Source: Desulfobacca acetoxidans DSM 11109 (lineage in GTDB: Bacteria; Desulfobacterota; Desulfobaccia; Desulfobaccales; Desulfobaccaceae). Taken from it: DNA of 64,000 nucleotides. Positions 1 through 64,000 of this stretch are shown here, piece after piece. The notes under the pieces were generated by a model. The model ran no database searches, had not been told where the DNA came from, and worked only from the letters and a program-made list of their open reading frames with translations. Both the position numbers and the translations under genes were made by a program. Location of the stretch: NCBI RefSeq assembly GCF_000195295.1, contig NC_015388.1:806001-870000 (forward strand), read 5' to 3'. Positions within the stretch are counted from its first letter, which is position 1. Each line of letters starts with the position of its first letter.

Positions 1-2
1 CA

Positions 3-527
3 TTGCAGCGCCGATTTTTGAACTTATTACAGCAGGGCCGGGAGCGTCTGCGGCTCTCAGGCCATCGCCTCAAAGACCCACGCCGACGGGTAGCCGACCT
101 CAGACTCAGGTTGGACGAACGTGCCGAGCAGCTCCAACGTCTCTGGCAGACCAAACGTCGGGACGCCGCCGCTAAACTCAGGCTGGCCGCCGCCCGCCTC
201 TCTCTCTTGAGCGTCCGCCGTCGGAGCGAAGGCCAGCGTTTATTGCTACAGCAGGATAACCGCCGACTGCAACAGGTTCTTAGGCGCCGGCTGAGTGATC
301 ACCGAAGGTTGTTGGAGCATCTGACCGACCGTCTCCGCCCTCTCAATCCGGCTGCCATCCTGGCCCGCGGTTATGCCGTGGCCTTAACGCTGCCCGACCG
401 GGCGGTTTTGCGGACATCCCAACAGACTGCCGTGGGTGCGCCGGTGTTAGTACACCTGCACCACGGTGCTCTCAGATGTCAGGTGACGTCCATAACCGAC
501 GAAACTTTACCGTTGCCTACAAAATAA
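3..527 (+). CDS. xseA: Exodeoxyribonuclease VII large subunit, C-terminal part
   Basis: This is the 3' end of a gene that begins left of the window. The visible ~174 residues are a long Arg/Leu/Gln-rich helical region (about 1-110), the coiled coil typical of the XseA C-terminal half, followed by the conserved PLNPAAILARGYAV segment (113-126) that marks the end of the family. XseA is the catalytic subunit of exonuclease VII, which degrades single-stranded DNA to oligonucleotides and is held together by many XseB copies. The xseB gene lies 75 bases downstream on the same strand, which supports the call. The N-terminal OB fold and catalytic region are not in view. Confidence 0.9.
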   Translation: MQRRFLNLLQQGRERLRLSGHRLKDPRRRVADLRLRLDERAEQLQRLWQTKRRDAAAKLRLAAARLSLLSVRRRSEGQRLLLQQDNRRLQQVLRRRLSDHRRLLEHLTDRLRPLNPAAILARGYAVALTLPDRAVLRTSQQTAVGAPVLVHLHHGALRCQVTSITDETLPLPTK

Positions 528-554
528 CTGCGGCACCGGCTTCCAGACTGGGCA

Positions 555-600
555 GAATTAATTTCTGAATACCGACCGGAAACCAGGAAACCGGAAACTC
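555..600 (+). repeat. Dispersed heptamer-containing repeat (copy 1)
   Basis: The gap between xseA and xseB carries TTAATTTCTG followed by 7-bp-phased GGAAACC-type units (CCGGAAACC, AGGAAACC, GGAAACTC). The same arrangement recurs near 7232, 27651, 37684, 45178 and 49326. This copy abuts the xseB start codon, so its purine-rich units may serve as the ribosome binding site. Confidence 0.55.
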
Positions 601-602
601 AC

Positions 603-851
603 ATGGCCAAAAATAGTTTTGAAGAAAATTTACGAGCGCTGGAAGATATTCTACAACAGTTGGAACATGGTGATCTTCCCCTGGAGGCCGCGCTGGCCAG
701 ATTCGAAGCCGGTATGCGCCTAATCCGCCTCTGCACTGAACAGCTTGATGCCGTGGACCGGAAAGTGGAAATCCTCTTGCAGGACGAGGCCGGCAATCTG
801 ATCACCAGACCTTTTCTCACCCCCAACGAGGCCAAGGGGTCTGATGTCTGA
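603..851 (+). CDS. xseB: Exodeoxyribonuclease VII small subunit
   Basis: The 82-residue protein has the usual XseB length and pattern: FEENLRALEDILQQLEHGDLPLEAALARFEAGM, a helical hairpin that packs around the XseA coiled coil, followed by an acidic helix (about 48-62) and a short tail. It is the non-catalytic partner that stabilises exonuclease VII. It lies between xseA and ispA on the plus strand, the common xseA-xseB-ispA-dxs order of proteobacteria. No classical GGAGG precedes the ATG; the nearest purine run is GGAAAC in the upstream repeat. Confidence 0.95.
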   Translation: MAKNSFEENLRALEDILQQLEHGDLPLEAALARFEAGMRLIRLCTEQLDAVDRKVEILLQDEAGNLITRPFLTPNEAKGSDV

Positions 852-899
852 GTCACACTAGAATCATACAGTGAATTCACTAGCTAGGTTGGGTTTCGC

Positions 900-1790
900 A
901 TGGACTTGAAAACCTATCTCTCGGAACGCAAGACCCTGATTGATCAGGCGTTGGAGTGTTATCTGCCCCCTGGCAACGGCCCCGGCCAACGGGTGGTGGA
1001 GGCTATGCGCTACTCGCTGCTGGCTGGCGGCAAACGGCTCCGTCCGATCCTTTGTTTGGCGGCGGCTGAGGCGGTGGCGGGCAATGTGGAACAGGTCATG
1101 CCGGTAGCCGGCGCTTTGGAAATGATTCACACCTATTCCCTTATCCATGATGATCTGCCGGCGATGGATGACGATGACTTCAGACGAGGACGCCCTACCT
1201 GCCACAAAAAATTTGACGAAGCCACTGCCATCCTGGCGGGGGACGGCCTTCTCACCGCCGCCTTCGAGGTCCTGGCCGCTGCTGCGACCAATCACCCGGC
1301 CCAGGCAAGCGTCTACCATGAAGTAGTCCAAACCATCGCCAGGGCGGCTGGCTATCAAGGAATGGTAGGGGGTCAGATGGCCGATTTATTAGCTGAGGGT
1401 CAACCGAGTACCCTGGAGCAGGTTGAGGCTATTCACCGCTTGAAAACCGGAGCTTTGCTCACGGCTTCGGTGCGCTCCGGGGCGCTGCTGGGCGGTGGTT
1501 CAGCCCGAGATATTCTGGCCCTGACGCACTATGGAGAAAAATTCGGTTTAATCTTTCAAATTACCGATGACTTACTAGACGTGGAAGGCGAGTCTGCTGA
1601 AATGGGCAAGCCCACCGGTATGGACGCCATCCGTCAGAAAGCCACCTATCCGGCCGTGATGGGTGTTGCTGCGGCCAAGAACCAGGCCCGCGATCTCGTC
1701 GCAGCCGCCCTGGTGGACCTCCAGCCTTTCGGCGAACGGGCCGAACCGCTGCGGCAATTAGCCCGGTATCTACTTGTTAGACGTCAATAG
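900..1790 (+). CDS. ispA: Polyprenyl (farnesyl/geranylgeranyl) diphosphate synthase
   Basis: Class I trans-prenyltransferase of 296 residues. The first aspartate-rich motif DDLPAMD is at residues 84-90 and the second, DDLLD, at 223-227; both bind Mg-diphosphate. GGKRLRP (43-49) is the family's substrate-binding signature. It condenses isopentenyl diphosphate with allylic diphosphates to make C15 or C20 precursors for quinones, undecaprenyl phosphate and hopanoids. It stands between xseB and dxs, with a 14-base gap to dxs, so precursor supply and chain elongation are probably co-transcribed. Whether the product is C15 or C20 cannot be read safely from sequence alone. Confidence 0.93.
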
Positions 1791-1804
1791 TCACAGGAGT
1801 AGCC

Positions 1805-3787
1805 ATGTCCGATCCCAAACCTCAATTTTCGGTGTGCTCTGAGGCATTAAGCCTGCAGAAAAAAAGCCTACTGGATGCCATTAACAGTCCGGTTGATCTG
1901 AAAAGGCTGGCGGTGGAGCAACTTCCCCAACTAGCCCAAGAAATCCGCCAACAGATCATTAGCACAGTCTCTACTACTGGCGGGCATCTGGCTCCTAATC
2001 TCGGTGTCGTCGAGCTCACCATCGCCTTGCACTATGTTTTTGATACGCCGAGGGATAAGATCATCTGGGACGTCGGCCACCAGGCCTATACCCATAAGCT
2101 TCTCACCGGCCGCAAAGATGTTTTTCATACGCTTCGCCAATCCGGCGGTCTCAGCGGCTTCCCCAAGCGGGGGGAGAGCCCTTATGATGCCTTTGACACC
2201 GGTCACAGTTCTACATCCATATCTGCGGCTTTGGGCATGGCAGTGGGAAAGTGCCTCAAAAAGGAGCGTAGGCGGGTTATCGCCGTCATCGGCGACGGTT
2301 CCATGACCGCCGGCCTCGCCTTTGAGGGATTGAACAATGCCGGCGACTTGAGCAAGGACTTGATTGTTGTTCTCAACGACAACGAGATGTCGATCTCGCC
2401 CAATGTCGGCGCCCTCTCCTCTTTTCTCAGCCGTAAGCTCACCAAGCGGGCGGTGGTCTACGCCCGCCGCCAGTTTGAAAACTTTCTTAAAATGGTTCCC
2501 GGCATCGGTGATGAGCTGATGCTGTGGGCCAAAAAAAGTGAGGAGTCCTTCAAATCCTTTCTTACTCCCGGCATGTTGTTTGAAGCCCTCAAGTTTAATT
2601 ATCTAGGGCCGGTTCAGGGCCATCGTTTTGACCATCTCATTGAGACCTTCGGAAATGTCAAGAATCTCAATGGTCCTGTTTTGGTCCACGTTCTTACTAC
2701 CAAGGGGAAGGGCTACGAACCCGCCGAATGCAATCCTACCTGTTTTCACGGTTTGGGATGCTTCGACCTGGAGACCGGCGAACCCAAAAAAACCGTCAGC
2801 GATATCCCTACTTACACCGAGGTATTCGGCAACACCCTGATCAAACTGGCCCGTGAGGATCACCGCATTGTCGCGGTTTCTGCGGCCATGCCGGATGGGA
2901 CCGGCCTGGTGGATTTCCGGCTGCACTATCCGGATCGTTTTTTTGACGTGGGTATCTGCGAACAACACGCCGTCACTTTTGCAGCCGGCATCGCCACCGA
3001 GGGCTTCCGGCCGGTGGTGGCCATCTACTCCACCTTCCTACAGCGGGCCTATGATCAGGTGCTGCATGACGTCTGCATTCAAAATCTCCCGGTTATCTTC
3101 GCCCTGGATCGGGGCGGCATTGTCGGCGAGGATGGCGAAACCCATCAGGGCCTCTTTGATCTGTCCTACCTGCGGCATCTGCCCAACATGATCCTCATGG
3201 CCCCTAAAGATGAGGACGAGCTTCGGCATATGCTCTATACCGCAGTCTCGCATGTAGGTCCGATTGCCTTGCGGTATCCACGAGGCGGCGGCGTCGGCAC
3301 CCCCCTCTCTCCCGTTCTCAAGAAAATCCCCCTGGGCCAAGCCGAGGTTCTCACCGAGGGCGACGATCTGCTTATCCTGGCCGTCGGCGCCAGCGTTTAC
3401 CCGGCCTTGGAGGCGGCTAGAGGCTTGGAGGAACAGGGTTTCAAAGCTACTGTCGTGAATGCCCGCTTTATTAAGCCCCTGGATCAGGCTCAAATACTCT
3501 CTCTGGCGGCTCGGTGCGGCCGGGTGCTTACGGTCGAGGAAAATGTTGCGGCCGGAGGCTTCGGCAGCGCCGTACTGGAACTCCTATCGGACCACGGTCT
3601 CCATGGGATCCCTGTAAAGCGTCTGGGGGTGGGAGATCTTTTTGTCGAACACGGCAGCCAGAAGATTTTGCGCCGCAAATACGGCCTTGACCCGCAGGGT
3701 ATTCTAGAGGGTGCTTTGAACCTTCTGGGACATCCCAACGGCAAAAAAAATGTCATCTGGGGGAATTTTCAGAATTCCGAAGGGTAA
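1805..3787 (+). CDS. dxs: 1-deoxy-D-xylulose-5-phosphate synthase
   Basis: Thiamine-diphosphate enzyme of 660 residues that joins pyruvate and glyceraldehyde 3-phosphate, the first step of the MEP isoprenoid pathway. Visible landmarks are [15 protein letters not shown] in the N-terminal domain, the [18 protein letters not shown] thiamine/Mg motif near residue 162, and the [10 protein letters not shown] catalytic glutamate (Glu386) in the pyrimidine domain. The C-terminal transketolase-like domain ends near residue 640. The ATG is preceded by ACAGGAGTAGCC, a good ribosome binding site. The first ~20 residues are a poorly conserved extension. A GC-rich hairpin follows the stop codon. Confidence 0.96.
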
Positions 3788-3795
3788 TATTGCCA

Positions 3796-3830
3796 GCACC
3801 AGGGGCGAATACAAAGTTAGCCCCTGGTGC
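3796..3830. terminator. Hairpin after dxs (GGGGCGAAT-type palindrome)
   Basis: A perfect 11-bp stem (GCACCAGGGGC at 3796-3806 pairing with GCCCCTGGTGC at 3820-3830) encloses a 13-base loop, starting eight bases after the dxs stop. It has only a weak T run (CCTTTC), so it could be a terminator or simply a member of the GGGGCGAAT palindrome family also seen at 45905 and 63566. Confidence 0.5.
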
Positions 3831-4217
3831 GATCCTTTCAGAACGATAACCCTGCCCGAATCACCTCACTCTCAATCCGATCTGCGGAACAACGATCTTT
3901 CGTAAACCATATTACCGATGGTTCCCTCTTAGCAAAGAATACAGTGGTCAGTAGCCAGTGACCAAAGGGCAATGGCCATTGATGTGGGGCGGCAAAGCGA
4001 AGCGCGTCCGGCCTTTTCCCCTGGTTTCCAAGCACCAGCTTGAGAAAAGGTATTTCCTCATATTTTTCCTTTCCGCCGGTTAAATCCGTTAAAAATATTT
4101 ACAATAATCAAAAATAATTTTATATGTACTATCATATAATTTTTACTATTGAGGAGCAGTTTACCTAAAATCGCTGTCAACTCATTGCAATAGACCCAAA
4201 ATGGGGCAGAGGAAGCC
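3831..4217. other. Gene-free spacer with a REP-like palindrome
   Basis: The 390 bases hold no convincing ORF. Positions 3987-4013 contain GGCGGCAAAGCGAAGCGCGTCCGGCC, a degenerate inverted copy of the palindrome seen at 23005 and 51675. The 4040-4200 stretch is AT-rich and is the likely promoter region of the following operon, but I could not single out reliable -35/-10 boxes. Confidence 0.4.
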
Positions 4218-4787
4218 ATGGAAGAGCCGGAGAGCATAACTGCGGTATTGGATTTTGGCCCGGCCATGCTGGAAAAAGTGCTGGGCGTGCTGCAAAAGGT
4301 TGGCATCGACCTGCCCATCCTCCTGGTCCAGATTTTTCTCTTCATCATTGTTGGATTATTATTCGGCTGGCTGTTCATCAAGCTCCGGAAAGCGAAGAAA
4401 AAACCTTTTTTCCAGGTGATGGGGCTGGTGGGTTTGGGTCTCATCATGGCGGGTATTGTGTTCAGTTGGGTGGAACAGGCTTGCTATCCCCTGCCAGGGG
4501 AGTTAACCGGGGTTGTTGAGGTTGCGGACAGCGCCACCAAAGAGCGGCTGGCGGACCTGCGGGTGATGCTGCTGGACTACCAGGGCCGTAAGGTTTCGTT
4601 AGAAGAGGGAGTAGTGGATACGGTTGACGGCAGGTTTGTCCTCTCCTACCCTCGAAGGGGAGATGTGCCACCCCGGATGCTGCGGCTCCGTCTGCCGGGT
4701 TGTAAAACTCAGGATTTTTCCTTGGGACGGCGGGAATTGCGGCAAGGGCGGGTTGCGGTGCACTTTGCTTGTGGAGGTGAGCCATGA
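4218..4787 (+). CDS. Membrane-anchored protein with C-terminal beta domain, function unknown
   Basis: I do not recognise a named family. The 189 residues have two hydrophobic helices (about 33-54, PILLVQIFLFIIVGLLFGWL, and 67-86, VMGLVGLGLIMAGIVFSWV) separated by a basic loop (KLRKAKKKP). A soluble domain of ~100 residues follows, with strands resembling a carboxypeptidase-regulatory-like beta sandwich (GELTGVVEVADSATKERLADLRVMLLD, then DGRFVLSYP). The start is supported by AGAGGAAG just upstream. The stop overlaps the next gene's start by four bases (ATGA), so it heads a three-gene operon whose later members are exported. A role in the inner membrane or periplasm is inferred. Confidence 0.7.
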   Translation: MEEPESITAVLDFGPAMLEKVLGVLQKVGIDLPILLVQIFLFIIVGLLFGWLFIKLRKAKKKPFFQVMGLVGLGLIMAGIVFSWVEQACYPLPGELTGVVEVADSATKERLADLRVMLLDYQGRKVSLEEGVVDTVDGRFVLSYPRRGDVPPRMLRLRLPGCKTQDFSLGRRELRQGRVAVHFACGGEP

Positions 4788-5815
4788 AAAGGCTGGCAGT
4801 CTTGGTTGTCCTGACGTTCTTGACCGGTACGGCGGCAGCTCAGACGCCCTTTTCCGGCAAGATCAGGGGCAGGGTGATTTCCGAGGTCGGGGAACATCCT
4901 TTGGAGGGGGTAACCATCGATCTCAGGGACAAGAAGGCCAACGTGGCCCAGACTGATGTCTATGGGCGCTTTGAAATTGACCTGAATCAGGTTGCGCCAG
5001 AATGGGCCGCGGAGGGCAAGAGCCTTACCCTCACCTTCAGCGCCCCGTCGTTTCTCAAGGCCCACCGGGTTCTGACCTGCAAGGCAGGGGCGGCTTCCGA
5101 GTGCGAAGAGGTCACTGTCCCCATGGTTTTTGATGAGGCTGAGATTGCCCCGGAAATCAAGGAACCCTTAAAAAAGTTAGTCAGTCGGGAAGGCTACACG
5201 CTCTACCTGTTGCCCTACGAGATTGCCTCCCCGGTGGAAGGTGGGCCGGTCGCCCCGCCGCAAACCGGTTATCTGGCTAGAGGCCTCTTTATGGCTATTG
5301 CCACCCACCTCCAGGCGCTGGCCTCTTCTTCGGCGGCCATTGCCTCGTCTCCGGACATTAGCTTGGAACCTCTCGAGATCAAGATGTCCTGGACCAACAC
5401 CGAGAAAATCCGGCGTTTGGGCTTTTTTCTCAACGCCCTGGCCATGATCGGCGGCATGGGGGAGGTACGCCGCGACGAAGCGGGCCACAACCAGGTCAAC
5501 ATCTCCTCACGCTATATCATGATTCCCACGCTCAAAGAATTGCCGGTTGCGGACACCGTGGAAGATGTGCTGCCGGCCGACCTGCTCAACTCTCCCAGGC
5601 TGTCGCAGAAGTTTAATAAACTCTGGCTCTCCCGCACGGTGCTGGCCTTCAGCCTGCGCGACTTCAAGCGGGCCAAGGCCAAGGGCGACCGTCAAGGGAT
5701 CGAGCGGGTGCGTTCCTGCCTCATCGCCGAGAAAGCCGGGTTGACCGAGGAAGACAAGATCGTTTCCCAGATCGATCTGATGCTGGGACTGGTAAACAAG
5801 GAGTTGGGATTATGA
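4784..5815 (+). CDS. Exported protein with carboxypeptidase-regulatory-like domain, function unknown
   Basis: The 343 residues begin with a signal peptide (MKRLAVLVVLTFLTGTAAAQ, cleavage near AAA-Q). A beta-sandwich domain follows (about 25-115: GRVISEVGEHPLEGVTIDL, then DVYGRFEIDL), similar to CarboxypepD_reg-like domains and to the domain in the preceding gene. The rest (about 120-343) is a mixed helical region with no motif I can name. The gene overlaps both neighbours by the four-base ATGA arrangement, which implies translational coupling and a shared complex or pathway. The location is inferred to be periplasm or cell surface. Confidence 0.7.
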   Translation: MKRLAVLVVLTFLTGTAAAQTPFSGKIRGRVISEVGEHPLEGVTIDLRDKKANVAQTDVYGRFEIDLNQVAPEWAAEGKSLTLTFSAPSFLKAHRVLTCKAGAASECEEVTVPMVFDEAEIAPEIKEPLKKLVSREGYTLYLLPYEIASPVEGGPVAPPQTGYLARGLFMAIATHLQALASSSAAIASSPDISLEPLEIKMSWTNTEKIRRLGFFLNALAMIGGMGEVRRDEAGHNQVNISSRYIMIPTLKELPVADTVEDVLPADLLNSPRLSQKFNKLWLSRTVLAFSLRDFKRAKAKGDRQGIERVRSCLIAEKAGLTEEDKIVSQIDLMLGLVNKELGL

Positions 5816-7227
5816 AGACGCTTCTTTTTCTCATCTCCGTGGTCCTCAGCCTGGCCTTTAATAGTGATGTTTGGGCTGGATATGTGATTACCCGTCAATT
5901 TACAAAACCTGGCGTCGAAAAGGGGCGGGAAGCTCTGCCCCATCTGCAGAACAAGGGGTTGATCGCCGAATTCCTTGACCCCGGTGATACCGGTTTGGGC
6001 AAGTGTCTGGGCTATCTGATCTGGCGCGAGGTGCTTACCGCCATCAGCGACCAGAGTGGGGCCGGAGTGATTCTGGCCCACCCCCCGGGACAGGAACGGA
6101 TTGTCGATCTGCTCGAAAAAAATTATCACCTGGCCGCTCTGGAGATCGCCCGCGACCAGCGGTGTTCCATGGCCCTGTGGGGCGCGGTCTGGGAACAGGG
6201 GGAACAGGTCTTCCTCAACAGCTTCCTGTCTGTCTTACCGGAGGTGCGGGGCGGTGATCTGCTGATCCGACTGAAGCCGGTGCCTGGCCTGGAAGCGGAG
6301 ATTGCCCGCACCAGATATAATTTTGCTCTGGTACAAACCAATCGCAACAACCTTTTTGAGCGGACGGTGGTTACCCGGCGCTCGGCGGTGCTGCGCGCCG
6401 AACCCCAGGCAAACGGTCGGCCGCTCCAGACCGTGCCAACCAATACGCCCCTGGCGGCTACCGCCATGCAAGGTGGTTGGTTTGTGGTCAAAACTGCGGA
6501 CGGCGGCAAAGCCTTTGTCGATAACAGTCTGGTTGAAGTGCCGCCGCGGCAGGTGGAAGGCAAGTATAACACCGCTACCCTCTTCCAGGGCCCCGGGCAA
6601 GATTCCCGCAAAATCAGAACAGTGTATTTAGACGGAGAATATCGGGTGTTGGACATGCGCTACCGGCGTGGTCTCTGGTATAAGATTGATCTGGGCGACA
6701 CCCAGGGGTGGGTGGCCGGGCATTTGGTAGACCCGAAGTTTTCTCTGCCGGCGGTGCATTTTATGGCCGGACTGTACCGCTACCGGGCCGGGAATTATCG
6801 GGCCGCCATAAAAGAATTTACCAGCTTTCGGGAGGAATCATATACGTTAGGCGACCGTGCCAATCTAGCCACATCTATGCAGTTCAAGGGTGCTGCCCAA
6901 TTGTTCCTGAAGGATGCTTCCGGTGCTTTGGATAGTTTTAGTTATGCGGTGGAGTTGACTCCTTTTGACCCTGCCGCCTATAATCTTGAGGCCTTGGCTA
7001 TATTGTGTACCAAAGGGCAATTAGTCGGTACAGCCTTGTATAATCTGGAACGGGCCCTGAAATTGGATAGTCGCAATCCCCGCACCCTTGCACTGATTAG
7101 CGTACTCCAAGAAGCACTGGTGAAAGGTAAGCACCGTTCCCATATAGAATCTCGTTTTGAGTCACCGGAGAAATTAGCCAAGAAGTTGCAGCAGTTGCGG
7201 GAGCAGGCCGGCTTGACTCAACCCTAA
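5812..7227 (+). CDS. Exported SH3-like and TPR-repeat protein, function unknown
   Basis: Protein of 471 residues with an N-terminal signal peptide (about 1-22, ending VWAG). Residues ~25-160 are a domain I cannot name. From about 180 to 305 there are two bacterial SH3-like modules (VTRRSAVLRAEPQANGRPLQTV, then GGWFVVKTADGGKAFV; and NTATLFQGPGQDSRKIRTV, then GLWYKIDLGDTQGWVAG). Residues ~310-440 are tetratricopeptide-like helices (LYRYRAGNYRAAIKEF, FLKDASGALDSFSYAVELTP). SH3 domains in exported bacterial proteins usually bind cell wall or protein partners. This is the last gene of the coupled operon. Protein interaction at the envelope is inference. Confidence 0.72.
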   Translation: MKTLLFLISVVLSLAFNSDVWAGYVITRQFTKPGVEKGREALPHLQNKGLIAEFLDPGDTGLGKCLGYLIWREVLTAISDQSGAGVILAHPPGQERIVDLLEKNYHLAALEIARDQRCSMALWGAVWEQGEQVFLNSFLSVLPEVRGGDLLIRLKPVPGLEAEIARTRYNFALVQTNRNNLFERTVVTRRSAVLRAEPQANGRPLQTVPTNTPLAATAMQGGWFVVKTADGGKAFVDNSLVEVPPRQVEGKYNTATLFQGPGQDSRKIRTVYLDGEYRVLDMRYRRGLWYKIDLGDTQGWVAGHLVDPKFSLPAVHFMAGLYRYRAGNYRAAIKEFTSFREESYTLGDRANLATSMQFKGAAQLFLKDASGALDSFSYAVELTPFDPAAYNLEALAILCTKGQLVGTALYNLERALKLDSRNPRTLALISVLQEALVKGKHRSHIESRFESPEKLAKKLQQLREQAGLTQP

Positions 7228-7231
7228 GAGC

Positions 7232-7268
7232 ACCGCGTTTCCGTTTTTTGTTTTCCGGTTTCCGGTTG
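7232..7268 (-). repeat. Dispersed heptamer-containing repeat (copy 2)
   Basis: Read on the minus strand the segment gives AACCGGAAACCGGAAAACA, two 7-bp AACCGGA units in the same phase as the copies at 555 and 27651. It lies directly after the stop codon of the SH3/TPR gene. Confidence 0.5.
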
Positions 7269-7491
7269 AAAGATTTTAGCATAAAGGTTAAGGTAAGGGC
7301 AATTGATTACCTTCCCAAGCGATTCTGTAAGAAGACTGGCGCACGGCTTCTGCGGGCAATGGTTTTTCCCGCTGGCGGCACCGGGCAACTCAAAAGAAAT
7401 ACCCTCGAATTTGTCGAAACAAACCTGACCAAGAGACCTAATCTCCAACCCTGCGGCGGCAACATCTCGCTCCGTTGCCGAAGAGGTAGCC

Positions 7492-8421
7492 ATGGCAGAT
7501 ACTTTGGAGACCAGAATCACCCTCCTCGTTCAGACAGTATGGTCCTTGCTCAAGGAGACCTATCAAGAGTGGAGCACTGACAACGCCCCGCAATTAGGAG
7601 CGGCATTGGCGTTTTATACCATTTTTTCACTGGCCCCGATCTTAATCATCATCATGGCGGTAGTCGGCTTTTTTTTGGGAAAGGAATCGGTTCAGATCTA
7701 TCTGATGCAGGAGTTGACCGGATTTGTTGGTCTTGAAAATGCCAAGAATATCATGCATATTGTCCAAAGAAGTTATAAACCGGGTTCCGGCCTGACAGCC
7801 ACCATAACCGCCATTTCCCTGATGCTCCTGGGATCGACGACTATTTTTGTCACCCTAAAAAATGCCTTGAACACCATGTGGGGCGTCAAGTATCAACCCG
7901 CTGGCTTGGTGAATTCGATCATCGACAGACTAAAGTCTTTTTTCACGGTTATCCTTGTCGGCCTGGTCCTTTTCTTGTCCATGCTTATTAGTTCAGTGGT
8001 GGCGATGGCGGATTCATTCATCGGGATGTACTTTCCTCTGCCGGTAATACTCGTCCAAACTCTTAACACCGGCTTATCCCTGCTGCTGTTTACCCTCATG
8101 TTTGCGCTCTTGTTCAAGGTGTTGCCGGATGTCAGGCTGTCATGGCGGGCGGTCGGGGTCGGGGCGGGAATCACCGCTCTCCTCTTCGGGTTGGGGAAGA
8201 ATCTTTTAGGGGCGTATCTGGCCCGCACCAGCGTTAGTTCGGCCTACGGCGCCGCCGGCTCCATGGTGGTTCTGCTCCTTTGGGTCTACTATTCCGCCCA
8301 GATAATCTTTATTGGTGCTGAATTTACCCAGGTATATGCCAGAAAATTCGGGATGGCGATAGAGCCCAGACAGGGTGTAGGGCTCGAAGCAGCCGATAAA
8401 TCGGTGTCAAGATTTTTATAA
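7492..8421 (+). CDS. YihY/BrkB family inner-membrane protein
   Basis: The 309-residue protein matches the YihY/virulence factor BrkB family. The signature APQLGAALAFYTIFSLAPILIIIMAVVGFFLG lies near residues 33-65, and the family segment STTIFVTLKNALNTMWGV near 115-132. Later membrane helices end with YGAAGSMVVLLLWVYYSAQIIFIGAEFTQVYA (about 248-280). Six membrane spans are visible. The biochemical role of the family is unsettled; it was once called ribonuclease BN in error. It lies before tamA with a 41-base gap, so envelope function is likely. Confidence 0.9.
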   Translation: MADTLETRITLLVQTVWSLLKETYQEWSTDNAPQLGAALAFYTIFSLAPILIIIMAVVGFFLGKESVQIYLMQELTGFVGLENAKNIMHIVQRSYKPGSGLTATITAISLMLLGSTTIFVTLKNALNTMWGVKYQPAGLVNSIIDRLKSFFTVILVGLVLFLSMLISSVVAMADSFIGMYFPLPVILVQTLNTGLSLLLFTLMFALLFKVLPDVRLSWRAVGVGAGITALLFGLGKNLLGAYLARTSVSSAYGAAGSMVVLLLWVYYSAQIIFIGAEFTQVYARKFGMAIEPRQGVGLEAADKSVSRFL

Positions 8422-8462
8422 CAAGCCGTTTTCATTTTTAATCAACCCTTGTCGCGAGGTTT

Positions 8463-8759
8463 ATGACGGACTTTTATCGTTTGTGGATAAGGGGGATGTT
8501 GTTGGCTTTCTGGCTGTTGGGGCAGATTGTCTGGCCTCCTTGGAGTTTAGCCGAATCGGTGTCAGAGGGGGCGGCGCTAAAACTTAAGTCCCTCAAAATC
8601 ATTGGGAATCAGATAATCTCTAGCAAAGCGATCAAGAGCCAGTTAACCATCTCCCTCCCTACTATCTGGCCCTGGAAAAAACTGCCGACCTTTACCGAGG
8701 GAGAGTTGGAGGCAGACCTGGAGAGGGTCAAGGCCCTCTATCGGCAGCAGGGTTTTTAA
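8463..8759 (+). pseudogene. TamA/BamA-like outer-membrane protein, 5' fragment before frameshift
   Basis: The 98 codons encode a signal anchor (about 8-31) and most of one POTRA domain (LKLKSLKIIGNQIISSKAIKSQL, then TEGELEADLERVKALYRQQGF). The frame stops at TAA (8757-8759), inside the conserved end of the POTRA repeat. Shifting by one base at the run TTTTTAAC (8753-8760) continues directly into a matching POTRA strand (HTEVSSTVQQD) that leads into the next ORF. The expected wording is G-F-Y/N-H-T-E-V. This is therefore the front of a single gene split by one extra base, from mutation, sequencing error or, less likely, programmed slippage. Confidence 0.8.
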
Positions 8760-8781
8760 CCACACCGAGGTTAGCTCCACG

Positions 8782-10311
8782 GTGCAACAGGACGCCAAAG
8801 GCCAAGCGGAGGTAACCATTCATCTGAACGAAGGACCGTGGATACAGGTTGCCAACATTGAAATACGCCTCTTGGATCAGGATGCCGCCCTCGATCTAGC
8901 CCCACTGGAGAGCGATCGCCCTCTAAAAACAGGCGACCGGTTCATCGAAGGCAGCTATGACAATCTGAAGCGTCTCTACTTAAATTATCTCCTGGAACAT
9001 GGATATCCCCGGGGAAATGTAGAGGGCAAGGTTTATCTGGACGAGGAGAAGAACAGCGCAGATATTGTGCTTTCCATCTCTTCCGGTCCTCTCTCTTCCT
9101 TCGGAGAGTCCAGGGTTGCTGGCAGGCCGGAAACCCCCGATTATATTATCCTCCGAAAGATGACCTTTAAACCGGGGGAGCGCTTTGATTTCCGGAAGAT
9201 TTACCAGAGTCAAAAGGACTTATATAAGTTAGATCTCTTTAGCAGTGTGGCCGTCACTCCGGAGGAAACAGCCGCTGACGAAGCCGATATTCCGATCAGT
9301 ATCAGGGTAAAAGAAAAACCAAAACGGTCCTTCACCGGAGGTCTCGGTTGGGGGACCGAAGACCAGGTGCGAGCCCGTTTAGGCCTGCGTTGGCGCAATA
9401 TCGGAGGTGGAGGCCGCTACCTCGATTTTGAAGGTAAATTTTCCAGCATCGACTCGAAGTTTGCCAGCACCTTTACCAATCCCCAGTTATGGGGCAGCTA
9501 TGCCGATCTGATCATGAGCAGCGGCCTGATGTACCGCGACTATCCTTCCTTCGACGACAAGACCCTTTTTTTCAATAATCGTTTGGAGCGCGACCTGCCC
9601 TGGAATTGGAAGGTTTATGGAGGTTATCTGCTCCAGTTCGACGAGCCCTCCAATATACCGGCAACTACCATGGTCATGTTTAAGGAACCGCAAGACCAGA
9701 CCTTTCGCACTTCCTTGGTATTCCTGGGATTTCAACGGGACACCACTGATAATGCTTTGTATCCGACGCAGGGAGGCCTGTTTTACCTAAACGGGGAGGT
9801 ATCGCCGAAATTTTTCGGAGCCAACCTACAATTTGCTTCGGCCCGGACGGAAGGCCGCCGATATATCAATCTCTGGCAGAAAGAACTTGTTCTGGCTTTA
9901 CGAGCCGGAGTCGGCTTACTGCAGCCCATCCAGGATACCGGTGAAATACCAATCTTCCGCCGGTTCTACACCGGCGGTTACAATACTGTCCGGGGATATC
10001 GCCTTTTCCGGTTAGGGCCCAGGGACGCTGCCGGAAATTACGTCGGCGGCAACGCCCTGCTGGAGGGCGGTGCCGAACTACGATTTCCGATCTATCAGGA
10101 TTTGCGAGGTGTGGGGTTCCTGGATTGCGGCAACGTCTATCCTAAGATTGCCGATTTGGACGCCGGACGGCTGAAATACGGTGCCGGTTTCGGCCTGAGG
10201 TATAATACCCCCATCGGTCCGGTGGGCGTCGATGTCGGCTTTCCTTTAAATCCAAGTAGCGGGGTAAACCACAAATATCAGGTTTATTTCACCATCGGTC
10301 AGAGTTTTTAA
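8782..10311 (+). CDS. TamA/BamA-family outer-membrane assembly protein, 3' part after frameshift
   Basis: The 509 codons hold the end of POTRA 1, then POTRA domains (VANIEIRLLD and FGESRVAGRPETPDYIILRKM, the latter followed by a YQSQKDLYKLDLFSSV helix), and a C-terminal beta barrel of ~310 residues beginning GGLGWGTEDQVRARLGL. The protein ends in a phenylalanine (FTIGQSF), the outer-membrane assembly signal. It contains the family segment FYTGGYNTVRGYR. The barrel probably works with the TamB-like protein encoded next to move proteins or lipids to the outer membrane. The listed GTG is only where the open frame starts; the true start is at 8463 if the frameshift is bridged. The barrel itself is intact. 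Confidence 0.85.
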   Translation: MQQDAKGQAEVTIHLNEGPWIQVANIEIRLLDQDAALDLAPLESDRPLKTGDRFIEGSYDNLKRLYLNYLLEHGYPRGNVEGKVYLDEEKNSADIVLSISSGPLSSFGESRVAGRPETPDYIILRKMTFKPGERFDFRKIYQSQKDLYKLDLFSSVAVTPEETAADEADIPISIRVKEKPKRSFTGGLGWGTEDQVRARLGLRWRNIGGGGRYLDFEGKFSSIDSKFASTFTNPQLWGSYADLIMSSGLMYRDYPSFDDKTLFFNNRLERDLPWNWKVYGGYLLQFDEPSNIPATTMVMFKEPQDQTFRTSLVFLGFQRDTTDNALYPTQGGLFYLNGEVSPKFFGANLQFASARTEGRRYINLWQKELVLALRAGVGLLQPIQDTGEIPIFRRFYTGGYNTVRGYRLFRLGPRDAAGNYVGGNALLEGGAELRFPIYQDLRGVGFLDCGNVYPKIADLDAGRLKYGAGFGLRYNTPIGPVGVDVGFPLNPSSGVNHKYQVYFTIGQSF

Positions 10312-10368
10312 TTCCCTTAACTCGTTAATGTTGGTAATAACCAGCCTGAAATGGTCAGGGTAGCAGGA

Positions 10369-13300
10369 ATGAAATTCACCCTTATCCGAAAGATTTTCTT
10401 TTACTTTCTCCTGTTCTGTCTGGCAGTCTGCTGCTCCGGGTGGTTTGTCCTGCATTCGGAGACCTTTTGGCGTTGGGCTGGGCGGAAGCTGATCATTACA
10501 GTTAATAATCAGTTGCACGGCGAAATCATGGTCCGGGAGATCGCCGGTACCCCTTTTAAAGGCTATTTTTTTAACGACCTCAGACTGCAAACACCTCGCG
10601 GGGCAGTTCTGCGGGTCAGGAGCTTCATGCTGCGGATATCGTTGGGTTCGATCTTTCAACTGCAACCGGTAGTCGACAAGCTGGCTCTCTACGATCCCAT
10701 CCTTAGACTGGAACAGGATCAGAGCGGCCAGTGGAATGTGAGCAATCTGGTGGTACCATCCCAAGGCGAGGCCAAGCCGGTATCCCTCCCCTTTAGTTCG
10801 GTGAGTTTTTCCCGGATTCTCATCGACAACGGCGCAGTCGTGATGCAGCAGCCCCAGGGAGAGACAATTATTGACGGCGTGGCTGCCGATCTGGGTCTGC
10901 GCCTGTTGCAGCCCCTGTCACCGCAGCAGCGGGTGGAACTGGGGGAATCCAATCTAGCTGTGTCAACGCCCTGGGGTAAATTCAGTCTGGCAACCGCTCT
11001 GACATTCAGCCGCGATTGCCTTCGTCTGCCCTTATTTGCTTTAGCTGCGGATGGCAAAAATTTCTTGAATCTTTCCGGAGAAGTCTATCTCAACGAAACC
11101 GGCAGCACGGAATTAACCGGAGAGATCGGCCCGCTGCCGTCCGCTTTGCTGGGACGCCTCTATCAAAAGTGGCCTTCCGAATGGGGGGGCAACGGAAAAT
11201 TACACGTTCACGGTATGCTGATTGATCTTAAACTTCAGCTCAACGGCTCTCTTCATAAGGCCTCCTATTTTTTGAACGGATCCCTAAATCGCCGGGATGA
11301 TACCTGGGGATATGATTTCCAGGTCAATCTGACCGATGTTACTCCAGAGATGCTGGCCCGGTTAGACGTTCCCCGGGCGGTACTCTATCGCGAGGCTTCT
11401 CCCCTAAGTATCAATCTTCAACTCAAAGGGGTGGGACTAGAGTGGCCGCCGCGGCAATTTTCCTGGCAGCTCAAGGCCAAGCCGCTCACATTTCGAGGGA
11501 TCAGAATCGATCAATTTCAGGTCTCAGCTTCCGGATCGGCGCTGCGGCAGACCGTTGACGGCCTGATCTCGGGCAATTTTGGTCGTCTGAGCCTTAAAAC
11601 CGAGGGCTCTTTGTTTACCTCCCCTCAGGGCGAAATAAGCCTCCGGGCCGAAGATCTCCAACCTGGCCTCGCCGGGCTGGATCTACCGCCCAAGACAACC
11701 TGCAGCGGTGTTTTTCAAGCCAGATTTCAGTTGCCCGAGCTCACTCAGACTGAACAGCTTATGGTTGCCGGAGAGATCAACGCCTCCGGGTCCTGGGGAG
11801 ATCATCCCCTCAAGACCTTTTCGGGTCGCTTCACTTGGGGAAAATCAATTTTGGCCATTCCCGCCTTCCGCCTCGTGCTCGGGAATATCGCTACCGAACT
11901 GCAGGGCTCCCTGGGAAAGGAGAAACTTGATTTCTCTCTCCAAGGCCGAACTCTGCCCGAGGGTGACTGGCCGATTCCCACCGCTCTCAAGGGAAGTCTG
12001 ACCTTCGATGGCCGACTCCAGGGGACCTTGTCGGAGCCACAATACCTGCTTCAGGTTCAAGGCGCACATCTATCGTTGGGGGATATTAAGCTGCAAGGTT
12101 TTTCTCTCAAGGCTGAGGGCCGGGATTTGCCTCCTCGCAGCGGTACGCTTAACTTGCAGGGCCGAGAGGTAGGAACCCCGGCAGGATTATTCTCTCGGGT
12201 AATCCTCGCCGCTAATGGTGTTGACCATCGCTGGCGGTTCGACCTTAAGGCGTCCTCTCCCCCTCCAGGGCCGCTGATCGAACTTGCCGGTCGCCTGGAC
12301 CTGGGGGGTAGTCCCCTGGCACTGGACCTGGAACAGTTGCGGCTGCATTTGGCCGGGGTCTCGGTTCTGAACCGCACGCCGGTAAGGGCAAGATTTTCTC
12401 CCGGATTAGACCTGACCGAAACAGTTTTTGAAGTAAATGGGGGGACGGTGCAGGTCATGGCTCAGATGCAAGGAGAGCAAATTTCTAGTCGCCTGGAAGT
12501 CCGCAACCTTTCTCTGGAAATCGCCCGGGTAAAGGGATTACAGGGGAAAATCCAGACCAGGGCAGCGGTGACCGGCTCAACCCACCACCCTCAGATGGAT
12601 GCCCAGATCAGTATAACCGGCCTGAAATGGCAAAGCCTTTCCTTACAGTCCATTGAATCAGCTCTGAGTTTAAGGAACGACGCTTTAAGCATACGCGGTG
12701 CGGCGCAGGAGAGCTCCGAAGGCTCCCGCCTTTCATGGGACGGATCTGTACCGATGCGGCTGTCCCTTACCCCGTTTCAGTTCGATCTCCCTGGGAGCGG
12801 TTTGGATTTTAGGTTCAAATCCGAGCGGGCCAATCTGGGGCTGGTGGCCAGATTAACCCCGGAAGTATCGGAGGCTGATATTCCTGTTGACCTTCAAGGA
12901 CGCGTTCAAGGTAACTGGCGACAACCCGACGTCGATGCCCAAATACGCTGGCATGAGGGACATGTTATCCTGCGCCAGGCTGGGGCGCGTTATCAGGTCT
13001 CTCCCGGTGTGGTAAACTGGACGGAGAATACGATCTCCCTGCCACAATTGACTTTGACGAGCACCGGAACCCTGGTCATCGGCGGCGACCTGAATCTGGC
13101 GGGGTATCGGCCACAGAGGGTAAAGACGCAAGTTCAGGCGGACAACTTCAAGTTTCTGCAGCGTCTTGGTTCGGAGGCTTTGCTCAGCGGTCAGATCAAT
13201 CTGGCCGGTCCCTGGTCGGCCATGGTGTTGCAGGGACAGTTGACAATTCCCCATGCCTCCCTGAGTACAGCTCTCTTTCGGCCAACGGCTGGCAAGCACT

Positions 13301-14094
13301 CGGATATTATCTTAGTGAAACGTCAGGTTCCTGGCGAAAAAGTAGGCAGGCATCCTCCCGAGGCACTGAGAGGACCGTTTGATCTGATGAAAATTGCCCT
13401 GAGCCTGGAGGCCCCGGAAAACATCTGGGTGAGGGACAAGATGGCTCAGGTTGAGCTCAGCCTGAACCTGCGAGCTAAAAAACAACCCCTCGAGCCGTTG
13501 CAACTTCTGGGAATGGTAAGATCATTACATGGCGATATCAACGTTTTCGGCAAAAAGTTTAAGGTCGAAAAGGGCATGGTGAATTTTGCCGGGGTTATCA
13601 ACCAACAACCGTACGTGGAGGCCCAGGTAACTCACGACATGACCGATGCCACCCTACAGGTCGATGTCACCGGTCCGGTCGATAAACCTCAGATTGAATT
13701 GTCCAGTTCACCGCCCATGCCGCCGAATGATCTTTTATCATATCTGCTTTTCGGCCGCCCTACCTCCGCTTTGAGCCAGGAGGAGTTCAATGTCAGTCAG
13801 CAGGCGGTGGGCGTTTTGGGAGGCATCACGGCACAGAAAATCCAAGACCTGTTAGGGGAGGATTTTCCCCTTTTGGGAAACGTCTCGGTCAAGAGCACTC
13901 CTGGAACCGTGGGGGTGGTCAAGCCTCTGACTAAAAAAATCGATCTTTCGGTCGAACAGCAGACCAGCCCCGGTGCCAAAGATGATCCTACCAAGCTGCG
14001 CCTGGAGTATCGGGTCAATCGCTATTTAGGACTGCAAGCCGAGCAGGGCCAACGCTCCACTGGTGCCGATGTCTTGTTTAAATTTGATTTTTAG
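10369..14094 (+). CDS. tamB: Translocation and assembly module protein TamB
   Basis: About 1241 residues: an N-terminal signal anchor (KIFFYFLLFCLAVCCSGWFVL), a very long stretch of repeating beta strands such as LNLQG and LSLRAEDL typical of AsmA-like lipid-transfer grooves, and the C-terminal TamB (DUF490) domain from roughly residue 900, with PPNDLLSYLLFGRPTSALSQ and a terminal FKFDF. It spans the periplasm and joins the TamA-type barrel encoded 57 bases upstream, serving outer-membrane protein and phospholipid delivery. I place the start at ATG 10369 because the anchor begins there; an in-frame ATG at 10351 would add six residues. Confidence 0.9.
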   Translation: MKFTLIRKIFFYFLLFCLAVCCSGWFVLHSETFWRWAGRKLIITVNNQLHGEIMVREIAGTPFKGYFFNDLRLQTPRGAVLRVRSFMLRISLGSIFQLQPVVDKLALYDPILRLEQDQSGQWNVSNLVVPSQGEAKPVSLPFSSVSFSRILIDNGAVVMQQPQGETIIDGVAADLGLRLLQPLSPQQRVELGESNLAVSTPWGKFSLATALTFSRDCLRLPLFALAADGKNFLNLSGEVYLNETGSTELTGEIGPLPSALLGRLYQKWPSEWGGNGKLHVHGMLIDLKLQLNGSLHKASYFLNGSLNRRDDTWGYDFQVNLTDVTPEMLARLDVPRAVLYREASPLSINLQLKGVGLEWPPRQFSWQLKAKPLTFRGIRIDQFQVSASGSALRQTVDGLISGNFGRLSLKTEGSLFTSPQGEISLRAEDLQPGLAGLDLPPKTTCSGVFQARFQLPELTQTEQLMVAGEINASGSWGDHPLKTFSGRFTWGKSILAIPAFRLVLGNIATELQGSLGKEKLDFSLQGRTLPEGDWPIPTALKGSLTFDGRLQGTLSEPQYLLQVQGAHLSLGDIKLQGFSLKAEGRDLPPRSGTLNLQGREVGTPAGLFSRVILAANGVDHRWRFDLKASSPPPGPLIELAGRLDLGGSPLALDLEQLRLHLAGVSVLNRTPVRARFSPGLDLTETVFEVNGGTVQVMAQMQGEQISSRLEVRNLSLEIARVKGLQGKIQTRAAVTGSTHHPQMDAQISITGLKWQSLSLQSIESALSLRNDALSIRGAAQESSEGSRLSWDGSVPMRLSLTPFQFDLPGSGLDFRFKSERANLGLVARLTPEVSEADIPVDLQGRVQGNWRQPDVDAQIRWHEGHVILRQAGARYQVSPGVVNWTENTISLPQLTLTSTGTLVIGGDLNLAGYRPQRVKTQVQADNFKFLQRLGSEALLSGQINLAGPWSAMVLQGQLTIPHASLSTALFRPTAGKHSDIILVKRQVPGEKVGRHPPEALRGPFDLMKIALSLEAPENIWVRDKMAQVELSLNLRAKKQPLEPLQLLGMVRSLHGDINVFGKKFKVEKGMVNFAGVINQQPYVEAQVTHDMTDATLQVDVTGPVDKPQIELSSSPPMPPNDLLSYLLFGRPTSALSQEEFNVSQQAVGVLGGITAQKIQDLLGEDFPLLGNVSVKSTPGTVGVVKPLTKKIDLSVEQQTSPGAKDDPTKLRLEYRVNRYLGLQAEQGQRSTGADVLFKFDF

Positions 14095-14158
14095 TACGAA
14101 GCCTGAAATAGTATTCAAATAAGAGTACTCAGGATTTATTACAATTTTTTTACTTTCA

Positions 14159-14187
14159 AGGCGGTAGGCGGTGCACTTTCCCGCCGC
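14159..14187. repeat. REP-like palindrome (degenerate copy)
   Basis: GGCGGTAGGCGGTGCACTTTCCCGCC resembles the GGCGGGAGGCGC..CGCTTTCCCGCC palindrome at 23005 and 51675, with several mismatches. It lies between tamB and the heptamer array. Confidence 0.4.
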
Positions 14188-14215
14188 TCAGTAATGGTCT
14201 TGTTCCATAAGTTTT

Positions 14216-14730
14216 CATGTTTTCAGGAAGACAACGAGACATGAGAACAAGTTGGCCTGAGGAGCAATTGTTTTTTTCTACCCACGGCTCACAGCTCACG
14301 GCTCACAGCTCACGGCTCACGGCTCACGGCCCACAGCTCACGGCTCACGGCTCACGGCCCACGGCTCACGGCTCACGGCTCACGGCCCACGGCCCACGGC
14401 TCACGGCTCACGGCTTACAGCTCACGGCTCGCGGCTCACGGCTCACGGCTCACGGCCCACGGCCCACGGTTCACGGCCCACGGTTCACGGCCCACGGCCC
14501 ACGGTTCACGGCCCACGGCCCACGGTTCACGGCTCGCGGCTTACGGCTCGCGGCTCACGGCTCGCGGCTTACGGCTCACGGCTCACGGCTCACGGCTCAC
14601 GGTTCACGGCTCACGGCCCACGGCCCACGGTTCACGGCTCACGGCTCACGGCTCACGGCCCACGGCTCACGGCTCGCGGCTCACGGCTCACGGCCCACGG
14701 CTCACGGCTCACGGTTTTCATATATGTAAG
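14216..14730 (+). repeat. Hairpin-bounded element carrying a ~62-copy 7-bp tandem array
   Basis: Positions 14281-14714 are a continuous array of 7-bp units, mostly GGCTCAC with variants GGCCCAC, GGTTCAC, AGCTCAC, GGCTCGC and GGCTTAC. The array is framed by a head (14216-14249, CATGTTTTCAGGAAGACAACGAG then ACATGAGAACA) and a tail GTTTTCATATATGTAAG (14714-14730). ATGAGAAC (14241-14248) can pair with GTTTTCAT (14714-14721). Head, a short GGCTCAC array and tail recur in the opposite orientation at 27684-27795, so this is an expanded member of a dispersed family. A 170-codon open frame crosses the array only because 7-bp units give a 7-residue protein period. Confidence 0.75.
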
Positions 14731-14820
14731 ATCGAGCGGGTTTTTTTCCTTTGCACCTTGCATCTGGTTTAGGGATTAGATAAATTAGAAAAAAAAGGGT
14801 AAGCTGATAAGGGGTTTCAG

Positions 14821-15240
14821 GTGCGAATCTGCGTTATCGACGGTCAGGGAGGCGGCATCGGCGCTGCCATCATCAAAAGAATCAAAGATGTCTATCAGGA
14901 AGAGCATGAGGTTGTCGCGCTCGGTACCAATGCCATCGCCACCGCCCAGATGCTCAAGGCTAGAGCCAATAAAGGCGCCACGGGGGAGAACGCTATCGTT
15001 CGGACCGTAGCAACCGCTCAGGTCATCATCGGCCCCATCGCCATCGTTTTGGCCAACTCCATGATGGGAGAACTTACCTCTCGCATGGCCGAGGCCATCG
15101 CCTCGTCTCCGGCCCTGAAATTGCTTCTGCCTCTCACCCAGGAACGCATCGAAGTCGTCGGCCTCAAACCCGAACCCCTACCGCATCTGGTTGAACATAT
15201 CGTAACTATCCGATTGAAGGAGATTATTCAACATGTGTGA
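14821..15240 (+). CDS. DUF3842 family protein
   Basis: The 139-residue protein begins MRICVIDGQGGGIGAAIIKRIK, a glycine-rich N-terminus of DUF3842 proteins, and continues with VVALGTNAIATAQMLKARANKGATGENAI. The glycine pattern suggests nucleotide binding, but no reaction is known to me. The start is GTG, preceded by AAGGGG. Its last eight bases overlap the following cooT-like gene, and such coupling argues for a shared function, possibly in metal or C1-enzyme maturation. That link is inference from gene order. Confidence 0.85.
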   Translation: MRICVIDGQGGGIGAAIIKRIKDVYQEEHEVVALGTNAIATAQMLKARANKGATGENAIVRTVATAQVIIGPIAIVLANSMMGELTSRMAEAIASSPALKLLLPLTQERIEVVGLKPEPLPHLVEHIVTIRLKEIIQHV

Positions 15241-15421
15241 AGCAGCCGCATATATTATCCGCAACGGAAAAGAAGAGCTATTTCTGGAGGACGTCGATAT
15301 CATCGAACCTGAGGGGGATGAGCTGCGTCTGGTGAGTATTTTTGGCGAGCAGAAAGTTATCAAAGCTGCTATTCAAAGCCTGAATCTGGTGAATCACAAA
15401 GTTATTCTCAAGGAAAGATAG
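15233..15421 (+). CDS. CooT family nickel-binding protein
   Basis: This small 62-residue protein starts MCEAAAYI and contains LEDVDIIEPEGDELRLVSIFGEQKVI, the pattern of the CooT family. Characterised CooT forms a dimer that binds nickel through the N-terminal cysteine (Cys2) and assists maturation of carbon monoxide dehydrogenase. No cooS, cooC or cooJ gene is in this window, so the client enzyme must be encoded elsewhere. It overlaps the DUF3842 gene by eight bases and is likely translated with it. Confidence 0.85.
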   Translation: MCEAAAYIIRNGKEELFLEDVDIIEPEGDELRLVSIFGEQKVIKAAIQSLNLVNHKVILKER

Positions 15422-15528
15422 CCGGAGGCCGGGAGGGCCAAGAAGCTGTTGCCGCCAATAATTCACCCCGCTAACAACCTGGCAGGCAAGCATGAAGAGA
15501 TAGTCAGTGAGATGCTTTAGGGCGTTAC

Positions 15529-18500
15529 ATGCAGGTGACTGAGTCTTGGCATTCCCTAGCGGACGGTCTGGTACGCTCCACTCGGGAGCTCATGCAAGGT
15601 GCCAGAACTGAAGAAAACCTGCGAATCGGTTTTGAAAAGTGTTTGGACCCCATCATCAGAGGCCTCGGCGTTACCTCAACCCCGAGGTATGAGAGCCTGG
15701 GAGCGGCATCCCGGACTATTTTTCGCGGCCGCCCTGATGCAGTGCATGGACAGGTCATCATCGAATATGAATCGCCGGGTTCGCTGTCGTCGGAAAGAGC
15801 AGTTGTCCATGCCGAAGATCAATTAATCGGCTATCTGCTGGCTGAGGCCCAGGGACAGGCGGCAGATCCCTGGGGATTATTAAAACGCCTGTTGGGCATC
15901 GGTTTTGATGGCAGCTCCATTTTCCTGTTGCGCTATCGAGGGGAAAAAGAAGATAACCTTGCCGCGGTCAGGAAGAGCGATTTCGCCCGTCACGGCCCTT
16001 ATCCATTTAATGTGGAGAGCGCCCGCACTTTTCTCACCGATCTCCGGGCTTTGGCCCGTCTGCCCCTAACCGCTGAAAATCTGGCTCTCAGATTCGGACC
16101 CCAAAGTCGGATCGCGCCGATGGCGGTCTCAGCTCTGGTGGATGCCCTGGAAAACTGGTCAGACAACCGGGTAGCGGTGTTTTACCAGGAATGGCAGCGC
16201 CTGTTCGGCTTAGTTTACGGCGAGCAATTCCGGGTGCAGCCCGAAAAACAGGCCAGAACCATAGCCCAGGTGTACGGAATCGGTAAGCAGCCTGATTTCC
16301 AGAAGATGCTTTTTGCCATCCATACGTATTTCGCCCTCTTGATGAAGTTCTTTGTCGCGGAGCTCGTCACCTTAAAGGACACCTCCCTGACTTCTTCTTT
16401 TTCTCACCAGTTCGTGCATTCCTCCCCAGAGGAGTGTCGGGCTCAACTGACCGATATAGAAAATGGCGGGCTTTATGCCAAACGGGGTATTACGAACTTC
16501 TTGGAGGGAGATTTTTTCCGCTGGTATCTGGACGCCCTCTCGCCCCGTCTGGAAGAGGCTATCCGGGAAATAGCCCGTGCCCTGGCGGAATTTGAACCGG
16601 CCACAACCGCAATCATACCGGAATCTGCCCGAGACCTGCTGAAAAAACTCTATCAATACCTGGTACCCCAGGAGGTGCGCCATAAGTTGGGCGAGTACTA
16701 CACGCCCGATTGGCTGGCGGAACTGGTCCTCAACGAAGTCGGCTATGAGGGGGATACCCTGAAACGATTGCTGGACCCCGCCTGTGGTTCAGGAACCTTC
16801 CTGGTTCTGGCCATTCAACGCGCCAGACAATACGCCCATAAACACCGGCTGCCGCCTTTGGAAACGGCGAAGAGAATTGCTGCCCATATCTGGGGCTTTG
16901 ACCTGAATCCCTTAGCCGTCATCGCAACGCGTACCAACTATCTCTTTGCTCTGGGTGATCTGATAACCGAGCTGCCGTCCCTCGAGATTCCCGTCTATCT
17001 CGCCGATTCGGTGCTGTGGCCCGGGAAAACCTCTCAGAACGAACTAAATTTTGCCGGCGGCGACCATGTCGCAATCCAGACTTCGGTAAAAAAATTTCAT
17101 GTGCCGCTGGTCTGGATCAAGACTGAGGGTTTCCTCCTGCAACAGGCGGCGCCATTGCTCGAGCAGATGACCAGACAGGGCTATACGGCGGCGGAGGCTC
17201 TCGAGAGGCTGCAAAAAGCAGGTTTGGTCTTTCCTCCCCATGAACCGGCTGTAGAACAATTTTACACGGAAATTGCGGAGCTCGAAAAGGAAGGCAAGAA
17301 CGGCATCTGGGCCAGGTTTTTAAAGAACACCTTCGCGCCCAGCGTTGCCGGGAAGTTTGATTTCGTCGTCGGCAATCCCCCTTGGATTCGGTGGGGTTAT
17401 CTCTCCCAGGAATATCGCCAGGCCACGTTGCCCTTATGGAAAGAGTATGGCTTATTTTCTCTGAAGGGCCAGGCCGCCCGATTGGGCGGCGGGGAAAAAG
17501 ATTTCTCCATGTTATTTACTTACGTCGCAACGGATTTCTATCTCAAAAGAGGCGGTACATTAGGATTTCTGATAACTCAGGAGGTCTTTAAATCGAAAGG
17601 CGCCGGAGAGGGATTCCGCCGTTTTCGTTTGGGCGACCGGGAGCCGCTCAAGGTGGTAAAAGCCCATGACTTCGCCGCGGTGCAGCCATTTGAAGGGGCA
17701 GTGAATAAGACCGCTGGGATTATCATTAAGAAATCTGAGATCACAGAGTATCCCATCCCCTATACTCTCTGGCTGAGGAAACAGGGCATCGGCAAAATTA
17801 AGACTAATCTTTCCCTGAAAGAGGCATTGCCGCTCCTCCGGAAAAAAAATCTAATTGCTCAACCAATAAAGGGACTTACCGGACCTTGGCAGACAATTGA
17901 TAAGAAAAGGCAAAGCTTGGCAGGCATCCGGGGAGCAAGCAGGTATAAGGCGAGAAGAGGTGCAAGCACAGAACCCTACGGGGTTTTTTGGCTGGAAGTC
18001 AGGCAGGTATTGTCAGACGGCGACCTGATCATCCGCAATCTGCCGGAAAAAGGCAAGAGGAACATTCTCAAGGTAGAGGAAAGGATCGAGCCGGACCTGG
18101 TCTTTCCCGCCGTCCGGGGATCAGATATACAGCGCTGGCAGGCAATCCCGGGGATTTTTCTTTTAATGCCGCAGGATCCTGCCACCAGAGAGCCCTATCC
18201 CGTGGGGCAGATGAAGAGCCGGTGGCCTCGGACCTATGGCTATCTGGTGAAGTTTAGAGATATTCTCCTGTCGCGCGGTTCCAAGACGGTCCGCAGCCTG
18301 GCCGAGAGGACGGCGTTCTATGCCATGTTTGGCATCGGACCCTACACCGCCGCCCGCTATAAAGTTGTCTGGAAGAGAATGGCCGGCGATATGGTAGCCG
18401 CGGTTATCTCGCAGCACAAAACGATATTGGGTTATAAGATGGTTGTCCCGACGGATACCACTGCTTTATTTGCCGCCGACAATGAACCCGAGGCTCACTA

Positions 18501-18765
18501 TCTTTGTGCGATCATCAACTCCACTCCGGTGCGGGAATTCATCGCCTCCTATTCTGCGGCCGGCCGGGGGTTCGGGGCGCCTTCGGTTATGAGCCATGTT
18601 GGCATTCCCGGATTTAATCCTGATAATGAGCTGCACCGAACACTAGCCAGACTATCTCTCGCTCTCCATGAGATCACCGCAAACCAGGGGCGGAAAGAAG
18701 CACTGCCGGGTGAAAAAGAGGTAGACCGCCTGGTACAGATGTTGTTCAGTGAACCTGCTGCCTAA
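15529..18765 (+). CDS. Type IIG-like restriction/modification enzyme (N6-adenine methylase)
   Basis: Single-chain protein of 1078 residues. The S-adenosylmethionine motif DPACGSGTF is at about 415-423 and the adenine-methylase catalytic motif NPPW at about 615-618, both preceded by the HKLGEYYTPDWLAELVL segment typical of Eco57I-like enzymes. The N-terminus has a possible nuclease core, GRPDAVHGQVIIEYE (Asp70, Glu79, Glu81), where the PD-(D/E)xK lysine is replaced by glutamate. The C-terminal ~350 residues are probably target recognition (AVRGSDIQRW, FREILLSRG-like). No separate S or R gene lies nearby, so it would be a stand-alone system. Whether it cuts DNA is uncertain because of the missing lysine. 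Confidence 0.8.
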   Translation: MQVTESWHSLADGLVRSTRELMQGARTEENLRIGFEKCLDPIIRGLGVTSTPRYESLGAASRTIFRGRPDAVHGQVIIEYESPGSLSSERAVVHAEDQLIGYLLAEAQGQAADPWGLLKRLLGIGFDGSSIFLLRYRGEKEDNLAAVRKSDFARHGPYPFNVESARTFLTDLRALARLPLTAENLALRFGPQSRIAPMAVSALVDALENWSDNRVAVFYQEWQRLFGLVYGEQFRVQPEKQARTIAQVYGIGKQPDFQKMLFAIHTYFALLMKFFVAELVTLKDTSLTSSFSHQFVHSSPEECRAQLTDIENGGLYAKRGITNFLEGDFFRWYLDALSPRLEEAIREIARALAEFEPATTAIIPESARDLLKKLYQYLVPQEVRHKLGEYYTPDWLAELVLNEVGYEGDTLKRLLDPACGSGTFLVLAIQRARQYAHKHRLPPLETAKRIAAHIWGFDLNPLAVIATRTNYLFALGDLITELPSLEIPVYLADSVLWPGKTSQNELNFAGGDHVAIQTSVKKFHVPLVWIKTEGFLLQQAAPLLEQMTRQGYTAAEALERLQKAGLVFPPHEPAVEQFYTEIAELEKEGKNGIWARFLKNTFAPSVAGKFDFVVGNPPWIRWGYLSQEYRQATLPLWKEYGLFSLKGQAARLGGGEKDFSMLFTYVATDFYLKRGGTLGFLITQEVFKSKGAGEGFRRFRLGDREPLKVVKAHDFAAVQPFEGAVNKTAGIIIKKSEITEYPIPYTLWLRKQGIGKIKTNLSLKEALPLLRKKNLIAQPIKGLTGPWQTIDKKRQSLAGIRGASRYKARRGASTEPYGVFWLEVRQVLSDGDLIIRNLPEKGKRNILKVEERIEPDLVFPAVRGSDIQRWQAIPGIFLLMPQDPATREPYPVGQMKSRWPRTYGYLVKFRDILLSRGSKTVRSLAERTAFYAMFGIGPYTAARYKVVWKRMAGDMVAAVISQHKTILGYKMVVPTDTTALFAADNEPEAHYLCAIINSTPVREFIASYSAAGRGFGAPSVMSHVGIPGFNPDNELHRTLARLSLALHEITANQGRKEALPGEKEVDRLVQMLFSEPAA

Positions 18766-19768
18766 CGACAGCTATGATACTACCATGATTGCTGCGCCAA
18801 CGATATGTTCTCTGCCCGAAGGATTGGTCATTGAGCTTTCGACCCCGCTGACGCCCATCGGCGGTCTGGACCGGGAGAGTCTTGCCCGGCTGGTCAAGCG
18901 GACTGTTCCTGCGTCTCCGGCCTTGGCAGCCGGTCTTCCGGGCGTGGGCGAGGGCTTGGATCTTCCTGATTCGCTCCGGCTGGAACTCTTTACCACTCTG
19001 CTGCAGATCCTGCCGGACTGGCTACCATTGTTTTTTGGCATCACCGGGGCGCATCCGGATCAGACCCTGAGTCTGGCGAGGCGTCTAGAGGCTGAGTTGC
19101 AGCGTTTCCCGATCCCGCCACCGGTCTATTGGGTGGACCTGCCGCTCTGGGGCCATAGCAACCGCGGGCTGCCCCAAAGCTGCCACAATCTGTTGCAATA
19201 CCTCAGCCGTCCCCTGGTCCTGATGAATCATCCGCAGGTAATCCGGAGTAAAGCCAAGTTTTTAAAACACATCAACCTCCGCACGGCGGTATTTAAGAAA
19301 TTAGCCTTGCTGCCCCAGGTTTCAGGTCTGATCTACCAAGGCGACATGCGGCGTTTCCTGCATTACTGCGCCGCCTTGGCGACGCGCCCCGATTTTATCC
19401 TGTATGAAGCCGATGAATACCGCTTTCTCACCCGCCCAGGAGCAAGGGGGCTGTTTTCATCCGGCGCCCAGCTTTTCCCGTCGATCTGGCAGCAGGTAGC
19501 CCAGGTCTGTTGGTTCCCCGAAGATATGAAGGATAAAGGCGGCCGATCGGGATCGGTGTGGGAATGGAGCGAGTTGTTGTTGCGACTTCATGACTTGTAT
19601 CGGGTTTATCCAGCGGCGCTCCTCAAGGCCGGCCTGCACCATCTGGGAGTTTTAGATTTTCCCGCCGTCTGGCCGTCCACCGAGACTCCTCCAGCACCGG
19701 TGCAAGAACGGTTTTTGGCAATGTTGGCCCAGGTGCAGGGAAGACTCGATTTCAATCCCCCTAGATAA
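18749..19768 (+). CDS. DapA-superfamily-like protein lacking the catalytic residues
   Basis: The 339-residue protein follows the dihydrodipicolinate synthase fold along much of its length: STPLTPIGGLDRESLARLVK near 31-50, GVGEGLDLPDSLRLELF near 65-81, FFGITGAHPDQTLSLA near 95-110, LVLMNHP near 156-162 and VSGLIYQGDMRRF near 191-203. In true DapA-type enzymes these places hold the two threonines of GTTGE, the tyrosine of YNVP and the Schiff-base lysine of GIKEATG; here they read PGVGE, LMNHP and GLIYQG. The enzyme chemistry is therefore probably lost or changed. The GTG start overlaps the methylase gene by 17 bases; ATG 18785 is an alternative. The assignment is from pattern alone. Confidence 0.6.
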   Translation: MNLLPNDSYDTTMIAAPTICSLPEGLVIELSTPLTPIGGLDRESLARLVKRTVPASPALAAGLPGVGEGLDLPDSLRLELFTTLLQILPDWLPLFFGITGAHPDQTLSLARRLEAELQRFPIPPPVYWVDLPLWGHSNRGLPQSCHNLLQYLSRPLVLMNHPQVIRSKAKFLKHINLRTAVFKKLALLPQVSGLIYQGDMRRFLHYCAALATRPDFILYEADEYRFLTRPGARGLFSSGAQLFPSIWQQVAQVCWFPEDMKDKGGRSGSVWEWSELLLRLHDLYRVYPAALLKAGLHHLGVLDFPAVWPSTETPPAPVQERFLAMLAQVQGRLDFNPPR

Positions 19769-19851
19769 AGACTTTTGAATCGCACACGGCGTATTGCCCG
19801 GAAGTTGGCAAAGATGAAACGGACCGGTTTTGTTATGGTAACATTTCTGCC

Positions 19852-20199
19852 ATGAAGATCAGGCGGTTATGGTTAACGTTGGCCAACGCGGTTTTCTGTC
19901 TGTCCCTGGCTGGCTGCCAGGAGACGCCACCGGTTCCTCGTGAACCACAGACCACGATTCAGAAAGGTTTGGAACTCTCCCAACGCCTCTCCTGTTGGGG
20001 CTGCCATCAACATCAGGGCCAGGGGGCTGACCTCGGCCCTAACTTGGACGGGGTAGGTAACCGTCTAGCGAGAGCGGAACTGGAGGGTCAACTCCAGACA
20101 CCTCGCGGCCGACACCCAGACTCTCGGATGCCGAGTTTTGCTTTTATCCGGCCGTTTGAACAAAAAGCCTTGGTCGACTATCTGCTGACCTTACAATAA
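19852..20199 (+). CDS. Monoheme c-type cytochrome lipoprotein
   Basis: The 115-residue protein has a lipoprotein signal peptide with lipobox SLAGC (Cys at about 22), a single heme site CWGCH, and RMPSF downstream as the likely methionine ligand. Size and layout fit a class I cytochrome c anchored to the membrane and facing the periplasm, where it would carry electrons. No redox partner is adjacent, so the pathway is unknown. It lies 83 bases after the DapA-like gene. Confidence 0.85.
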   Translation: MKIRRLWLTLANAVFCLSLAGCQETPPVPREPQTTIQKGLELSQRLSCWGCHQHQGQGADLGPNLDGVGNRLARAELEGQLQTPRGRHPDSRMPSFAFIRPFEQKALVDYLLTLQ

Positions 20200-20349
20200 A
20201 TCGGTTCCAGACAGGCGATTGGTCGATCAGACTGAATTCTCCGTCTTTAAGGTCCCTTCCTGAAACACTCAGGATGTGATTATCAACCTTGGCAGTCGCC
20301 CCAAAAATAGATATAACCATAAAAAACGTCCAGAACGGGAGAGAATCGC

Positions 20350-20919
20350 ATGATCCGCCGGGAAGTCTTATATTTTAAGCAAGTCGGGCCGGAAAACACC
20401 GAGGCTTGTCTAGGGTTGTTGGAGAAGGCCAAACAGGAAGGCTATAAACATTTTGTGGTGGCCTCCACGACGGGAACCACCGGGGCTATGGCGGCCCGCC
20501 GTCTCTGTGGTCCAGGGATTAACTTGGTGGTAGTAGGCCATTCGGTCGGTTTCCGCGGACCGAACGTCGATGAATTTCAAGAAGGGCACTACCAGGAGAT
20601 AACCGATTTAGGGGGTAAGGTATATAAAGGCACCATCCTGACCCACTCCCTGGAGACGAGCGTCGCGGAACTTTTTAAAGGCAGTGCCCCTACTTTGCTC
20701 ATTGCCAATACCCTGCGGCGTCTCGGCCATGGCCTCAAGGTCTGTTGCGAAATCGTTATGGAGGCGGTGGATGCCGGGTTGATCCCTGAAGGCGAGGAGA
20801 TAGTAGCCGCCGCCGGATCGGCCCGGGGCTGGGACGCCGTTGTCCTGCTGCGGTCGGCGGCCTCGAAACGGTTCCTGAGCCTGGTGGTATTGGAAATCTG
20901 GGCCAAACCCAGGGGTTGA
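20350..20919 (+). CDS. Pyruvate kinase C-terminal (alpha/beta) domain protein
   Basis: The 189 residues resemble the isolated C-terminal domain of pyruvate kinase: GYKHFVVASTTGTTGAMAARRL near 31-52, then LVVVGHSVGFRGPN and TLLIANTLRRLGHGLKVCCEI. The TIM barrel with the active site is absent, so it is not a pyruvate kinase. Stand-alone versions occur in many anaerobes; their role is unknown to me, although the domain binds phosphorylated effectors in the full enzyme. The gene precedes mtnA by 55 bases and may be co-transcribed with it. Confidence 0.8.
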   Translation: MIRREVLYFKQVGPENTEACLGLLEKAKQEGYKHFVVASTTGTTGAMAARRLCGPGINLVVVGHSVGFRGPNVDEFQEGHYQEITDLGGKVYKGTILTHSLETSVAELFKGSAPTLLIANTLRRLGHGLKVCCEIVMEAVDAGLIPEGEEIVAAAGSARGWDAVVLLRSAASKRFLSLVVLEIWAKPRG

Positions 20920-20974
20920 AAATCCTCCTGTGTATTATTCCACCCGCATACGACTAGAGCACAAAGGAGAATTG

Positions 20975-22027
20975 ATGACTGATATTCCGGGTTATGACAC
21001 CATCCGCTGGGACAACGATCAGGTTGTCCTTATCGATCAACGGCGGTTGCCGGAAGAAGAAATCTATTTAAGCTGCACTGACTACCGTGAGGTGGTGGAC
21101 GCTATCCGGACCCTGGCCATCCGGGGCGCTCCGGCCATCGGCGTAGCGGCGGCCATGGCCGCGGCCCTGGGCGCCTTGAGATTTCCACATACTGACATCG
21201 ACGGATTCCGCCGACACTTCCGAGACGTCTGCCAAGTTATCGGAACCGCCCGCCCTACTGCGGTTAATCTTACCTGGGCCTTGGAGCGGATGATGAGCCT
21301 AGTGGCGGCGAATGTTCATCCGGACTCGTCCGCCTTGAAAACCCGGCTGGTAGCCGAAGCCAAGGCGATATTGCAGGAAGACATCGCCATCAACCGGCAG
21401 ATAGGAGTCCTTGGACAGGAATTGATTCACGACGGCGATACGGTGCTGACCCATTGCAACGCCGGCGGCCTGGCCACCGGCGGTTACGGCACGGCCGTGG
21501 GCGTCATCCGAGCCGCCTGGGAAGCGGGGAAAAAGATACATGTGCTGGTGGACGAAACCCGGCCCATCTTGCAGGGCGCCAGGTTGACGGCTTGGGAGAT
21601 GATGAAACTGGGCATCCCCCACACCCTGATCACCGATAATGCTGCCGCCGCCTTGATGGCCAATGGGAAGGTCAATGTCATCGTGGTCGGAGCTGATCGG
21701 ATCGCCGCCAACGGCGACGCAGCCAACAAAATCGGCACTTATGGCGTAGCTGTGGTGGCTCAGTATCATCGGATCCCTTTTTATGTGGCGGCGCCGCGGT
21801 CTACGTTCGACTTCACTCTAAGCGACGGCAGCCAGATCCCCATTGAAGAACGGGATCCCGAGGAAGTAACCCACATTCGAGGTCGCCGCATTGCCCCGGA
21901 GGGCTGCCGGGCTCTCAACCTGGCCTTCGATGTTACCCCACACGGCCTGATTAGCGGCATCATTACGGAAAAAAGCGTCTGCCGGCCGCCCCTCCCACAA
22001 TCTGTATCGGCCTTACGGCAGGCTTAG
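20975..22027 (+). CDS. mtnA: S-methyl-5-thioribose-1-phosphate isomerase
   Basis: Enzyme of the methionine salvage pathway that converts methylthioribose 1-phosphate to methylthioribulose 1-phosphate. About 350 residues; the signatures are IRGAPAIGVAAAMA, HCNAGGLATGGYGTAVGVIRAA with its conserved cysteine, and VDETRPILQGARLTAWE. I choose ATG 20975 because AAAGGAG sits just upstream; an in-frame GTG at 20930 lacks such a site. Closely related proteins can act on ribose 1,5-bisphosphate or 5-deoxyribose 1-phosphate, and no other salvage gene is next to it, so the exact substrate is slightly open. Confidence 0.92.
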   Translation: MTDIPGYDTIRWDNDQVVLIDQRRLPEEEIYLSCTDYREVVDAIRTLAIRGAPAIGVAAAMAAALGALRFPHTDIDGFRRHFRDVCQVIGTARPTAVNLTWALERMMSLVAANVHPDSSALKTRLVAEAKAILQEDIAINRQIGVLGQELIHDGDTVLTHCNAGGLATGGYGTAVGVIRAAWEAGKKIHVLVDETRPILQGARLTAWEMMKLGIPHTLITDNAAAALMANGKVNVIVVGADRIAANGDAANKIGTYGVAVVAQYHRIPFYVAAPRSTFDFTLSDGSQIPIEERDPEEVTHIRGRRIAPEGCRALNLAFDVTPHGLISGIITEKSVCRPPLPQSVSALRQA

Positions 22028-22040
22028 AGGAGTCTGTTCT

Positions 22041-22985
22041 GTGTCTCGGTTCTGTCTTCAGATTGTTTTACTTTTTATATTAGGCTTGACGTTGCCGGCG
22101 TCGGCCTCCGGACCTTTTGACATCCGTCTGCCTGTTCCAGGGCAGACCTTTGACCTGAATGCCCGCACTGTGGTTGGACAGGGGCAATCCTATACCATCC
22201 AGAAAGGTGACAACCTGTTGGATATCGCCCGCAATTACGGTCTGGGTTATATGGAGTTGGGCAATATCTATCGCCATTGGGATCCTTTCCTGCCGCCGGT
22301 AGGTGCCGAGATCGTCGTTCCCACCACCTGGATCGTTCCCGATCATCCCGAACACCCGATTATTGTCAATACCGGCGAAATGCGGCTGTATTTTTTCACC
22401 GACAATTTCACCAAGGTTATCACCTATCCCATCGGTATGGGTGTCCTTGATTTTAAAACTCCTACCGGCGTCTTCAAAGTGACGGAGAAGAAAACCAATC
22501 CTCCCTGGTTTGTTCCCAAGACGCTGCAGGCCAAATACGGCATGTCGGTGATGGAATCGGGTCCGGATAATCCCTTGGGCAAGTACAAGCTGACCTTATC
22601 CTGGGGTGATTACGGTATTCACGGCACCAGCCAGCCCTTTGGGGTGGGGAGGTTGGTAAGTCATGGCTGCACCCGGATGTATCCGGAACATATCGAAAAA
22701 CTATTCCCCTTGGTCAAAGTGGGAACCTCGGTGGAATATATTTACGAACCCGTCATGATCGGCGTCAGAAATGGCCGGATTTATCTCTCGGTGAATCAGG
22801 ACTTCTACCACCGCCTGCCAGACATGCTCACCTATACCCTGGGCCGCCTAAAAGCCGCCCAGGTTGCCGGGCTGGTCAATATGATGAAAGTGTTAAAAGT
22901 GGTAGAGGAGAGATTCGGCGTGCCAGAGGAGGTCAGTAAGACTGGGAGCGATATGGTCTCCCGGACTCCGGCGGGACGGAATTGA
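22041..22985 (+). CDS. LysM and L,D-transpeptidase (YkuD) domain protein
   Basis: The exported 314-residue protein has a signal peptide (about 1-23, ending PASAS). A LysM motif (YTIQKGDNLLDIARNYGLGY, about 51-70) would bind peptidoglycan. A YkuD domain follows with GIHGTSQPF and the catalytic SHGCTRM, in which Cys210 is the nucleophile. Such enzymes make 3-3 peptide cross-links or attach lipoproteins to the wall. The start is a GTG with GAGGAG about nine bases upstream, and the gene begins 13 bases after mtnA. The tail after about 260 is family-specific. Confidence 0.92.
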   Translation: MSRFCLQIVLLFILGLTLPASASGPFDIRLPVPGQTFDLNARTVVGQGQSYTIQKGDNLLDIARNYGLGYMELGNIYRHWDPFLPPVGAEIVVPTTWIVPDHPEHPIIVNTGEMRLYFFTDNFTKVITYPIGMGVLDFKTPTGVFKVTEKKTNPPWFVPKTLQAKYGMSVMESGPDNPLGKYKLTLSWGDYGIHGTSQPFGVGRLVSHGCTRMYPEHIEKLFPLVKVGTSVEYIYEPVMIGVRNGRIYLSVNQDFYHRLPDMLTYTLGRLKAAQVAGLVNMMKVLKVVEERFGVPEEVSKTGSDMVSRTPAGRN

Positions 22986-23004
22986 GAAACAAAGAGGTTC
23001 GTGT

Positions 23005-23030
23005 GGCGGGAGGCGCTTCGCTTTCCCGCC
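23005..23030. repeat. REP-like palindrome
   Basis: The 26-bp GGCGGGAGGCGC..CGCTTTCCCGCC lies between two converging genes (L,D-transpeptidase and response regulator). A near-identical copy is at 51675-51700, and degenerate ones are near 3987, 14159 and 63614. It may help end transcription from both sides. Confidence 0.6.
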
Positions 23031-23045
23031 CTGCAGCAGTTTAAG

Positions 23046-23450
23046 CTATCTTCTTTTTGGCTCGCCGGGGGCCGTTTCCATTGTCCGGCGGTCATAGGCC
23101 TGGCGCACCTTCTCCAGCAGTTCATCCAACGGCGCCGGTTTCATGACATAATCGAAGGCCCCTAGTTGCATTCCCTGGATGCCCGACTCTACCGAAGCAT
23201 GGCCGGTTAGCATAATGACTTCGACATCGGGTTTTTGCGCCTTGATTATTTTCAGGGTTTCGATGCCGTCCAGTCCGGGCATTTTAACGTCTAAGATGAC
23301 TACGTCAAAATCCTGGGTTTGGAGTATTTCCAGGGCCCTGTTGCCGTTTTCCGCCTCCTCCACCTGGATGTTGCGGTTGCGCAGCCGTTTTTGGAGAGTT
23401 TCCCGAAAATCTTCTTCATCATCTACCAGCAAAACTCGTAGTTCACTCAT
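23046..23450 (-). CDS. Single-domain response regulator
   Basis: The 134-residue receiver domain has acidic residues DDEED near the start, the phosphorylation site Asp54 in VVILDVKMPGLDG, and the conserved lysine in YVMKPAPL. No output domain follows; the protein ends with a charged tail. It lies 37 bases downstream of the histidine kinase gene on the same strand and is its natural partner. Receiver-only proteins usually act by protein contact or phosphorelay. Confidence 0.93.
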   Translation of the reverse strand: MSELRVLLVDDEEDFRETLQKRLRNRNIQVEEAENGNRALEILQTQDFDVVILDVKMPGLDGIETLKIIKAQKPDVEVIMLTGHASVESGIQGMQLGAFDYVMKPAPLDELLEKVRQAYDRRTMETAPGEPKRR

Positions 23451-23487
23451 CTAACGTTCCCCCCTAACCCTAGATAAAGGCTCCGGT

Positions 23488-25185
23488 TTATTGATCGGCG
23501 GCGCCTGAAGTTGTCTCAATCGGTTCGGACGCTGGCAGGATAATGGTAAAAAGCGCGCCTTGGCCCGGTTTGTTCGCCACCGTAATCTCTCCCCCTAATT
23601 TTTTGATGATGCTGTAGGTAATTGATAAACCTAAGCCGGTTCCTTTGCCCACTTCCTTCGTAGTAAAAAATGGGTCGAAAATCTTTTTCAGGATTTCCTC
23701 CGGTATTCCTGGGCCACTGTCGGCGATGGTGATGGAGACTTTTCCGTCCTTCTCTAGATATCGGCTTGTAAGGGTGATCTCTCCACCCTTGCCGACGGCA
23801 TCAATAGCATTATCGAAGATATTCAGGAAAACCTGCTGCAATTGCCCCGTATCACTTACTACCAAAGGTAGGTGGGGATCAAGCTCCCGGTGGATCTGGA
23901 TATTGCGGAAATGCGCTTCGTTCTCTAGAAACCCGATGCTTTCTTCTAACACCCGGTTAACATCGACATTCTCCCGGAGAGGTTCATGGCGGCGAGCAAA
24001 GTCTAGCAGACGGTGGGTGATTTTCTTGGCTCGAGCAACATGGTATTCGATCTTGTCGACCGTATCCTGAAATTCTTCCAGGTCGGAGGTTCGATCAAAA
24101 TCCTGTTCTCTGAGCAGGTCCTTCAACCACCCGGCCTTTTCGGCGATGACGGCGAGCGGGTTATTAATCTCATGCGCGATACCGGCGGCCATTTTCCCCA
24201 GGGCGGCCATTTTGCTGGACTGTAGCAATAGAGCATCACTGGCCGCCTGGTGGCGCTCGCTCACCATCAGGCGCTGCACCAATTTCCGGATGGCGTAGAC
24301 CGCCACGCCGATAATCAATAATAATCCTCCCAAGCAGAGAAAAGCTACGATATATTTCGCCCGCAGCAACGGCGCCAGCGGCTCTTTGGGATCTTCATTG
24401 ATAACCAGAACCCAGTCTTTATGAATTAGGGGGACCGCGGCATAGAGATGCTCCCTGCCGTTTAGGACCTTCATAGCCACGGTCATGGCTGGGGTTTGCG
24501 AAAAATCCGGTCCCGAAGGATGCTGCATCACCTCTCCCCCGTGGCGCGGTCTGGTTTGCAGGACATTGTCCCGGTTGATGATGAAGGCGTCGCAGGTTTT
24601 GCCGATCTGGGCCCCGCGCACAATCTCTTCCAGGATATCCGAGTTTATGGTGGCCCGTACGATATAAGGAGCAGCTTGGCCCCGCACCAGAACTGCGATG
24701 ATAAAGTGGGGTATGTTTCGAAACCCTAAAAAGATGTCGCTGATATATTCTCCGTTCTGTTTTACCGCTTGGAACCAATCCTCATTCTGATAGTTTATCC
24801 CGCTCAAAAGGCTGCGATAGGGGCCGACATAGGCTAAGTGATTGCCTGCCAGATCCACAATACTTAAGTCCAGGAAAGATTTGGAGCGCTGCTGCATGAC
24901 CTCGAAGGCCTGGCCGAGAAAGGCTTCATCGGTCATCTGTTTCAAGCCGGACGTATTTCCCAACATAAAAAGCTGAGAGGTGCGTTCACCCAGGAACAGA
25001 TCGAGCGCCCCTCGGCGATTTTCAGCCAGAATCCTTAAATTTTCGCGTATTTTTGCTTCATACTGCTGGCTGAAATGACCGTACAGGACAAAGCCTAACA
25101 ACAAAAGCGGCGCAGCGCAGAAGATGATGATCGTTATCTCTATTCTTAAGCTGAGTTGCTGGTATTTTTGATCCGAAAAGTTCAA
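23488..25185 (-). CDS. Sensor histidine kinase with extracytoplasmic dCache domain
   Basis: The 565-residue kinase has TM1 (about 16-36), a large periplasmic sensor of the double-Cache type (about 40-275, with [23 protein letters not shown]), TM2 (277-297), a HisKA dimerisation domain with [10 protein letters not shown] (phospho-accepting His338), and a HATPase domain with DSGPGIP and GKGTGLGLS boxes. It is a membrane receptor for a small molecule that I cannot identify. The partner receiver gene follows directly. The cyclic-nucleotide protein gene 71 bases upstream may share the transcript. Confidence 0.93.
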
Positions 25186-25256
25186 CGTTTTAGTTCTATG
25201 GTCAGAGAATTACTAGTGTCCGTCTGGAAACCCGTTTATTAAAGAAAAAAACCGCC

Positions 25257-25772
25257 TCACGATTCCAGGGCAATAGCGAGGGCGGTGGTCAGCTTCACCA
25301 CTTCATCACTGCTCTTGCGGAGTCGATGGGAGAGATTTTTTGTTAGACGCAGGAGGATCTTGACCCCCATCTCGGGAAACTGCTCTAACAGGCGATAAAA
25401 TGCATCCTTATGCAGCTCCAGCATCTGGCATGGAGTCAGGGCAGTGACCGTGGCGGACCGCACATCGCTTTCGATCAGGGCCATCTCTCCCAGGATGACA
25501 CCTTCTTCGGCTCGAAACCGGATAATGACCTTGTCCCGCGGTGTCTCCTCATCGAGCTCCAGCACCAGGCGTTTGGTGATCTGCACGATGCCCTCGCACA
25601 TGATATACATGGCGTCGCCTGAATCACCCTCCTGCATGATGACTTCGTTTTCGCCAAAATTTCGCATCACCGCTGCCCTTAAAATCTGCTGTAATTCTTC
25701 ATCGGTTAATTCCTGGAGAAGATGATTCTTGCGAATATATGTCAGATACCCTTCGGCGGGTGTGCTGATCAT
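25257..25772 (-). CDS. Cyclic nucleotide-binding domain protein
   Basis: The 171 residues are mostly one cNMP-binding beta roll: FGENEVIMQEGDSGDAMYIMCEG near 34-56 and LGEMALIESDVRSATVTALTPCQML, which matches the phosphate-binding cassette. A helical tail (about 135-171) follows with no helix-turn-helix, so this is not a complete CRP-type transcription factor. It lies nine bases after a potassium channel gene and before a histidine kinase gene. It may regulate one of these as a separate subunit; that is inference. Confidence 0.88.
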   Translation of the reverse strand: MISTPAEGYLTYIRKNHLLQELTDEELQQILRAAVMRNFGENEVIMQEGDSGDAMYIMCEGIVQITKRLVLELDEETPRDKVIIRFRAEEGVILGEMALIESDVRSATVTALTPCQMLELHKDAFYRLLEQFPEMGVKILLRLTKNLSHRLRKSSDEVVKLTTALAIALES

Positions 25773-25781
25773 GGCTTTCCC

Positions 25782-27047
25782 CTAATTCAATAACGCCGAG
25801 GGTTGTTTGGTGGCGATCACTACTGCTACCTCGTGAGGAGAAATGAGATGGTCATCCGGCGGATTAATCTGGAACTCAATTTTTTGGCGTCCAAAAAGAT
25901 GGGTTTTACCAGCTTCAGCAAACTTGCGATAGATAAATTCATCAATGGCGGTCGGCTCCGGAGACAACAATTCCTCCAGGCGGATTTTATATCCTTCGGA
26001 ATATAAGCCGATGAGCAGGGCTTGATGTTCCTCACGCAGGAATTTTGCCAAGTCCTTAAATTGTTGGCCATGAAAACGCGGTGGGATTTTTACTGCCCAG
26101 AAATTGGAGCCCTCGGGCGACAGGAGACGCTGCAGGATGCGATACAGACCTTCTGCTTCGGTAGTGCAGGCTATCAAGGCACTGTCATATTCCCCTCGAA
26201 TAATAATATCCTCCACATGGGCCCGTTCCAGATGGGGACGATTTTCGGGAAAAATGAGTTCAGCGGTAATCCTGATTTTGGGGTTCAAGGCCTTTACCGT
26301 CAACGCAACGAGGAGAGTTTTTTGGTCAATCTGTTCCCGAAGCAACCCCTCATCGGTTCTATCCGCCAAGATTATGACCCTGCGGGCTTTACTAAGGTTG
26401 GTTTTTACGAGTATCTCCTCACGGGAGCAATCCCCCCTGACAAAATGGAGATTATAATCATGAAAGGAGCCCTTTATTTCTTCGAACTGGTCTGGCAACA
26501 GACTGTTGACTAAAACGATAGGAGTCCGCTGTCCCAAGCGAAAAAACAGGTTGCGTAAAACCTGTTCCCCCCCCCGATTCCAACCCAGGACTATGATATG
26601 GTCATGATCACCTACTGCTTCCAAACCCCGTTCCCTCCGGATTTTACGTTCAATAAAGATGGAGGCAATCGTCGCAGTCACCAGGGAGAGGGAGATCAGT
26701 CCGGCAATCATCAGCCCAACGCCAACCAGGCGTCCGCCGATGGTTTGTGGCACGACATCACCATATCCCACGGTGGTGATAGTAACCACCGCCCACCAGA
26801 TGCCACGTCCAAACCGCTCCCTGAAAGATCCCTCTCCCAATTCTTGGAAGGCAAAGCCCAGACCTCCCAGTATAATAAGCCCCAAAACGGCGCTCAGGAG
26901 GAGAAAGATCCTCTCCTGTCGCAGGGTGAGAAAGAACTGTCGCAGATAGCACAAACCTTGCCTGCTCGACCGGCATAATCCGATCACCAGGTCAGTTGGA
27001 CGGAACTGCAACCTTCGGGTTATAAAGAAATAACTGCGGAAGTCCAT
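25782..27047 (-). CDS. Potassium channel protein with RCK/TrkA-N domain
   Basis: The 421-residue protein has two membrane helices (about 46-68 and 103-125) around a pore loop with the selectivity filter TVGYGD (92-97), the signature of K+ channels. The cytoplasmic part is a Rossmann-like RCK domain starting IIVLGWNRGGEQVL (about 150), followed by a second lobe to the C-terminus. RCK domains gate the channel in response to NAD(H), nucleotides or Ca2+. The next gene on this strand encodes a cyclic-nucleotide-binding protein, an attractive but unproven regulator. It is nine bases from pyrE. Confidence 0.92.
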   Translation of the reverse strand: MDFRSYFFITRRLQFRPTDLVIGLCRSSRQGLCYLRQFFLTLRQERIFLLLSAVLGLIILGGLGFAFQELGEGSFRERFGRGIWWAVVTITTVGYGDVVPQTIGGRLVGVGLMIAGLISLSLVTATIASIFIERKIRRERGLEAVGDHDHIIVLGWNRGGEQVLRNLFFRLGQRTPIVLVNSLLPDQFEEIKGSFHDYNLHFVRGDCSREEILVKTNLSKARRVIILADRTDEGLLREQIDQKTLLVALTVKALNPKIRITAELIFPENRPHLERAHVEDIIIRGEYDSALIACTTEAEGLYRILQRLLSPEGSNFWAVKIPPRFHGQQFKDLAKFLREEHQALLIGLYSEGYKIRLEELLSPEPTAIDEFIYRKFAEAGKTHLFGRQKIEFQINPPDDHLISPHEVAVVIATKQPSALLN

Positions 27048-27056
27048 TCACCTTGC

Positions 27057-27623
27057 TTATTGCTCACCAGTTTGAGCCAACAGGTCCTGCCCGGTAAAAA
27101 TTGAGTTTAAGTCAAAACCGGCCTGGCCCAGGCGTTCTCGCGCCCCTTCCTGCCGATCTACGAGGCAGAGCACCCTGGCGATCTGCCAATCCGTCTCCTC
27201 CTGGACCCGTTGGATTGCCTGTAAGAGTGAACCGCCGGTGGTGGCCACATCATCCACTATTGCCACTCTGGCGCCCGAGGGGAGACTAGGCCCCTCGATG
27301 GACCGGCGCTGTCCGTGCTCCTTAGATGCCTTCCGGACTATAAAGGCCTGAATAGGCGTGTGCCTCGCAAAACTCAGGGCTGCCACGGCCGAGACGATGG
27401 GGTCAGCCCCTAAGGTAAGGCCGCCGATGCCGTGTACCTTGCATGGTAAAAGGACTTCCAACATCATCTGGGCAGTCAGAAAGGCTCCTTCGGCCGACAG
27501 GGTGATGCATCGGCAATCAATATAGTAGTTGCTGCGCCTTCCGGAGGAAAGCACGACCTCCCGCCGGGCTACGGCCTGCCGCTGCAACAAGGCAAGCAAT
27601 CGGTTGCGAGCTGATGTATCCAA
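27057..27623 (-). CDS. pyrE: Orotate phosphoribosyltransferase
   Basis: The 188-residue type I phosphoribosyltransferase joins orotate and PRPP to make orotidine 5'-phosphate in pyrimidine synthesis. The PRPP loop is VAIVDDVATTGGS (120-132); FIVRKASKEHGQ (95-106) and GGLTLGADPI (67-76) are family signatures. It heads the minus-strand run pyrE - K+ channel - cyclic-nucleotide-binding protein with nine-base gaps. The functional link to the channel is unclear and may be only co-transcription. Confidence 0.95.
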   Translation of the reverse strand: MDTSARNRLLALLQRQAVARREVVLSSGRRSNYYIDCRCITLSAEGAFLTAQMMLEVLLPCKVHGIGGLTLGADPIVSAVAALSFARHTPIQAFIVRKASKEHGQRRSIEGPSLPSGARVAIVDDVATTGGSLLQAIQRVQEETDWQIARVLCLVDRQEGARERLGQAGFDLNSIFTGQDLLAQTGEQ

Positions 27624-27650
27624 TGCACTATTTTCCTTTCACCTGTGCAG

Positions 27651-27690
27651 AACTTAATTTCTGGCCGATAACCGGAAACCGGAAACTTAT
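27651..27690 (+). repeat. Dispersed heptamer-containing repeat (copy 3)
   Basis: TTAATTTCTG is followed by AACCGGAAACCGGAAACTTAT, the same order as at 555-600. It leads directly into the hairpin element that starts near 27684. Confidence 0.55.
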
Positions 27691-28143
27691 ATAAAAACAG
27701 TGAGCCGTGAGCCGTGAGCCGTGAGCAGCGAAAACATTATTGTGAGCAGCCGCCACGATTCTGTTTTTATGCTTCGTTGTGTTCGGCAGAACATGTGGAC
27801 TTATATGGAAACAGTGCTCTTAAAGACGGCGGGCGCGGCCCGCCCTATGAGTAAATTGCCAATAAATTATCGATAATGGGATAGGGCGTCCCATGGCCGC
27901 CGCTTTTGTTTAACTTGGTCGATGAGAAAAAATTTATATGAAAACAGCGAGCAGTGAGCTGAAAAAGCATTATTGTGAGCAGCCGCCACGGTTCTGTTTT
28001 CATATTTCGTTGTGATCACCAGAACATGCCAATTTGTATGAAAGAAGGTGGTGCAGGCTTTGCAGCCGGCACGCTGATGCACAGGCCAGGAGGCCTATGC
28101 CACCAATCATTCTTTCATGCTTCGTTGTGTTCGGCAGAACATG
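27684..28143 (-). repeat. Cluster of hairpin-bounded modular repeats
   Basis: Three complete modules and one half module lie in the gap between pyrE and the tetraheme cytochrome gene. On the minus strand each begins CATGTTCTG..GAACACAACGAA-like (middle copy TGGTGATCACAACGAAA), then a stem arm, a variable insert and the opposite arm. Stem pairs on the plus strand are TATAAAAACAG 27690-27700 with CTGTTTTTATG 27761-27771; TATGAAAACAG 27937-27947 with CTGTTTTCATA 27994-28004; and ATGAAAGAA 28038-28046 with TTCTTTCAT 28110-28118. Sequence changes in one arm are matched in the other. A left arm alone (27802-27814) heads an insert with its own palindrome (27841-27888). Two inserts share TTATTGTGAGCAGCCGCCAC. 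Confidence 0.75.
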
Positions 28144-28152
28144 ATGACTTTT

Positions 28153-28569
28153 TTAAGGGACGCGATGGCAGTCCTGGCACCGTATCGGCCCGGCAGCGCG
28201 ACTGTGCTGCCTCAGTTTCAGATGGCATCCCTTACACTGGTGGTGAAAGGCATTCTTGAGGTCTAAACGCCTACCGACGGTCTCCAGGGTATGACAGGCC
28301 TCGCAACTTTGTACCGGCATTCCCGGCCGCCACTGATTTCGCCCCCCGGTATATTCATGATGGCATTTTAGGCACTCGACCCCGGCAGCCTCGTGGGTGG
28401 AATGGCTGAAAGATACCGGCGCCTTGGTCAAGGGTTTAAGTTTCCGGCTTTGCAGCAGTGTCTCTGGGTTAGGTTCGGTACGGCCAAAAACCTGAACTGC
28501 CAGAAGTATCAGGATTACGAAAAATACCAGGCCATACATACACCCGGCGCTCTGCGGTTTCATCGGCAT
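28153..28569 (-). CDS. Membrane-anchored tetraheme cytochrome c (c3/c7-like)
   Basis: The 138-residue protein has one N-terminal membrane helix (about 10-28) and four CxxCH heme sites: CLKCH (66-70), CEACH (89-93), CKGCH (112-116) and CQDCH (131-135). Extra histidines such as SHSTH (55-59) and FHH (109-111) can serve as distal ligands. Short, His-rich, multi-heme proteins of this form are periplasmic electron carriers in sulfate and metal reducers. Its ATG follows the queD stop codon without a gap, so the two are co-translated. Direct redox partners are not visible. Confidence 0.9.
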   Translation of the reverse strand: MPMKPQSAGCMYGLVFFVILILLAVQVFGRTEPNPETLLQSRKLKPLTKAPVSFSHSTHEAAGVECLKCHHEYTGGRNQWRPGMPVQSCEACHTLETVGRRLDLKNAFHHQCKGCHLKLRQHSRAAGPIRCQDCHRVP

Positions 28570-28944
28570 CTAGCCGGCGAGGAAATACGAGGCGCTCGTA
28601 TTGTCTGATTCCCACACGGAAATCCTCGAGACGGTCACCCGATCATTATTGATTGCCGCTCCTAAACGCTCAAAGAGATAACGGGCTATATTCTCCGAAG
28701 AAGGATTCTGCGTCTTAAAGGCCGGCAGCTCATTCAGAAATGTGTGGTCAATTTCGGACAGGATTTCATGGGCACGGCTTTTGATCTTGCCGAAGTCCAT
28801 GACCAACCCGGCTTCATCCAGGCCGTCCGCTCGAAGAAAGATTTCCACTTTCCAATTATGACCGTGCAGGGCTTCGCATTTACCGTAAAAATTATCCAGC
28901 CGATGGGCGGCGGCAAATTGGGTTATAACTTTTAACTCATACAT
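28570..28944 (-). CDS. queD: 6-carboxy-5,6,7,8-tetrahydropterin synthase
   Basis: The 124-residue QueD/PTPS family enzyme has zinc ligands His14, His27 and His29 (AAAHR and LHGHNW) and catalytic Cys23 in YGKCEALHGH, the CxxxHGH form that marks the queuosine-pathway enzyme. It converts dihydroneopterin triphosphate to carboxytetrahydropterin for the 7-deazaguanine base of queuosine. The acidic SSENIARYLFERL and SVWESDNTSASY segments are also typical. Other queuosine genes are not in the window. It sits in a small operon with a zinc-ribbon protein, a coiled-coil protein and a cytochrome. Confidence 0.93.
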   Translation of the reverse strand: MYELKVITQFAAAHRLDNFYGKCEALHGHNWKVEIFLRADGLDEAGLVMDFGKIKSRAHEILSEIDHTFLNELPAFKTQNPSSENIARYLFERLGAAINNDRVTVSRISVWESDNTSASYFLAG

Positions 28945-28949
28945 GATGG

Positions 28950-29162
28950 TTATCCACTTCTGGAGCTTTTAAGATTTTTCAGGCGATTTTGCATCCGGGT
29001 GATCAGGTTCTTGAGGTCATTTTGCATGGCCGCCAACTCCTTATGGCGCTTGGCGTCGATCTTTTTAATCTCTTCCAGCCAGAATTCGACCACATCCTGT
29101 TCCCGCTGCCGGATTTCGCTCTCGAGCCGGTTTTTTATCTGCTTGATCAGGGCTTCATCCAT
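28950..29162 (-). CDS. Small coiled-coil protein, function unknown
   Basis: I take ATG 29162 as the start, giving 70 residues beginning MDEALIKQIKNRLESEIRQR. The whole chain is charged and helical, with heptad-like spacing (LEEIKKIDAKRHKELAAMQNDLKNLITRMQNRLKNL). A longer open frame reaches 29228 but its extra residues have no coil pattern. The start overlaps the end of the zinc-ribbon gene by eight bases, and queD follows after five bases. It is probably a small scaffold or partner for the zinc-ribbon protein. Confidence 0.65.
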   Translation of the reverse strand: MDEALIKQIKNRLESEIRQREQDVVEFWLEEIKKIDAKRHKELAAMQNDLKNLITRMQNRLKNLKSSRSG

Positions 29163-29412
29163 CAGACTGCTCCGATTCGAGGACTGCCTTATACGCCATA
29201 CCACAGACGCTGCATTCCCCTTTCTCATTGAGAATGCCGATACAGGCGCCGTCCGGGCACAATATCCGGTTAGCTAAATCAGGCGGCAATTCCACCTCTA
29301 GCTCAGCTCCGCAATGGCAGCAGAATTTCCCTTCCGGCAAGGTTTCTCCGCCACATTGCGGGCATATCTGCATTTTCCAATCACCGCCGCAGTGGGGACA
29401 CTTCATAGGCAT
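29155..29412 (-). CDS. Small zinc-ribbon protein, function unknown
   Basis: The 85-residue protein has several paired-cysteine knuckles: CPHCGG, CPQCGG, CCHCGA and CSVCGM, plus a single LCPDG cysteine. This fits two or more zinc ribbons, but no catalytic domain is visible. The annotated start gives MPMKCPHCGG; an internal ATG two codons later is equally possible. It is the first gene of the operon with the coiled-coil gene, queD and the tetraheme cytochrome gene. Confidence 0.7.
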   Translation of the reverse strand: MPMKCPHCGGDWKMQICPQCGGETLPEGKFCCHCGAELEVELPPDLANRILCPDGACIGILNEKGECSVCGMAYKAVLESEQSDG

Positions 29413-29606
29413 TCCTCACTTGATTGATTGTTTAGCCAATCTACCGTCCTTCTGCCCGCCTGTGGTTCCTAAGACCCCAAGCATGGGCCCAGAAAGCCTT
29501 CCTCACGGTAGATACGCCTCTTGATACCGCAAAAATGGTGTCCTGTCAATCGGCCAGTCATACCCAATTGCTATGCAGACACGCCCTCAATAAGAGAGCC
29601 AGGCAC

Positions 29607-30251
29607 TTAAAAACGACAAATGGGCCACCGGCGCTGGCGCGCCAAGACCAGTAACCTGAAGGAGGGATTGACCACCACTGGTCGGCCAATATGAAGCAGC
29701 AGCGGCAGATCTGAGGAATGATCGGCATAGGCGGTGGATACAGAAAGATCAATCCCATTGCGCCGGGCCAAGTCTTGCAGCAACTCCAGTTTATGTTTTC
29801 CCCTTGGGTGAGCACCTGATATCCTGCCCGTATAACATTCGCCAGCAGTCTCTAATTTTGTGGCAATAAGCCAGTCCGCATCCAAATCCCTTTGCAGCGG
29901 CGCCATAAGACATTCCAGGGACCCGGTCAGCACGACAATCCTGTGTCTCTGGCGCCGATGGTCCTTAAGGCAGGTCAGACCCTTGGGGCTCAGTCTCGGT
30001 CGGATAAGGCTTCGATAGCAATCGTCCGCCAGGCTATCCACCTCTCGTACTGCTAACCCCTGCAGATATGATTTATTGGTATAACGATCTTCCCAATTAC
30101 CGATCAATTGCTGAAAATATCTGGTGGCCTGCCGCCAGGCGATTTTTTTCCGCCAGATGAGGAAGCCAAAAAAAAGGCGCTCTGTGGGTACCCCTATTAG
30201 GGTGCGATCAACATCAAAGATTGCAGCTTTATCAGATACCGGAACCATCAT
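29607..30251 (-). CDS. HAD-superfamily IB phosphatase
   Basis: The 214-residue protein has HAD motif I FDVDRTL near 13-19, where the first aspartate is the nucleophile, motif II in VVLTGS near 105-110, and motif IV in YADHSSDLPLL near 174-184, which supplies the metal-binding aspartates. HAD-IB members dephosphorylate phosphoserine, phosphatidylglycerophosphate and similar substrates. The CDP-alcohol phosphatidyltransferase gene lies 21 bases upstream on the same strand, so a phospholipid-head-group phosphate (PgpC-like role) is a reasonable inference. The C-terminus is rich in arginine. Confidence 0.8.
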   Translation of the reverse strand: MMVPVSDKAAIFDVDRTLIGVPTERLFFGFLIWRKKIAWRQATRYFQQLIGNWEDRYTNKSYLQGLAVREVDSLADDCYRSLIRPRLSPKGLTCLKDHRRQRHRIVVLTGSLECLMAPLQRDLDADWLIATKLETAGECYTGRISGAHPRGKHKLELLQDLARRNGIDLSVSTAYADHSSDLPLLLHIGRPVVVNPSFRLLVLARQRRWPICRF

Positions 30252-30272
30252 TATCGGATAATCTTAGCGGTC

Positions 30273-30875
30273 TCAGGTGGTCTGTTTGGAGAGATAAATC
30301 CTGCTGTCAGTCAGAACCGGTATACCTCGCACCAGACACAGGGCCGAGACAAAGTAAATGAGAGCCTGATTCATGGCCTCCAGGGCCGGTAGATACGGAC
30401 AATCTCGCAAGGCCAAGGCGTAAGCCAGAGTTAATTGGCAGAACACCCAGGCCTTGGCGAACCCGTACAGGGCCCGCATAAATCTTGAGGACACCAAAAA
30501 TTTGCCCCAAGAGGAATGCATCATACCAAAGACCGATTTCCCCTGCTGCAGGGCCACCCCCCGCAAGCCGTCTACTATGAATGATCGACAGAGAAATATT
30601 ATCGAAACCCACAAGGGCGCCTGTCCGATATAAATGAAACTGACCCAGAGAATATTTTCCACCGCCCGGTCCACCGCTACATCCAACACCGCACCGAGAT
30701 CGGTCACTTCACGCCTCAGACGGGCGACATAACCGTCAAACCAGTCCATGAGGAATAAGATGATCAGGAGAAAAAGGCTGATAAATCTCAACTCAAAACG
30801 TGGGGCGAGCAACAGCACCAACAGAATAAACAGCACCGGTAAACGACACAGCGTGATAATATTGGCCAGCGTCAT
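30273..30875 (-). CDS. CDP-alcohol phosphatidyltransferase family protein
   Basis: The 200-residue membrane enzyme contains the family signature DG-x2-AR-x8-G-x3-D-x3-D, read here as FDGYVARLRREVTDLGAVLDVAVDR (about 46-70). Several hydrophobic helices surround it. Enzymes of this family transfer a phosphatidyl group from CDP-diacylglycerol to glycerol 3-phosphate, inositol phosphate or serine. The length and the HAD phosphatase gene next to it would fit phosphatidylglycerophosphate synthesis, but the substrate cannot be fixed from sequence alone. Confidence 0.87.
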   Translation of the reverse strand: MTLANIITLCRLPVLFILLVLLLAPRFELRFISLFLLIILFLMDWFDGYVARLRREVTDLGAVLDVAVDRAVENILWVSFIYIGQAPLWVSIIFLCRSFIVDGLRGVALQQGKSVFGMMHSSWGKFLVSSRFMRALYGFAKAWVFCQLTLAYALALRDCPYLPALEAMNQALIYFVSALCLVRGIPVLTDSRIYLSKQTT

Positions 30876-31230
30876 AGTAGAATAACCTGATAAGGATAGA
30901 TTTTTGAGGTTACAATGAAAATCCCTCTATCCCTTCTTTTTCAGGGGCGATTTTAGGAAGGCTGCCCTATCCTTTCCCTTTTCCAAGAGGAAGTCCGAGA
31001 GGATTTTTGTTCATTATGGCGGTGAACTTACAATCATGATTATTTTAGTTACCATAACAAATTATCTGGTGCGAGACAATGAGATTTGGGAGTGAAGCCG
31101 TTTGCGCCTTTTTAGGTATGAGACCAATGCCGCCTCGGCACGCCCCGCGCGGTCCTGGAAGTCGAGCTTGCGAAAGCTTTTTATCAATGATATTATTAAA
31201 ATTTAATTTCCATGATGTTGCTGCCAAGAT
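30876..31230. other. Divergent spacer, no gene seen
   Basis: The 355 bases separate the leftward phosphatidyltransferase gene from the rightward kinase gene and must hold both promoters. The region is AT-rich toward 31020-31070 and 31180-31210. I see no confident promoter boxes, hairpin or small ORF. Confidence 0.3.
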
Positions 31231-33075
31231 ATGGGTCCTCTTTTTTATCGCTTAAGTCAACTGCGCGTCCGCACGGTCATAGCATCGATCCTGATTGCCA
31301 CGGTGCTCATTGCCCTCGGTTTGTTCTCGGTCTGGGTTTGGGCCGGCAAAAAAATGGAACGGATTATCACTGACCAATTCAACGAACAGCAGCTCATGTT
31401 AGCCCGCAAAATCGCCGATAATGTTGAAGTTTATGTTGATTTCTTAGAATACCAGTTAGTAAGCTACGCCCAGGCATATCAGGTGGAAGGCATCAGCCTT
31501 TCTCTTTTCCGGGATTTCCTGACCCTCCAGATAGACTATCTGAAAGACTTCGGCATGTTGGGGATAAGGGTATACGATACTGAGGGGCAGTTAGCGAATA
31601 CTCTTTCTCCTAGAGATTTTTTTGATCCAGCGCGTTCAGAATCCCTACCGGCGAAATACCTTGCTTGGACAAAAAACCCAAAGAATAAAAACCACCTGTT
31701 CCTTACGGAAATCTTTACCTGGCCCGGCCCCCCCTGGCGGGGACAACGGGTAATGGCGATCTTGACGCCGCTTTACAGGTTGATGCCTAACTCAAAAAAT
31801 ACCACCCACCCACAATTTAACGGCGTCTTAGAGATTATTTTTGACCCCCTTTTCATCTGTGGTATGGTCACCAGAGATATCCGCTCCGGCAAGACCGGCT
31901 ATCCCATGATAATCGATCAAGATGGCTTTTTTTTGGCACACTATGAAAAGCCTTTTATAGGTCGTCAACAAAATATAGTCCGGCAAGAACGCAACCCGAC
32001 GCTGTCTTATGAAAGGATTGATAATATCGTAAACAATTATATGCTTCGGGGGCGCGAGGGCACAGACTGGTATATTTCCGGCTGGCATCGCGAGCGGGTG
32101 GGAGAAATTAAAAAGTTGATTGCCTACACCCCTATCCGCTTTGACAAAGGCATGATTCGCGGCATCACACAGGTGGAAGGCGATGGTAGGAACCTATGGG
32201 GTGTAGGGGTGGTGGCACCCATAGAAGAAGTATATGGTCTGGTCAGGACCTTTCAAATTAATCAAGGACTGTTTGTCGGTTTTTTCCTGTTTCTGCTGAT
32301 GGGCGTCAGCTATCTGCTGATCGGCGCGGTCTATGGTTGGAACCGGGTACTCGCCCAGGAAGTGGAAAGCAAGACTGAGGCCTTGCGGCAGAGCCATGAG
32401 CGTCTGTTGCGTTCCGAACGATTTGCCGCAGTAGGAGAAGCCGCGGCCTATGTTAGCCATGAAATTAAAAACCCGCTCATGGTCATCGGGGGTTTTGCCC
32501 GCCAACTCGAAAGAAATCCAGAAGTATCCCAAACCGCCAGCTCCAAACTGCGAATTATTATTGATGAGGTAAGACGCTTAGAAAATTTTTTGGGAGAATT
32601 GCGAGATTTCACCCGTCCGGCGCCTCCGTTTAAGCAGGAGGCCGATTTGAACGAATTGGTTCAGGACGTCGCCGCCATGATGGGAGAAGCGACCCAAGAG
32701 ATGGGTGTCAAGATAGAAACCAAATTGGCCAATACACTGCCACTGGTAAATTTTGACGCCAATCAGATGAAGCAGGTGCTCATCAATCTGGTAAAAAACG
32801 CTCTGGAGGCAACTGATTCCGGCGGGGTTATTACCATTTCCACCTCGGCTTGGGAAGATCAGGTGCGACTGTCGGTGACTGATACCGGCAAGGGCATTCA
32901 ACCGGAGATCATGCCACAGATTTTCAACCCTTTTTTTACCACTAAGAAGACGGGCACCGGCCTCGGATTGGCCGTCATTAACAAAATTATCGAAGATCAC
33001 AACGGCGCCATCACCGTTGAAAGCTCCAAAGATCGGGGTACCACCTTCACCATCAGTCTGCCGTGCCAGTCGTAG
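31231..33075 (+). CDS. Sensor histidine kinase with extracytoplasmic Cache domain
   Basis: The 614-residue membrane kinase has TM1 (about 14-34), a periplasmic Cache-type sensor (about 40-340, with KTGYPMIIDQDGFFLAHY and GREGTDWYISGWH), TM2 (about 347-368), a HisKA domain with phospho-accepting histidine in AAYVSHEIKNPL, and a HATPase domain with DTGKGIQPE, FFTTKKTGTGLGLAV and RGTTF boxes. It leads a signalling cluster; the NtrY-like kinase gene begins 11 bases downstream. It has no adjacent regulator of its own except NtrX and the 37.9-kb regulator. No clear ribosome binding site precedes the ATG. Confidence 0.92.
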   Translation: MGPLFYRLSQLRVRTVIASILIATVLIALGLFSVWVWAGKKMERIITDQFNEQQLMLARKIADNVEVYVDFLEYQLVSYAQAYQVEGISLSLFRDFLTLQIDYLKDFGMLGIRVYDTEGQLANTLSPRDFFDPARSESLPAKYLAWTKNPKNKNHLFLTEIFTWPGPPWRGQRVMAILTPLYRLMPNSKNTTHPQFNGVLEIIFDPLFICGMVTRDIRSGKTGYPMIIDQDGFFLAHYEKPFIGRQQNIVRQERNPTLSYERIDNIVNNYMLRGREGTDWYISGWHRERVGEIKKLIAYTPIRFDKGMIRGITQVEGDGRNLWGVGVVAPIEEVYGLVRTFQINQGLFVGFFLFLLMGVSYLLIGAVYGWNRVLAQEVESKTEALRQSHERLLRSERFAAVGEAAAYVSHEIKNPLMVIGGFARQLERNPEVSQTASSKLRIIIDEVRRLENFLGELRDFTRPAPPFKQEADLNELVQDVAAMMGEATQEMGVKIETKLANTLPLVNFDANQMKQVLINLVKNALEATDSGGVITISTSAWEDQVRLSVTDTGKGIQPEIMPQIFNPFFTTKKTGTGLGLAVINKIIEDHNGAITVESSKDRGTTFTISLPCQS

Positions 33076-33085
33076 CGAGCCCGCC

Positions 33086-35398
33086 ATGCTGGCCCCCACA
33101 CCGTCCAGACTCCCCATGAACCAAGAACAGCAGGGAGAATTCAAACGCCGTCGCCGGGAGAAGATCATCATCGGGATCATCATCCTGCTGGTTATTGCCA
33201 TAACCTTGGTGGAAGTTTATCTGGTGCGGCATCGGGGGGAGTCCATCACCAGCAGTCTGCTGGCCTTCGGTCTAGTAAACCTCAACACTATTCTGTTGTT
33301 GTTCCTGACCTTCTTGATCTTCCGCAATCTGGTCAAACTAGTGCTGGAACGGCGCCAGCGGATATTCGGTTCCAAACTCCGCATCCGCCTGGTGTTAACC
33401 TTTGTCTTTCTGTCGCTCTTGCCAACCCTGTTGATGTCATTTGTGGCCTTCGAGTTTATCTCCGGCGGGACCGAATATCAGCTCAGCGCCCAGGTAGAAA
33501 GATCTCTGGCTAAATCCTTAGCTCTCAGCCAGTCTTATCTGCGCGGCATGGAAAGAAAAGTCCTGGTCTGCGGCCAACTGCTGACTCGCATCATTCAGGA
33601 GCAGGAACTATTGGGACAGGACGGCCGGGAATTAGATGATTTTCTCAGGCAGAGCCGACAACAATATCAACTGGATAATCTTGAGGTATTTACTGCCGAC
33701 GGTAATCGTCTCACCTCGGAGGACACCACCCCAGACGGGATTCCCGGCACTGATGTCGACCTCTTGGCGGCGCTTCTAAAACTCGATCATAATCAGGTGC
33801 ATCGACAGATGGAGACAAGCGGTGAGGTAGTGCGCGGCATCTTTCCCATACCGCTTGTCCCTGATTCCCTATCGCCCTCGGCCTTCCTGGTCGTCAGCCA
33901 GTTGATTCCGGGGCCGATTTTGAAACAAGTAGCCGACATCCATCAAGGTGTAACGGAGTTGAGGCGTCTGCAGTATCTGTTGCGGCCAGTACGGGTAAGC
34001 CGTTACGTGGCACTGGGGGCCGTAAGCCTGCTGGTCCTCATGTCCGCCGTCTGGCTGGGCATGTATATGGCCCGGGAGATAACCACGCCCATCCGTCAGT
34101 TGGCCGAGGGCGCCCTGAAAGTGGCAGACGGTGACTACAACATCCATATCAATCTGGAGGGGAAAGATGAGATCGGCTTTTTAGTCCAGTCGTTTAACAA
34201 GATGACCCAGGACCTGCAGCAGAGCCGCGCCCAACTCGACGCCGCCAACCAACAGCTTTCTCAGAAAAATGAGGAGTTGGAAGCCAGACGCCAGTACATG
34301 GAGATTATCCTCAAAAACGTCGGCGCCGGCGTCATTTCAGTCGATGCCGAGGATCGTGTAACCACGATGAACCACTCCGCCGAACCTATCTTCGGAGTGG
34401 CCGCCAAGGATGCGTTGGGACAGAGCATCCACCGGCTGCTGCCGGAGGGTGAATCAGCCAAGTTGGCCGATATTATGTCATGGGCGCGCCAGACTGCTCG
34501 AACCTCGATAGAGAGACCCCTGCAACTCAACCTTGCCAGCCACGTTCTTACCCTGATGGTGAAGTCGACGGTGCTCAAAGACGAAGAGGGAAGTTATGTG
34601 GGTATGGTTCTGGTGTTTGAAGATATGACGGAGCTGTATCGGGCCCAGCGGGTGGCCGCCTGGCGGGAGGTAGCCCGGCGCATTGCCCACGAGGTGAAAA
34701 ATCCCCTCACTCCCATTCAACTGGCGGCCCAACGCCTCTGGCGGCGCTATGCCGATAGACTGGGCGATGATGCTCAAGTTTTTCAGGAATGCACCCAGAT
34801 GATTATTCACCAGGTAGAGGAGCTTAAAAATCTGGTTAATGAGTTTTCCCGTTTCGCCCGCCTGCCGCACCTGACGCTTTCGCACGAGGATGTCAACGAG
34901 CTTATCAGGGAGACTCTGGTGCTCTACCAGGCGAGCGAACCACAGGTAGTCTTTGAATTCCAACCTGACCCCCAGTTGCCTTTCATACCGCTGGATCGGG
35001 AACAACTGAAGCGGGTCCTGGTTAATCTCTTGGAAAACGCCATCGCCTCGGTCAACCGGCAAGGTTACATCTTGCTTCAGTGCCGCCACTTGCCGGCCAC
35101 CGACCGGGTTCGCCTGGAAGTGGGCGACAACGGCAAAGGTATCCCGGATCGAGATAAGGAACGCATTTTTGAACCTTATTTTTCTACCAAAATCACCGGC
35201 GCCGGTCTGGGGCTGGCCATCGCCAAGGCCGTCATCTCGGAACACCGCGGCCGCATCTGGGTGGAGGATAACCTCCCCCATGGCAGCCGTTTCATCATTG
35301 AACTGCCGGTCAGCCATAAGGAGCCGGAACCTGGCGGTTTAGCCAAGGAACCGGATCCGGCGCCGATCATAGCCGGTGATATTGGGACATCGGAGTAA
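33086..35398 (+). CDS. NtrY-like sensor histidine kinase
   Basis: Kinase of about 770 residues with the NtrY layout: three N-terminal membrane helices (IIIGIIILLVIAITLVEVY, LNTILLLFLTFLIF and LVLTFVFLSLLPTLLMSFVAF), a periplasmic region, a fourth helix before a HAMP domain (AREITTPIRQLAEGALKVADGDY), a PAS domain (ILKNVGAGVISVDAEDRV), HisKA (RRIAHEVKNPLTPIQLAAQRLWRRY) and HATPase (DNGKGIP, STKITGAGLGLA). The likely start is ATG 33086 or 33116; an earlier in-frame ATG lies inside the previous gene. The ntrX-like regulator gene follows after eight bases. NtrYX systems govern nitrogen, redox or envelope responses. Confidence 0.92.
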   Translation: MLAPTPSRLPMNQEQQGEFKRRRREKIIIGIIILLVIAITLVEVYLVRHRGESITSSLLAFGLVNLNTILLLFLTFLIFRNLVKLVLERRQRIFGSKLRIRLVLTFVFLSLLPTLLMSFVAFEFISGGTEYQLSAQVERSLAKSLALSQSYLRGMERKVLVCGQLLTRIIQEQELLGQDGRELDDFLRQSRQQYQLDNLEVFTADGNRLTSEDTTPDGIPGTDVDLLAALLKLDHNQVHRQMETSGEVVRGIFPIPLVPDSLSPSAFLVVSQLIPGPILKQVADIHQGVTELRRLQYLLRPVRVSRYVALGAVSLLVLMSAVWLGMYMAREITTPIRQLAEGALKVADGDYNIHINLEGKDEIGFLVQSFNKMTQDLQQSRAQLDAANQQLSQKNEELEARRQYMEIILKNVGAGVISVDAEDRVTTMNHSAEPIFGVAAKDALGQSIHRLLPEGESAKLADIMSWARQTARTSIERPLQLNLASHVLTLMVKSTVLKDEEGSYVGMVLVFEDMTELYRAQRVAAWREVARRIAHEVKNPLTPIQLAAQRLWRRYADRLGDDAQVFQECTQMIIHQVEELKNLVNEFSRFARLPHLTLSHEDVNELIRETLVLYQASEPQVVFEFQPDPQLPFIPLDREQLKRVLVNLLENAIASVNRQGYILLQCRHLPATDRVRLEVGDNGKGIPDRDKERIFEPYFSTKITGAGLGLAIAKAVISEHRGRIWVEDNLPHGSRFIIELPVSHKEPEPGGLAKEPDPAPIIAGDIGTSE

Positions 35399-35406
35399 TC
35401 AGCACC

Positions 35407-36798
35407 ATGGCCAGAACCATTCTGGTAGTTGACGACGAACCGCCTATCCTACAAACCCTCTCCGGCATCTTGCAAGATGAAGGCTTCGAGGTGCTTACCG
35501 CTCAAGATGGCGAAACCGCCCTCAAAGTAGTGGAAGAGGAGACGCCGGATTTGGTGTTTCTGGACATTGCCCTGCCCGGTATGGATGGTCTGGAGGTGCT
35601 GCGGCATCTTAAAGAACAGCAGCCATTAACGCCGGTGGTGATGATTTCGGCCTTCGGCAGTGTGGAAAATGCGGTCAAAGCCACTCGCTGGGGGGCCTAT
35701 GACTTCATCGAAAAACCGCCTCACGCCGATAAGATTATTGTCACGGTTCGCAACGCCCTGGAGATGTCCCGGCTTACCGAAGAGAACCTGCAACTCCGCC
35801 AGCGGGCGGTTCACCCCCAGGAAATCATCGGCCAATCACCAGCAATGCAACAACTACGCGAGCAGGTGCGTATCGTTGCCCCTACTAATGCCTGGGTGCT
35901 GATCACCGGAGAAAACGGCACTGGCAAGGAATTGGTAGCCTGGGCCATCCACCGCTTTAGCAAACGCGCGGCCAAGCCCTTTGTCGAAGTCAATTGCGCC
36001 GCCATCCCCGAGGATCTAATCGAAAGTGAATTGTTCGGCCATGAAAAAGGCGCTTTCACCGGCGCCACCGCCAAACGACGGGGAAAATTCGACCAGGCCC
36101 ACGAAGGAACTCTGTTTCTGGACGAAATTGCCGATATGAGCCTCAAGACGCAGGCAAAGGTCCTACGAATTCTCCAGGAACAACGCTTTGAACGGGTAGG
36201 CGGCAATCGCCCGATCCAGGTCGATGTCAGGGTCGTGGCCGCAACTAATAAAAACTTGGAGGAACTCATCGGCCAGGGACAGTTTCGGGAAGATCTCTAT
36301 TACCGGATCAACGTCATACCCATTGCCGTGCCTCCTTTAAAGGAGAGAACCGAGGATATTCCTCTTCTTATTGAGTATTTCCTCAAAGAATTTGCTCGCG
36401 CTGACGCCAGCCGGCCGAAAATCATGACCCCGGAGGCGGTGGACATTCTCCGCCGCCAACCCTGGCCTGGAAATGTCCGGGAGTTAAAGAACTTTGTACA
36501 TCGTTTGGCCATACTTACTCCCGGACGGGTGATCGATGCCCCGCACCTGCCGGACAATCTTCGACAGGAAAAACCCCGAACTGAATCGGAATCGCACTTT
36601 CTTCAGATCAACTCCTTCAAGGAAGCCCGCTCCCGGTTTGAAAAGGAGTTTATCCGACGGAAGTTGGTCGAATTTCAAGGTAATGTCGGTCTGACAGCCG
36701 AAGCCATCGGTTTGGAGCGCTCCCATCTGTATAAAAAAATCCGCAGTTATGGTTTAGAACACGGACGGGAGGGAGAAGAGGCGAATGACGGAGGATGA
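35407..36798 (+). CDS. NtrX/NtrC-type sigma-54-dependent response regulator
   Basis: The 463-residue protein has a receiver domain with Asp53 (FLDIALPGMDG), a central AAA+ domain with Walker A GENGTGKE, the sigma-54 contact loop GAFTGA, Walker B LFLDEIADM and the arginine-finger region, and a C-terminal Fis-type helix-turn-helix (GNVGLTAEAIGLERSHLYKKI). It activates sigma-54 promoters when phosphorylated, most likely by the NtrY-like kinase encoded just upstream. The gene sits eight bases after it. Confidence 0.94.
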   Translation: MARTILVVDDEPPILQTLSGILQDEGFEVLTAQDGETALKVVEEETPDLVFLDIALPGMDGLEVLRHLKEQQPLTPVVMISAFGSVENAVKATRWGAYDFIEKPPHADKIIVTVRNALEMSRLTEENLQLRQRAVHPQEIIGQSPAMQQLREQVRIVAPTNAWVLITGENGTGKELVAWAIHRFSKRAAKPFVEVNCAAIPEDLIESELFGHEKGAFTGATAKRRGKFDQAHEGTLFLDEIADMSLKTQAKVLRILQEQRFERVGGNRPIQVDVRVVAATNKNLEELIGQGQFREDLYYRINVIPIAVPPLKERTEDIPLLIEYFLKEFARADASRPKIMTPEAVDILRRQPWPGNVRELKNFVHRLAILTPGRVIDAPHLPDNLRQEKPRTESESHFLQINSFKEARSRFEKEFIRRKLVEFQGNVGLTAEAIGLERSHLYKKIRSYGLEHGREGEEANDGG

Positions 36799-36923
36799 GC
36801 CGGACTGACGGCAGACCGGAGGTCTCTGCCGTCGTTCATGCCATAATGCCGATGCTGGGTAGCGTCAACGGATGGCCACAGAGAGCCCGGTGCAAGTTTG
36901 GATCATGGATTTTGGGATAATGT

Positions 36924-37640
36924 ATGAATGCCCAGGAAAAGACACAGGTGCAGCCGGAAATATTCCTGGTCGGAGTGGTGCACGGCGACCCGGAGGGCCA
37001 CGACAAGGCTCTAGAGTTATTGGCGAAGGTGCGGCCTCGGGTCATCAGCGTTGAAATCAGTGATTTTTCTCTATTGTATCGGTGGAGATATCAAAGCCGG
37101 TGGCATCTCCGATTTCAAGACCTTCTGAAGACTCTGACGCCTGCGGAGCAGAGACATCCGGCCCTCAAAAAAGTCGCGGCGCAGATCGATTACCCGTTTG
37201 AAGTTCAGGCGGCCCAAGACTATGCCGGACAACACGGTATCCCGTGGCAGGCCGTAGATCTCAACTGCATCGCCCGGGAACATCTCCCTCGTTATCGAAG
37301 AGAATTGTTGACCTTAGACAACCTGCGTAACTTGACCTTGACCGCCGATGGAGATTGGCGACAATATATACTGCGGGAATATAAGCGAGCCAGGCGGGCG
37401 ATTTATGGCAGACCGATGATAACGCCGACGGCGCTCTTTTCCAAGCCCTCGCCCCAAGCAGCCATGCGGGAAAAGATAATGGCCCGCAGGATCAAGAGGC
37501 TGGCCTGCACCTACAACCGGCTGGTGCATCTGGGCGGGTGGGAACATCTGGCGCCCCGGCCTGAAAGAGATAGCCTGGCCGACTGGCTGGCATCGGGGAG
37601 ACCCCGGATAGTATTGTTGGATGACAGAAAAGACCTATGA
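36924..37640 (+). CDS. TraB/TIKI-superfamily-like protein
   Basis: The 238-residue protein starts with PEIFLVGVVHGDPEGHDKALELLAKVRPRVISVEIS, which follows the TraB/TIKI/GumN pattern: a strand ending in H-G, a helix and a second strand ending in an acidic residue. Near the end, REKIMARRIKRLACTYNRLVHLGGWEHL resembles the second conserved histidine motif (GxxH) of that fold. Members are metal-dependent peptidases or of unknown role. There is no signal peptide, so it is probably cytosolic. It stands alone between two regulator genes. This is a pattern match only. Confidence 0.55.
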   Translation: MNAQEKTQVQPEIFLVGVVHGDPEGHDKALELLAKVRPRVISVEISDFSLLYRWRYQSRWHLRFQDLLKTLTPAEQRHPALKKVAAQIDYPFEVQAAQDYAGQHGIPWQAVDLNCIAREHLPRYRRELLTLDNLRNLTLTADGDWRQYILREYKRARRAIYGRPMITPTALFSKPSPQAAMREKIMARRIKRLACTYNRLVHLGGWEHLAPRPERDSLADWLASGRPRIVLLDDRKDL

Positions 37641-37683
37641 TCAGACACAATTCGAACCTTGCAGCTCGTACATTATCCATAGA

Positions 37684-37774
37684 ATAGGTTTCGAATTCCA
37701 AATTAATAAGAAAATAACATTTACACAGGCCGGAAGCTGGGCCACCGGCAGGTGATTTTCATGGTTTGCAGGTG
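37684..37774 (-). repeat. Inverted flanking repeat, left copy
   Basis: Read on the minus strand this matches 45120-45236 on the plus strand in colinear blocks: a 22-bp identity (37753-37774), then AGCTT, GCCTGTG, TGTTNNNTTCT and TCGAAACNTATT. The right copy has extra 7-bp GGAACTT units. The two copies face each other across a 7.3-kb block of five genes. Confidence 0.65.
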
Positions 37775-37850
37775 ATTTACCGGTCATGAAATTATTGAGC
37801 CAAAGAGAGATCGGTTCCGAAGCCGGTTCTCTTCACGTAAGGACAACGAT

Positions 37851-39218
37851 ATGAGTGAAATTCTGGTAGTGGATGACGACGCCAATACCAGGGAAGCATT
37901 GGCTGGTAGTTTGAAGAAGATCGGGCATCAGGTCTTTTTGGCCGGGGCTGGTGCCGAGGCGCTGGAATTAGTCCGGCAGCAGCCGGTGGAGCTGGCCATC
38001 ATCGATCTCAAGCTGCCGGACATGGAGGGGACCGATCTCTTCGAAGCCATGCGCATCATCCGCCCCTATACTATCGCCATTATGATCTCCGCCCGGGCTA
38101 CGGTGGATGAGGCGGTGTCCGCCCTCAAGCTGGGAATTTACGACTTCATCACCAAAGATTTCCGCATGCAGGAAATCCGTAAAGTGGTGAATAAAGCCCT
38201 GGAGACCCAACAACTGCTGCAGGAAAACCAGAAGCTGCGGCAGGCCTTGCAGGAGCGGTTGGCAAGCGGTCGCATCATTGGCCGCAGCCAGGCCTTCTTA
38301 AAGATCATCCATCAGGTGAATAAGATCGCCCCCTTGCGCAGCACCGTGTTATTGACCGGGGAAAGCGGCGTCGGCAAAGAACTTATTGCCGAGGCGATCC
38401 ATTATGGCAGTCCCCGGCGGGATAAACCCCTGGTGAAGGTTAACTGCGGCGCCCTGCCGGAAGGGCTGATTGAATCGGAGCTGTTCGGCCACGAAAAAGG
38501 CGCCTTCACCGGTGCCCATCAGCAGCGTAAAGGACGTTTTGAGTTGGCCGATGGCGGCACCATCTTTCTGGATGAGGTGGCGGAGATGCCGCTCAGCACC
38601 CAGGTGAAGCTGCTGCGGGTTTTGCAGGAAGGAGAATTTGAGCGCGTCGGCGGGGCCCGCACCTTGAAAGTAGACGTACGCCTGGTGGCAGCTACAAACC
38701 AGAATCTCGAAGATATGGTAGCGGCTGGCGTCTTTCGCAAGGACCTTTTTTATCGTCTGAATGTCATCCATCTCGAAGTGCCGCCGCTCAGGGCCCGGGA
38801 CGAGGATATCCCTTTGTTGGCCCAGCATTTCCTAGATAAATTCTGTCTTGAAAATGAACGTCCGCCTATGGGTTTCAGTCCGGAAGCCCTCAAGGCTTTA
38901 AAAAATTATCTTTGGCCAGGAAATGTCCGGGAATTGGAAAATGTCGTAGAGCGAGCGGTGGCTCTGTGCACCGGTTCTACCGTGGGACTGGATGACCTGC
39001 CCGATGAAGTGCGGCAACAATCTCAGACGGAGGACCATATCGTCGTTCAGGTGGGAGCTTCCATGGAAGAGATAGAACGCCTGGCTATCAGGCAAACCCT
39101 GAAAAAAACCGGCGGAGACAAAGAGGTCGCGGCCCGCATCCTGGGTATCGGCCTGGCAACGCTGTACCGACGACTAAAAGAGATGGAACACAAAGAGGTA
39201 ACCGTTGAGGAGTCTTGA
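37851..39218 (+). CDS. NtrC-family sigma-54-dependent response regulator
   Basis: The 455-residue protein has a receiver domain with Asp52 ([12 protein letters not shown]), an AAA+ domain with Walker [15 protein letters not shown] loop and Walker [10 protein letters not shown], and a Fis-type C-terminal helix-turn-helix ([25 protein letters not shown]). It switches on sigma-54 promoters. No kinase gene is paired directly; the NtrY and Cache kinases at 31-35 kb are candidates. Its stop codon shares a base with the start of the PHP-ATPase gene (TGATG), so the two are translationally coupled, an unusual pairing of a regulator with a putative defence gene. Confidence 0.93.
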
Positions 39219-41872
39219 TGCCCTTAGATAAACAAGCAAAACCTTTCTTTTCCCATGGGAGCCGTTGGCTTAGGGCTGATTTTCACCTTCATACCAGGGC
39301 GGATCGGGAATTCTGCTACACCGGCGAAGATAGTTACTACTTCTCAAGCTATATTCAGGGATTGAAGAAGACTGAGATAAGAATCGGAGTCATCACCAAT
39401 CACAACAAATTTGACTTGGCAGAGTTTAATTCCCTGCGCCAGACAGCGAAGCGGGAGAATATTTTTCTTCTTCCCGGGGTCGAACATTCCGTGGGGGACG
39501 GAGCCAATGGAATCCACACCCTAATTGTCTTCAGTGATGAATGGTTGGAAAACGGGCAAGATTATATAAACCAGTTCTTGAATGTTGCTTTTCAAGGCAG
39601 GACACCGCAAGAATATGAGAACGCAAATGGTCGCAGTTCTCTAAGTTTGATTGATACTATAAAAAAACTAGAGGGTTATCAAAGAGATTTCTTCCTAGTT
39701 TTTGCTCACGTTGAAGAAAGGAGCGGCTTGTGGCATGAGTTGGATGGGGGCCGCATGCAAGAGCTTGGGGAAAATGAGTTTTTCCGTAGAAGGTCTCTCG
39801 CTTTTCAAAAAGTCCGGACGCATGACATTTCCGATAGGAAATGCCGGATAAAGGTACGGGCTTGGCTTGGAGAGGCTTATCCTGCCGAAGTCGAAGGTTC
39901 CGACTGCAAGTCCATAGATCAGATCGGCCAGGGGGGATGCTGCTATCTTAAGATCGGTTCTTTTACCTTTGCAGCAGTAAAATATGCCCTCCTGGACCAT
40001 GCAAACCGCTTATCCGGCGAACTTAACAGACACGACAGCTCGCATATCCTCAGTGCGACCTTTGACGGCGGGGTGCTTGACGGCAAAACTATCTATTTTT
40101 CCCCGGAGCTGAACACCCTTATCGGCATCCGCGGCAGTGGCAAGTCATCAATCTTAGAGGCTATGCGTTACGGTCTTGATATTCCCTTCGGGGAAAAGGC
40201 TCTTGACCAGGACTACAAGCGGTTCCTCGTTGACCATGTGCTCGGTAGCGGCGGCAAGGTGACGATTCAGGCCGTTGATCGAAGGGGGCAGCGTTATGAA
40301 GTGCGGCGCATCTGCCGGGAAAGGCCTGATGTGTATGTGGAGGGCATTCTTCAGCCAGGGATCTCGATCCGAGAAACCATATTGCACAAGCCTATATATT
40401 TCGGACAGAAAGACCTATCCAGCACAGGAGAGGGGTTTGAAAAAGACCTGGTTGAAAAGCTTGTCGGGGAAAAATTAACCGGCATACGGTCAAAAATTGA
40501 GGCTCAGCGCCAAAAAGTATCCGATACTATTAACCAATTAGAGAGGCTTGCAAATGTCGCTGAAAAGAAGGAGGAATACGAATCAAAGAAACGGGACGCA
40601 GAATTCAGGCTTAAGTTCTATAAAGATCATGGCGTTGAAGAAAAACTGCAAAAACAGGTGGACTTCGATGCGGATTCAAGAAAATGTCACCATGTCATTT
40701 CTTTGGTGAAAGATTACCTGGCTGGTTTGGAAGAATTTATCAATCGATACGAAGATGACTTGAAGAACGAATGTATTTACACCTCAAGACAGAACACGGT
40801 ATTCTTTGATGCTTTCTTTGTTAATTATAAAAAGTTGATCGCAGGTTTTTTGCAGATCAAGGAAGTACTTGCGGATGGAAAGAAGACCCTTTCCGAATTG
40901 CAGGAAAAATTCAAAGAATTCGAAATACTAAAAGATGGTCTCAAAGAAGAATTCGCAGAGATCGAACGGAAACTATTTGAAGAATTTAAGGGCAGCGGCG
41001 CCAAAGCCATCCGCCCGGATGAATTCCGCCAGCTCCGCAAGACCGTTGACCAAGCCAAGCAGATGTTGGAAGCATTAAACAAACAAGAGGATCAGAGGAT
41101 TATCTTCAACCTGGAGCTGTTGCAGGAACTCGCCACACTCAATAACCTCTGGCTGGAGGAATACCAAGCGGTCCAAGCCGAGCTGGGCAAGGTCAACCGG
41201 AGCCATTCATCACTAAAAATAAAGGCCGAATTCAAAGGTGATAAAAAAGCCTTTGCAGGATTCATGAAAGACGTATTCGGGGGCAGCCGTATTCGGCAAA
41301 CAACTTTTGAAAACCTTGCCAAGGAGTTTACGGATTTCGGAGCAATTTTTAGGGAGTTAGATAAGGCTAAGACAATAATTGGCAACGCTTTAGTACAAGT
41401 CTTTGAGAAATATTTTACCGAAAATCTTGCGTCCTTGCTTACCTGGCAGGTACCTAACCGCTTCGTCATTAAGTATCGTGACAAGGAATTGAAGCATCAC
41501 TCCCTGGGTCAGCGGGCCTCAGCGCTTATCCTCTTTATATTGAGCCAACAGGATAACGACCTCATTATCATCGATCAGCCGGAAGACGACCTGGATAACC
41601 AGACCATTTATGAGGACGTCATCAAACTTATCCGCACGCTCAAGCCTCGTACCCAGTTTATTTTCGCTACCCATAACGCCAATTTTCCCGTACTGGGCGA
41701 TGCGGAGCAGATCATATCCTGCGCCTATGCCGATGACTCCATCTCCATAACCAGCGGCAGTATCGACTGCCCTGACATGCAACGCAAGATCGTTGACATC
41801 ATGGAAGGTGGCGAAGAAGCCTTTAAGCAACGCAAGAGGATATACGAGATATGGAAACCACGGAGCTCTTAG
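39218..41872 (+). CDS. TrlF-like PHP domain and SMC-type ATPase fusion (putative defence)
   Basis: About 884 residues. The N-terminus is a PHP metal-hydrolase domain: DFHLH (His23, His25), TNHNKFD (61-65), GVEHS (Glu89) and FAHVEER. An ABC/SMC-like ATPase follows, with Walker A GIRGSGKSS near 302-310, a long coiled coil (about 410-720), a signature-like SLGQRASALILF near 760 and Walker B LIIIDQPEDDLDN near 780. This matches proteins named TrlF-family AAA-like ATPases. I infer nucleic-acid sensing by the ATPase and cleavage by PHP. I choose ATG 39218, preceded by GAGGAG. Two sampled 60-base lines (39601, 40741) are 40% G+C against 58% in flanking genes, suggesting transfer. Confidence 0.8.
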   Translation: MPLDKQAKPFFSHGSRWLRADFHLHTRADREFCYTGEDSYYFSSYIQGLKKTEIRIGVITNHNKFDLAEFNSLRQTAKRENIFLLPGVEHSVGDGANGIHTLIVFSDEWLENGQDYINQFLNVAFQGRTPQEYENANGRSSLSLIDTIKKLEGYQRDFFLVFAHVEERSGLWHELDGGRMQELGENEFFRRRSLAFQKVRTHDISDRKCRIKVRAWLGEAYPAEVEGSDCKSIDQIGQGGCCYLKIGSFTFAAVKYALLDHANRLSGELNRHDSSHILSATFDGGVLDGKTIYFSPELNTLIGIRGSGKSSILEAMRYGLDIPFGEKALDQDYKRFLVDHVLGSGGKVTIQAVDRRGQRYEVRRICRERPDVYVEGILQPGISIRETILHKPIYFGQKDLSSTGEGFEKDLVEKLVGEKLTGIRSKIEAQRQKVSDTINQLERLANVAEKKEEYESKKRDAEFRLKFYKDHGVEEKLQKQVDFDADSRKCHHVISLVKDYLAGLEEFINRYEDDLKNECIYTSRQNTVFFDAFFVNYKKLIAGFLQIKEVLADGKKTLSELQEKFKEFEILKDGLKEEFAEIERKLFEEFKGSGAKAIRPDEFRQLRKTVDQAKQMLEALNKQEDQRIIFNLELLQELATLNNLWLEEYQAVQAELGKVNRSHSSLKIKAEFKGDKKAFAGFMKDVFGGSRIRQTTFENLAKEFTDFGAIFRELDKAKTIIGNALVQVFEKYFTENLASLLTWQVPNRFVIKYRDKELKHHSLGQRASALILFILSQQDNDLIIIDQPEDDLDNQTIYEDVIKLIRTLKPRTQFIFATHNANFPVLGDAEQIISCAYADDSISITSGSIDCPDMQRKIVDIMEGGEEAFKQRKRIYEIWKPRSS

Positions 41873-43011
41873 AGATTATTGCCCGGGGTGAAGATGGCAA
41901 GCACCAGTTTAAGGCAAATTTCACCAACGTGAATTCTCTGGCGGGGGAATTGGCAGCCTTTAGCAATTCCGGGGGTGGAACGATATTCATCGGAGTAAGC
42001 GATGACGGCTCCTTTGCGGGGCTCACCCGCGAAGACATGGGCCGTTTGAACCAACTTGTTTCCAACGCCGCCTCGCAATCCGTTCGCCCTCCCATCAATC
42101 CCCAGACCGAGAACGTCTCGACGTCCCGAGGCCTTGTCATGGTTGTTACTGTGCCGGACGGCGTGAGCAAGCCCTATATGGACAACAGCGGGGCGATTTG
42201 GGTAAAAAGTGGTGCGGACAAACGCAAGGTCACATCGAGAGAGGAAATCCAGAGGATTTATCAAACCGCTGGCCTAATCCATGGCGATGGCATACCGACA
42301 AGCGGATTGACCCTGGCCGATTTAAACATTGATTATTTTAAAGATTTCTTTGAAAAAAATTTCGGCGAGTCAGTTGAGGCACAGAATCTACCGTTGCCAC
42401 TTCTCCTGGAAAATATGAATCTAATGAAACAAGGCGTCCTGAATATCAGCGGGGCATTACTGTTCGCGAAAAATCCCAGTTCCAGGCTTCCTCTCTTCAT
42501 TGTAAAAGCGGTGTCTTATCCTGGCATTGATATTCATGTAGAGCATTATTTAGACAGCCAGGATATTACGGGAAAACTTGGTGATATCTTTTATAAAAGT
42601 ATGAGCTTTGTTTTACGCAATATCAGACATATTCAAAGGGACCAGAACGTCAATGCCCCAGGGGAACCGGAAATCCCCCGCCTCGTTCTGGAGGAATTGA
42701 TAGTCAATGCCTTAATTCACCGGGATTATTTCGTATCAGCGCCGGTTAGAATTTTTATCTTCAGGGATCGGGTAGAGATCATCAGTCCGGGGCATTTGCC
42801 AAATAACCTGACCATCGATAATATTAAAAGGGGCAATTCAAATATACGAAATCCAATTCTGGCCTCTTATGCCACCAAAATTCTTCCTTACCGTGGACTG
42901 GGAAGTGGCATTATCCGAGCGCTTAAGGTATATCCGGACATTGAGTTCGAGGATGATCACGAGGGTAATCAGTTTAAAGCTGTTATCAAACGGAAAGATT
43001 TGAAGCGGTAA
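41851..43011 (+). CDS. AlbA_2 (Schlafen-type) and HATPase_c_4 domain protein
   Basis: The 386-residue protein overlaps the PHP-ATPase gene by 22 bases. Residues ~1-125 form an AlbA_2/Schlafen-like domain (ESxxxEFK replaced by DGKHQFKANF, then ELAAFSNSGGGTIFIGVSDDG and IWVKSGADKRKVTSREEIQRIY). Residues ~250-380 resemble the ATP-binding module of the same family (LEELIVNALIHRDYFVSAPVRIFIF, then ISPGHLP and RGLGSGIIRAL). Such proteins are usually labelled transcriptional regulators or nucleases and occur in anti-phage systems. The tight overlap implies a two-component module with the upstream ATPase. The acidic Schlafen residues look partly altered. Confidence 0.82.
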   Translation: METTELLEIIARGEDGKHQFKANFTNVNSLAGELAAFSNSGGGTIFIGVSDDGSFAGLTREDMGRLNQLVSNAASQSVRPPINPQTENVSTSRGLVMVVTVPDGVSKPYMDNSGAIWVKSGADKRKVTSREEIQRIYQTAGLIHGDGIPTSGLTLADLNIDYFKDFFEKNFGESVEAQNLPLPLLLENMNLMKQGVLNISGALLFAKNPSSRLPLFIVKAVSYPGIDIHVEHYLDSQDITGKLGDIFYKSMSFVLRNIRHIQRDQNVNAPGEPEIPRLVLEELIVNALIHRDYFVSAPVRIFIFRDRVEIISPGHLPNNLTIDNIKRGNSNIRNPILASYATKILPYRGLGSGIIRALKVYPDIEFEDDHEGNQFKAVIKRKDLKR

Positions 43012-43040
43012 GCCCGTTAAATCCAGCGGAGATTTAAAAT

Positions 43041-43925
43041 ATGCCTTCAGGGACGTTCTTAGATTTAGAGCCGATAAGCGTACGTGAGGCTGAGATAGTT
43101 GTCGTGCCGATCCCTTATGAAGCCACTACCAGCTATGGCGGTGGAACCCGCTATGGTCCGGAGGCTATCTTATCGGCCAGCCGGCAGGTAGAATTGTGGG
43201 ACGAAGAAGGGGATTGGGACCCGAGCCAGGTTATCCGTCTGGCTACGGCTGCCGAGATCACCCCGGATGCCGGCGGCCCCGGCCCTATGCTCGAGAAAAT
43301 CAAGAAGCGGGTGAAGCCTTGGATCGCCGAGGGTAAGTTATTAATCAGCCTGGGCGGCGAACACACCATTGCTCAGGCCTTAGTGGAGTCTTATCTGACC
43401 CGGCACCCCGACCTGACCGTGGTGGCCTTGGATGCCCATGCGGATCTGCGGGATACCTATGAACACAGTCCCTTTTCCCATGCTTGCGTTATGCGGCGGG
43501 TATGGGAACTGGGTCGACCCCTGACCCTGATCGGGGTGCGCAGTTATTCGGCTAAAGAATACGACTTTATCCGGGTAGCCCCCCGCCTTACCCTGCTCAA
43601 GGCCAGGAGCCTGGTCGACCCTGACTATCTGCAGCTAACGCTGGAGCATTTGAGACGCCTTAAGGGGCCGGTCTATATCTCCCTGGACGTGGACGCCCTG
43701 GATCCTGCGGTCATGCCGGCGACCGGCACGCCAGAGCCGGGTGGGTTGAATTATTACCAGACCCTGACTATCTTAAAGGCTATTGTCGAACGAGGTCCGG
43801 TGGTGGGACTGGATCTCACCGAATTGGCTCCCATCCCGGGACACCGGGTGAGTGAATTCACCGCTGCCCGGTTGATCTATAAATTTCTGGGATACCTCTA
43901 TCAGGGGCGTCGGGCGGCAAAATAA
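43041..43925 (+). CDS. speB: Agmatinase
   Basis: The 294-residue ureohydrolase has manganese-binding motifs GGEHT (near 110-114), DAHADLRD (near 130-137) and SLDVDALDPAVMP (near 214-226). The YGGGTRYGPEAI N-terminal signature is also present. It hydrolyses agmatine to putrescine and urea. The deoxyhypusine-synthase-like gene follows within ~50 bases, so putrescine from this enzyme is the likely substrate for a polyamine step. Related enzymes act on guanidinobutyrate or formimidoylglutamate, so the substrate is inferred from context and best family match. Confidence 0.88.
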   Translation: MPSGTFLDLEPISVREAEIVVVPIPYEATTSYGGGTRYGPEAILSASRQVELWDEEGDWDPSQVIRLATAAEITPDAGGPGPMLEKIKKRVKPWIAEGKLLISLGGEHTIAQALVESYLTRHPDLTVVALDAHADLRDTYEHSPFSHACVMRRVWELGRPLTLIGVRSYSAKEYDFIRVAPRLTLLKARSLVDPDYLQLTLEHLRRLKGPVYISLDVDALDPAVMPATGTPEPGGLNYYQTLTILKAIVERGPVVGLDLTELAPIPGHRVSEFTAARLIYKFLGYLYQGRRAAK

Positions 43926-43975
43926 AGCGGAAGTTGGCACCTGCAACAGGTTGCCTAAAAAAGAAGGAGTTGTAC

Positions 43976-45058
43976 GTGCGGCGTAAACCAGAAGAATTTC
44001 ATGACGGGGCCCAGGACGGCCTGACCCCTTTGAGGCCTTTAGATATCAAGGAAATTCAGGATTTCGACGAGCTGCTGGCTGGCTACAGTCTAACCGCTTT
44101 CGGCGGCCGTTCCTTGGGCGAGGCGGCAGAGGTGCTTCAGGCCATGGTCACCGATCCGGAGGTCACCATCGTCGGGACCTTCTCCGGCGCGATGACGGTG
44201 GCCAAAATGGGACTGCTGATCTGCGATATGATCGATCGGGGCTGGCTCCAGGTCATCATCAGCACCGGTGCCCTGATGGCCCACGGCCTCATCGAGGCGG
44301 TCGGTCAGGTCCATTATAAGCATAATCCCGGCCGCTCGGACGAGGAACTCTATCGCCTGGGCTACAACCGCGTGTATGATACCTTGGAAATGGAGAGCAA
44401 TTTAGATTACGCCGAGGCCGTGTTTAAAACCGTCCTGAACCGTATGGACAAGGAGCAGACCCTGTGTTCAACGGTTATCTGCCGGGAATTGGGGAAATAC
44501 CTGGCCGAAGTAACCGACCAACCGGGTATCCTGCGCAACGCCTACCTAAAAGGCGTACCGGTCTTTATTCCCGCCTTCACGGATTCGGAATTGGGTCTGG
44601 ACGTTGCCAACTGGATGATCCAAAAAGCCTGTCAGGAGGGTAAGACCATCCCCGAAGCCTTCACCACCCTGTCTTTAAATTTTAATCCTTTTCTTGACTT
44701 AGGGTTGTATGGGCAGGAGATTTTCAAGGCTGAAAAGCTGGGGATTTTTACCATCGGGGGCGGCGTCCCGCGGAATTGGGCCCAACAGGTGGGGCCATTC
44801 TTCGATATCTTGCAGAATCGCCTGGGGCTTGAGCTGCCCTTTGTCCGTTTTCACTATGGCGTCCGCATCTGTCCCGAGCCGGTCCATTGGGGCGGGCTGA
44901 GCGGCTGCACCTACCGAGAGGGAGTTTCCTGGGGCAAATTCGTCCCGGCCAGCGAAGGCGGCCGGTTTGCCGAGGTCCTCTGCGACGCCACCATCGCCTG
45001 GCCGATCCTGATCAAGGCCGTCGCTCAACGTTTGGTTAAACGACAGCAGGTACGATAA
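43976..45058 (+). CDS. Deoxyhypusine synthase-like protein
   Basis: About 360 residues from GTG 43976, chosen because AAGGAG lies just upstream; the longer frame from 43934 lacks one. The chain follows deoxyhypusine synthase: TIVGTFSGAMTVAKMG, IISTGALMAHGLIEAVG, IPAFTDSELGLD, TIGGGVPRN and YREGVSWGKF with the catalytic lysine (Lys321). Bacteria lack the eIF5A substrate, and characterised bacterial homologues make homospermidine from putrescine. Placement next to agmatinase supports a polyamine role. Which polyamine is made is inference. Confidence 0.85.
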   Translation: MRRKPEEFHDGAQDGLTPLRPLDIKEIQDFDELLAGYSLTAFGGRSLGEAAEVLQAMVTDPEVTIVGTFSGAMTVAKMGLLICDMIDRGWLQVIISTGALMAHGLIEAVGQVHYKHNPGRSDEELYRLGYNRVYDTLEMESNLDYAEAVFKTVLNRMDKEQTLCSTVICRELGKYLAEVTDQPGILRNAYLKGVPVFIPAFTDSELGLDVANWMIQKACQEGKTIPEAFTTLSLNFNPFLDLGLYGQEIFKAEKLGIFTIGGGVPRNWAQQVGPFFDILQNRLGLELPFVRFHYGVRICPEPVHWGGLSGCTYREGVSWGKFVPASEGGRFAEVLCDATIAWPILIKAVAQRLVKRQQVR

Positions 45059-45119
45059 TCCAGGTTGTATCTTATGCCAGACTCAACCGTAATCGTACTG
45101 ATTATCGTTTATTAAAAAG

Positions 45120-45236
45120 CACCTGCAAACCATGAAAATCAATTGTCAGCAGCACAAGCTTTCTAGCCTGTGCCGTTGTTAATTTCTCAATAACTCAATA
45201 ACTCGGAACTTGGAACTTGGAACTCGAAACTTATTT
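45120..45236 (+). repeat. Inverted flanking repeat, right copy
   Basis: The repeat carries the 22-bp identity with the left copy (45120-45141), then AGCTT, GCCTGTG and TTAATTTCT, followed by 7-bp units (CAATAACT, then GGAACTT twice and GGAACTC) and CGAAACTTATT. It fills most of the 300-base gap between the DHS-like gene and the thioredoxin gene. Compared with the left copy at 37684-37774 it is longer by its heptamer run. Confidence 0.65.
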
Positions 45237-45358
45237 CCAGATGAATTTTTCTCTGGATTAAATCATTTTCTAGGGTAATCTAAACACAACCCTGATCGTC
45301 TTATCAATGATCGTCTTGCGAGCTCCGAAAGGGCTCAAATCCACAAGAAGGAGAAAAC

Positions 45359-45871
45359 ATGAAAGTTTGGAAAATGCCTCAGCAGCCACTATTAGCTGTG
45401 ATAGCAAGCTTAGTAATGATTTTCTGTCTAACCGGCGGCAGTCCGGCGGCCGAAATCGGCAAAGGCGCTCAGGCGCCGGAATTTGCTCTTGTCGACACCA
45501 CGGGGAAAACCATATCCCTCAGCCAGATGCAGGGGAAAGTGGTAGTGGTGAATTTCTTCACCATCTGGTGCCAACCCTGCCGCGCCGAAATGCCGGAATT
45601 AAATGCCATTTATAATGAGAATAAAGATAAAGGACTGCAGATGGTAGGCGTCTGCCTTAACGTCGATCCGAACCAACTGCGGTTCTTCGCCAAGCAGATG
45701 AACCTGGACTACCCCATTTTAGTGGGAACGGACAAAGTAAACAAAGACTATGGCGAGATCGTGGGCGTACCGACTACCTTCGTTATTAATAAACAGGGCA
45801 AAATCGTCGATAAGATTGTCGGCGCCCGTACCAAAGCGGAATTTCTCCAGGTAATCAAGCCCTTGCTGTAA
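45359..45871 (+). CDS. TlpA-like exported thioredoxin-fold protein
   Basis: The 170-residue protein has a signal sequence (about 1-31) and a thioredoxin fold: APEFALVDTTGKTISLSQMQGKVVVVNFF and the redox motif CQPC (71-74), followed by the cis-proline segment GVPTTFVI. This fits TlpA/ResA-type periplasmic reductases that keep cytochrome c cysteines reduced or serve other thiol exchange. In a cell with several c-type cytochromes, heme attachment support is plausible but not shown. The ATG has a strong AAGGAG site. It is a single-gene unit. Confidence 0.92.
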   Translation: MKVWKMPQQPLLAVIASLVMIFCLTGGSPAAEIGKGAQAPEFALVDTTGKTISLSQMQGKVVVVNFFTIWCQPCRAEMPELNAIYNENKDKGLQMVGVCLNVDPNQLRFFAKQMNLDYPILVGTDKVNKDYGEIVGVPTTFVINKQGKIVDKIVGARTKAEFLQVIKPLL

Positions 45872-45904
45872 TACCAAGGTACAATTAAAAATACATTCTT
45901 CCGT

Positions 45905-45930
45905 AGGGGCGAATCTTGTATTTGCCCCCT
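45905..45930. repeat. GGGGCGAAT-type palindrome between converging genes
   Basis: GGGGCGAATCTTGTATTTGCCCC folds into a 9-bp stem with one wobble pair. It lies in the 96-base gap between the thioredoxin gene and the leftward TPR gene, where it may act as a two-way terminator. Related palindromes are at 3796 and 63566. Confidence 0.5.
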
Positions 45931-45967
45931 CAGAGAGGCGGGGAGCTGGCTAACGGTCTTTTCCGCC

Positions 45968-46642
45968 TCAAGTCTTTTTCTCCGCCAATATTTTGATTTT
46001 TTCCCGGATATACGGGATAAAATCTGCCGGCGGCTTCTCTTCCAGCATCTGCTTGAAGACTTTTAGGGCCTTGGCCGGCTCTCCGCCCAGCTCGTATAAC
46101 AGGGCCTGCCGGCGTTGTAGTTCTTGACGGTAGGGGAGATTTTTATCCTGCACCAGCGGCTCCAGAACTGCCGAGGCTTTCTGGTATTCCTTCTGCGCCT
46201 CATAGCAATAACTCAGATTCTCCGCCACTAACACCCGAAGTTCGGGTGCCGCCTCGCCCAAGGCGGTGAAAGCGGCGGCAGCCTCCTGATAACGCCTCTC
46301 CCCAAAGAGCACATTGGCCAGATACAAGCGGGCCTGCAGGGCGCCGCCAGTGTCAGGATAGTCCTGGATAATAATCTCAAGCTCTTTCAGTAAATCCGGG
46401 ACATGCGATGAAGCCCGCCCCACGCTGGCTTGATAGAATTCCGCGGCTCTTTCCTGCCGATCCATCTGGCGCTTTTGGATATATCCCCAGGCGGCGCCGG
46501 CCACGATGATAACGGCAAAACCGATGACTATGGTCCTAAGGTTTTTTCTGGCGAGGTCCAGCATTCTAGCCCCAAAGGTGATGAATTCATCAGGTTCTTG
46601 CAGCTTTTTCCGGGAAGATAGCGGTTTTTTGATTTTGGTCAT
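45968..46642 (-). CDS. Membrane-anchored tetratricopeptide protein (YfgM-like)
   Basis: The 224-residue protein has one membrane helix (about 36-54, TIVIGFAVIIVAGAAWGYI), followed by TPR-like helices (DTGGALQARLYLANVLFGERRYQEAAAAF, YQKASAVLEPLVQ and GGEPAKALKVFKQML). This is the layout of YfgM/DUF2133-type proteins, which in E. coli sit at the translocon as chaperone partners. The cytoplasmic N-terminus is basic. It lies 42 bases after tsaE on the minus strand and may be co-transcribed. Confidence 0.78.
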   Translation of the reverse strand: MTKIKKPLSSRKKLQEPDEFITFGARMLDLARKNLRTIVIGFAVIIVAGAAWGYIQKRQMDRQERAAEFYQASVGRASSHVPDLLKELEIIIQDYPDTGGALQARLYLANVLFGERRYQEAAAAFTALGEAAPELRVLVAENLSYCYEAQKEYQKASAVLEPLVQDKNLPYRQELQRRQALLYELGGEPAKALKVFKQMLEEKPPADFIPYIREKIKILAEKKT

Positions 46643-46684
46643 AGATGATCCTTGTGTCTCGATTGCTCGAGATGTTTTCGACTG

Positions 46685-47155
46685 TCAGGCCTCACAGACT
46701 TCGGCCAACTCCTTACCCCGGCGGCCGGCCCCGCGGATTTCTAAGGAGCGTTCCTGGTCCTCGGTCCAGGTCAGGGTGATATCGAGATAGTCCTCCGGCA
46801 ACTCCTCTCCCAAACGCTCTGCCCATTCGATGACGACAACCACCGGACGCTGCCAATATTCCTCCAACTCGAGGATAAACTCCGCCTCCATGACCGGCAG
46901 CCGATAGAGGTCCACGTGGATCAGGGGAATTCGAGTCGGGTACTCGTGCACCAGGGCAAAGGTAGGGCTGCTCACCGCATCCGGCGGTGCTCCCAGACCC
47001 ACGGCCAGACCGCGCACCAGTTCGGTCTTGCCAGCCCCGAGATCGCCGTGAAGCAGCAAGATATCGCCAGGCTGCAGCCTGGCGGCGATTTTTTCGCCCA
47101 AAATCTGGGTTTGCCGGGGGCTATGGGTGATTAAGAAAACCGGCGGCAGTCTCAT
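46685..47155 (-). CDS. tsaE: tRNA threonylcarbamoyladenosine biosynthesis ATPase
   Basis: The 156-residue P-loop protein has Walker A GDLGAGKTE (37-45), the family motif HVDLYRL, and VVIEWAERLGEELPE near the C-terminus. TsaE works with TsaB and TsaD to complete the t6A modification at tRNA position 37. Its ATG overlaps the stop of the CBS-domain gene by four bases. The order nnr - CBS - tsaE resembles the nnr/tsaE coupling seen in many bacteria. Confidence 0.95.
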   Translation of the reverse strand: MRLPPVFLITHSPRQTQILGEKIAARLQPGDILLLHGDLGAGKTELVRGLAVGLGAPPDAVSSPTFALVHEYPTRIPLIHVDLYRLPVMEAEFILELEEYWQRPVVVVIEWAERLGEELPEDYLDITLTWTEDQERSLEIRGAGRRGKELAEVCEA

Positions 47156-47607
47156 CCCTCCTGAGAGAGGGCCCGGATGATATCGATCTTGCCGATAACC
47201 CCGACCAGATTGCCATCTTGGAGCACCGGCAGTGTATGGGCGTTGCGGTGGGCCATGATGGTGGCAACCTCATCCACCGACAGTTCCGGGGTGATGGTAA
47301 TGGCCGGCGCTGTCATCACATCCGCCACCTGATTGCCCAACATTTTTTCCAGATTTTTTCTAAAGGTGCTGGGACGCTCCAGATAAAAATGGGCGTCCAG
47401 AATGGTGACAACGTGGGGCAATTGAAACTTTTTGGCCCGGTCGATGAGATCGGTCTGGGTTATAACACCTACCAGGCGTCCGTCATCGTCCACTACCGGG
47501 GTGCCGTTGATCTTGTGCTGCGCCAGTAATCGGGCCAGGTCCAATACCGAGGTCTGGGGAGTAACGGTAATCACCGTTTTAGTCATGATATCACGAGCCT
47601 GTAACAT
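47152..47607 (-). CDS. Two-CBS-domain protein
   Basis: The 151 residues are two tandem CBS motifs: ARDIMTKTVITVTPQTSVLDLARLLAQHKINGTPVVDDDGRLVGVITQTDLI and a second with VADVMTAPAITITPELSVDEVATIMAHRNAHTLPVLQDGNLVGVIGKIDIIRAL. CBS pairs bind adenine nucleotides and regulate partners. No fused output is present. It overlaps both nnr (25 bases upstream) and tsaE (4 bases downstream), so its partner may be one of these. Confidence 0.92.
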   Translation of the reverse strand: MLQARDIMTKTVITVTPQTSVLDLARLLAQHKINGTPVVDDDGRLVGVITQTDLIDRAKKFQLPHVVTILDAHFYLERPSTFRKNLEKMLGNQVADVMTAPAITITPELSVDEVATIMAHRNAHTLPVLQDGNLVGVIGKIDIIRALSQEG

Positions 47608-49178
47608 ATATGCTCCTCTATGTGCGGCAAGGCCCCGGAAGCGAATTCTTTGATTACGTGGGGAATCTGGTCTAACAACTCGCTGGCCAACAGGCCGCAG
47701 TCACCCTGCCAGGCGGCCTGGACATCCGCAGTCAAGCCGTGCAGATAGATCGCGAGACAGGCGGCATTGAAGGGATCTACTTTTTGGGCCAGCAGACCGC
47801 CGATCATACCGGTGAGCACATCTCCGGCTCCCCCCTGGGCCAGGGCCGGATTGCCGGTGGTGTTGATCATCACTTTCCCCATAGGACTGGCCACAATGGT
47901 TTGTGCGCCCTTTAACACTACAATAGCCTGGGAACGCTCCGCCAGCTCCCGGGCCGCGCCAAGCCGATCAGCTTGAATATCTTTAGTAGTGGCTCCCAGC
48001 AGCCTTGACATTTCACCGGGATGGGGTGTCAGGATAACCGGCGCCGCGGCCTCACGAATGCTGTCGACATCATGGGCCAGGGCGTTGAGACCATCTGCAT
48101 CCACCACGACGGGAAGGGTGCTGCGGCGCACTAATTGGCGGACTAATTCCACGGTTTCCGGATGCCGCCCCAAGCCGGGTCCTACTGCCAAGGCGGTTTT
48201 TCCCGGCCAATCAGCCGCAATCTCCTCCAAAGCCCTTTTACCCAAGGCCTGCACCCCTTGCACCTCCGTCAAGGGCAGGGTCATGGCTTCGGTAAGCTTC
48301 ACTTCCAAAATCGGGTTGAGGCTGGCCGGAACCCCTACGGTGACCAAGCCGGCTCCCATCCGGAGCGCTGCCTCCCCGCACAAAGCGGCGGCGCCGGTCT
48401 TGCCTACGGAGCCAGCCAGCACGAACAGGTGGCCAAACGTTCCTTTGTGGCTGTCGACCGGACGGCGGGGGAGAAATTGCCTGAGACCGCTAGCCTGGGA
48501 CAACTCCATAACGCTGATCTCCGCCAAGTCGGGAGGAATGCTGATGTCGACCTGCCACAGGCGTCCGACCAGGTGTCGCCCCGGAGGCAGAATCTGTCCG
48601 ATCTTGGGGAAGCCGTAGGTGACGGTAACATCGGCCGCCACTGCCATTCCCAGAGGCTGACCGGTATCCGCCGACAGACCCGAAGGGATGTCGATGGCCA
48701 GCACCGGCGTTGCGACCTCGTTGATCAGGACAACAGCATCCCGATAAAGCCCTTTAACGTCACTGTTCAGACCGGTACCCAAGATGGCGTCCACCAGCAA
48801 AGCCGCTGATTTCAGGAGGGGAACCTGTTCCTGCAACGCCGCTGCTGAGGTAACTTCCCGCACCGGTACTGAAAGATGCTCCAAGACCTCCAGGTTGATC
48901 CGGGCATCGCCGCCGATCTGGCTCTTTTCCGCCAACAACAGCACTACCACTTCAAAACCGGCATTGGCCAGGTAGCGAGATACCACAAATCCATCGCCGC
49001 CATTGTTGCCCCGGCCGGCCAACACCACCACCGGTTCGCCCAATTCGGGGAATTCCCGCCGCAGGATTTGATATGTTGTCCTACCCGCATTTTCCATCAA
49101 CACCACGGAAGGAATGCCGATCTCGGCAATGGTCTGCTGATCTAACTGGCGCATCTGCGCCGCAGTCAATAATTTCAT
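47583..49178 (-). CDS. nnr: Bifunctional NAD(P)H-hydrate epimerase / dehydratase
   Basis: The 531-residue fusion has an N-terminal YjeF_N epimerase domain with AGRGNNGGDGFVVSRYL near 55-71, and a C-terminal carbohydrate-kinase-like dehydratase domain with TPHPGEMSRLLG, VVLKGAQTIV and GGAGDVLTGMIGGLLAQ. It repairs damaged NAD(P)HX, using ADP in the second step. The last 25 bases overlap the CBS gene start. It is the first gene of the nnr - CBS - tsaE run. Confidence 0.95.
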   Translation of the reverse strand: MKLLTAAQMRQLDQQTIAEIGIPSVVLMENAGRTTYQILRREFPELGEPVVVLAGRGNNGGDGFVVSRYLANAGFEVVVLLLAEKSQIGGDARINLEVLEHLSVPVREVTSAAALQEQVPLLKSAALLVDAILGTGLNSDVKGLYRDAVVLINEVATPVLAIDIPSGLSADTGQPLGMAVAADVTVTYGFPKIGQILPPGRHLVGRLWQVDISIPPDLAEISVMELSQASGLRQFLPRRPVDSHKGTFGHLFVLAGSVGKTGAAALCGEAALRMGAGLVTVGVPASLNPILEVKLTEAMTLPLTEVQGVQALGKRALEEIAADWPGKTALAVGPGLGRHPETVELVRQLVRRSTLPVVVDADGLNALAHDVDSIREAAAPVILTPHPGEMSRLLGATTKDIQADRLGAARELAERSQAIVVLKGAQTIVASPMGKVMINTTGNPALAQGGAGDVLTGMIGGLLAQKVDPFNAACLAIYLHGLTADVQAAWQGDCGLLASELLDQIPHVIKEFASGALPHIEEHICYRLVIS

Positions 49179-49675
49179 CTATCTCACCTTTGGACCAGGA
49201 ATCCAAATGTTCTCACGACTTCTCCGATATAATGGTCATTATGACGCGGACCTGGAGGTCGGCGCTACCGGCCTTCTGGTACAGCGGACCCTGCATGGCA
49301 AAACGCTATGATTTTATTGCCGGTGCAGTTGTTATTTTCTTGTTAACAACCTGAGACCAGAAACTTTTCTCCATATAAAGCAGAATCAGATATCTGTGTT
49401 TAAAGATAGCATGATTTCGGTAAGATGCAAGGAATTCTCACCTGAAGCCGGAGTTGATAATCGGGCCGGTTTGCAGCCGGTACCGTCAGGACTCATATGG
49501 CATACCCCGGCATGGCTAATGTTGAAAAATTTCTTTAAATATTTTTAAAACTATGCTAAGTGTGGAATCGGCCATGGATGAAACGACGCCTCAACAGTCC
49601 TTGGCGGGTTGATGACCATTGGTCATCTCAGGAAAGGAAAGGCTTTCCACGGTAACCTAATCAAAAGGAGGACTT
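49179..49675. other. Divergent spacer with a heptamer-type repeat
   Basis: The 497 bases hold no convincing gene. At 49326-49370 GTTGTTATTTTCTTGTTAACAACC..CCAGAAACTTTTC resembles the TGTT..TTCT..GAAACTTATT part of the repeats at 37684 and 45178. The 49500-49560 stretch is AT-rich and may hold the promoter of the single-Cache gene. Confidence 0.35.
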
Positions 49676-49990
49676 ATGAAAGACGTTGTGAAAAAACAGG
49701 TGGATGAAATTGTTGCCGCCATCGACGGCGGCAAAAAACCGGAAGAATTCGCTGCCTGGGCGACAAAAGATCCGTATGTTTTTATTATGGAAGCGGGTGG
49801 GAAATTGCTGGTACATCCGACGCTGGTAGGAGAGAGTCTGAAGGACAAAGCCGGCCCCGTCTACGATGAAGTCGCCAAGGGGACCCCCGAAGGCGCCTAC
49901 GTCAGGTATGAATGGGGCGGCGCCAAGAAATGCACCTATTCCCGAAAAACCAAGGGCGGGCTCATTGTCGGTTCCGGCTACAACGAGTAG
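49676..49990 (+). CDS. Stand-alone single Cache domain protein
   Basis: The 104-residue protein has no signal peptide or membrane helix and consists of one Cache-like domain: KDPYVFIMEAGGKLLVHPTLVGESLKDKAGP near 46-76, then GAYVRYEWGGAKKCTYSRKTKGGLIVGSGY. Cache domains normally sense small molecules outside the cell as part of kinases or chemoreceptors, so a free, apparently cytosolic version is unusual. The ATG has a perfect AAAAGGAGG site, implying good expression. Its ligand and partners are unknown. Confidence 0.75.
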   Translation: MKDVVKKQVDEIVAAIDGGKKPEEFAAWATKDPYVFIMEAGGKLLVHPTLVGESLKDKAGPVYDEVAKGTPEGAYVRYEWGGAKKCTYSRKTKGGLIVGSGYNE

Positions 49991-50562
49991 CTTCTCTCCG
50001 AAGCGTTTTCTTCCCCTGGATAACACAGTGATACCAGCACCAAAGGCAATCTAACCGGCGCAGACCTTACCGGCGGACAAGGACGCCCGCCGTCAAACCT
50101 TCCTTCTTTTTCCGCAAATCACCGGCCTATGACAGTTAGTATAGAAATACGCAGAAAAAATAGGCAGTTATAATTTTTCTGCGAAATTTAATGCTGGTGC
50201 TTATTCAATAAATTGAACAGATTTTAGTTGAGTACCGAAATAAATCTATAATATTTATAAGATAGAGAATTCGCCACAATATCCCATTACGTCAATAATC
50301 TAAAACAATATGATTATGTGATCTTTCCTCCTTCCAGGGGGGCGCATTCCTTTTTTCTTTTAGCCAAACTTTTTTAAGCTGGCAACGGCTGCATCCAATA
50401 GTAAGGATATGGCATAAACCGCACCGCAGTTTTAAATTAACCCTGGCCGGTATTCGGTTAAACTTGACCAGATGTTTTTATGGGTGATTCTGGCGCGATC
50501 CGATTCCCATACTCTGTAACCTGAACCCTAATCAACGCCCTAACGTTTAAGGAGACCCGTAA
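49991..50562. other. AT-rich spacer, no gene seen
   Basis: The 572 bases are AT-rich, especially 50140-50300, with scattered stops in all frames. I see no hairpin of note, promoter or RNA gene that I can defend. Confidence 0.3.
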
Positions 50563-51594
50563 ATGGTAAAATTTATCGTACGATTACTGGTGGTCATGAT
50601 ATTCTGGTATGCAGGCGGCTATGTTTCTCAGCTTTTTGCCACCCAGAATCGTGAACTGCCGACCGTCTCTCAAGATAAACGAGTTTCAGGAACGGGCCTG
50701 CAAACCCCCACGAGTCTGGGACCGGGGGGCTGTAGTTGCAATGGCCAGTCGACTCCGGGACCATATGTGGAAGCCAAACCGGAGGAGCAGGTGACCAAAG
50801 AGGAAACCGAGACCACCGAGCAGGAGGAAAAAGCCGAAACTACAGGGACGGCAGCAAAGCCTCCAAAAACCGGCAAACCTGCCAGTTCTCAAACTACTGC
50901 AGAAAAACCGGAGAAGGTGCCGACCACCAAGCCTCCGGTAGCGTCCCCCGCACCCGCTCTACCTTCTCCGCCAGCTCCAAATACTGTTCAGGTTACTGCA
51001 GTGCGAGGCTATGACGCGGCTTCCTGGGGGCCTTTCGTCGGCTCCAAAGGCAAGGAGAATCTGGCTGAGGTTTTTGATAATCAACAGAACACTAACACCA
51101 GCGACGTCGAAAACGAAAACGATTTTCTGAATGCCATGAACGGGGCTGATATTTTTTATGCCAATGTGCATGGCAACAACCCCCAGGAGCGGGACGAACA
51201 TCATCTGCAGGTTGGCAAGGGGGTCTTTCTCTCCGCCCAGGAGCTGGCCGCACACCGCCAGCAGGTAGGTGAGGCCAATATGCCCAGGCTGACTATTTTA
51301 AACGGTTGCAACACCGCCACTCCGGCCGATCCGCAAAAGCCGGTTATGACTATTAATCAAGGCCTGGGAATCGATAGTTCCACCAAAGGTCGGGCGATGT
51401 TGGGCTTTACCGGCAAGGTGGTGGGATTCGCCAATGAATCCAATATCAGGAAAGTCTTGGAGGTCTGGTCGCATCCGGCTCCCAAAGGCAACTATCCGAC
51501 CCTGCGGCAGGCGATCATCAAGGCGCTGGGACCGAATCACAATATCATTATTATCGGAGACCATAACCTGCGCTATACCGATATGAAAAAATAA
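50563..51594 (+). CDS. Exported CHAT/caspase-like protein
   Basis: The 343-residue protein has an N-terminal membrane/signal helix (about 3-26), a low-complexity linker rich in Pro, Thr, Glu and Lys (about 45-140), and a C-terminal domain in which ADIFYANVHGN (His203) is followed by PRLTILNGCNTATP (Cys249). The His-Gly and xxNGC patterns after hydrophobic strands are the dyad of clan CD (CHAT/caspase-type) peptidases. The protein would act outside the inner membrane. No partner is encoded beside it. Substrate and activity are unknown, and the assignment rests on the dyad and strand pattern. Confidence 0.6.
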   Translation: MVKFIVRLLVVMIFWYAGGYVSQLFATQNRELPTVSQDKRVSGTGLQTPTSLGPGGCSCNGQSTPGPYVEAKPEEQVTKEETETTEQEEKAETTGTAAKPPKTGKPASSQTTAEKPEKVPTTKPPVASPAPALPSPPAPNTVQVTAVRGYDAASWGPFVGSKGKENLAEVFDNQQNTNTSDVENENDFLNAMNGADIFYANVHGNNPQERDEHHLQVGKGVFLSAQELAAHRQQVGEANMPRLTILNGCNTATPADPQKPVMTINQGLGIDSSTKGRAMLGFTGKVVGFANESNIRKVLEVWSHPAPKGNYPTLRQAIIKALGPNHNIIIIGDHNLRYTDMKK

Positions 51595-51674
51595 ACTCAC
51601 GCGTAGCTTTTCAGTTGTCTGAGGGAATAGAGTAATGAATGGTGGGCGGTGTCCGGTGTCGGAGCATCCCAGAA

Positions 51675-51700
51675 GGCGGGAGGCGCGCCGCTTTCCCGCC
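51675..51700. repeat. REP-like palindrome
   Basis: The 26-bp GGCGGGAGGCGC..CGCTTTCCCGCC differs from the copy at 23005-23030 at only two bases in the centre. Like that copy it lies between converging genes. Confidence 0.6.
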
Positions 51701-51733
51701 CTATAACTCTGCTACGACTCTGATAGATAATAT

Positions 51734-51770
51734 AAAAAAAAGCCGGCCCCCCCGGGGAACCGGCTTTTTT
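51734..51770. terminator. Bidirectional rho-independent terminator
   Basis: AAAAAAAGCCGG at 51735-51746 pairs with CCGGCTTTTTT at 51760-51770 around a GC-rich loop. A T run follows the stem on the plus strand and an A run precedes it, giving a T run on the minus strand. It lies 15 bases past the qmoC stop and also serves the caspase-like gene from the other side. Confidence 0.85.
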
Positions 51771-51785
51771 GTCACAATATCAGGT

Positions 51786-52934
51786 TTAAGCTAATTCGCG
51801 ACCCTGCATTTTGGTGAAGACAAGGGCAGTGGTCCGATAGACCATGTGAGCCATCTTGGTGTAGGGGGCGTAAAAGAACAGGAAGAAGACCGACACCAGA
51901 TGGAGAAAATACATGGGATAAGCCAATGATGCCAGGTTGGCCAGCCGCAGCAGCCAGCTCAAAGCGCCGGTAAAACCGACCGCGATGATCACCCAGATCA
52001 GGAGCCAATCAAAGTAGCCGCCGAAGCTGGCGGAATTGGCTTTGTTCTGCCGCTCCCGATAGATTAAGTAAATTCCGCTTAATAGTAACACTGTACCGAC
52101 CAGAGCCAACCATTTGATAGGTTCGGTTAGGCTGAAAGGCGATTCTTTATGAGGAATCAGGCCGAACCGGGAAGCCCATTCATAATAGGCGGACCAGGCG
52201 GTAACAGTGGCCAAGGAAATAAACCCTAAGACCAGCATCAGGTGCGAAGTAGCCCGGGCGTAATGGGTAACGCACTTTTTAAAGTGTTTGTGAACGATGA
52301 ACTCCTTGAGGACCTCGATCAGGGTACTCACGACGCTCTTGTTGCTCAGCTTGGCCTTCCAGGGGCTGACACCGGAATTGAGATCCTTCCAATAGGTGCG
52401 TATGCCGTTTAAAAATACGAAAACGGCAAAACCGGCTGCTGACAGGAAAATAGCGTCAATGACCAGCAGCGGCAGCATGTTGGAATACACGACTTTTCCT
52501 GCCGGGATATTGCCCAAGGTGCCTACCAGCTTCATGATGGCCAAAATGAGCAATACCGGGAAGGCAATGAGCAGAGGCAAGAACTTGGGTTGGCTGACGA
52601 GCCGGGCCAAGAAGCTGGGGGTGGAATAATGTTCAATGGTCGCCTGCCGCATGGCGCCTATTACCTCGCCGGGGTTGGCGCCCCGGGGGCAGTAGGCGGT
52701 GCAGTCGCCGCAATAATGGCAGAGCCAGATATCGGGGTCTTTGTAGATCTGGTCTTTCAAACCCCACTGGGCCATGATCATCTCTTTGCGGGGATACGGG
52801 CTGTCATCCGGGGAAATATTGCAGACCACGGAGCAGGTGGCGCACTGGAAGCATTTCTTCAGTGACTCACCGCCATATTCCTGCAGGCGCTTGACAAATT
52901 GAAGGTCAGATTTGATTACGGTTTCTTCAGCCAT
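51786..52934 (-). CDS. qmoC: Quinone-interacting membrane oxidoreductase subunit C
   Basis: The 382-residue protein fuses an HdrC-like part with two Fe-S motifs (CFQCATCSVVCNIS and CHYCGDCTAYCPRGANP, about 27-94) to an HdrE/NarI-like cytochrome b part with about six membrane helices (from about 115). It is the membrane anchor of QmoABC, which passes electrons between menaquinone and APS reductase. It ends the aprBA - qmoABC block, 11 bases after qmoB, and a strong terminator follows. Confidence 0.95.
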   Translation of the reverse strand: MAEETVIKSDLQFVKRLQEYGGESLKKCFQCATCSVVCNISPDDSPYPRKEMIMAQWGLKDQIYKDPDIWLCHYCGDCTAYCPRGANPGEVIGAMRQATIEHYSTPSFLARLVSQPKFLPLLIAFPVLLILAIMKLVGTLGNIPAGKVVYSNMLPLLVIDAIFLSAAGFAVFVFLNGIRTYWKDLNSGVSPWKAKLSNKSVVSTLIEVLKEFIVHKHFKKCVTHYARATSHLMLVLGFISLATVTAWSAYYEWASRFGLIPHKESPFSLTEPIKWLALVGTVLLLSGIYLIYRERQNKANSASFGGYFDWLLIWVIIAVGFTGALSWLLRLANLASLAYPMYFLHLVSVFFLFFYAPYTKMAHMVYRTTALVFTKMQGRELA

Positions 52935-52945
52935 GTGTTAACCTC

Positions 52946-55084
52946 CTAGAACTCCTTATAGGGGTTCGGTCCGATTTCTTCTACCCGCGCCACAAAATCA
53001 TCGATCATCTTCGGCAGTCTGTCGAAATCGGAAATGGCTACTTCAAAGAACTGGGCCCGCTCGGATTCCAGGCCCAGACGGTCCAGGGTTTCCTGCAGCT
53101 TTGACATGCGATAGTTCGCCAGTTCACTGCCCTTGGCAAAGTGGCACTGATAATCATCGCCATATTTGCAGCCCAAGAGCATGATGCCATCGATGCCGCG
53201 AGAGAGGGCGTCAGCGATCCACACCAGGTTAAAGGAACCCAGGCAACGTACGGGGATAAACCGGACTGCCGGGTGCAGGCGTAGTTTGTGGAGCGCCGCG
53301 GCGTCAATGGCCGGATAGGCATCGTTTTCGCAGACAAAAGCAACAATTCGGACGCCTTCATCCGGAATATCCAGAGCCTTGACCATGGAGCCGACGATAT
53401 CAACGCTAAAGTCCTTGAAATTGACAATACGCTCCGGACAGGCGCCCATACAGGTACCGCAACGCCGGCAGCGATTGATTTTATAGAAGGGCGTACCTTT
53501 TTCATCTTCCTCGATGGCGCCAAAGGGACACTCTTCCGTGCAGCGTTTACAGGAAGTGCAACGCTGCATAAATGGGTCTGGGAAGGTGGTGTCCCAGGCT
53601 CGCGGATGCACGGCGATGCCCTTGGAGGTATGTTCCAGGCACTGGTAAGCCTTCAGGGCAGCGCCAGCCGCGTCTTCCATGGCGGTGGCGATATCCATGG
53701 GCTGGCGTACGGCTCCGGCGGCATAGACGCCGGTACGCCTGGTTTCATACTGGAAGCAGATGAAATTGGAGTCGGCAAAACCCTGGAACAGGTCCAGATC
53801 GGGCAGACCCGGTCCCTGCCGATAATTCAGATTCAGCACCGGGTTATCAACAGTGACCGGAACCAGACCGGTGGCTAGAACCACCAAATCGGCTTCGATT
53901 TTGATCCTCTCGCCCAACAGGGTGTTTTCGGCAATTACCGCCAGAGTGCCATCATCAGCCACGTTGACGCCGGTGATGTCGCCTTTGGTGAGCAGGATGC
54001 CCGGGTCATTTTGGGTATGTTTATAAAACAGCTCATACTGGCCCGGTGTCCGCATATCCCGATAAATGATATACGCCAGGGCGTCGGGATTCATCTGTCG
54101 GACGTATCTTGCCTGTTTTAACGAAGTATTGCAGCAAAAGGCGGAGCAGTAGGGCAGATGTTCGGGGTCACGGGAGCCGGCACACTGGATGAAGACCACC
54201 TTCTGTGCCGGTTTGCCATTGCTGGGGCGGAGAATCTTGCCTTCGGCGGCTAATTTTTCCATCTCCCAGTTGGTGACCACATCATCGGAGGCGCCGTATC
54301 CTAAATGACCCAATTTCGTGGGGTCATAGGGCTTGGCCCCGGCGGCCAGGATAACCGCACCGATTTTATAGACGTTTTCCTTGCCGCCAGTCTTGATGGT
54401 CACATCGTAGAGACCGGGTTGGCCATCGGTCTGGACCACTTCCGACTTTGTCAAGACCTTAATCTTCGGGTGGGAAAGCACCTCTTTGATCTTACTGAAG
54501 ACCACCGGGATTTCCAGCTCTTGATAGGGGTAGGAGCGGGGAGTCTGTTGATACAGGCCGGCGGCGAGGCCACCCAGTTCGGCTTCTTTCTCCACCAGGA
54601 CGACACTCTGGCCGAAATTAGCCGCTTCTAAAGCCGCGGTCAGCCCGGTGACGCCGCCGCCGATGACCAGGATGGATCGATCGATTTCGGCGGGGACCGC
54701 CTCTGGAATGTCGGACTTCTTGATCCTGGAACAGCCCATCAGAAGATAGTCCTCGGCCAGCGACTGGGTTTCTTCGGACATCGGCTCCTGGGTCCAGGCC
54801 ACCAGTTCCCGGAGACCGACCCTTTCCGCTAAACAGCCGGGAAAATCGAACTCTTCATACTTCACCCGCGAGGAGCAGGCGGCGATAACAAAACAATTAA
54901 TGCCCTCGGCGGCGATATCATTTTTAATGAATTCGATGCCTTCCGCACTACAGAGGACATCATGGGATTTAATGTGAGGCACCTTACCGGACTTACGAGC
55001 GGCTTTTTCCAGCCCCTCGAGGTTGACGGCTTCTGCTATGCCACAGCCCTTGCAGATATAGACGCCATATTTTCTTTCTTCCAT
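52946..55084 (-). CDS. qmoB: Quinone-interacting membrane oxidoreductase subunit B
   Basis: The 712-residue HdrA/MvhD-like subunit has FAD binding at ILVIGGGVTGLTAALEAANFG near 129-149, two [4Fe-4S] motifs (CTSCKRCTEECPFGAI and CRRCGTCMGACP, about 515-555), and a C-terminal MvhD-like domain with RCLGSFNLVWIADAL and LLGCKYGDDYQC. It is a cytoplasmic flavin and iron-sulfur subunit of the complex that donates electrons to AprBA. It is three bases from qmoA. Confidence 0.95.
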   Translation of the reverse strand: MEERKYGVYICKGCGIAEAVNLEGLEKAARKSGKVPHIKSHDVLCSAEGIEFIKNDIAAEGINCFVIAACSSRVKYEEFDFPGCLAERVGLRELVAWTQEPMSEETQSLAEDYLLMGCSRIKKSDIPEAVPAEIDRSILVIGGGVTGLTAALEAANFGQSVVLVEKEAELGGLAAGLYQQTPRSYPYQELEIPVVFSKIKEVLSHPKIKVLTKSEVVQTDGQPGLYDVTIKTGGKENVYKIGAVILAAGAKPYDPTKLGHLGYGASDDVVTNWEMEKLAAEGKILRPSNGKPAQKVVFIQCAGSRDPEHLPYCSAFCCNTSLKQARYVRQMNPDALAYIIYRDMRTPGQYELFYKHTQNDPGILLTKGDITGVNVADDGTLAVIAENTLLGERIKIEADLVVLATGLVPVTVDNPVLNLNYRQGPGLPDLDLFQGFADSNFICFQYETRRTGVYAAGAVRQPMDIATAMEDAAGAALKAYQCLEHTSKGIAVHPRAWDTTFPDPFMQRCTSCKRCTEECPFGAIEEDEKGTPFYKINRCRRCGTCMGACPERIVNFKDFSVDIVGSMVKALDIPDEGVRIVAFVCENDAYPAIDAAALHKLRLHPAVRFIPVRCLGSFNLVWIADALSRGIDGIMLLGCKYGDDYQCHFAKGSELANYRMSKLQETLDRLGLESERAQFFEVAISDFDRLPKMIDDFVARVEEIGPNPYKEF

Positions 55085-55087
55085 CTG

Positions 55088-56344
55088 TTACCTCCCTACC
55101 GAGCTCTGAAGAGCCTTGATAGCGGCGCCGGTGGCGTCCTGGACGGACTTGGCCACGTCCAAGGGACTCTTCAGGCTGCCGACCGCATAAACTCCGGCGG
55201 GCAGGCCATTGGGGTCGATGAACCCTTCATCGGTGTATTTCAGAGCCATCGGGAGTTTATCGGTCTTGGTTGAAGGCACCATGCCCGTGGCCAGGACCAC
55301 CAGGTCATAGGCGCGCCGCACCTTTTTGCCGGTGGCGGTGTCTTCAGCGATGACCTCAACAGTATCTCCGGGCGCCTGAGTTACTTTGGCGACCTTGCCG
55401 CGGATAAGCTCTACGTTTTCCCGATCCCGTACTTTCCAATAGAACTGTTCGTACCGACCCGGAGTGCGGATATCGATATAAAATACGGTGGCTTGAGCCT
55501 CCGGATCCAGATCCAAGAGGTAGGTGACCTGTTTCAGGGAGGCCATGCAGCAGATGTAGGAACAATAAGGCAGATGGTTTTCATCCCGGGAACCGGCACA
55601 CTGGACAAAGGCAACGCTCTTGGGTTCCCTTCCATCCGAAGGACGGAGGATCTTGCCGCCAGTCGGGCCATTGGGGGCGGCTAACCGTTCCATTTGCATA
55701 TTCGTTATGACATTGGCCACCTGACCGAAACCTAGATTGTCAATCTTGCTAGCGTCATACAGGTCCCAGCCACCGGCTAGGATGATGGATGTAACATCGA
55801 CATTGACGGTCTGAGGGGCCATGGTGAGATCGATAGCGTTATACTCACAGGCCGAAACGCATTTCTGACAAGCCTCCCCTAAACAGACGTTCATATCGAT
55901 GACGTACTGGAGCGGGAAAGCCATATCAAAGGGCAGATAGGCGGCTTTGTTATTGTCCAGACCATAATTGAAATCATTCACCCGTTCGACCGGGCAGACC
56001 TCGGCGCATTTGTTGCAGGCGACGCACTTGTCATTCACAAAGCGGGGCCGCAGGTTAATAGTGACATTAAAATTACCTTCCTGGCCGGTTATCTGGGTAA
56101 TGTCGGCCATGGTATAGAAGGTAATATCCGGGTTAGTTTTTACCCGTCTAAAGTTGATCTCTAAACCACAGGTGGGAGGGCAGAGCTTGGGGAAATATTT
56201 GTTGAGCTGCGCCACGCGGCCACCCAGATAGGGAGTCTTTTCTACCAAGACTACCTGGGCGCCCGATTCCGCAGCTTCCAAAGCTGCCGTCAGGCCGCTC
56301 ATACCGCCCCCGATGACAAGAATTTTCTTATTACTTGCGTTCAC
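55088..56344 (-). CDS. qmoA: Quinone-interacting membrane oxidoreductase subunit A
   Basis: The 418-residue HdrA-like flavoprotein begins ILVIGGGMSGLTAALEAAESG (FAD site, about 8-28). Cysteine motifs CVACNKCAEVCPVERVNDFN and CLGEACQKCVSACEYNAIDL carry iron-sulfur clusters. With QmoB it forms the soluble part that is thought to dock to APS reductase. It is the first of the three qmo genes, separated from aprA by a 325-base spacer with hairpins. Confidence 0.95.
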   Translation of the reverse strand: MNASNKKILVIGGGMSGLTAALEAAESGAQVVLVEKTPYLGGRVAQLNKYFPKLCPPTCGLEINFRRVKTNPDITFYTMADITQITGQEGNFNVTINLRPRFVNDKCVACNKCAEVCPVERVNDFNYGLDNNKAAYLPFDMAFPLQYVIDMNVCLGEACQKCVSACEYNAIDLTMAPQTVNVDVTSIILAGGWDLYDASKIDNLGFGQVANVITNMQMERLAAPNGPTGGKILRPSDGREPKSVAFVQCAGSRDENHLPYCSYICCMASLKQVTYLLDLDPEAQATVFYIDIRTPGRYEQFYWKVRDRENVELIRGKVAKVTQAPGDTVEVIAEDTATGKKVRRAYDLVVLATGMVPSTKTDKLPMALKYTDEGFIDPNGLPAGVYAVGSLKSPLDVAKSVQDATGAAIKALQSSVGR

Positions 56345-56669
56345 ATCAGACCTCCTTCAGAACTTCCCGGCATCGGATATGGGATAAGGAGTTCCAAAGC
56401 TTCTGGATTTGCATGACAAAGTGGGAGGGGTGTGCTAGAGGTTTGGACTTTGGCCAAAATGGATCCACCCCAGGCGGATATTCCCCCGACCCACCCTTTA
56501 AGAATGAGGAAGTCGCCGCAATGTGGGGAGTATATGAATAAATCCGCATTCTTAAAGGGGGGTTGGAGGGTCTCACTGCATTCACAAAGATTTGGCCGTG
56601 GCCGGTCGTGGCCACGGCCACAGATGGCAAAACCCGGAGCGCCGGAGCGCCCCGGGGATCAGGCTAAAT
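56345..56669. other. aprA-qmoA spacer with two strong inverted repeats
   Basis: A 13-bp inverted repeat (CCCTTTAAGAATG 56494-56506 with CATTCTTAAAGGG 56547-56559) and a 10-bp perfect hairpin (GGCCGTGGCC 56594-56603 with GGCCACGGCC 56610-56619, six-base loop) lie here. A further GC-rich repeat (CCCGGAGCGCCGGAGCG, about 56634-56650) directly follows the aprA stop on the minus strand. These could attenuate or process the transcript between aprA and qmoA. Confidence 0.6.
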
Positions 56670-58634
56670 TTACTTTACCAACTGAACGTAAGGTTTGGTT
56701 TCAAACTTCCACTCGTTGGTCTTCATATCATACTGGGAAATGGTGAAGACCTTCCACTTGCTGTCGTCGATGGACAGGAAGTCGGAGCGATAGTAATAAC
56801 CGGGGTAACGTGACTCTTCCCGGAACAGGATGTGGCGCAGATGAGCCTCGCCGGCGAGGATCCGGTGATACTGCTCCCAGGCCCGCATCAGTTCGTGCAG
56901 ATCCCTGGCGGCCAACCGGGTGGCGTCTTCCTTCAGCAGGGTGAGGCGCTTCAGGCCCTCTTCCAACATAGTTTTGTTGGTCATGTACATGGGGGTAACG
57001 CCAGCGCAATATTCGTCCATCAGCTTCTGCAGGCGGGTCTGAACCTGTTTGGGCATCAGGTAGTTGGGGTTGATCTCCGGAGCGGTGCTGTAGTTTTTGT
57101 ATTTCTCGAAGATCTCGAAGGGCAGATAGATCTCGGCGATCACCTCGTCAATATTCTGCGCGGCTTCCAGTTTGTCATCCTTGTGATCCAGGATGAAGGC
57201 CAAAGCGCCCTTGGCAGCCATACGGCCCTCAGCATGGGAACCGGAGGAGAACTTATGACCGGAGGCGCCGACGCCGTCACCGGCGGTGAACAGACCTTCG
57301 ACGGTGGTCATACGGTCATAGCCCCAGAACCAGTCATCGGGGGCGCCCAGATATCCCTTGGAGGGACCGGAAACCCACAGTCCGGCGCAACCGGCATGGG
57401 AACCGAGCAGGTAGGGCTCGGAGGGGATGATTTCCGACGGAACCTTGTCAGGCTCCATGCTGAAGGAGGCCCACAGGGAGGCGGCGGAAATAGACATATC
57501 CAGGAAGTCTTCCCACGCCTCGGCTTCGAGGTGCTTGAGTTCTTTCTTGGAGAGAACCTTGGCCAGTTCCTGCATAGCCTTGTCGGTGTGCATCATGATG
57601 GGGCCGCGGCCTTCCCGCATTTCGATCATGGCGGCATGGTTCCGCAGACAGGTGCCGGGAGAATCGGCATAGCCGGGATATTCGGCCTTGACCCGATCCC
57701 AGTTTTTGGCCATGTAGTCTTCGTTATAAGCATTGGTGGCCTGGGCTTTGAAGAACAGGAACCAGGCGCCAACCGGACCGTAGCCGTCTTTAAAGCGGGC
57801 GGGCACGAAACGGTTTTCCATCAGAACCATCTTGGCGCCGATTTCGGCCGGCATGGCATAGGTGGAGCCAGCGTTCCAAACCGGATACCAGGCACGACCC
57901 TGACCTTCACCCACGGACCGGGGCCGGAAGACGTTGACCACGCCGCCGCAGGCGATAATCATAGCTTTACATTTGAAAACATAGGTTTTGTGTTCCCGGA
58001 CGCTGAAGCCGACGGCGCCGCAGACCCGGTTGCTGTTATTCTTGTCGGTCAACAGTTTGACGATGAAGACACGCTCATAGATGTTATCCATCCCCAAGGC
58101 GTTTTTGGCGGCTTCGGCCACGATCACCTTGTAGGATTCACCGTTGATCATACATTGCCAACGACCGGAACGGCAGCATTTGCCACCGTCTTTCAGGAGG
58201 GGCAGACCTTCATCACGGGCGGCCTGACCATCAACGGTGTGGCCTTCGTTGTCTTTTTGCCAAATGGGGAGGCCCCAATCCTGGAAGTCATGCACGGTTT
58301 GGTCGACATGGCAACCCATGGAGTGGACCAGGTCTTCCCGAATGATGCCCATGAGGTCGGTGCGGACCATTTTTACATAATCGTCGACTTTATTTTCCGC
58401 ACCAACGTAGGTATTGATAGCGGACAGACCCATAGCCACCGCGCCGGAGCGATCCAAAGCGGCCTTATCTACCAAAACGGTCTTCAAGCCGGTGGCTTTC
58501 GCCCAAGCTGCAGCTTCAACCGCGGCACCGGTGCAGGCCATGCCACCGCCCACCAGCAGCAGGTCGGTTTCTATAGTGACCACTTCCGGTTTCGCACAAA
58601 AAGACCATTTACAAAATTCTCTTTCCAGAGCCAT
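56670..58634 (-). CDS. aprA: Adenylylsulfate (APS) reductase alpha subunit
   Basis: The 654-residue flavoprotein begins with the FAD-binding strand DLLLVGGGMACTGAAVEAAAW near 24-44. It contains AprA signatures such as CGGVVNVFRPRSVGEGQGRAWYPVWNAGSTYAM and the C-terminal GVGASGHKFSSGSHAEGRMAAKGAL. With AprB it reduces adenylylsulfate to sulfite and AMP in the cytoplasm, the second step of dissimilatory sulfate reduction. It is downstream of aprB by 40 bases. A 622-codon open frame on the opposite strand is only a shadow of its codon bias. Confidence 0.97.
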   Translation of the reverse strand: MALEREFCKWSFCAKPEVVTIETDLLLVGGGMACTGAAVEAAAWAKATGLKTVLVDKAALDRSGAVAMGLSAINTYVGAENKVDDYVKMVRTDLMGIIREDLVHSMGCHVDQTVHDFQDWGLPIWQKDNEGHTVDGQAARDEGLPLLKDGGKCCRSGRWQCMINGESYKVIVAEAAKNALGMDNIYERVFIVKLLTDKNNSNRVCGAVGFSVREHKTYVFKCKAMIIACGGVVNVFRPRSVGEGQGRAWYPVWNAGSTYAMPAEIGAKMVLMENRFVPARFKDGYGPVGAWFLFFKAQATNAYNEDYMAKNWDRVKAEYPGYADSPGTCLRNHAAMIEMREGRGPIMMHTDKAMQELAKVLSKKELKHLEAEAWEDFLDMSISAASLWASFSMEPDKVPSEIIPSEPYLLGSHAGCAGLWVSGPSKGYLGAPDDWFWGYDRMTTVEGLFTAGDGVGASGHKFSSGSHAEGRMAAKGALAFILDHKDDKLEAAQNIDEVIAEIYLPFEIFEKYKNYSTAPEINPNYLMPKQVQTRLQKLMDEYCAGVTPMYMTNKTMLEEGLKRLTLLKEDATRLAARDLHELMRAWEQYHRILAGEAHLRHILFREESRYPGYYYRSDFLSIDDSKWKVFTISQYDMKTNEWKFETKPYVQLVK

Positions 58635-58674
58635 ATCTCAAAATCCTCCTTATTGTATTCCCTGATAGATAGAC

Positions 58675-59100
58675 TTACTCGGTGCGGGCCGGGCCACTAA
58701 AGAAACCGGGTTTCTTCAGATCGGCCACATCGCTGGGCAGGGTCTTGCCCTTAAAACAATCAATGGAACCTTCAGCCGTGGTCCGGATGGGGAACTTGAA
58801 CCGCTTCACGGTCTTGCCATCCCGGAACTTAATGGTCCACATAATGGAGTCGGTGCCGCGCAACGGAATGGTGCTGGAGCCCAAAGGCATGATATCAGCG
58901 TAATGGCGGACTTCAATGGCCTGCTGGGGGCAGATTTTAACGCAGTTATAGCATTCCCAGCACTGGTCCGGCTCCTGGTTGTAAGCCTTCTTGATCTCGG
59001 CATTCAAGACCATCAGGTCGTTGGGGCAGATGTACTGACAAGCGGTCTTGTCTAACGCTTTACAACCGTCACATTTTTCAGCAATTACAAAACTGGGCAT
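58675..59100 (-). CDS. aprB: Adenylylsulfate (APS) reductase beta subunit
   Basis: The 141-residue ferredoxin-like subunit carries two [4Fe-4S] clusters, with cysteines in EKCDGCKALDKTACQYICPNDL (about 9-30) and DQCWECYNCVKICPQQAIEV (about 45-64). The C-terminal tail (about 105-141) wraps AprA in known structures. It hands electrons, probably from QmoABC, to the AprA flavin. It lies between sat and aprA on the minus strand. GGAGG precedes its ATG. Confidence 0.96.
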   Translation of the reverse strand: MPSFVIAEKCDGCKALDKTACQYICPNDLMVLNAEIKKAYNQEPDQCWECYNCVKICPQQAIEVRHYADIMPLGSSTIPLRGTDSIMWTIKFRDGKTVKRFKFPIRTTAEGSIDCFKGKTLPSDVADLKKPGFFSGPARTE

Positions 59101-59295
59101 TAGTTATACCTCCTAAGGATTGTATCGTTTCTTAGTGTGTTGATTACTGCACTTGCACGGGGAAAGACAAATGAGTTGCCCGCTTCACCTCCTTTCCCAC
59201 TTGAAAAACTAGATATATTAGTATGGCGTCAGACCCGGCGCCAGGCAACTCCCGGGCTCGACCTGATGCGGCCAAGCCCGGTTGCCAGCATCTTA

Positions 59296-60525
59296 CTACT
59301 TTTTCGTCTCTTCGCCAGTGGCGAACTTGTGGACCTTAATTTCGACCTTTTCGGTCAGGGTTTCATAGTACTTCCGCAAGACCTTCAAAACCTCGGGGCG
59401 GCTGAAATGATCCGGCACGTCCAACCCCTCGGAAAGCATCTTGCGCAACATCGTGCCAGAAAGCAACAGCCGGTCTTCCTTGCCATGCGGACAGGTGCGC
59501 ATCGAGGCCATGCCGTCGCACTTGTGGCAGTAGAAGGTCCAGTCAATCTTCAGAGGTTTGAGCTCCAGGGCATTCGGGGGAATAGTGTCAAAGATTTTCT
59601 GGGCATCGAAAGGACCATAGTATTCGCCCACACCGGCGTGGTCGCGGCCGACGATGAGGTGGGAGCAGCCAAAGTTCTGCCGGAAGACGGCGTGCAACAG
59701 GGCCTCCCGGGGACCGGCATAACGCATATCCAAGGGATAACCGGCCTGGATAACAGTGTCTTTGACAAAATAATACTCGGCCAGGGTATTGATGGCTTCA
59801 ACCCGAACCTCCGCCGGGATGTCGCCGGGTTTGAGTTTACCTAAAAGCTGGTGAATCAGAACGCCGTCGCAGACTTCGATGGCGATCTTGGCCAAGTATT
59901 CATGGGAACGGTGCATCGGGTTGCGGAGCTGCAGTGCAGCTACCGTGCTCCAGCCTTTCTGCTCAAAAATCCGCCGGGTTTCTTCCGGCCGCATGTAGAC
60001 GTCTTTGTAGTCCCGCGGGAAGGGGCCTTCACTCCAAACCTTCACCGGCCCGGCCAGGTTGACTTCCTCCTGGTTCATGACCATCTGAACGCCGGGATGC
60101 TCCATCTCATCGGTCTTAAAAACCTGTCTGCACTCCCACTTCTTGTCGATGGTGTATTTTTCGGTGACCTTCATGGTCCCCATCATTTCCTCGGTCTCTT
60201 TGTCAACCAAGAGAACCTCTTCACCGATCTTGATGCTGTCGGCCTTGCCCTTGGTAGTGGACAGGGTGATGGGGATGGGCCAGAAGACGCCGTCCGGCAG
60301 GGTCATCTGATCCGAGCAGGAACCCTTCCATTCGGCCTCATTCATGAAGCCGTCCAGGGGGGTGAAGCCGCCGATGCCAAGCATGATAAGATCGGCCGTT
60401 TCCCGAGAGTTCATGGTAACGGCAGTCAAAGTCTTAGCGCGGGCTTTATCTTCTTCCAGAGCCTTGCCGGTCAACAGCAGGGGTTTGAGTTTCTTTTCTT
60501 TACCGTGAGGGTTTACCAACGCCAT
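59296..60525 (-). CDS. sat: Sulfate adenylyltransferase (ATP sulfurylase)
   Basis: Enzyme of about 409 residues that activates sulfate with ATP to form adenylylsulfate. The start is ATG 60525, preceded by GAGGAGGAAG; the longer frame from 60543 is not needed. The active-site motifs are [11 protein letters not shown] (about 197-207) and GRDHAGVG (about 293-300). [17 protein letters not shown] zinc-type loop appears near 331-346, common in dissimilatory enzymes. It is upstream of aprBA with a 195-base gap, probably in one regulon. Confidence 0.96.
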
Positions 60526-60543
60526 TGAAAACTTCCTCCTCAA

Positions 60544-61619
60544 TATGGTTTCTTTATCTATTGAATCTTAAACCCATAAGGAACAATATGTTTCTCGGGC
60601 TCCAATAATAGCTAGCTATTTTGCTTGATTTCTGAGCGCTAATTGTGGCTATCTGATCCGCCGCGCCACCCTTCCGGCTCCGGCGCCAATAACTAGGGTC
60701 GTGAATGGCCGCCGCTTACACGGCGCTTTGCTCGTGAATAATAGCACGATCTCTTTATATAGCAGATATTCATACCCTGTCAAGAAAATTCTTTTGATAA
60801 AAAATTGTTGGCAGTAAAATTGGCCGGAGCAAGCGTTAGGGGCTGCGGCAGTTTTCTCGGTCAGAAGTATAACTGTATGGCCTTACTGCAAAATATGCGC
60901 GGTTAGGCTGAATGCCCGCCATTCTCTGTATCCCTCCGGTGCCAAAAGACACTTGGTTACTTTGTGTACCACCTTCATCTGCATGTATCCCGAAAGTTGC
61001 AGATCGACAGGAGGATTGAGTGATCAAAGGAGGCTCTGGCAGAATAGCCGTTTTGGCCGTTGTGGATGCCGGGGAGGGTCTCTATCTCACGATTTTTTAA
61101 TATATTGGTATTCTAAGAATGGCTTAATGAAGGAGAAAGAGAAATTTGCCTGAGCCCCAAGCGAAAAAGTGTTCCCCCCTCTCACGAGATAATCGCCTCA
61201 TGATAAAATCTTAAAGCAACGCTCATGCCAGTGGGCAAGGCGACTGCAGATCGGCTAACTGATTGCAACTAAAGATAATCGACACAATCTGGCACCCCTC
61301 TGACGGGTGAGGCGACCCGATAAGTGTCAGAAATTTTAGCGGTGCGACAAATTTTCTGACTAATTGCCATTGTCTAGCGGCAATCTGCGAGCTCTGCAAA
61401 TGGTTTCCTGGTGGGAGAGGCATTCCAGTCCGTATCGGACTTAATTTTTGACCAACAACCGCAAACCATATTTTCTTGGTAGCTTAGTCAGATTATTTCA
61501 AGCAACTCAGGCATACCGGGCGGTGTGCTGAAGAAAAAGTTTGCTTGAGTCGAAATTTAGAATAAATTAATGTATCTTTCTGCCAAAGAAGTGCAAAATT
61601 GTCCGTTAAGGAGGATAAC
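60544..61619. other. Long gene-free region between sat and the TrpB2 gene
   Basis: Nearly 1.1 kb separates the divergent genes. Apart from the sat promoter I see no gene; short open frames on both strands lack domains and good start sites. The first ~220 bases next to sat are GC-rich with many short inverted pieces (GGCGCCGGAGCCGG, GCCGCCGCTTACACGGCG) and would form a structured leader. The rest has no feature that I can name, and no known riboswitch core was recognised. Confidence 0.4.
60754..60783 (-). promoter_or_regulatory. Sigma-70-type promoter for sat
   Basis: On the minus strand TTGACA (60783-60778) is followed after 18 bases by TATAAA (60759-60754); TATATA with a 16-base spacer overlaps it. 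The -35 is a perfect match to consensus. Transcription would start near 60746, leaving a leader of about 220 bases before the sat ATG. Confidence 0.6.
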
Positions 61620-62981
61620 ATGGCCGACTCTTACAGAATTCTCTTAGGTGAAAATGAGCTTCCCCAACAATGGTATAACGTCCAACCCGATTTACCCAGA
61701 CCGCTGCCGCCGTATCTCCATCCGGCGACGGGGAAACCGGTTACTCCGGACGATATGTTGCCCATTTTCCCTATGGAGCTTATCTTACAGGAGGTGAGCC
61801 AGGAACGTTGGATCGAAATTCCTGATGAAGTATTAGACATTTATCGACTCTGGCGGCCATCGCCCCTGCATCGGGCCCGGCGTCTGGAAAAACTTCTGAA
61901 AACCCCGGCACGCATCTATTTCAAGAACGAATCGGTGAGCCCGGCCGGCAGCCACAAACCCAATACTGCCGTACCCCAGGCCTATTACAACAAAATGGCC
62001 GGGGTAACCCGCTTGGCTACCGAGACCGGCGCCGGACAATGGGGTTCGGCCCTGTCCTTCGCCTGCAATGCCTTCGGTCTGGGCTGCACCGTTTACATGG
62101 TTAAGGTCAGCTACCAACAGAAACCATACCGTCGTTCCATGATGCAGATCTGGGGTTCCGAGGTGTATCCTTCCCCCACTGACCGCACTGACTCCGGCCG
62201 CGCTATTTTGGCTCAAGATCCCGAATCTCCTGGGAGCTTAGGTATTGCCATCTCCGAAGCGGTAGAAGACGCAGTCAAGCATGAAGATACTAAATACGCT
62301 TTGGGAAGCGTGTTGAACCATGTGCTGGTACACCAGTCCATTGTTGGCCTGGAGACCAAAAAACAACTGCAGTTGGCCGGTGAAAAAGCCGATGTGTTGG
62401 TAGGCTGCGTTGGCGGCGGCAGCAATTTTGCCGGTTTTTGCTTTCCCTTTGTGCCGGACAAGTTGAAGGGGGATAATATCCGCATGGTGGCGGTGGAGCC
62501 GACCTCATGCCCGACGTTTACCAAGGGTGCCTACATGTATGATTTCGGCGACACCGCCGGTCTGACGCCCCTGATGTTGATGTATACCCTGGGACACAGC
62601 TTTGTGCCCCCCGGAATTCATGCCGGCGGCCTGCGCTACCACGGCGACGCCCCGCTGCTCAGCCTGCTGGTTCATGAGAAAGTCATCGAAGCCAGAGCTT
62701 ACCCGCAGAATCCGGTGTTCGAGGCCGCCATCGCCTTTGCCCGGACAGAAGGCATCGTTCCGGCGCCGGAAACCGCCCACGCCATCAGAGCAGGCGTCGA
62801 CGAAGCCCTGAAATGCAAAGAAACGGGAGAGGAAAAGTGTATCGTGATCGCCTTCAGCGGCCACGGCTTTCTGGATCTGGCGGCCTACGACAACTTTATC
62901 GGGGGAAATTTAATAGACTTCGAATATCCGGACTCGAAGATTCAGGAGGCCATCGCCGCCATCCCGAAATTCCCCGGTTAA
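61620..62981 (+). CDS. TrpB2-type (TrpB-like) pyridoxal-phosphate enzyme
   Basis: About 453 residues from ATG 61620, preceded by a perfect AAGGAGG. The PLP lysine lies in AGSHKPNTA (Lys113), the phosphate cradle in VGGGSN, and [16 protein letters not shown] matches the TrpB catalytic loop. The long N-terminal extension ([20 protein letters not shown]) is the mark of the TrpB2 branch, which can use indole or other nucleophiles with serine. No trpA lies nearby, consistent with a stand-alone enzyme for indole salvage or another beta-substitution. Confidence 0.9.
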
Positions 62982-63003
62982 AACCTCTAAAAGGTCTTAC
63001 CTA

Positions 63004-63435
63004 GTGCGGTCCCCGAAGCGTTCCGGTTTCCGATCGATAGCGCACACCGCCGATGTGGGTTTCAAACTGTACGGCGAAACCTTGGCGGATATATTTGTCC
63101 AAGGGGCTCATGCCCTCTACGGAATGATGGTTGACCGCCGCCGCCTGCGCGCGCTCGAGAGCCGGATGGTGGCGGTCGATGCTCCGGATCGGGAGGCCCT
63201 CCTCATAGCCTGGCTCAATCACCTGCTCTATCTTTTCGATACCACAGGGTTTCTCGGCAAACAAATAGACATCCTGGATCTTTCGGATGTCAATTTAGGG
63301 GCGCGTATGCAGGGGGAAAAACTGGATCCAGAACGCCATGACCTAAAAACCGGCGTCAAGGCCGCTACTTATCATAAGTTAGCGGTGCGGCAGACCCAGG
63401 CGGGATGGGAGGCGACCGTCATCTTCGACTTGTAG
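63004..63435 (+). CDS. Archease
   Basis: The 143-residue protein has the archease pattern: FRSIAHTADVGFKLYGETLADIFVQGAHALYGMM at the start, LLIAWLNHLLYLFD in the middle, and DLKTGVKAATYHKLAV near the end. The aspartate in HTADVGF binds metal. Archease speeds guanylylation and turnover of the RNA ligase RtcB, whose gene starts 285 bases downstream. The start is GTG, and no ATG alternative is available. Confidence 0.93.
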   Translation: MRSPKRSGFRSIAHTADVGFKLYGETLADIFVQGAHALYGMMVDRRRLRALESRMVAVDAPDREALLIAWLNHLLYLFDTTGFLGKQIDILDLSDVNLGARMQGEKLDPERHDLKTGVKAATYHKLAVRQTQAGWEATVIFDL

Positions 63436-63450
63436 CGATACAAAATTGTC

Positions 63451-63503
63451 AGAAAACGGGGGCAGACATTTATGGCAAGCATACCTGTCTGCCCCCGTTT
63501 TCT
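63451..63503. terminator. Long perfect hairpin after the archease gene
   Basis: An 18-bp perfect inverted repeat (63451-63468 with 63486-63503, arms AGAAAACGGGGGCAGACA) encloses a 17-base loop. It starts 15 bases after the archease stop. A pyrimidine run (CCCTCTTACCCC) follows rather than a clean T tract, so it could terminate transcription, protect RNA ends or be a mobile palindrome. Confidence 0.55.
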
Positions 63504-63565
63504 CCCTCTTACCCCTTGAAAATCTGACTTATTAGCTATACCTTACATAGAATATAAAGTTGCTG

Positions 63566-63588
63566 GGGGCGAATGTAAGAGTCGCCCC
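63566..63588. repeat. GGGGCGAAT-type palindrome
   Basis: GGGGCGAATGTAAGAGTCGCCCC matches the palindromes at 3796 and 45905 in its arms. A REP-like copy (GGGCGGGAAAGTAG..GCATCCCGCC) follows at 63614-63640. Confidence 0.5.
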
Positions 63589-63720
63589 GACGGATGGGGC
63601 TACGGATGCCAGAGGGCGGGAAAGTAGAACGCATCCCGCCTTCGGGAATGCTCCGATAGATACCAAGATCATTGATAGCATTGACCAGCGATTGAAGGGT
63701 TGTTGGGTCCTGGGTGCTCT

Positions 63721-64000
63721 ATGAGTGTTGGAATTAAGCTTCGACAGTTAGATGCCTATCGGTGGGAGATTCCCCAGGAAGGCAAGATGCGCACCCGCGG
63801 CCTCATCTTCTGTGCAGCCGAAATGATACCGGCCCTGCGCCAGGATCAGAGCCTGCAGCAGGTGGCCAATGTGGCGACACTGCCTGGCATTGTAGGACCT
63901 TCCCTGGCCATGCCGGACATCCACTGGGGATATGGCTTTCCCATCGGGGGGGTGGCGGCCTTTGATCTAGCGACAGGCGTGGTTTCACCCGGCGGGGTCG
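63721..64000 (+). CDS. rtcB: RNA-splicing ligase RtcB, N-terminal part
   Basis: The gene runs off the right edge; 93 codons are visible. [60 protein letters not shown] is the highly conserved RtcB start, with [15 protein letters not shown] as its clearest signature. RtcB joins 2',3'-cyclic phosphate and 5'-OH RNA ends with GTP and Mn2+. The archease gene upstream makes an RNA repair pair. The histidine nucleophile lies outside the window. Confidence 0.95.

Follow-up and report, generated by a model that had tools for sequence, protein, structure and literature searches.

Cargo-bearing hairpin repeats in Desulfobacca acetoxidans resemble an undescribed family of mobile elements

The genome of Desulfobacca acetoxidans carries about 150-190 copies of a small, two-hairpin repeat, four of which lie in the 64,000-nucleotide stretch analyzed here (the window; bases 806001-870000 of the 3,282,536-bp, single-contig genome). 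The copies constitute a mobile family that uses a fixed target and makes no target duplication, and they look like an undescribed family of mobile hairpin repeats whose moving enzyme we did not find. The initial annotation of the window had read the local copies as an unnamed, selected nucleic-acid fold with modular inserts. The fold, the modular cargo and the absence of a name are all supported by our analysis; a hint that the direction of neighboring genes matters is not, and that reading missed the mobile, dispersed nature of the repeat, its defined ends and its fixed TAYAAG target.

Three consecutive units, each with a head, a paired stem, a variable insert and the opposite arm, had been described, and we recover them on the minus strand at 27686-28147 with the stem arms originally quoted. 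Unit 1 (28033-28147, 115 bp) has the linker TCAT and a head at 28143-28121 with the loop TGCC; its stem consists of the 5' arm ATGAAAGAA (28118-28110) and the 3' arm TTCTTTCAT (28046-28038), which enclose a REP-like cargo (B), and the unit ends in CATACAAA. Unit 2 (27933-28032, 100 bp) belongs to an older subfamily, with the linker TTGG, a head at 28028-28006 that has the loop TGGT and one T-T mismatch, arms ATGAAAACAG (28003-27994) and CTGTTTTCAT (27947-27938) around cargo A, and the end CATATAAA. Unit 3 (27686-27799, 114 bp) is of a young subfamily, with the linker TCCA, a head at 27795-27773 with the loop TGCC, arms ATAAAAACAG (27770-27761) and CTGTTTTTAT (27700-27691), a cargo A that contains 7-bp repeats, and the end TATATAAG. 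Between units 2 and 3, also on the minus strand, lies a headless module (27800-27932) that contains TTTTTTCTCATCGACCA, a REP-like palindrome and a second 3' arm, CTGTTTCCATATAAG. Elsewhere in the genome many older units are followed by the same module, and the resulting 233-bp spacing is seen both in the window and at other loci.

The fourth proposed member is also real. It occupies 14212-14730 on the plus strand (519 bp), 3' of the target ATAAG (14207-14211), with a divergent head at 14216-14238 and a 3' arm, GTTTTCAT, followed by ATATGTAAG. Its cargo (14283-14714) is an array of 61.7 copies of the 7-bp repeat CACGGCT. The array reads as a 170-codon open frame with a 7-residue repeat (14217-14729, plus strand), which an annotator could call a protein. 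A short tandem repeat of another 7-bp unit, AACTTGG (4.7 copies, 45200-45232), lies outside the hairpin family.

Read in the orientation of the head, a unit consists of a T-NNN linker, the CATG head hairpin, CAACGAA, two bases, the 5' arm, the cargo, the 3' arm and TAYAAG. The head hairpin has five pairs and a loop of usually four bases, the 5' arm begins with ATGAAA or similar, and the cargo sits in the loop of the second hairpin, giving a typical length of about 100-120 bp. In D. acetoxidans the cargo takes several forms, namely 7-bp repeats (CTCACGG, TTACCTC, GGCGTAG) with fixed parts and REP-like palindromes, and other species carry quite different cargo. A 7-bp periodicity, found in several cargo types of D. 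acetoxidans, was rejected as a general property of the family, being absent in other species. The linker and the head loop change together (TTGG or TTGT with GGTGATCAC; TKCA with TGCC or TCAA), and subfamily descent is the sole cause that we name for this. Several older units (at 1612102, 1616724, 517057 and locus L016) share a longer upstream block, TAGCGATTGCCAAAAGTC, which also occurs in a congener and may mark where a longer ancestral element once ended.

Folded as RNA, unit 1 greatly outperforms shuffled sequence on either strand (z of -4.9 and -3.9), units 2 and 3 fold more weakly (z of about -1.3 to -3.8), and DNA folding parameters return identical helices for the units. The initial annotation took the differences among the local stem arms as compensatory change. 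Across species this holds beyond both shuffled and slid controls, whereas the differences among the three local units are mostly those between subfamilies, and the local change from ATG/CAT to ATA/TAT passes through a G-T intermediate. We scored 40 distinct sequences, using only the end motif to locate the 3' arm. Pairing was seen in 88.5% of cells (80.9% when shuffled), double changes numbered 57 (21.2 shuffled), and the covariation score was 0.290 (0.155 shuffled), values that none of 500 shuffles reached in any of the three measures. Both helices covary, and the signal was lost when the partner arm was slid. Because shared subfamily descent inflates such counts, the replacement of whole helices between species is the stronger point: the head occurs as TGTTC/GAACA, TGTCC/GGACA or TGCCC/GGGCA depending on the species, and the stem as AAAACAG/CTGTTTT, AAAGAA/TTCTTT, AAACTA/TAGTTT, AAAGC/GCTTT or AAAAT/ATTTT.

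The heads are far more numerous than chance would allow: 149 occur in the genome at up to three mismatches, compared with none for the reversed pattern, and 91 heads in a 1.66-Mb unbiased sample extrapolate to about 180 genome-wide. A covariance-model search, as the initial annotation had suggested, traced the family through relatives. The model, R1, which was built on 45 positions, has at least 150 matches in D. acetoxidans, 1 in one congener and 0 in two others, 120 in a metagenome-assembled genome (MAG) of another family, 63 in a Desulfohalobiaceae MAG, and 10-22 in Desulfocicer, Desulfobacter, Desulfarculaceae and Desulfobacula. Since 149 heads here stand against one in one congener and none in two others, the expansion marks a recent, lineage-specific burst. 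At a strict threshold, 17 of 395 genomes drawn from Desulfobacterota gave a covariance-model match; a scan of all bacteria for the variant CATGTCC-NNNN-GGACACAACGAA returned 52 stretches, every one from Desulfobacterota; and relatives with the same frame and other cargo are spread across many members of the phylum. More tentatively, these units may represent an undescribed class that spans the Desulfobacterota, in which the enzyme would recognize the two-hairpin frame only, so that any palindrome or short repeat could become loop cargo, be exchanged between copies and be stacked in polar arrays.

Might the fold instead act in RNA, as a terminator, a processing site or a small RNA, with its spread secondary? 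The fold and its covariation would suit such a role, as would two terminator-like sites in the window cluster and the mismatches of the main stem, where non-Watson-Crick cells read on the head strand are G-T more often than A-C (40 and 18), which also hints weakly that folding occurs on the head strand. Against it, the window cluster contains no promoter-like site, Rfam offers no match, and copy number varies strongly between congeners. Placement is also informative. In the sampled stretches, where coding sequence makes up about 84% of the total, all but one of the clusters (64 of 65) fall between genes as called by a simple dicodon method. The direction that both loci of the window share with their flanking genes, noted in the initial annotation, turns out to be coincidence, as on unbiased genome stretches clusters are co-oriented with the upstream gene in 31 cases and opposed in 33, and with the downstream gene in 34 and 30. 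This lack of orientation preference speaks against a role in mRNA, and we consider an RNA element quite unlikely. Orientation relative to replication gave an apparent preference for the lagging strand, the bias that IS200-type insertion predicts, in the sampled blocks (46:19, p=0.001), but this did not hold outside them (19:24; 65:43 overall, p=0.043). We therefore do not use it as support.

On the left flank of first units, conservation is limited to TAYAART and sequence further out is near random, while on the right flank there is no conservation past AAG. The left and right hexamers are no more alike than shuffled ones (identity 0.494 versus 0.490), so TAYAAG does not represent a target duplication. 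The state of the site before insertion can be read from copies of host repeats that are unoccupied. The cluster at 3205524 lies inside a host repeat, 18 of whose 21 aligned unoccupied copies run ungapped across the junction of AATACAAG and ATTCGCCCC; for a second host repeat the same is true of 12 of 13 copies at the cluster at 1577429 and of the single copy at the cluster at 791166. At the cluster at 1075621, which matches a third host repeat, one or two bases are gapped at the junction. A composite at 523540 was rejected as an empty site, as it lacks the unit's 3' arm. Since unoccupied copies align straight across, the point of insertion lies immediately 3' of TAYAAG, and each unit supplies a further TAYAAG of its own. 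The left target and the right end co-vary by taxon, being TAYAAG in Desulfobacca, TATAA(C) in Desulfocicer and Desulfobacter, and (A)TTAA in Desulfohalobiaceae. A second dispersed repeat, GTAACACTTCAGTTGTTTGGGGCGAATACAAG-ATTCGCCCC (for example at 523507, 2324457 and 3105502), has TACAAG in a hairpin loop and is a landing site for units.

These junctions bear on whether the units are classical miniature inverted-repeat elements (MITEs), moved by the cut-and-paste reaction of a DDE transposase. Short, non-coding, intergenic and high-copy repeats are what such elements would look like; however, the outer ends here (the linker TNNN-CATG and TAYAAG) form no terminal inverted repeats, no target duplication accompanies the units, and the empty sites suggest the same. 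A MITE thus has a very slim chance of being the right description.

Within arrays, neighboring units differ in cargo class in 29 of 46 pairs, and thus the arrays are not simple duplications. Among arrays that contain heads of both ages, 10 begin with the older head and 2 end with it (p=0.039), and core mismatches are more numerous in first units than in last units (13 versus 4, p=0.049), a pattern consistent with new units having been inserted repeatedly at the 3' ends of those already in place. The window cluster is an exception to this order, having a young loop in its first unit. If the arrays arose by slippage or unequal crossing-over and needed no dedicated enzyme, this would explain their periods of 107, 114 and 121, which are set apart by the number of 7-bp repeats. 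Yet these processes account for cargo length and not for dispersal, a fixed target or arrays of mixed cargo, and we regard them as the least probable of the origins considered here. Taken together, a dispersed repeat with defined ends, a fixed target, no duplication and tandem growth implies that the fold probably serves mobility rather than a stable transcript.

How might such a unit move? Most likely, although we hold this with only about even confidence, it is a non-autonomous element that moves as single-stranded, hairpin-folded DNA under the action of an HUH-type (IS200/RAYT-like) enzyme. Such an enzyme, supplied in trans, would recognize both hairpins on single-stranded DNA, cut after TAYAAG on both sides, and join the unit 3' of a target TAYAAG; joining the ends of a single unit would produce a junction in which TAYAAG directly precedes TNNNCATG. 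Arrays would grow by further insertion because each inserted unit ends in TAYAAG, itself a target, and, with recognition confined to the frame, the loop cargo could vary freely. Of the known mechanisms, that of IS200/IS605 and TnpA-REP is the closest to a combination of hairpin ends and insertion 3' of a fixed short site (PMC6006769), and TnpA-REP enzymes are known to cut repeat hairpins next to a short guide (PMC6006769).

Searching for this enzyme by adjacency, through Y1 genes, reverse transcriptase genes and recurrent neighboring proteins, gave nothing. The three Y1 proteins of D. acetoxidans are weak, RAYT-like matches, and no heads lie within 1.5 kb of their genes. None of 57 Y1-transposase loci in 15 genomes is flanked by elements, and no more than two weak heads lie nearby; no heads accompany the canonical TnpA genes of carrier genomes, no GT[AG]G guide was seen, and one MAG with at least 22 copies, which may be incomplete, has no detected Y1 gene. 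The IS91-type profile PF04986 matched nothing anywhere, controls included, and so carries no weight either way. A four-helix-bundle gene family near some heads was set aside as a local repeat unlinked to the elements. Many near-identical whole or partial copies of one gene, resembling that for the 23S rRNA intervening-sequence (four-helix bundle) protein, lie at 3064.8-3066.5 kb and 3084.2-3086.6 kb, about 20 kb apart.

Two other kinds of enzyme can be weighed against the HUH model. First, a tyrosine or serine recombinase could exchange TAYAAG cores between a circular unit and its target and would likewise leave units flanked by cores and arrays with a polarity, without duplicating the target, as in integron cassettes and short-core integrative elements. 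This mechanism fits almost as well, since the units have TAYAAG on either side, carry variable cargo and form polar arrays, but the frame consensus lacks the RYYYAAC/GTTRRRY boxes typical of integron attC sites, the cargo is non-coding, and the units are dispersed instead of being collected at a single platform; we consider it unlikely. Second, spread through an RNA copy made by a reverse transcriptase would suit structured units in a genome that has two reverse transcriptase genes. However, carrier genomes show only two weak heads near such genes, one carrier lacks the genes entirely, and no tract or 5' truncation pattern was noted, leaving this route very unlikely.

REP, BIME and REPIN sequences and their RAYT (TnpA-REP) enzymes offer an obvious comparison, as they too are high-copy intergenic palindromes that form clusters and expand in lineage-specific bursts, and a Y1 enzyme acting in trans presumably handles them as single strands (PMC3116915, PMC6006769). 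Unlike them, the units described here are about 100-120 bp long, combine two hairpins with cargo, stand head-to-tail rather than in inverted pairs, lack a GT[AG]G foot or CGTC tag, and flank no transposase gene. The REP-like palindromes of D. acetoxidans lie beside its own RAYT and enter the hairpin family only as cargo or modules. At that RAYT locus (L012, 2760536-2763856) the gene is preceded by near-identical repeats of about 187 bp with GGGCGGCCCGCGGCCGCC palindromes, and similar palindromes appear as unit cargo or modules. CGTC-tagged REPs are likewise palindromic repeats without a dedicated transposase, but our units lack the tag, differ in size and architecture, and form head-to-tail arrays (PMC3733652). 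Non-autonomous derivatives of IS200/IS605 likewise have hairpins near both ends and insert 3' of a fixed short target that is not duplicated; here, in contrast, no related autonomous element was found, the cargo lies inside the right-hand hairpin, and there is no robust strand bias. Integron attC sites and cassette arrays resemble the family in their hairpin sites, variable cargo and polar array growth, whereas the consensus here has no attC boxes (by inspection), the cargo is not coding, and the units are dispersed. The BOX elements of pneumococci are modular non-coding repeats with constant and variable modules. Their sequence is unrelated, however, and in the present family cargo is exchanged wholesale and the stem co-varies.

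The earlier statement that no named element has this head stands: Rfam gave no match at the gathering score and nothing meaningful at a lax threshold (only SNORD46, E=3.9), the head sequence matched no relevant open-access paper, and we found no description of the element in the open-access literature. A term search of the D. acetoxidans genome paper returned four CRISPRs as its only repeats (PMC3156406). The units are of a known kind, small non-autonomous hairpin repeats; what is new is that a frame of two hairpins bears cargo, that it ranges across a phylum and that its enzyme is missing.

Small dispersed repeats account for an appreciable share of many bacterial genomes, and the enzyme that moves them is mostly unknown. 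The anatomy of this family is unusually readable, with a fixed frame, free cargo, a defined target, clean empty sites and polar arrays, and it makes repeat movement and cargo pick-up directly testable. It also calls for caution, in that 7-bp arrays read as open frames, and REP-like palindromes, can in these genomes be the cargo of a larger element.
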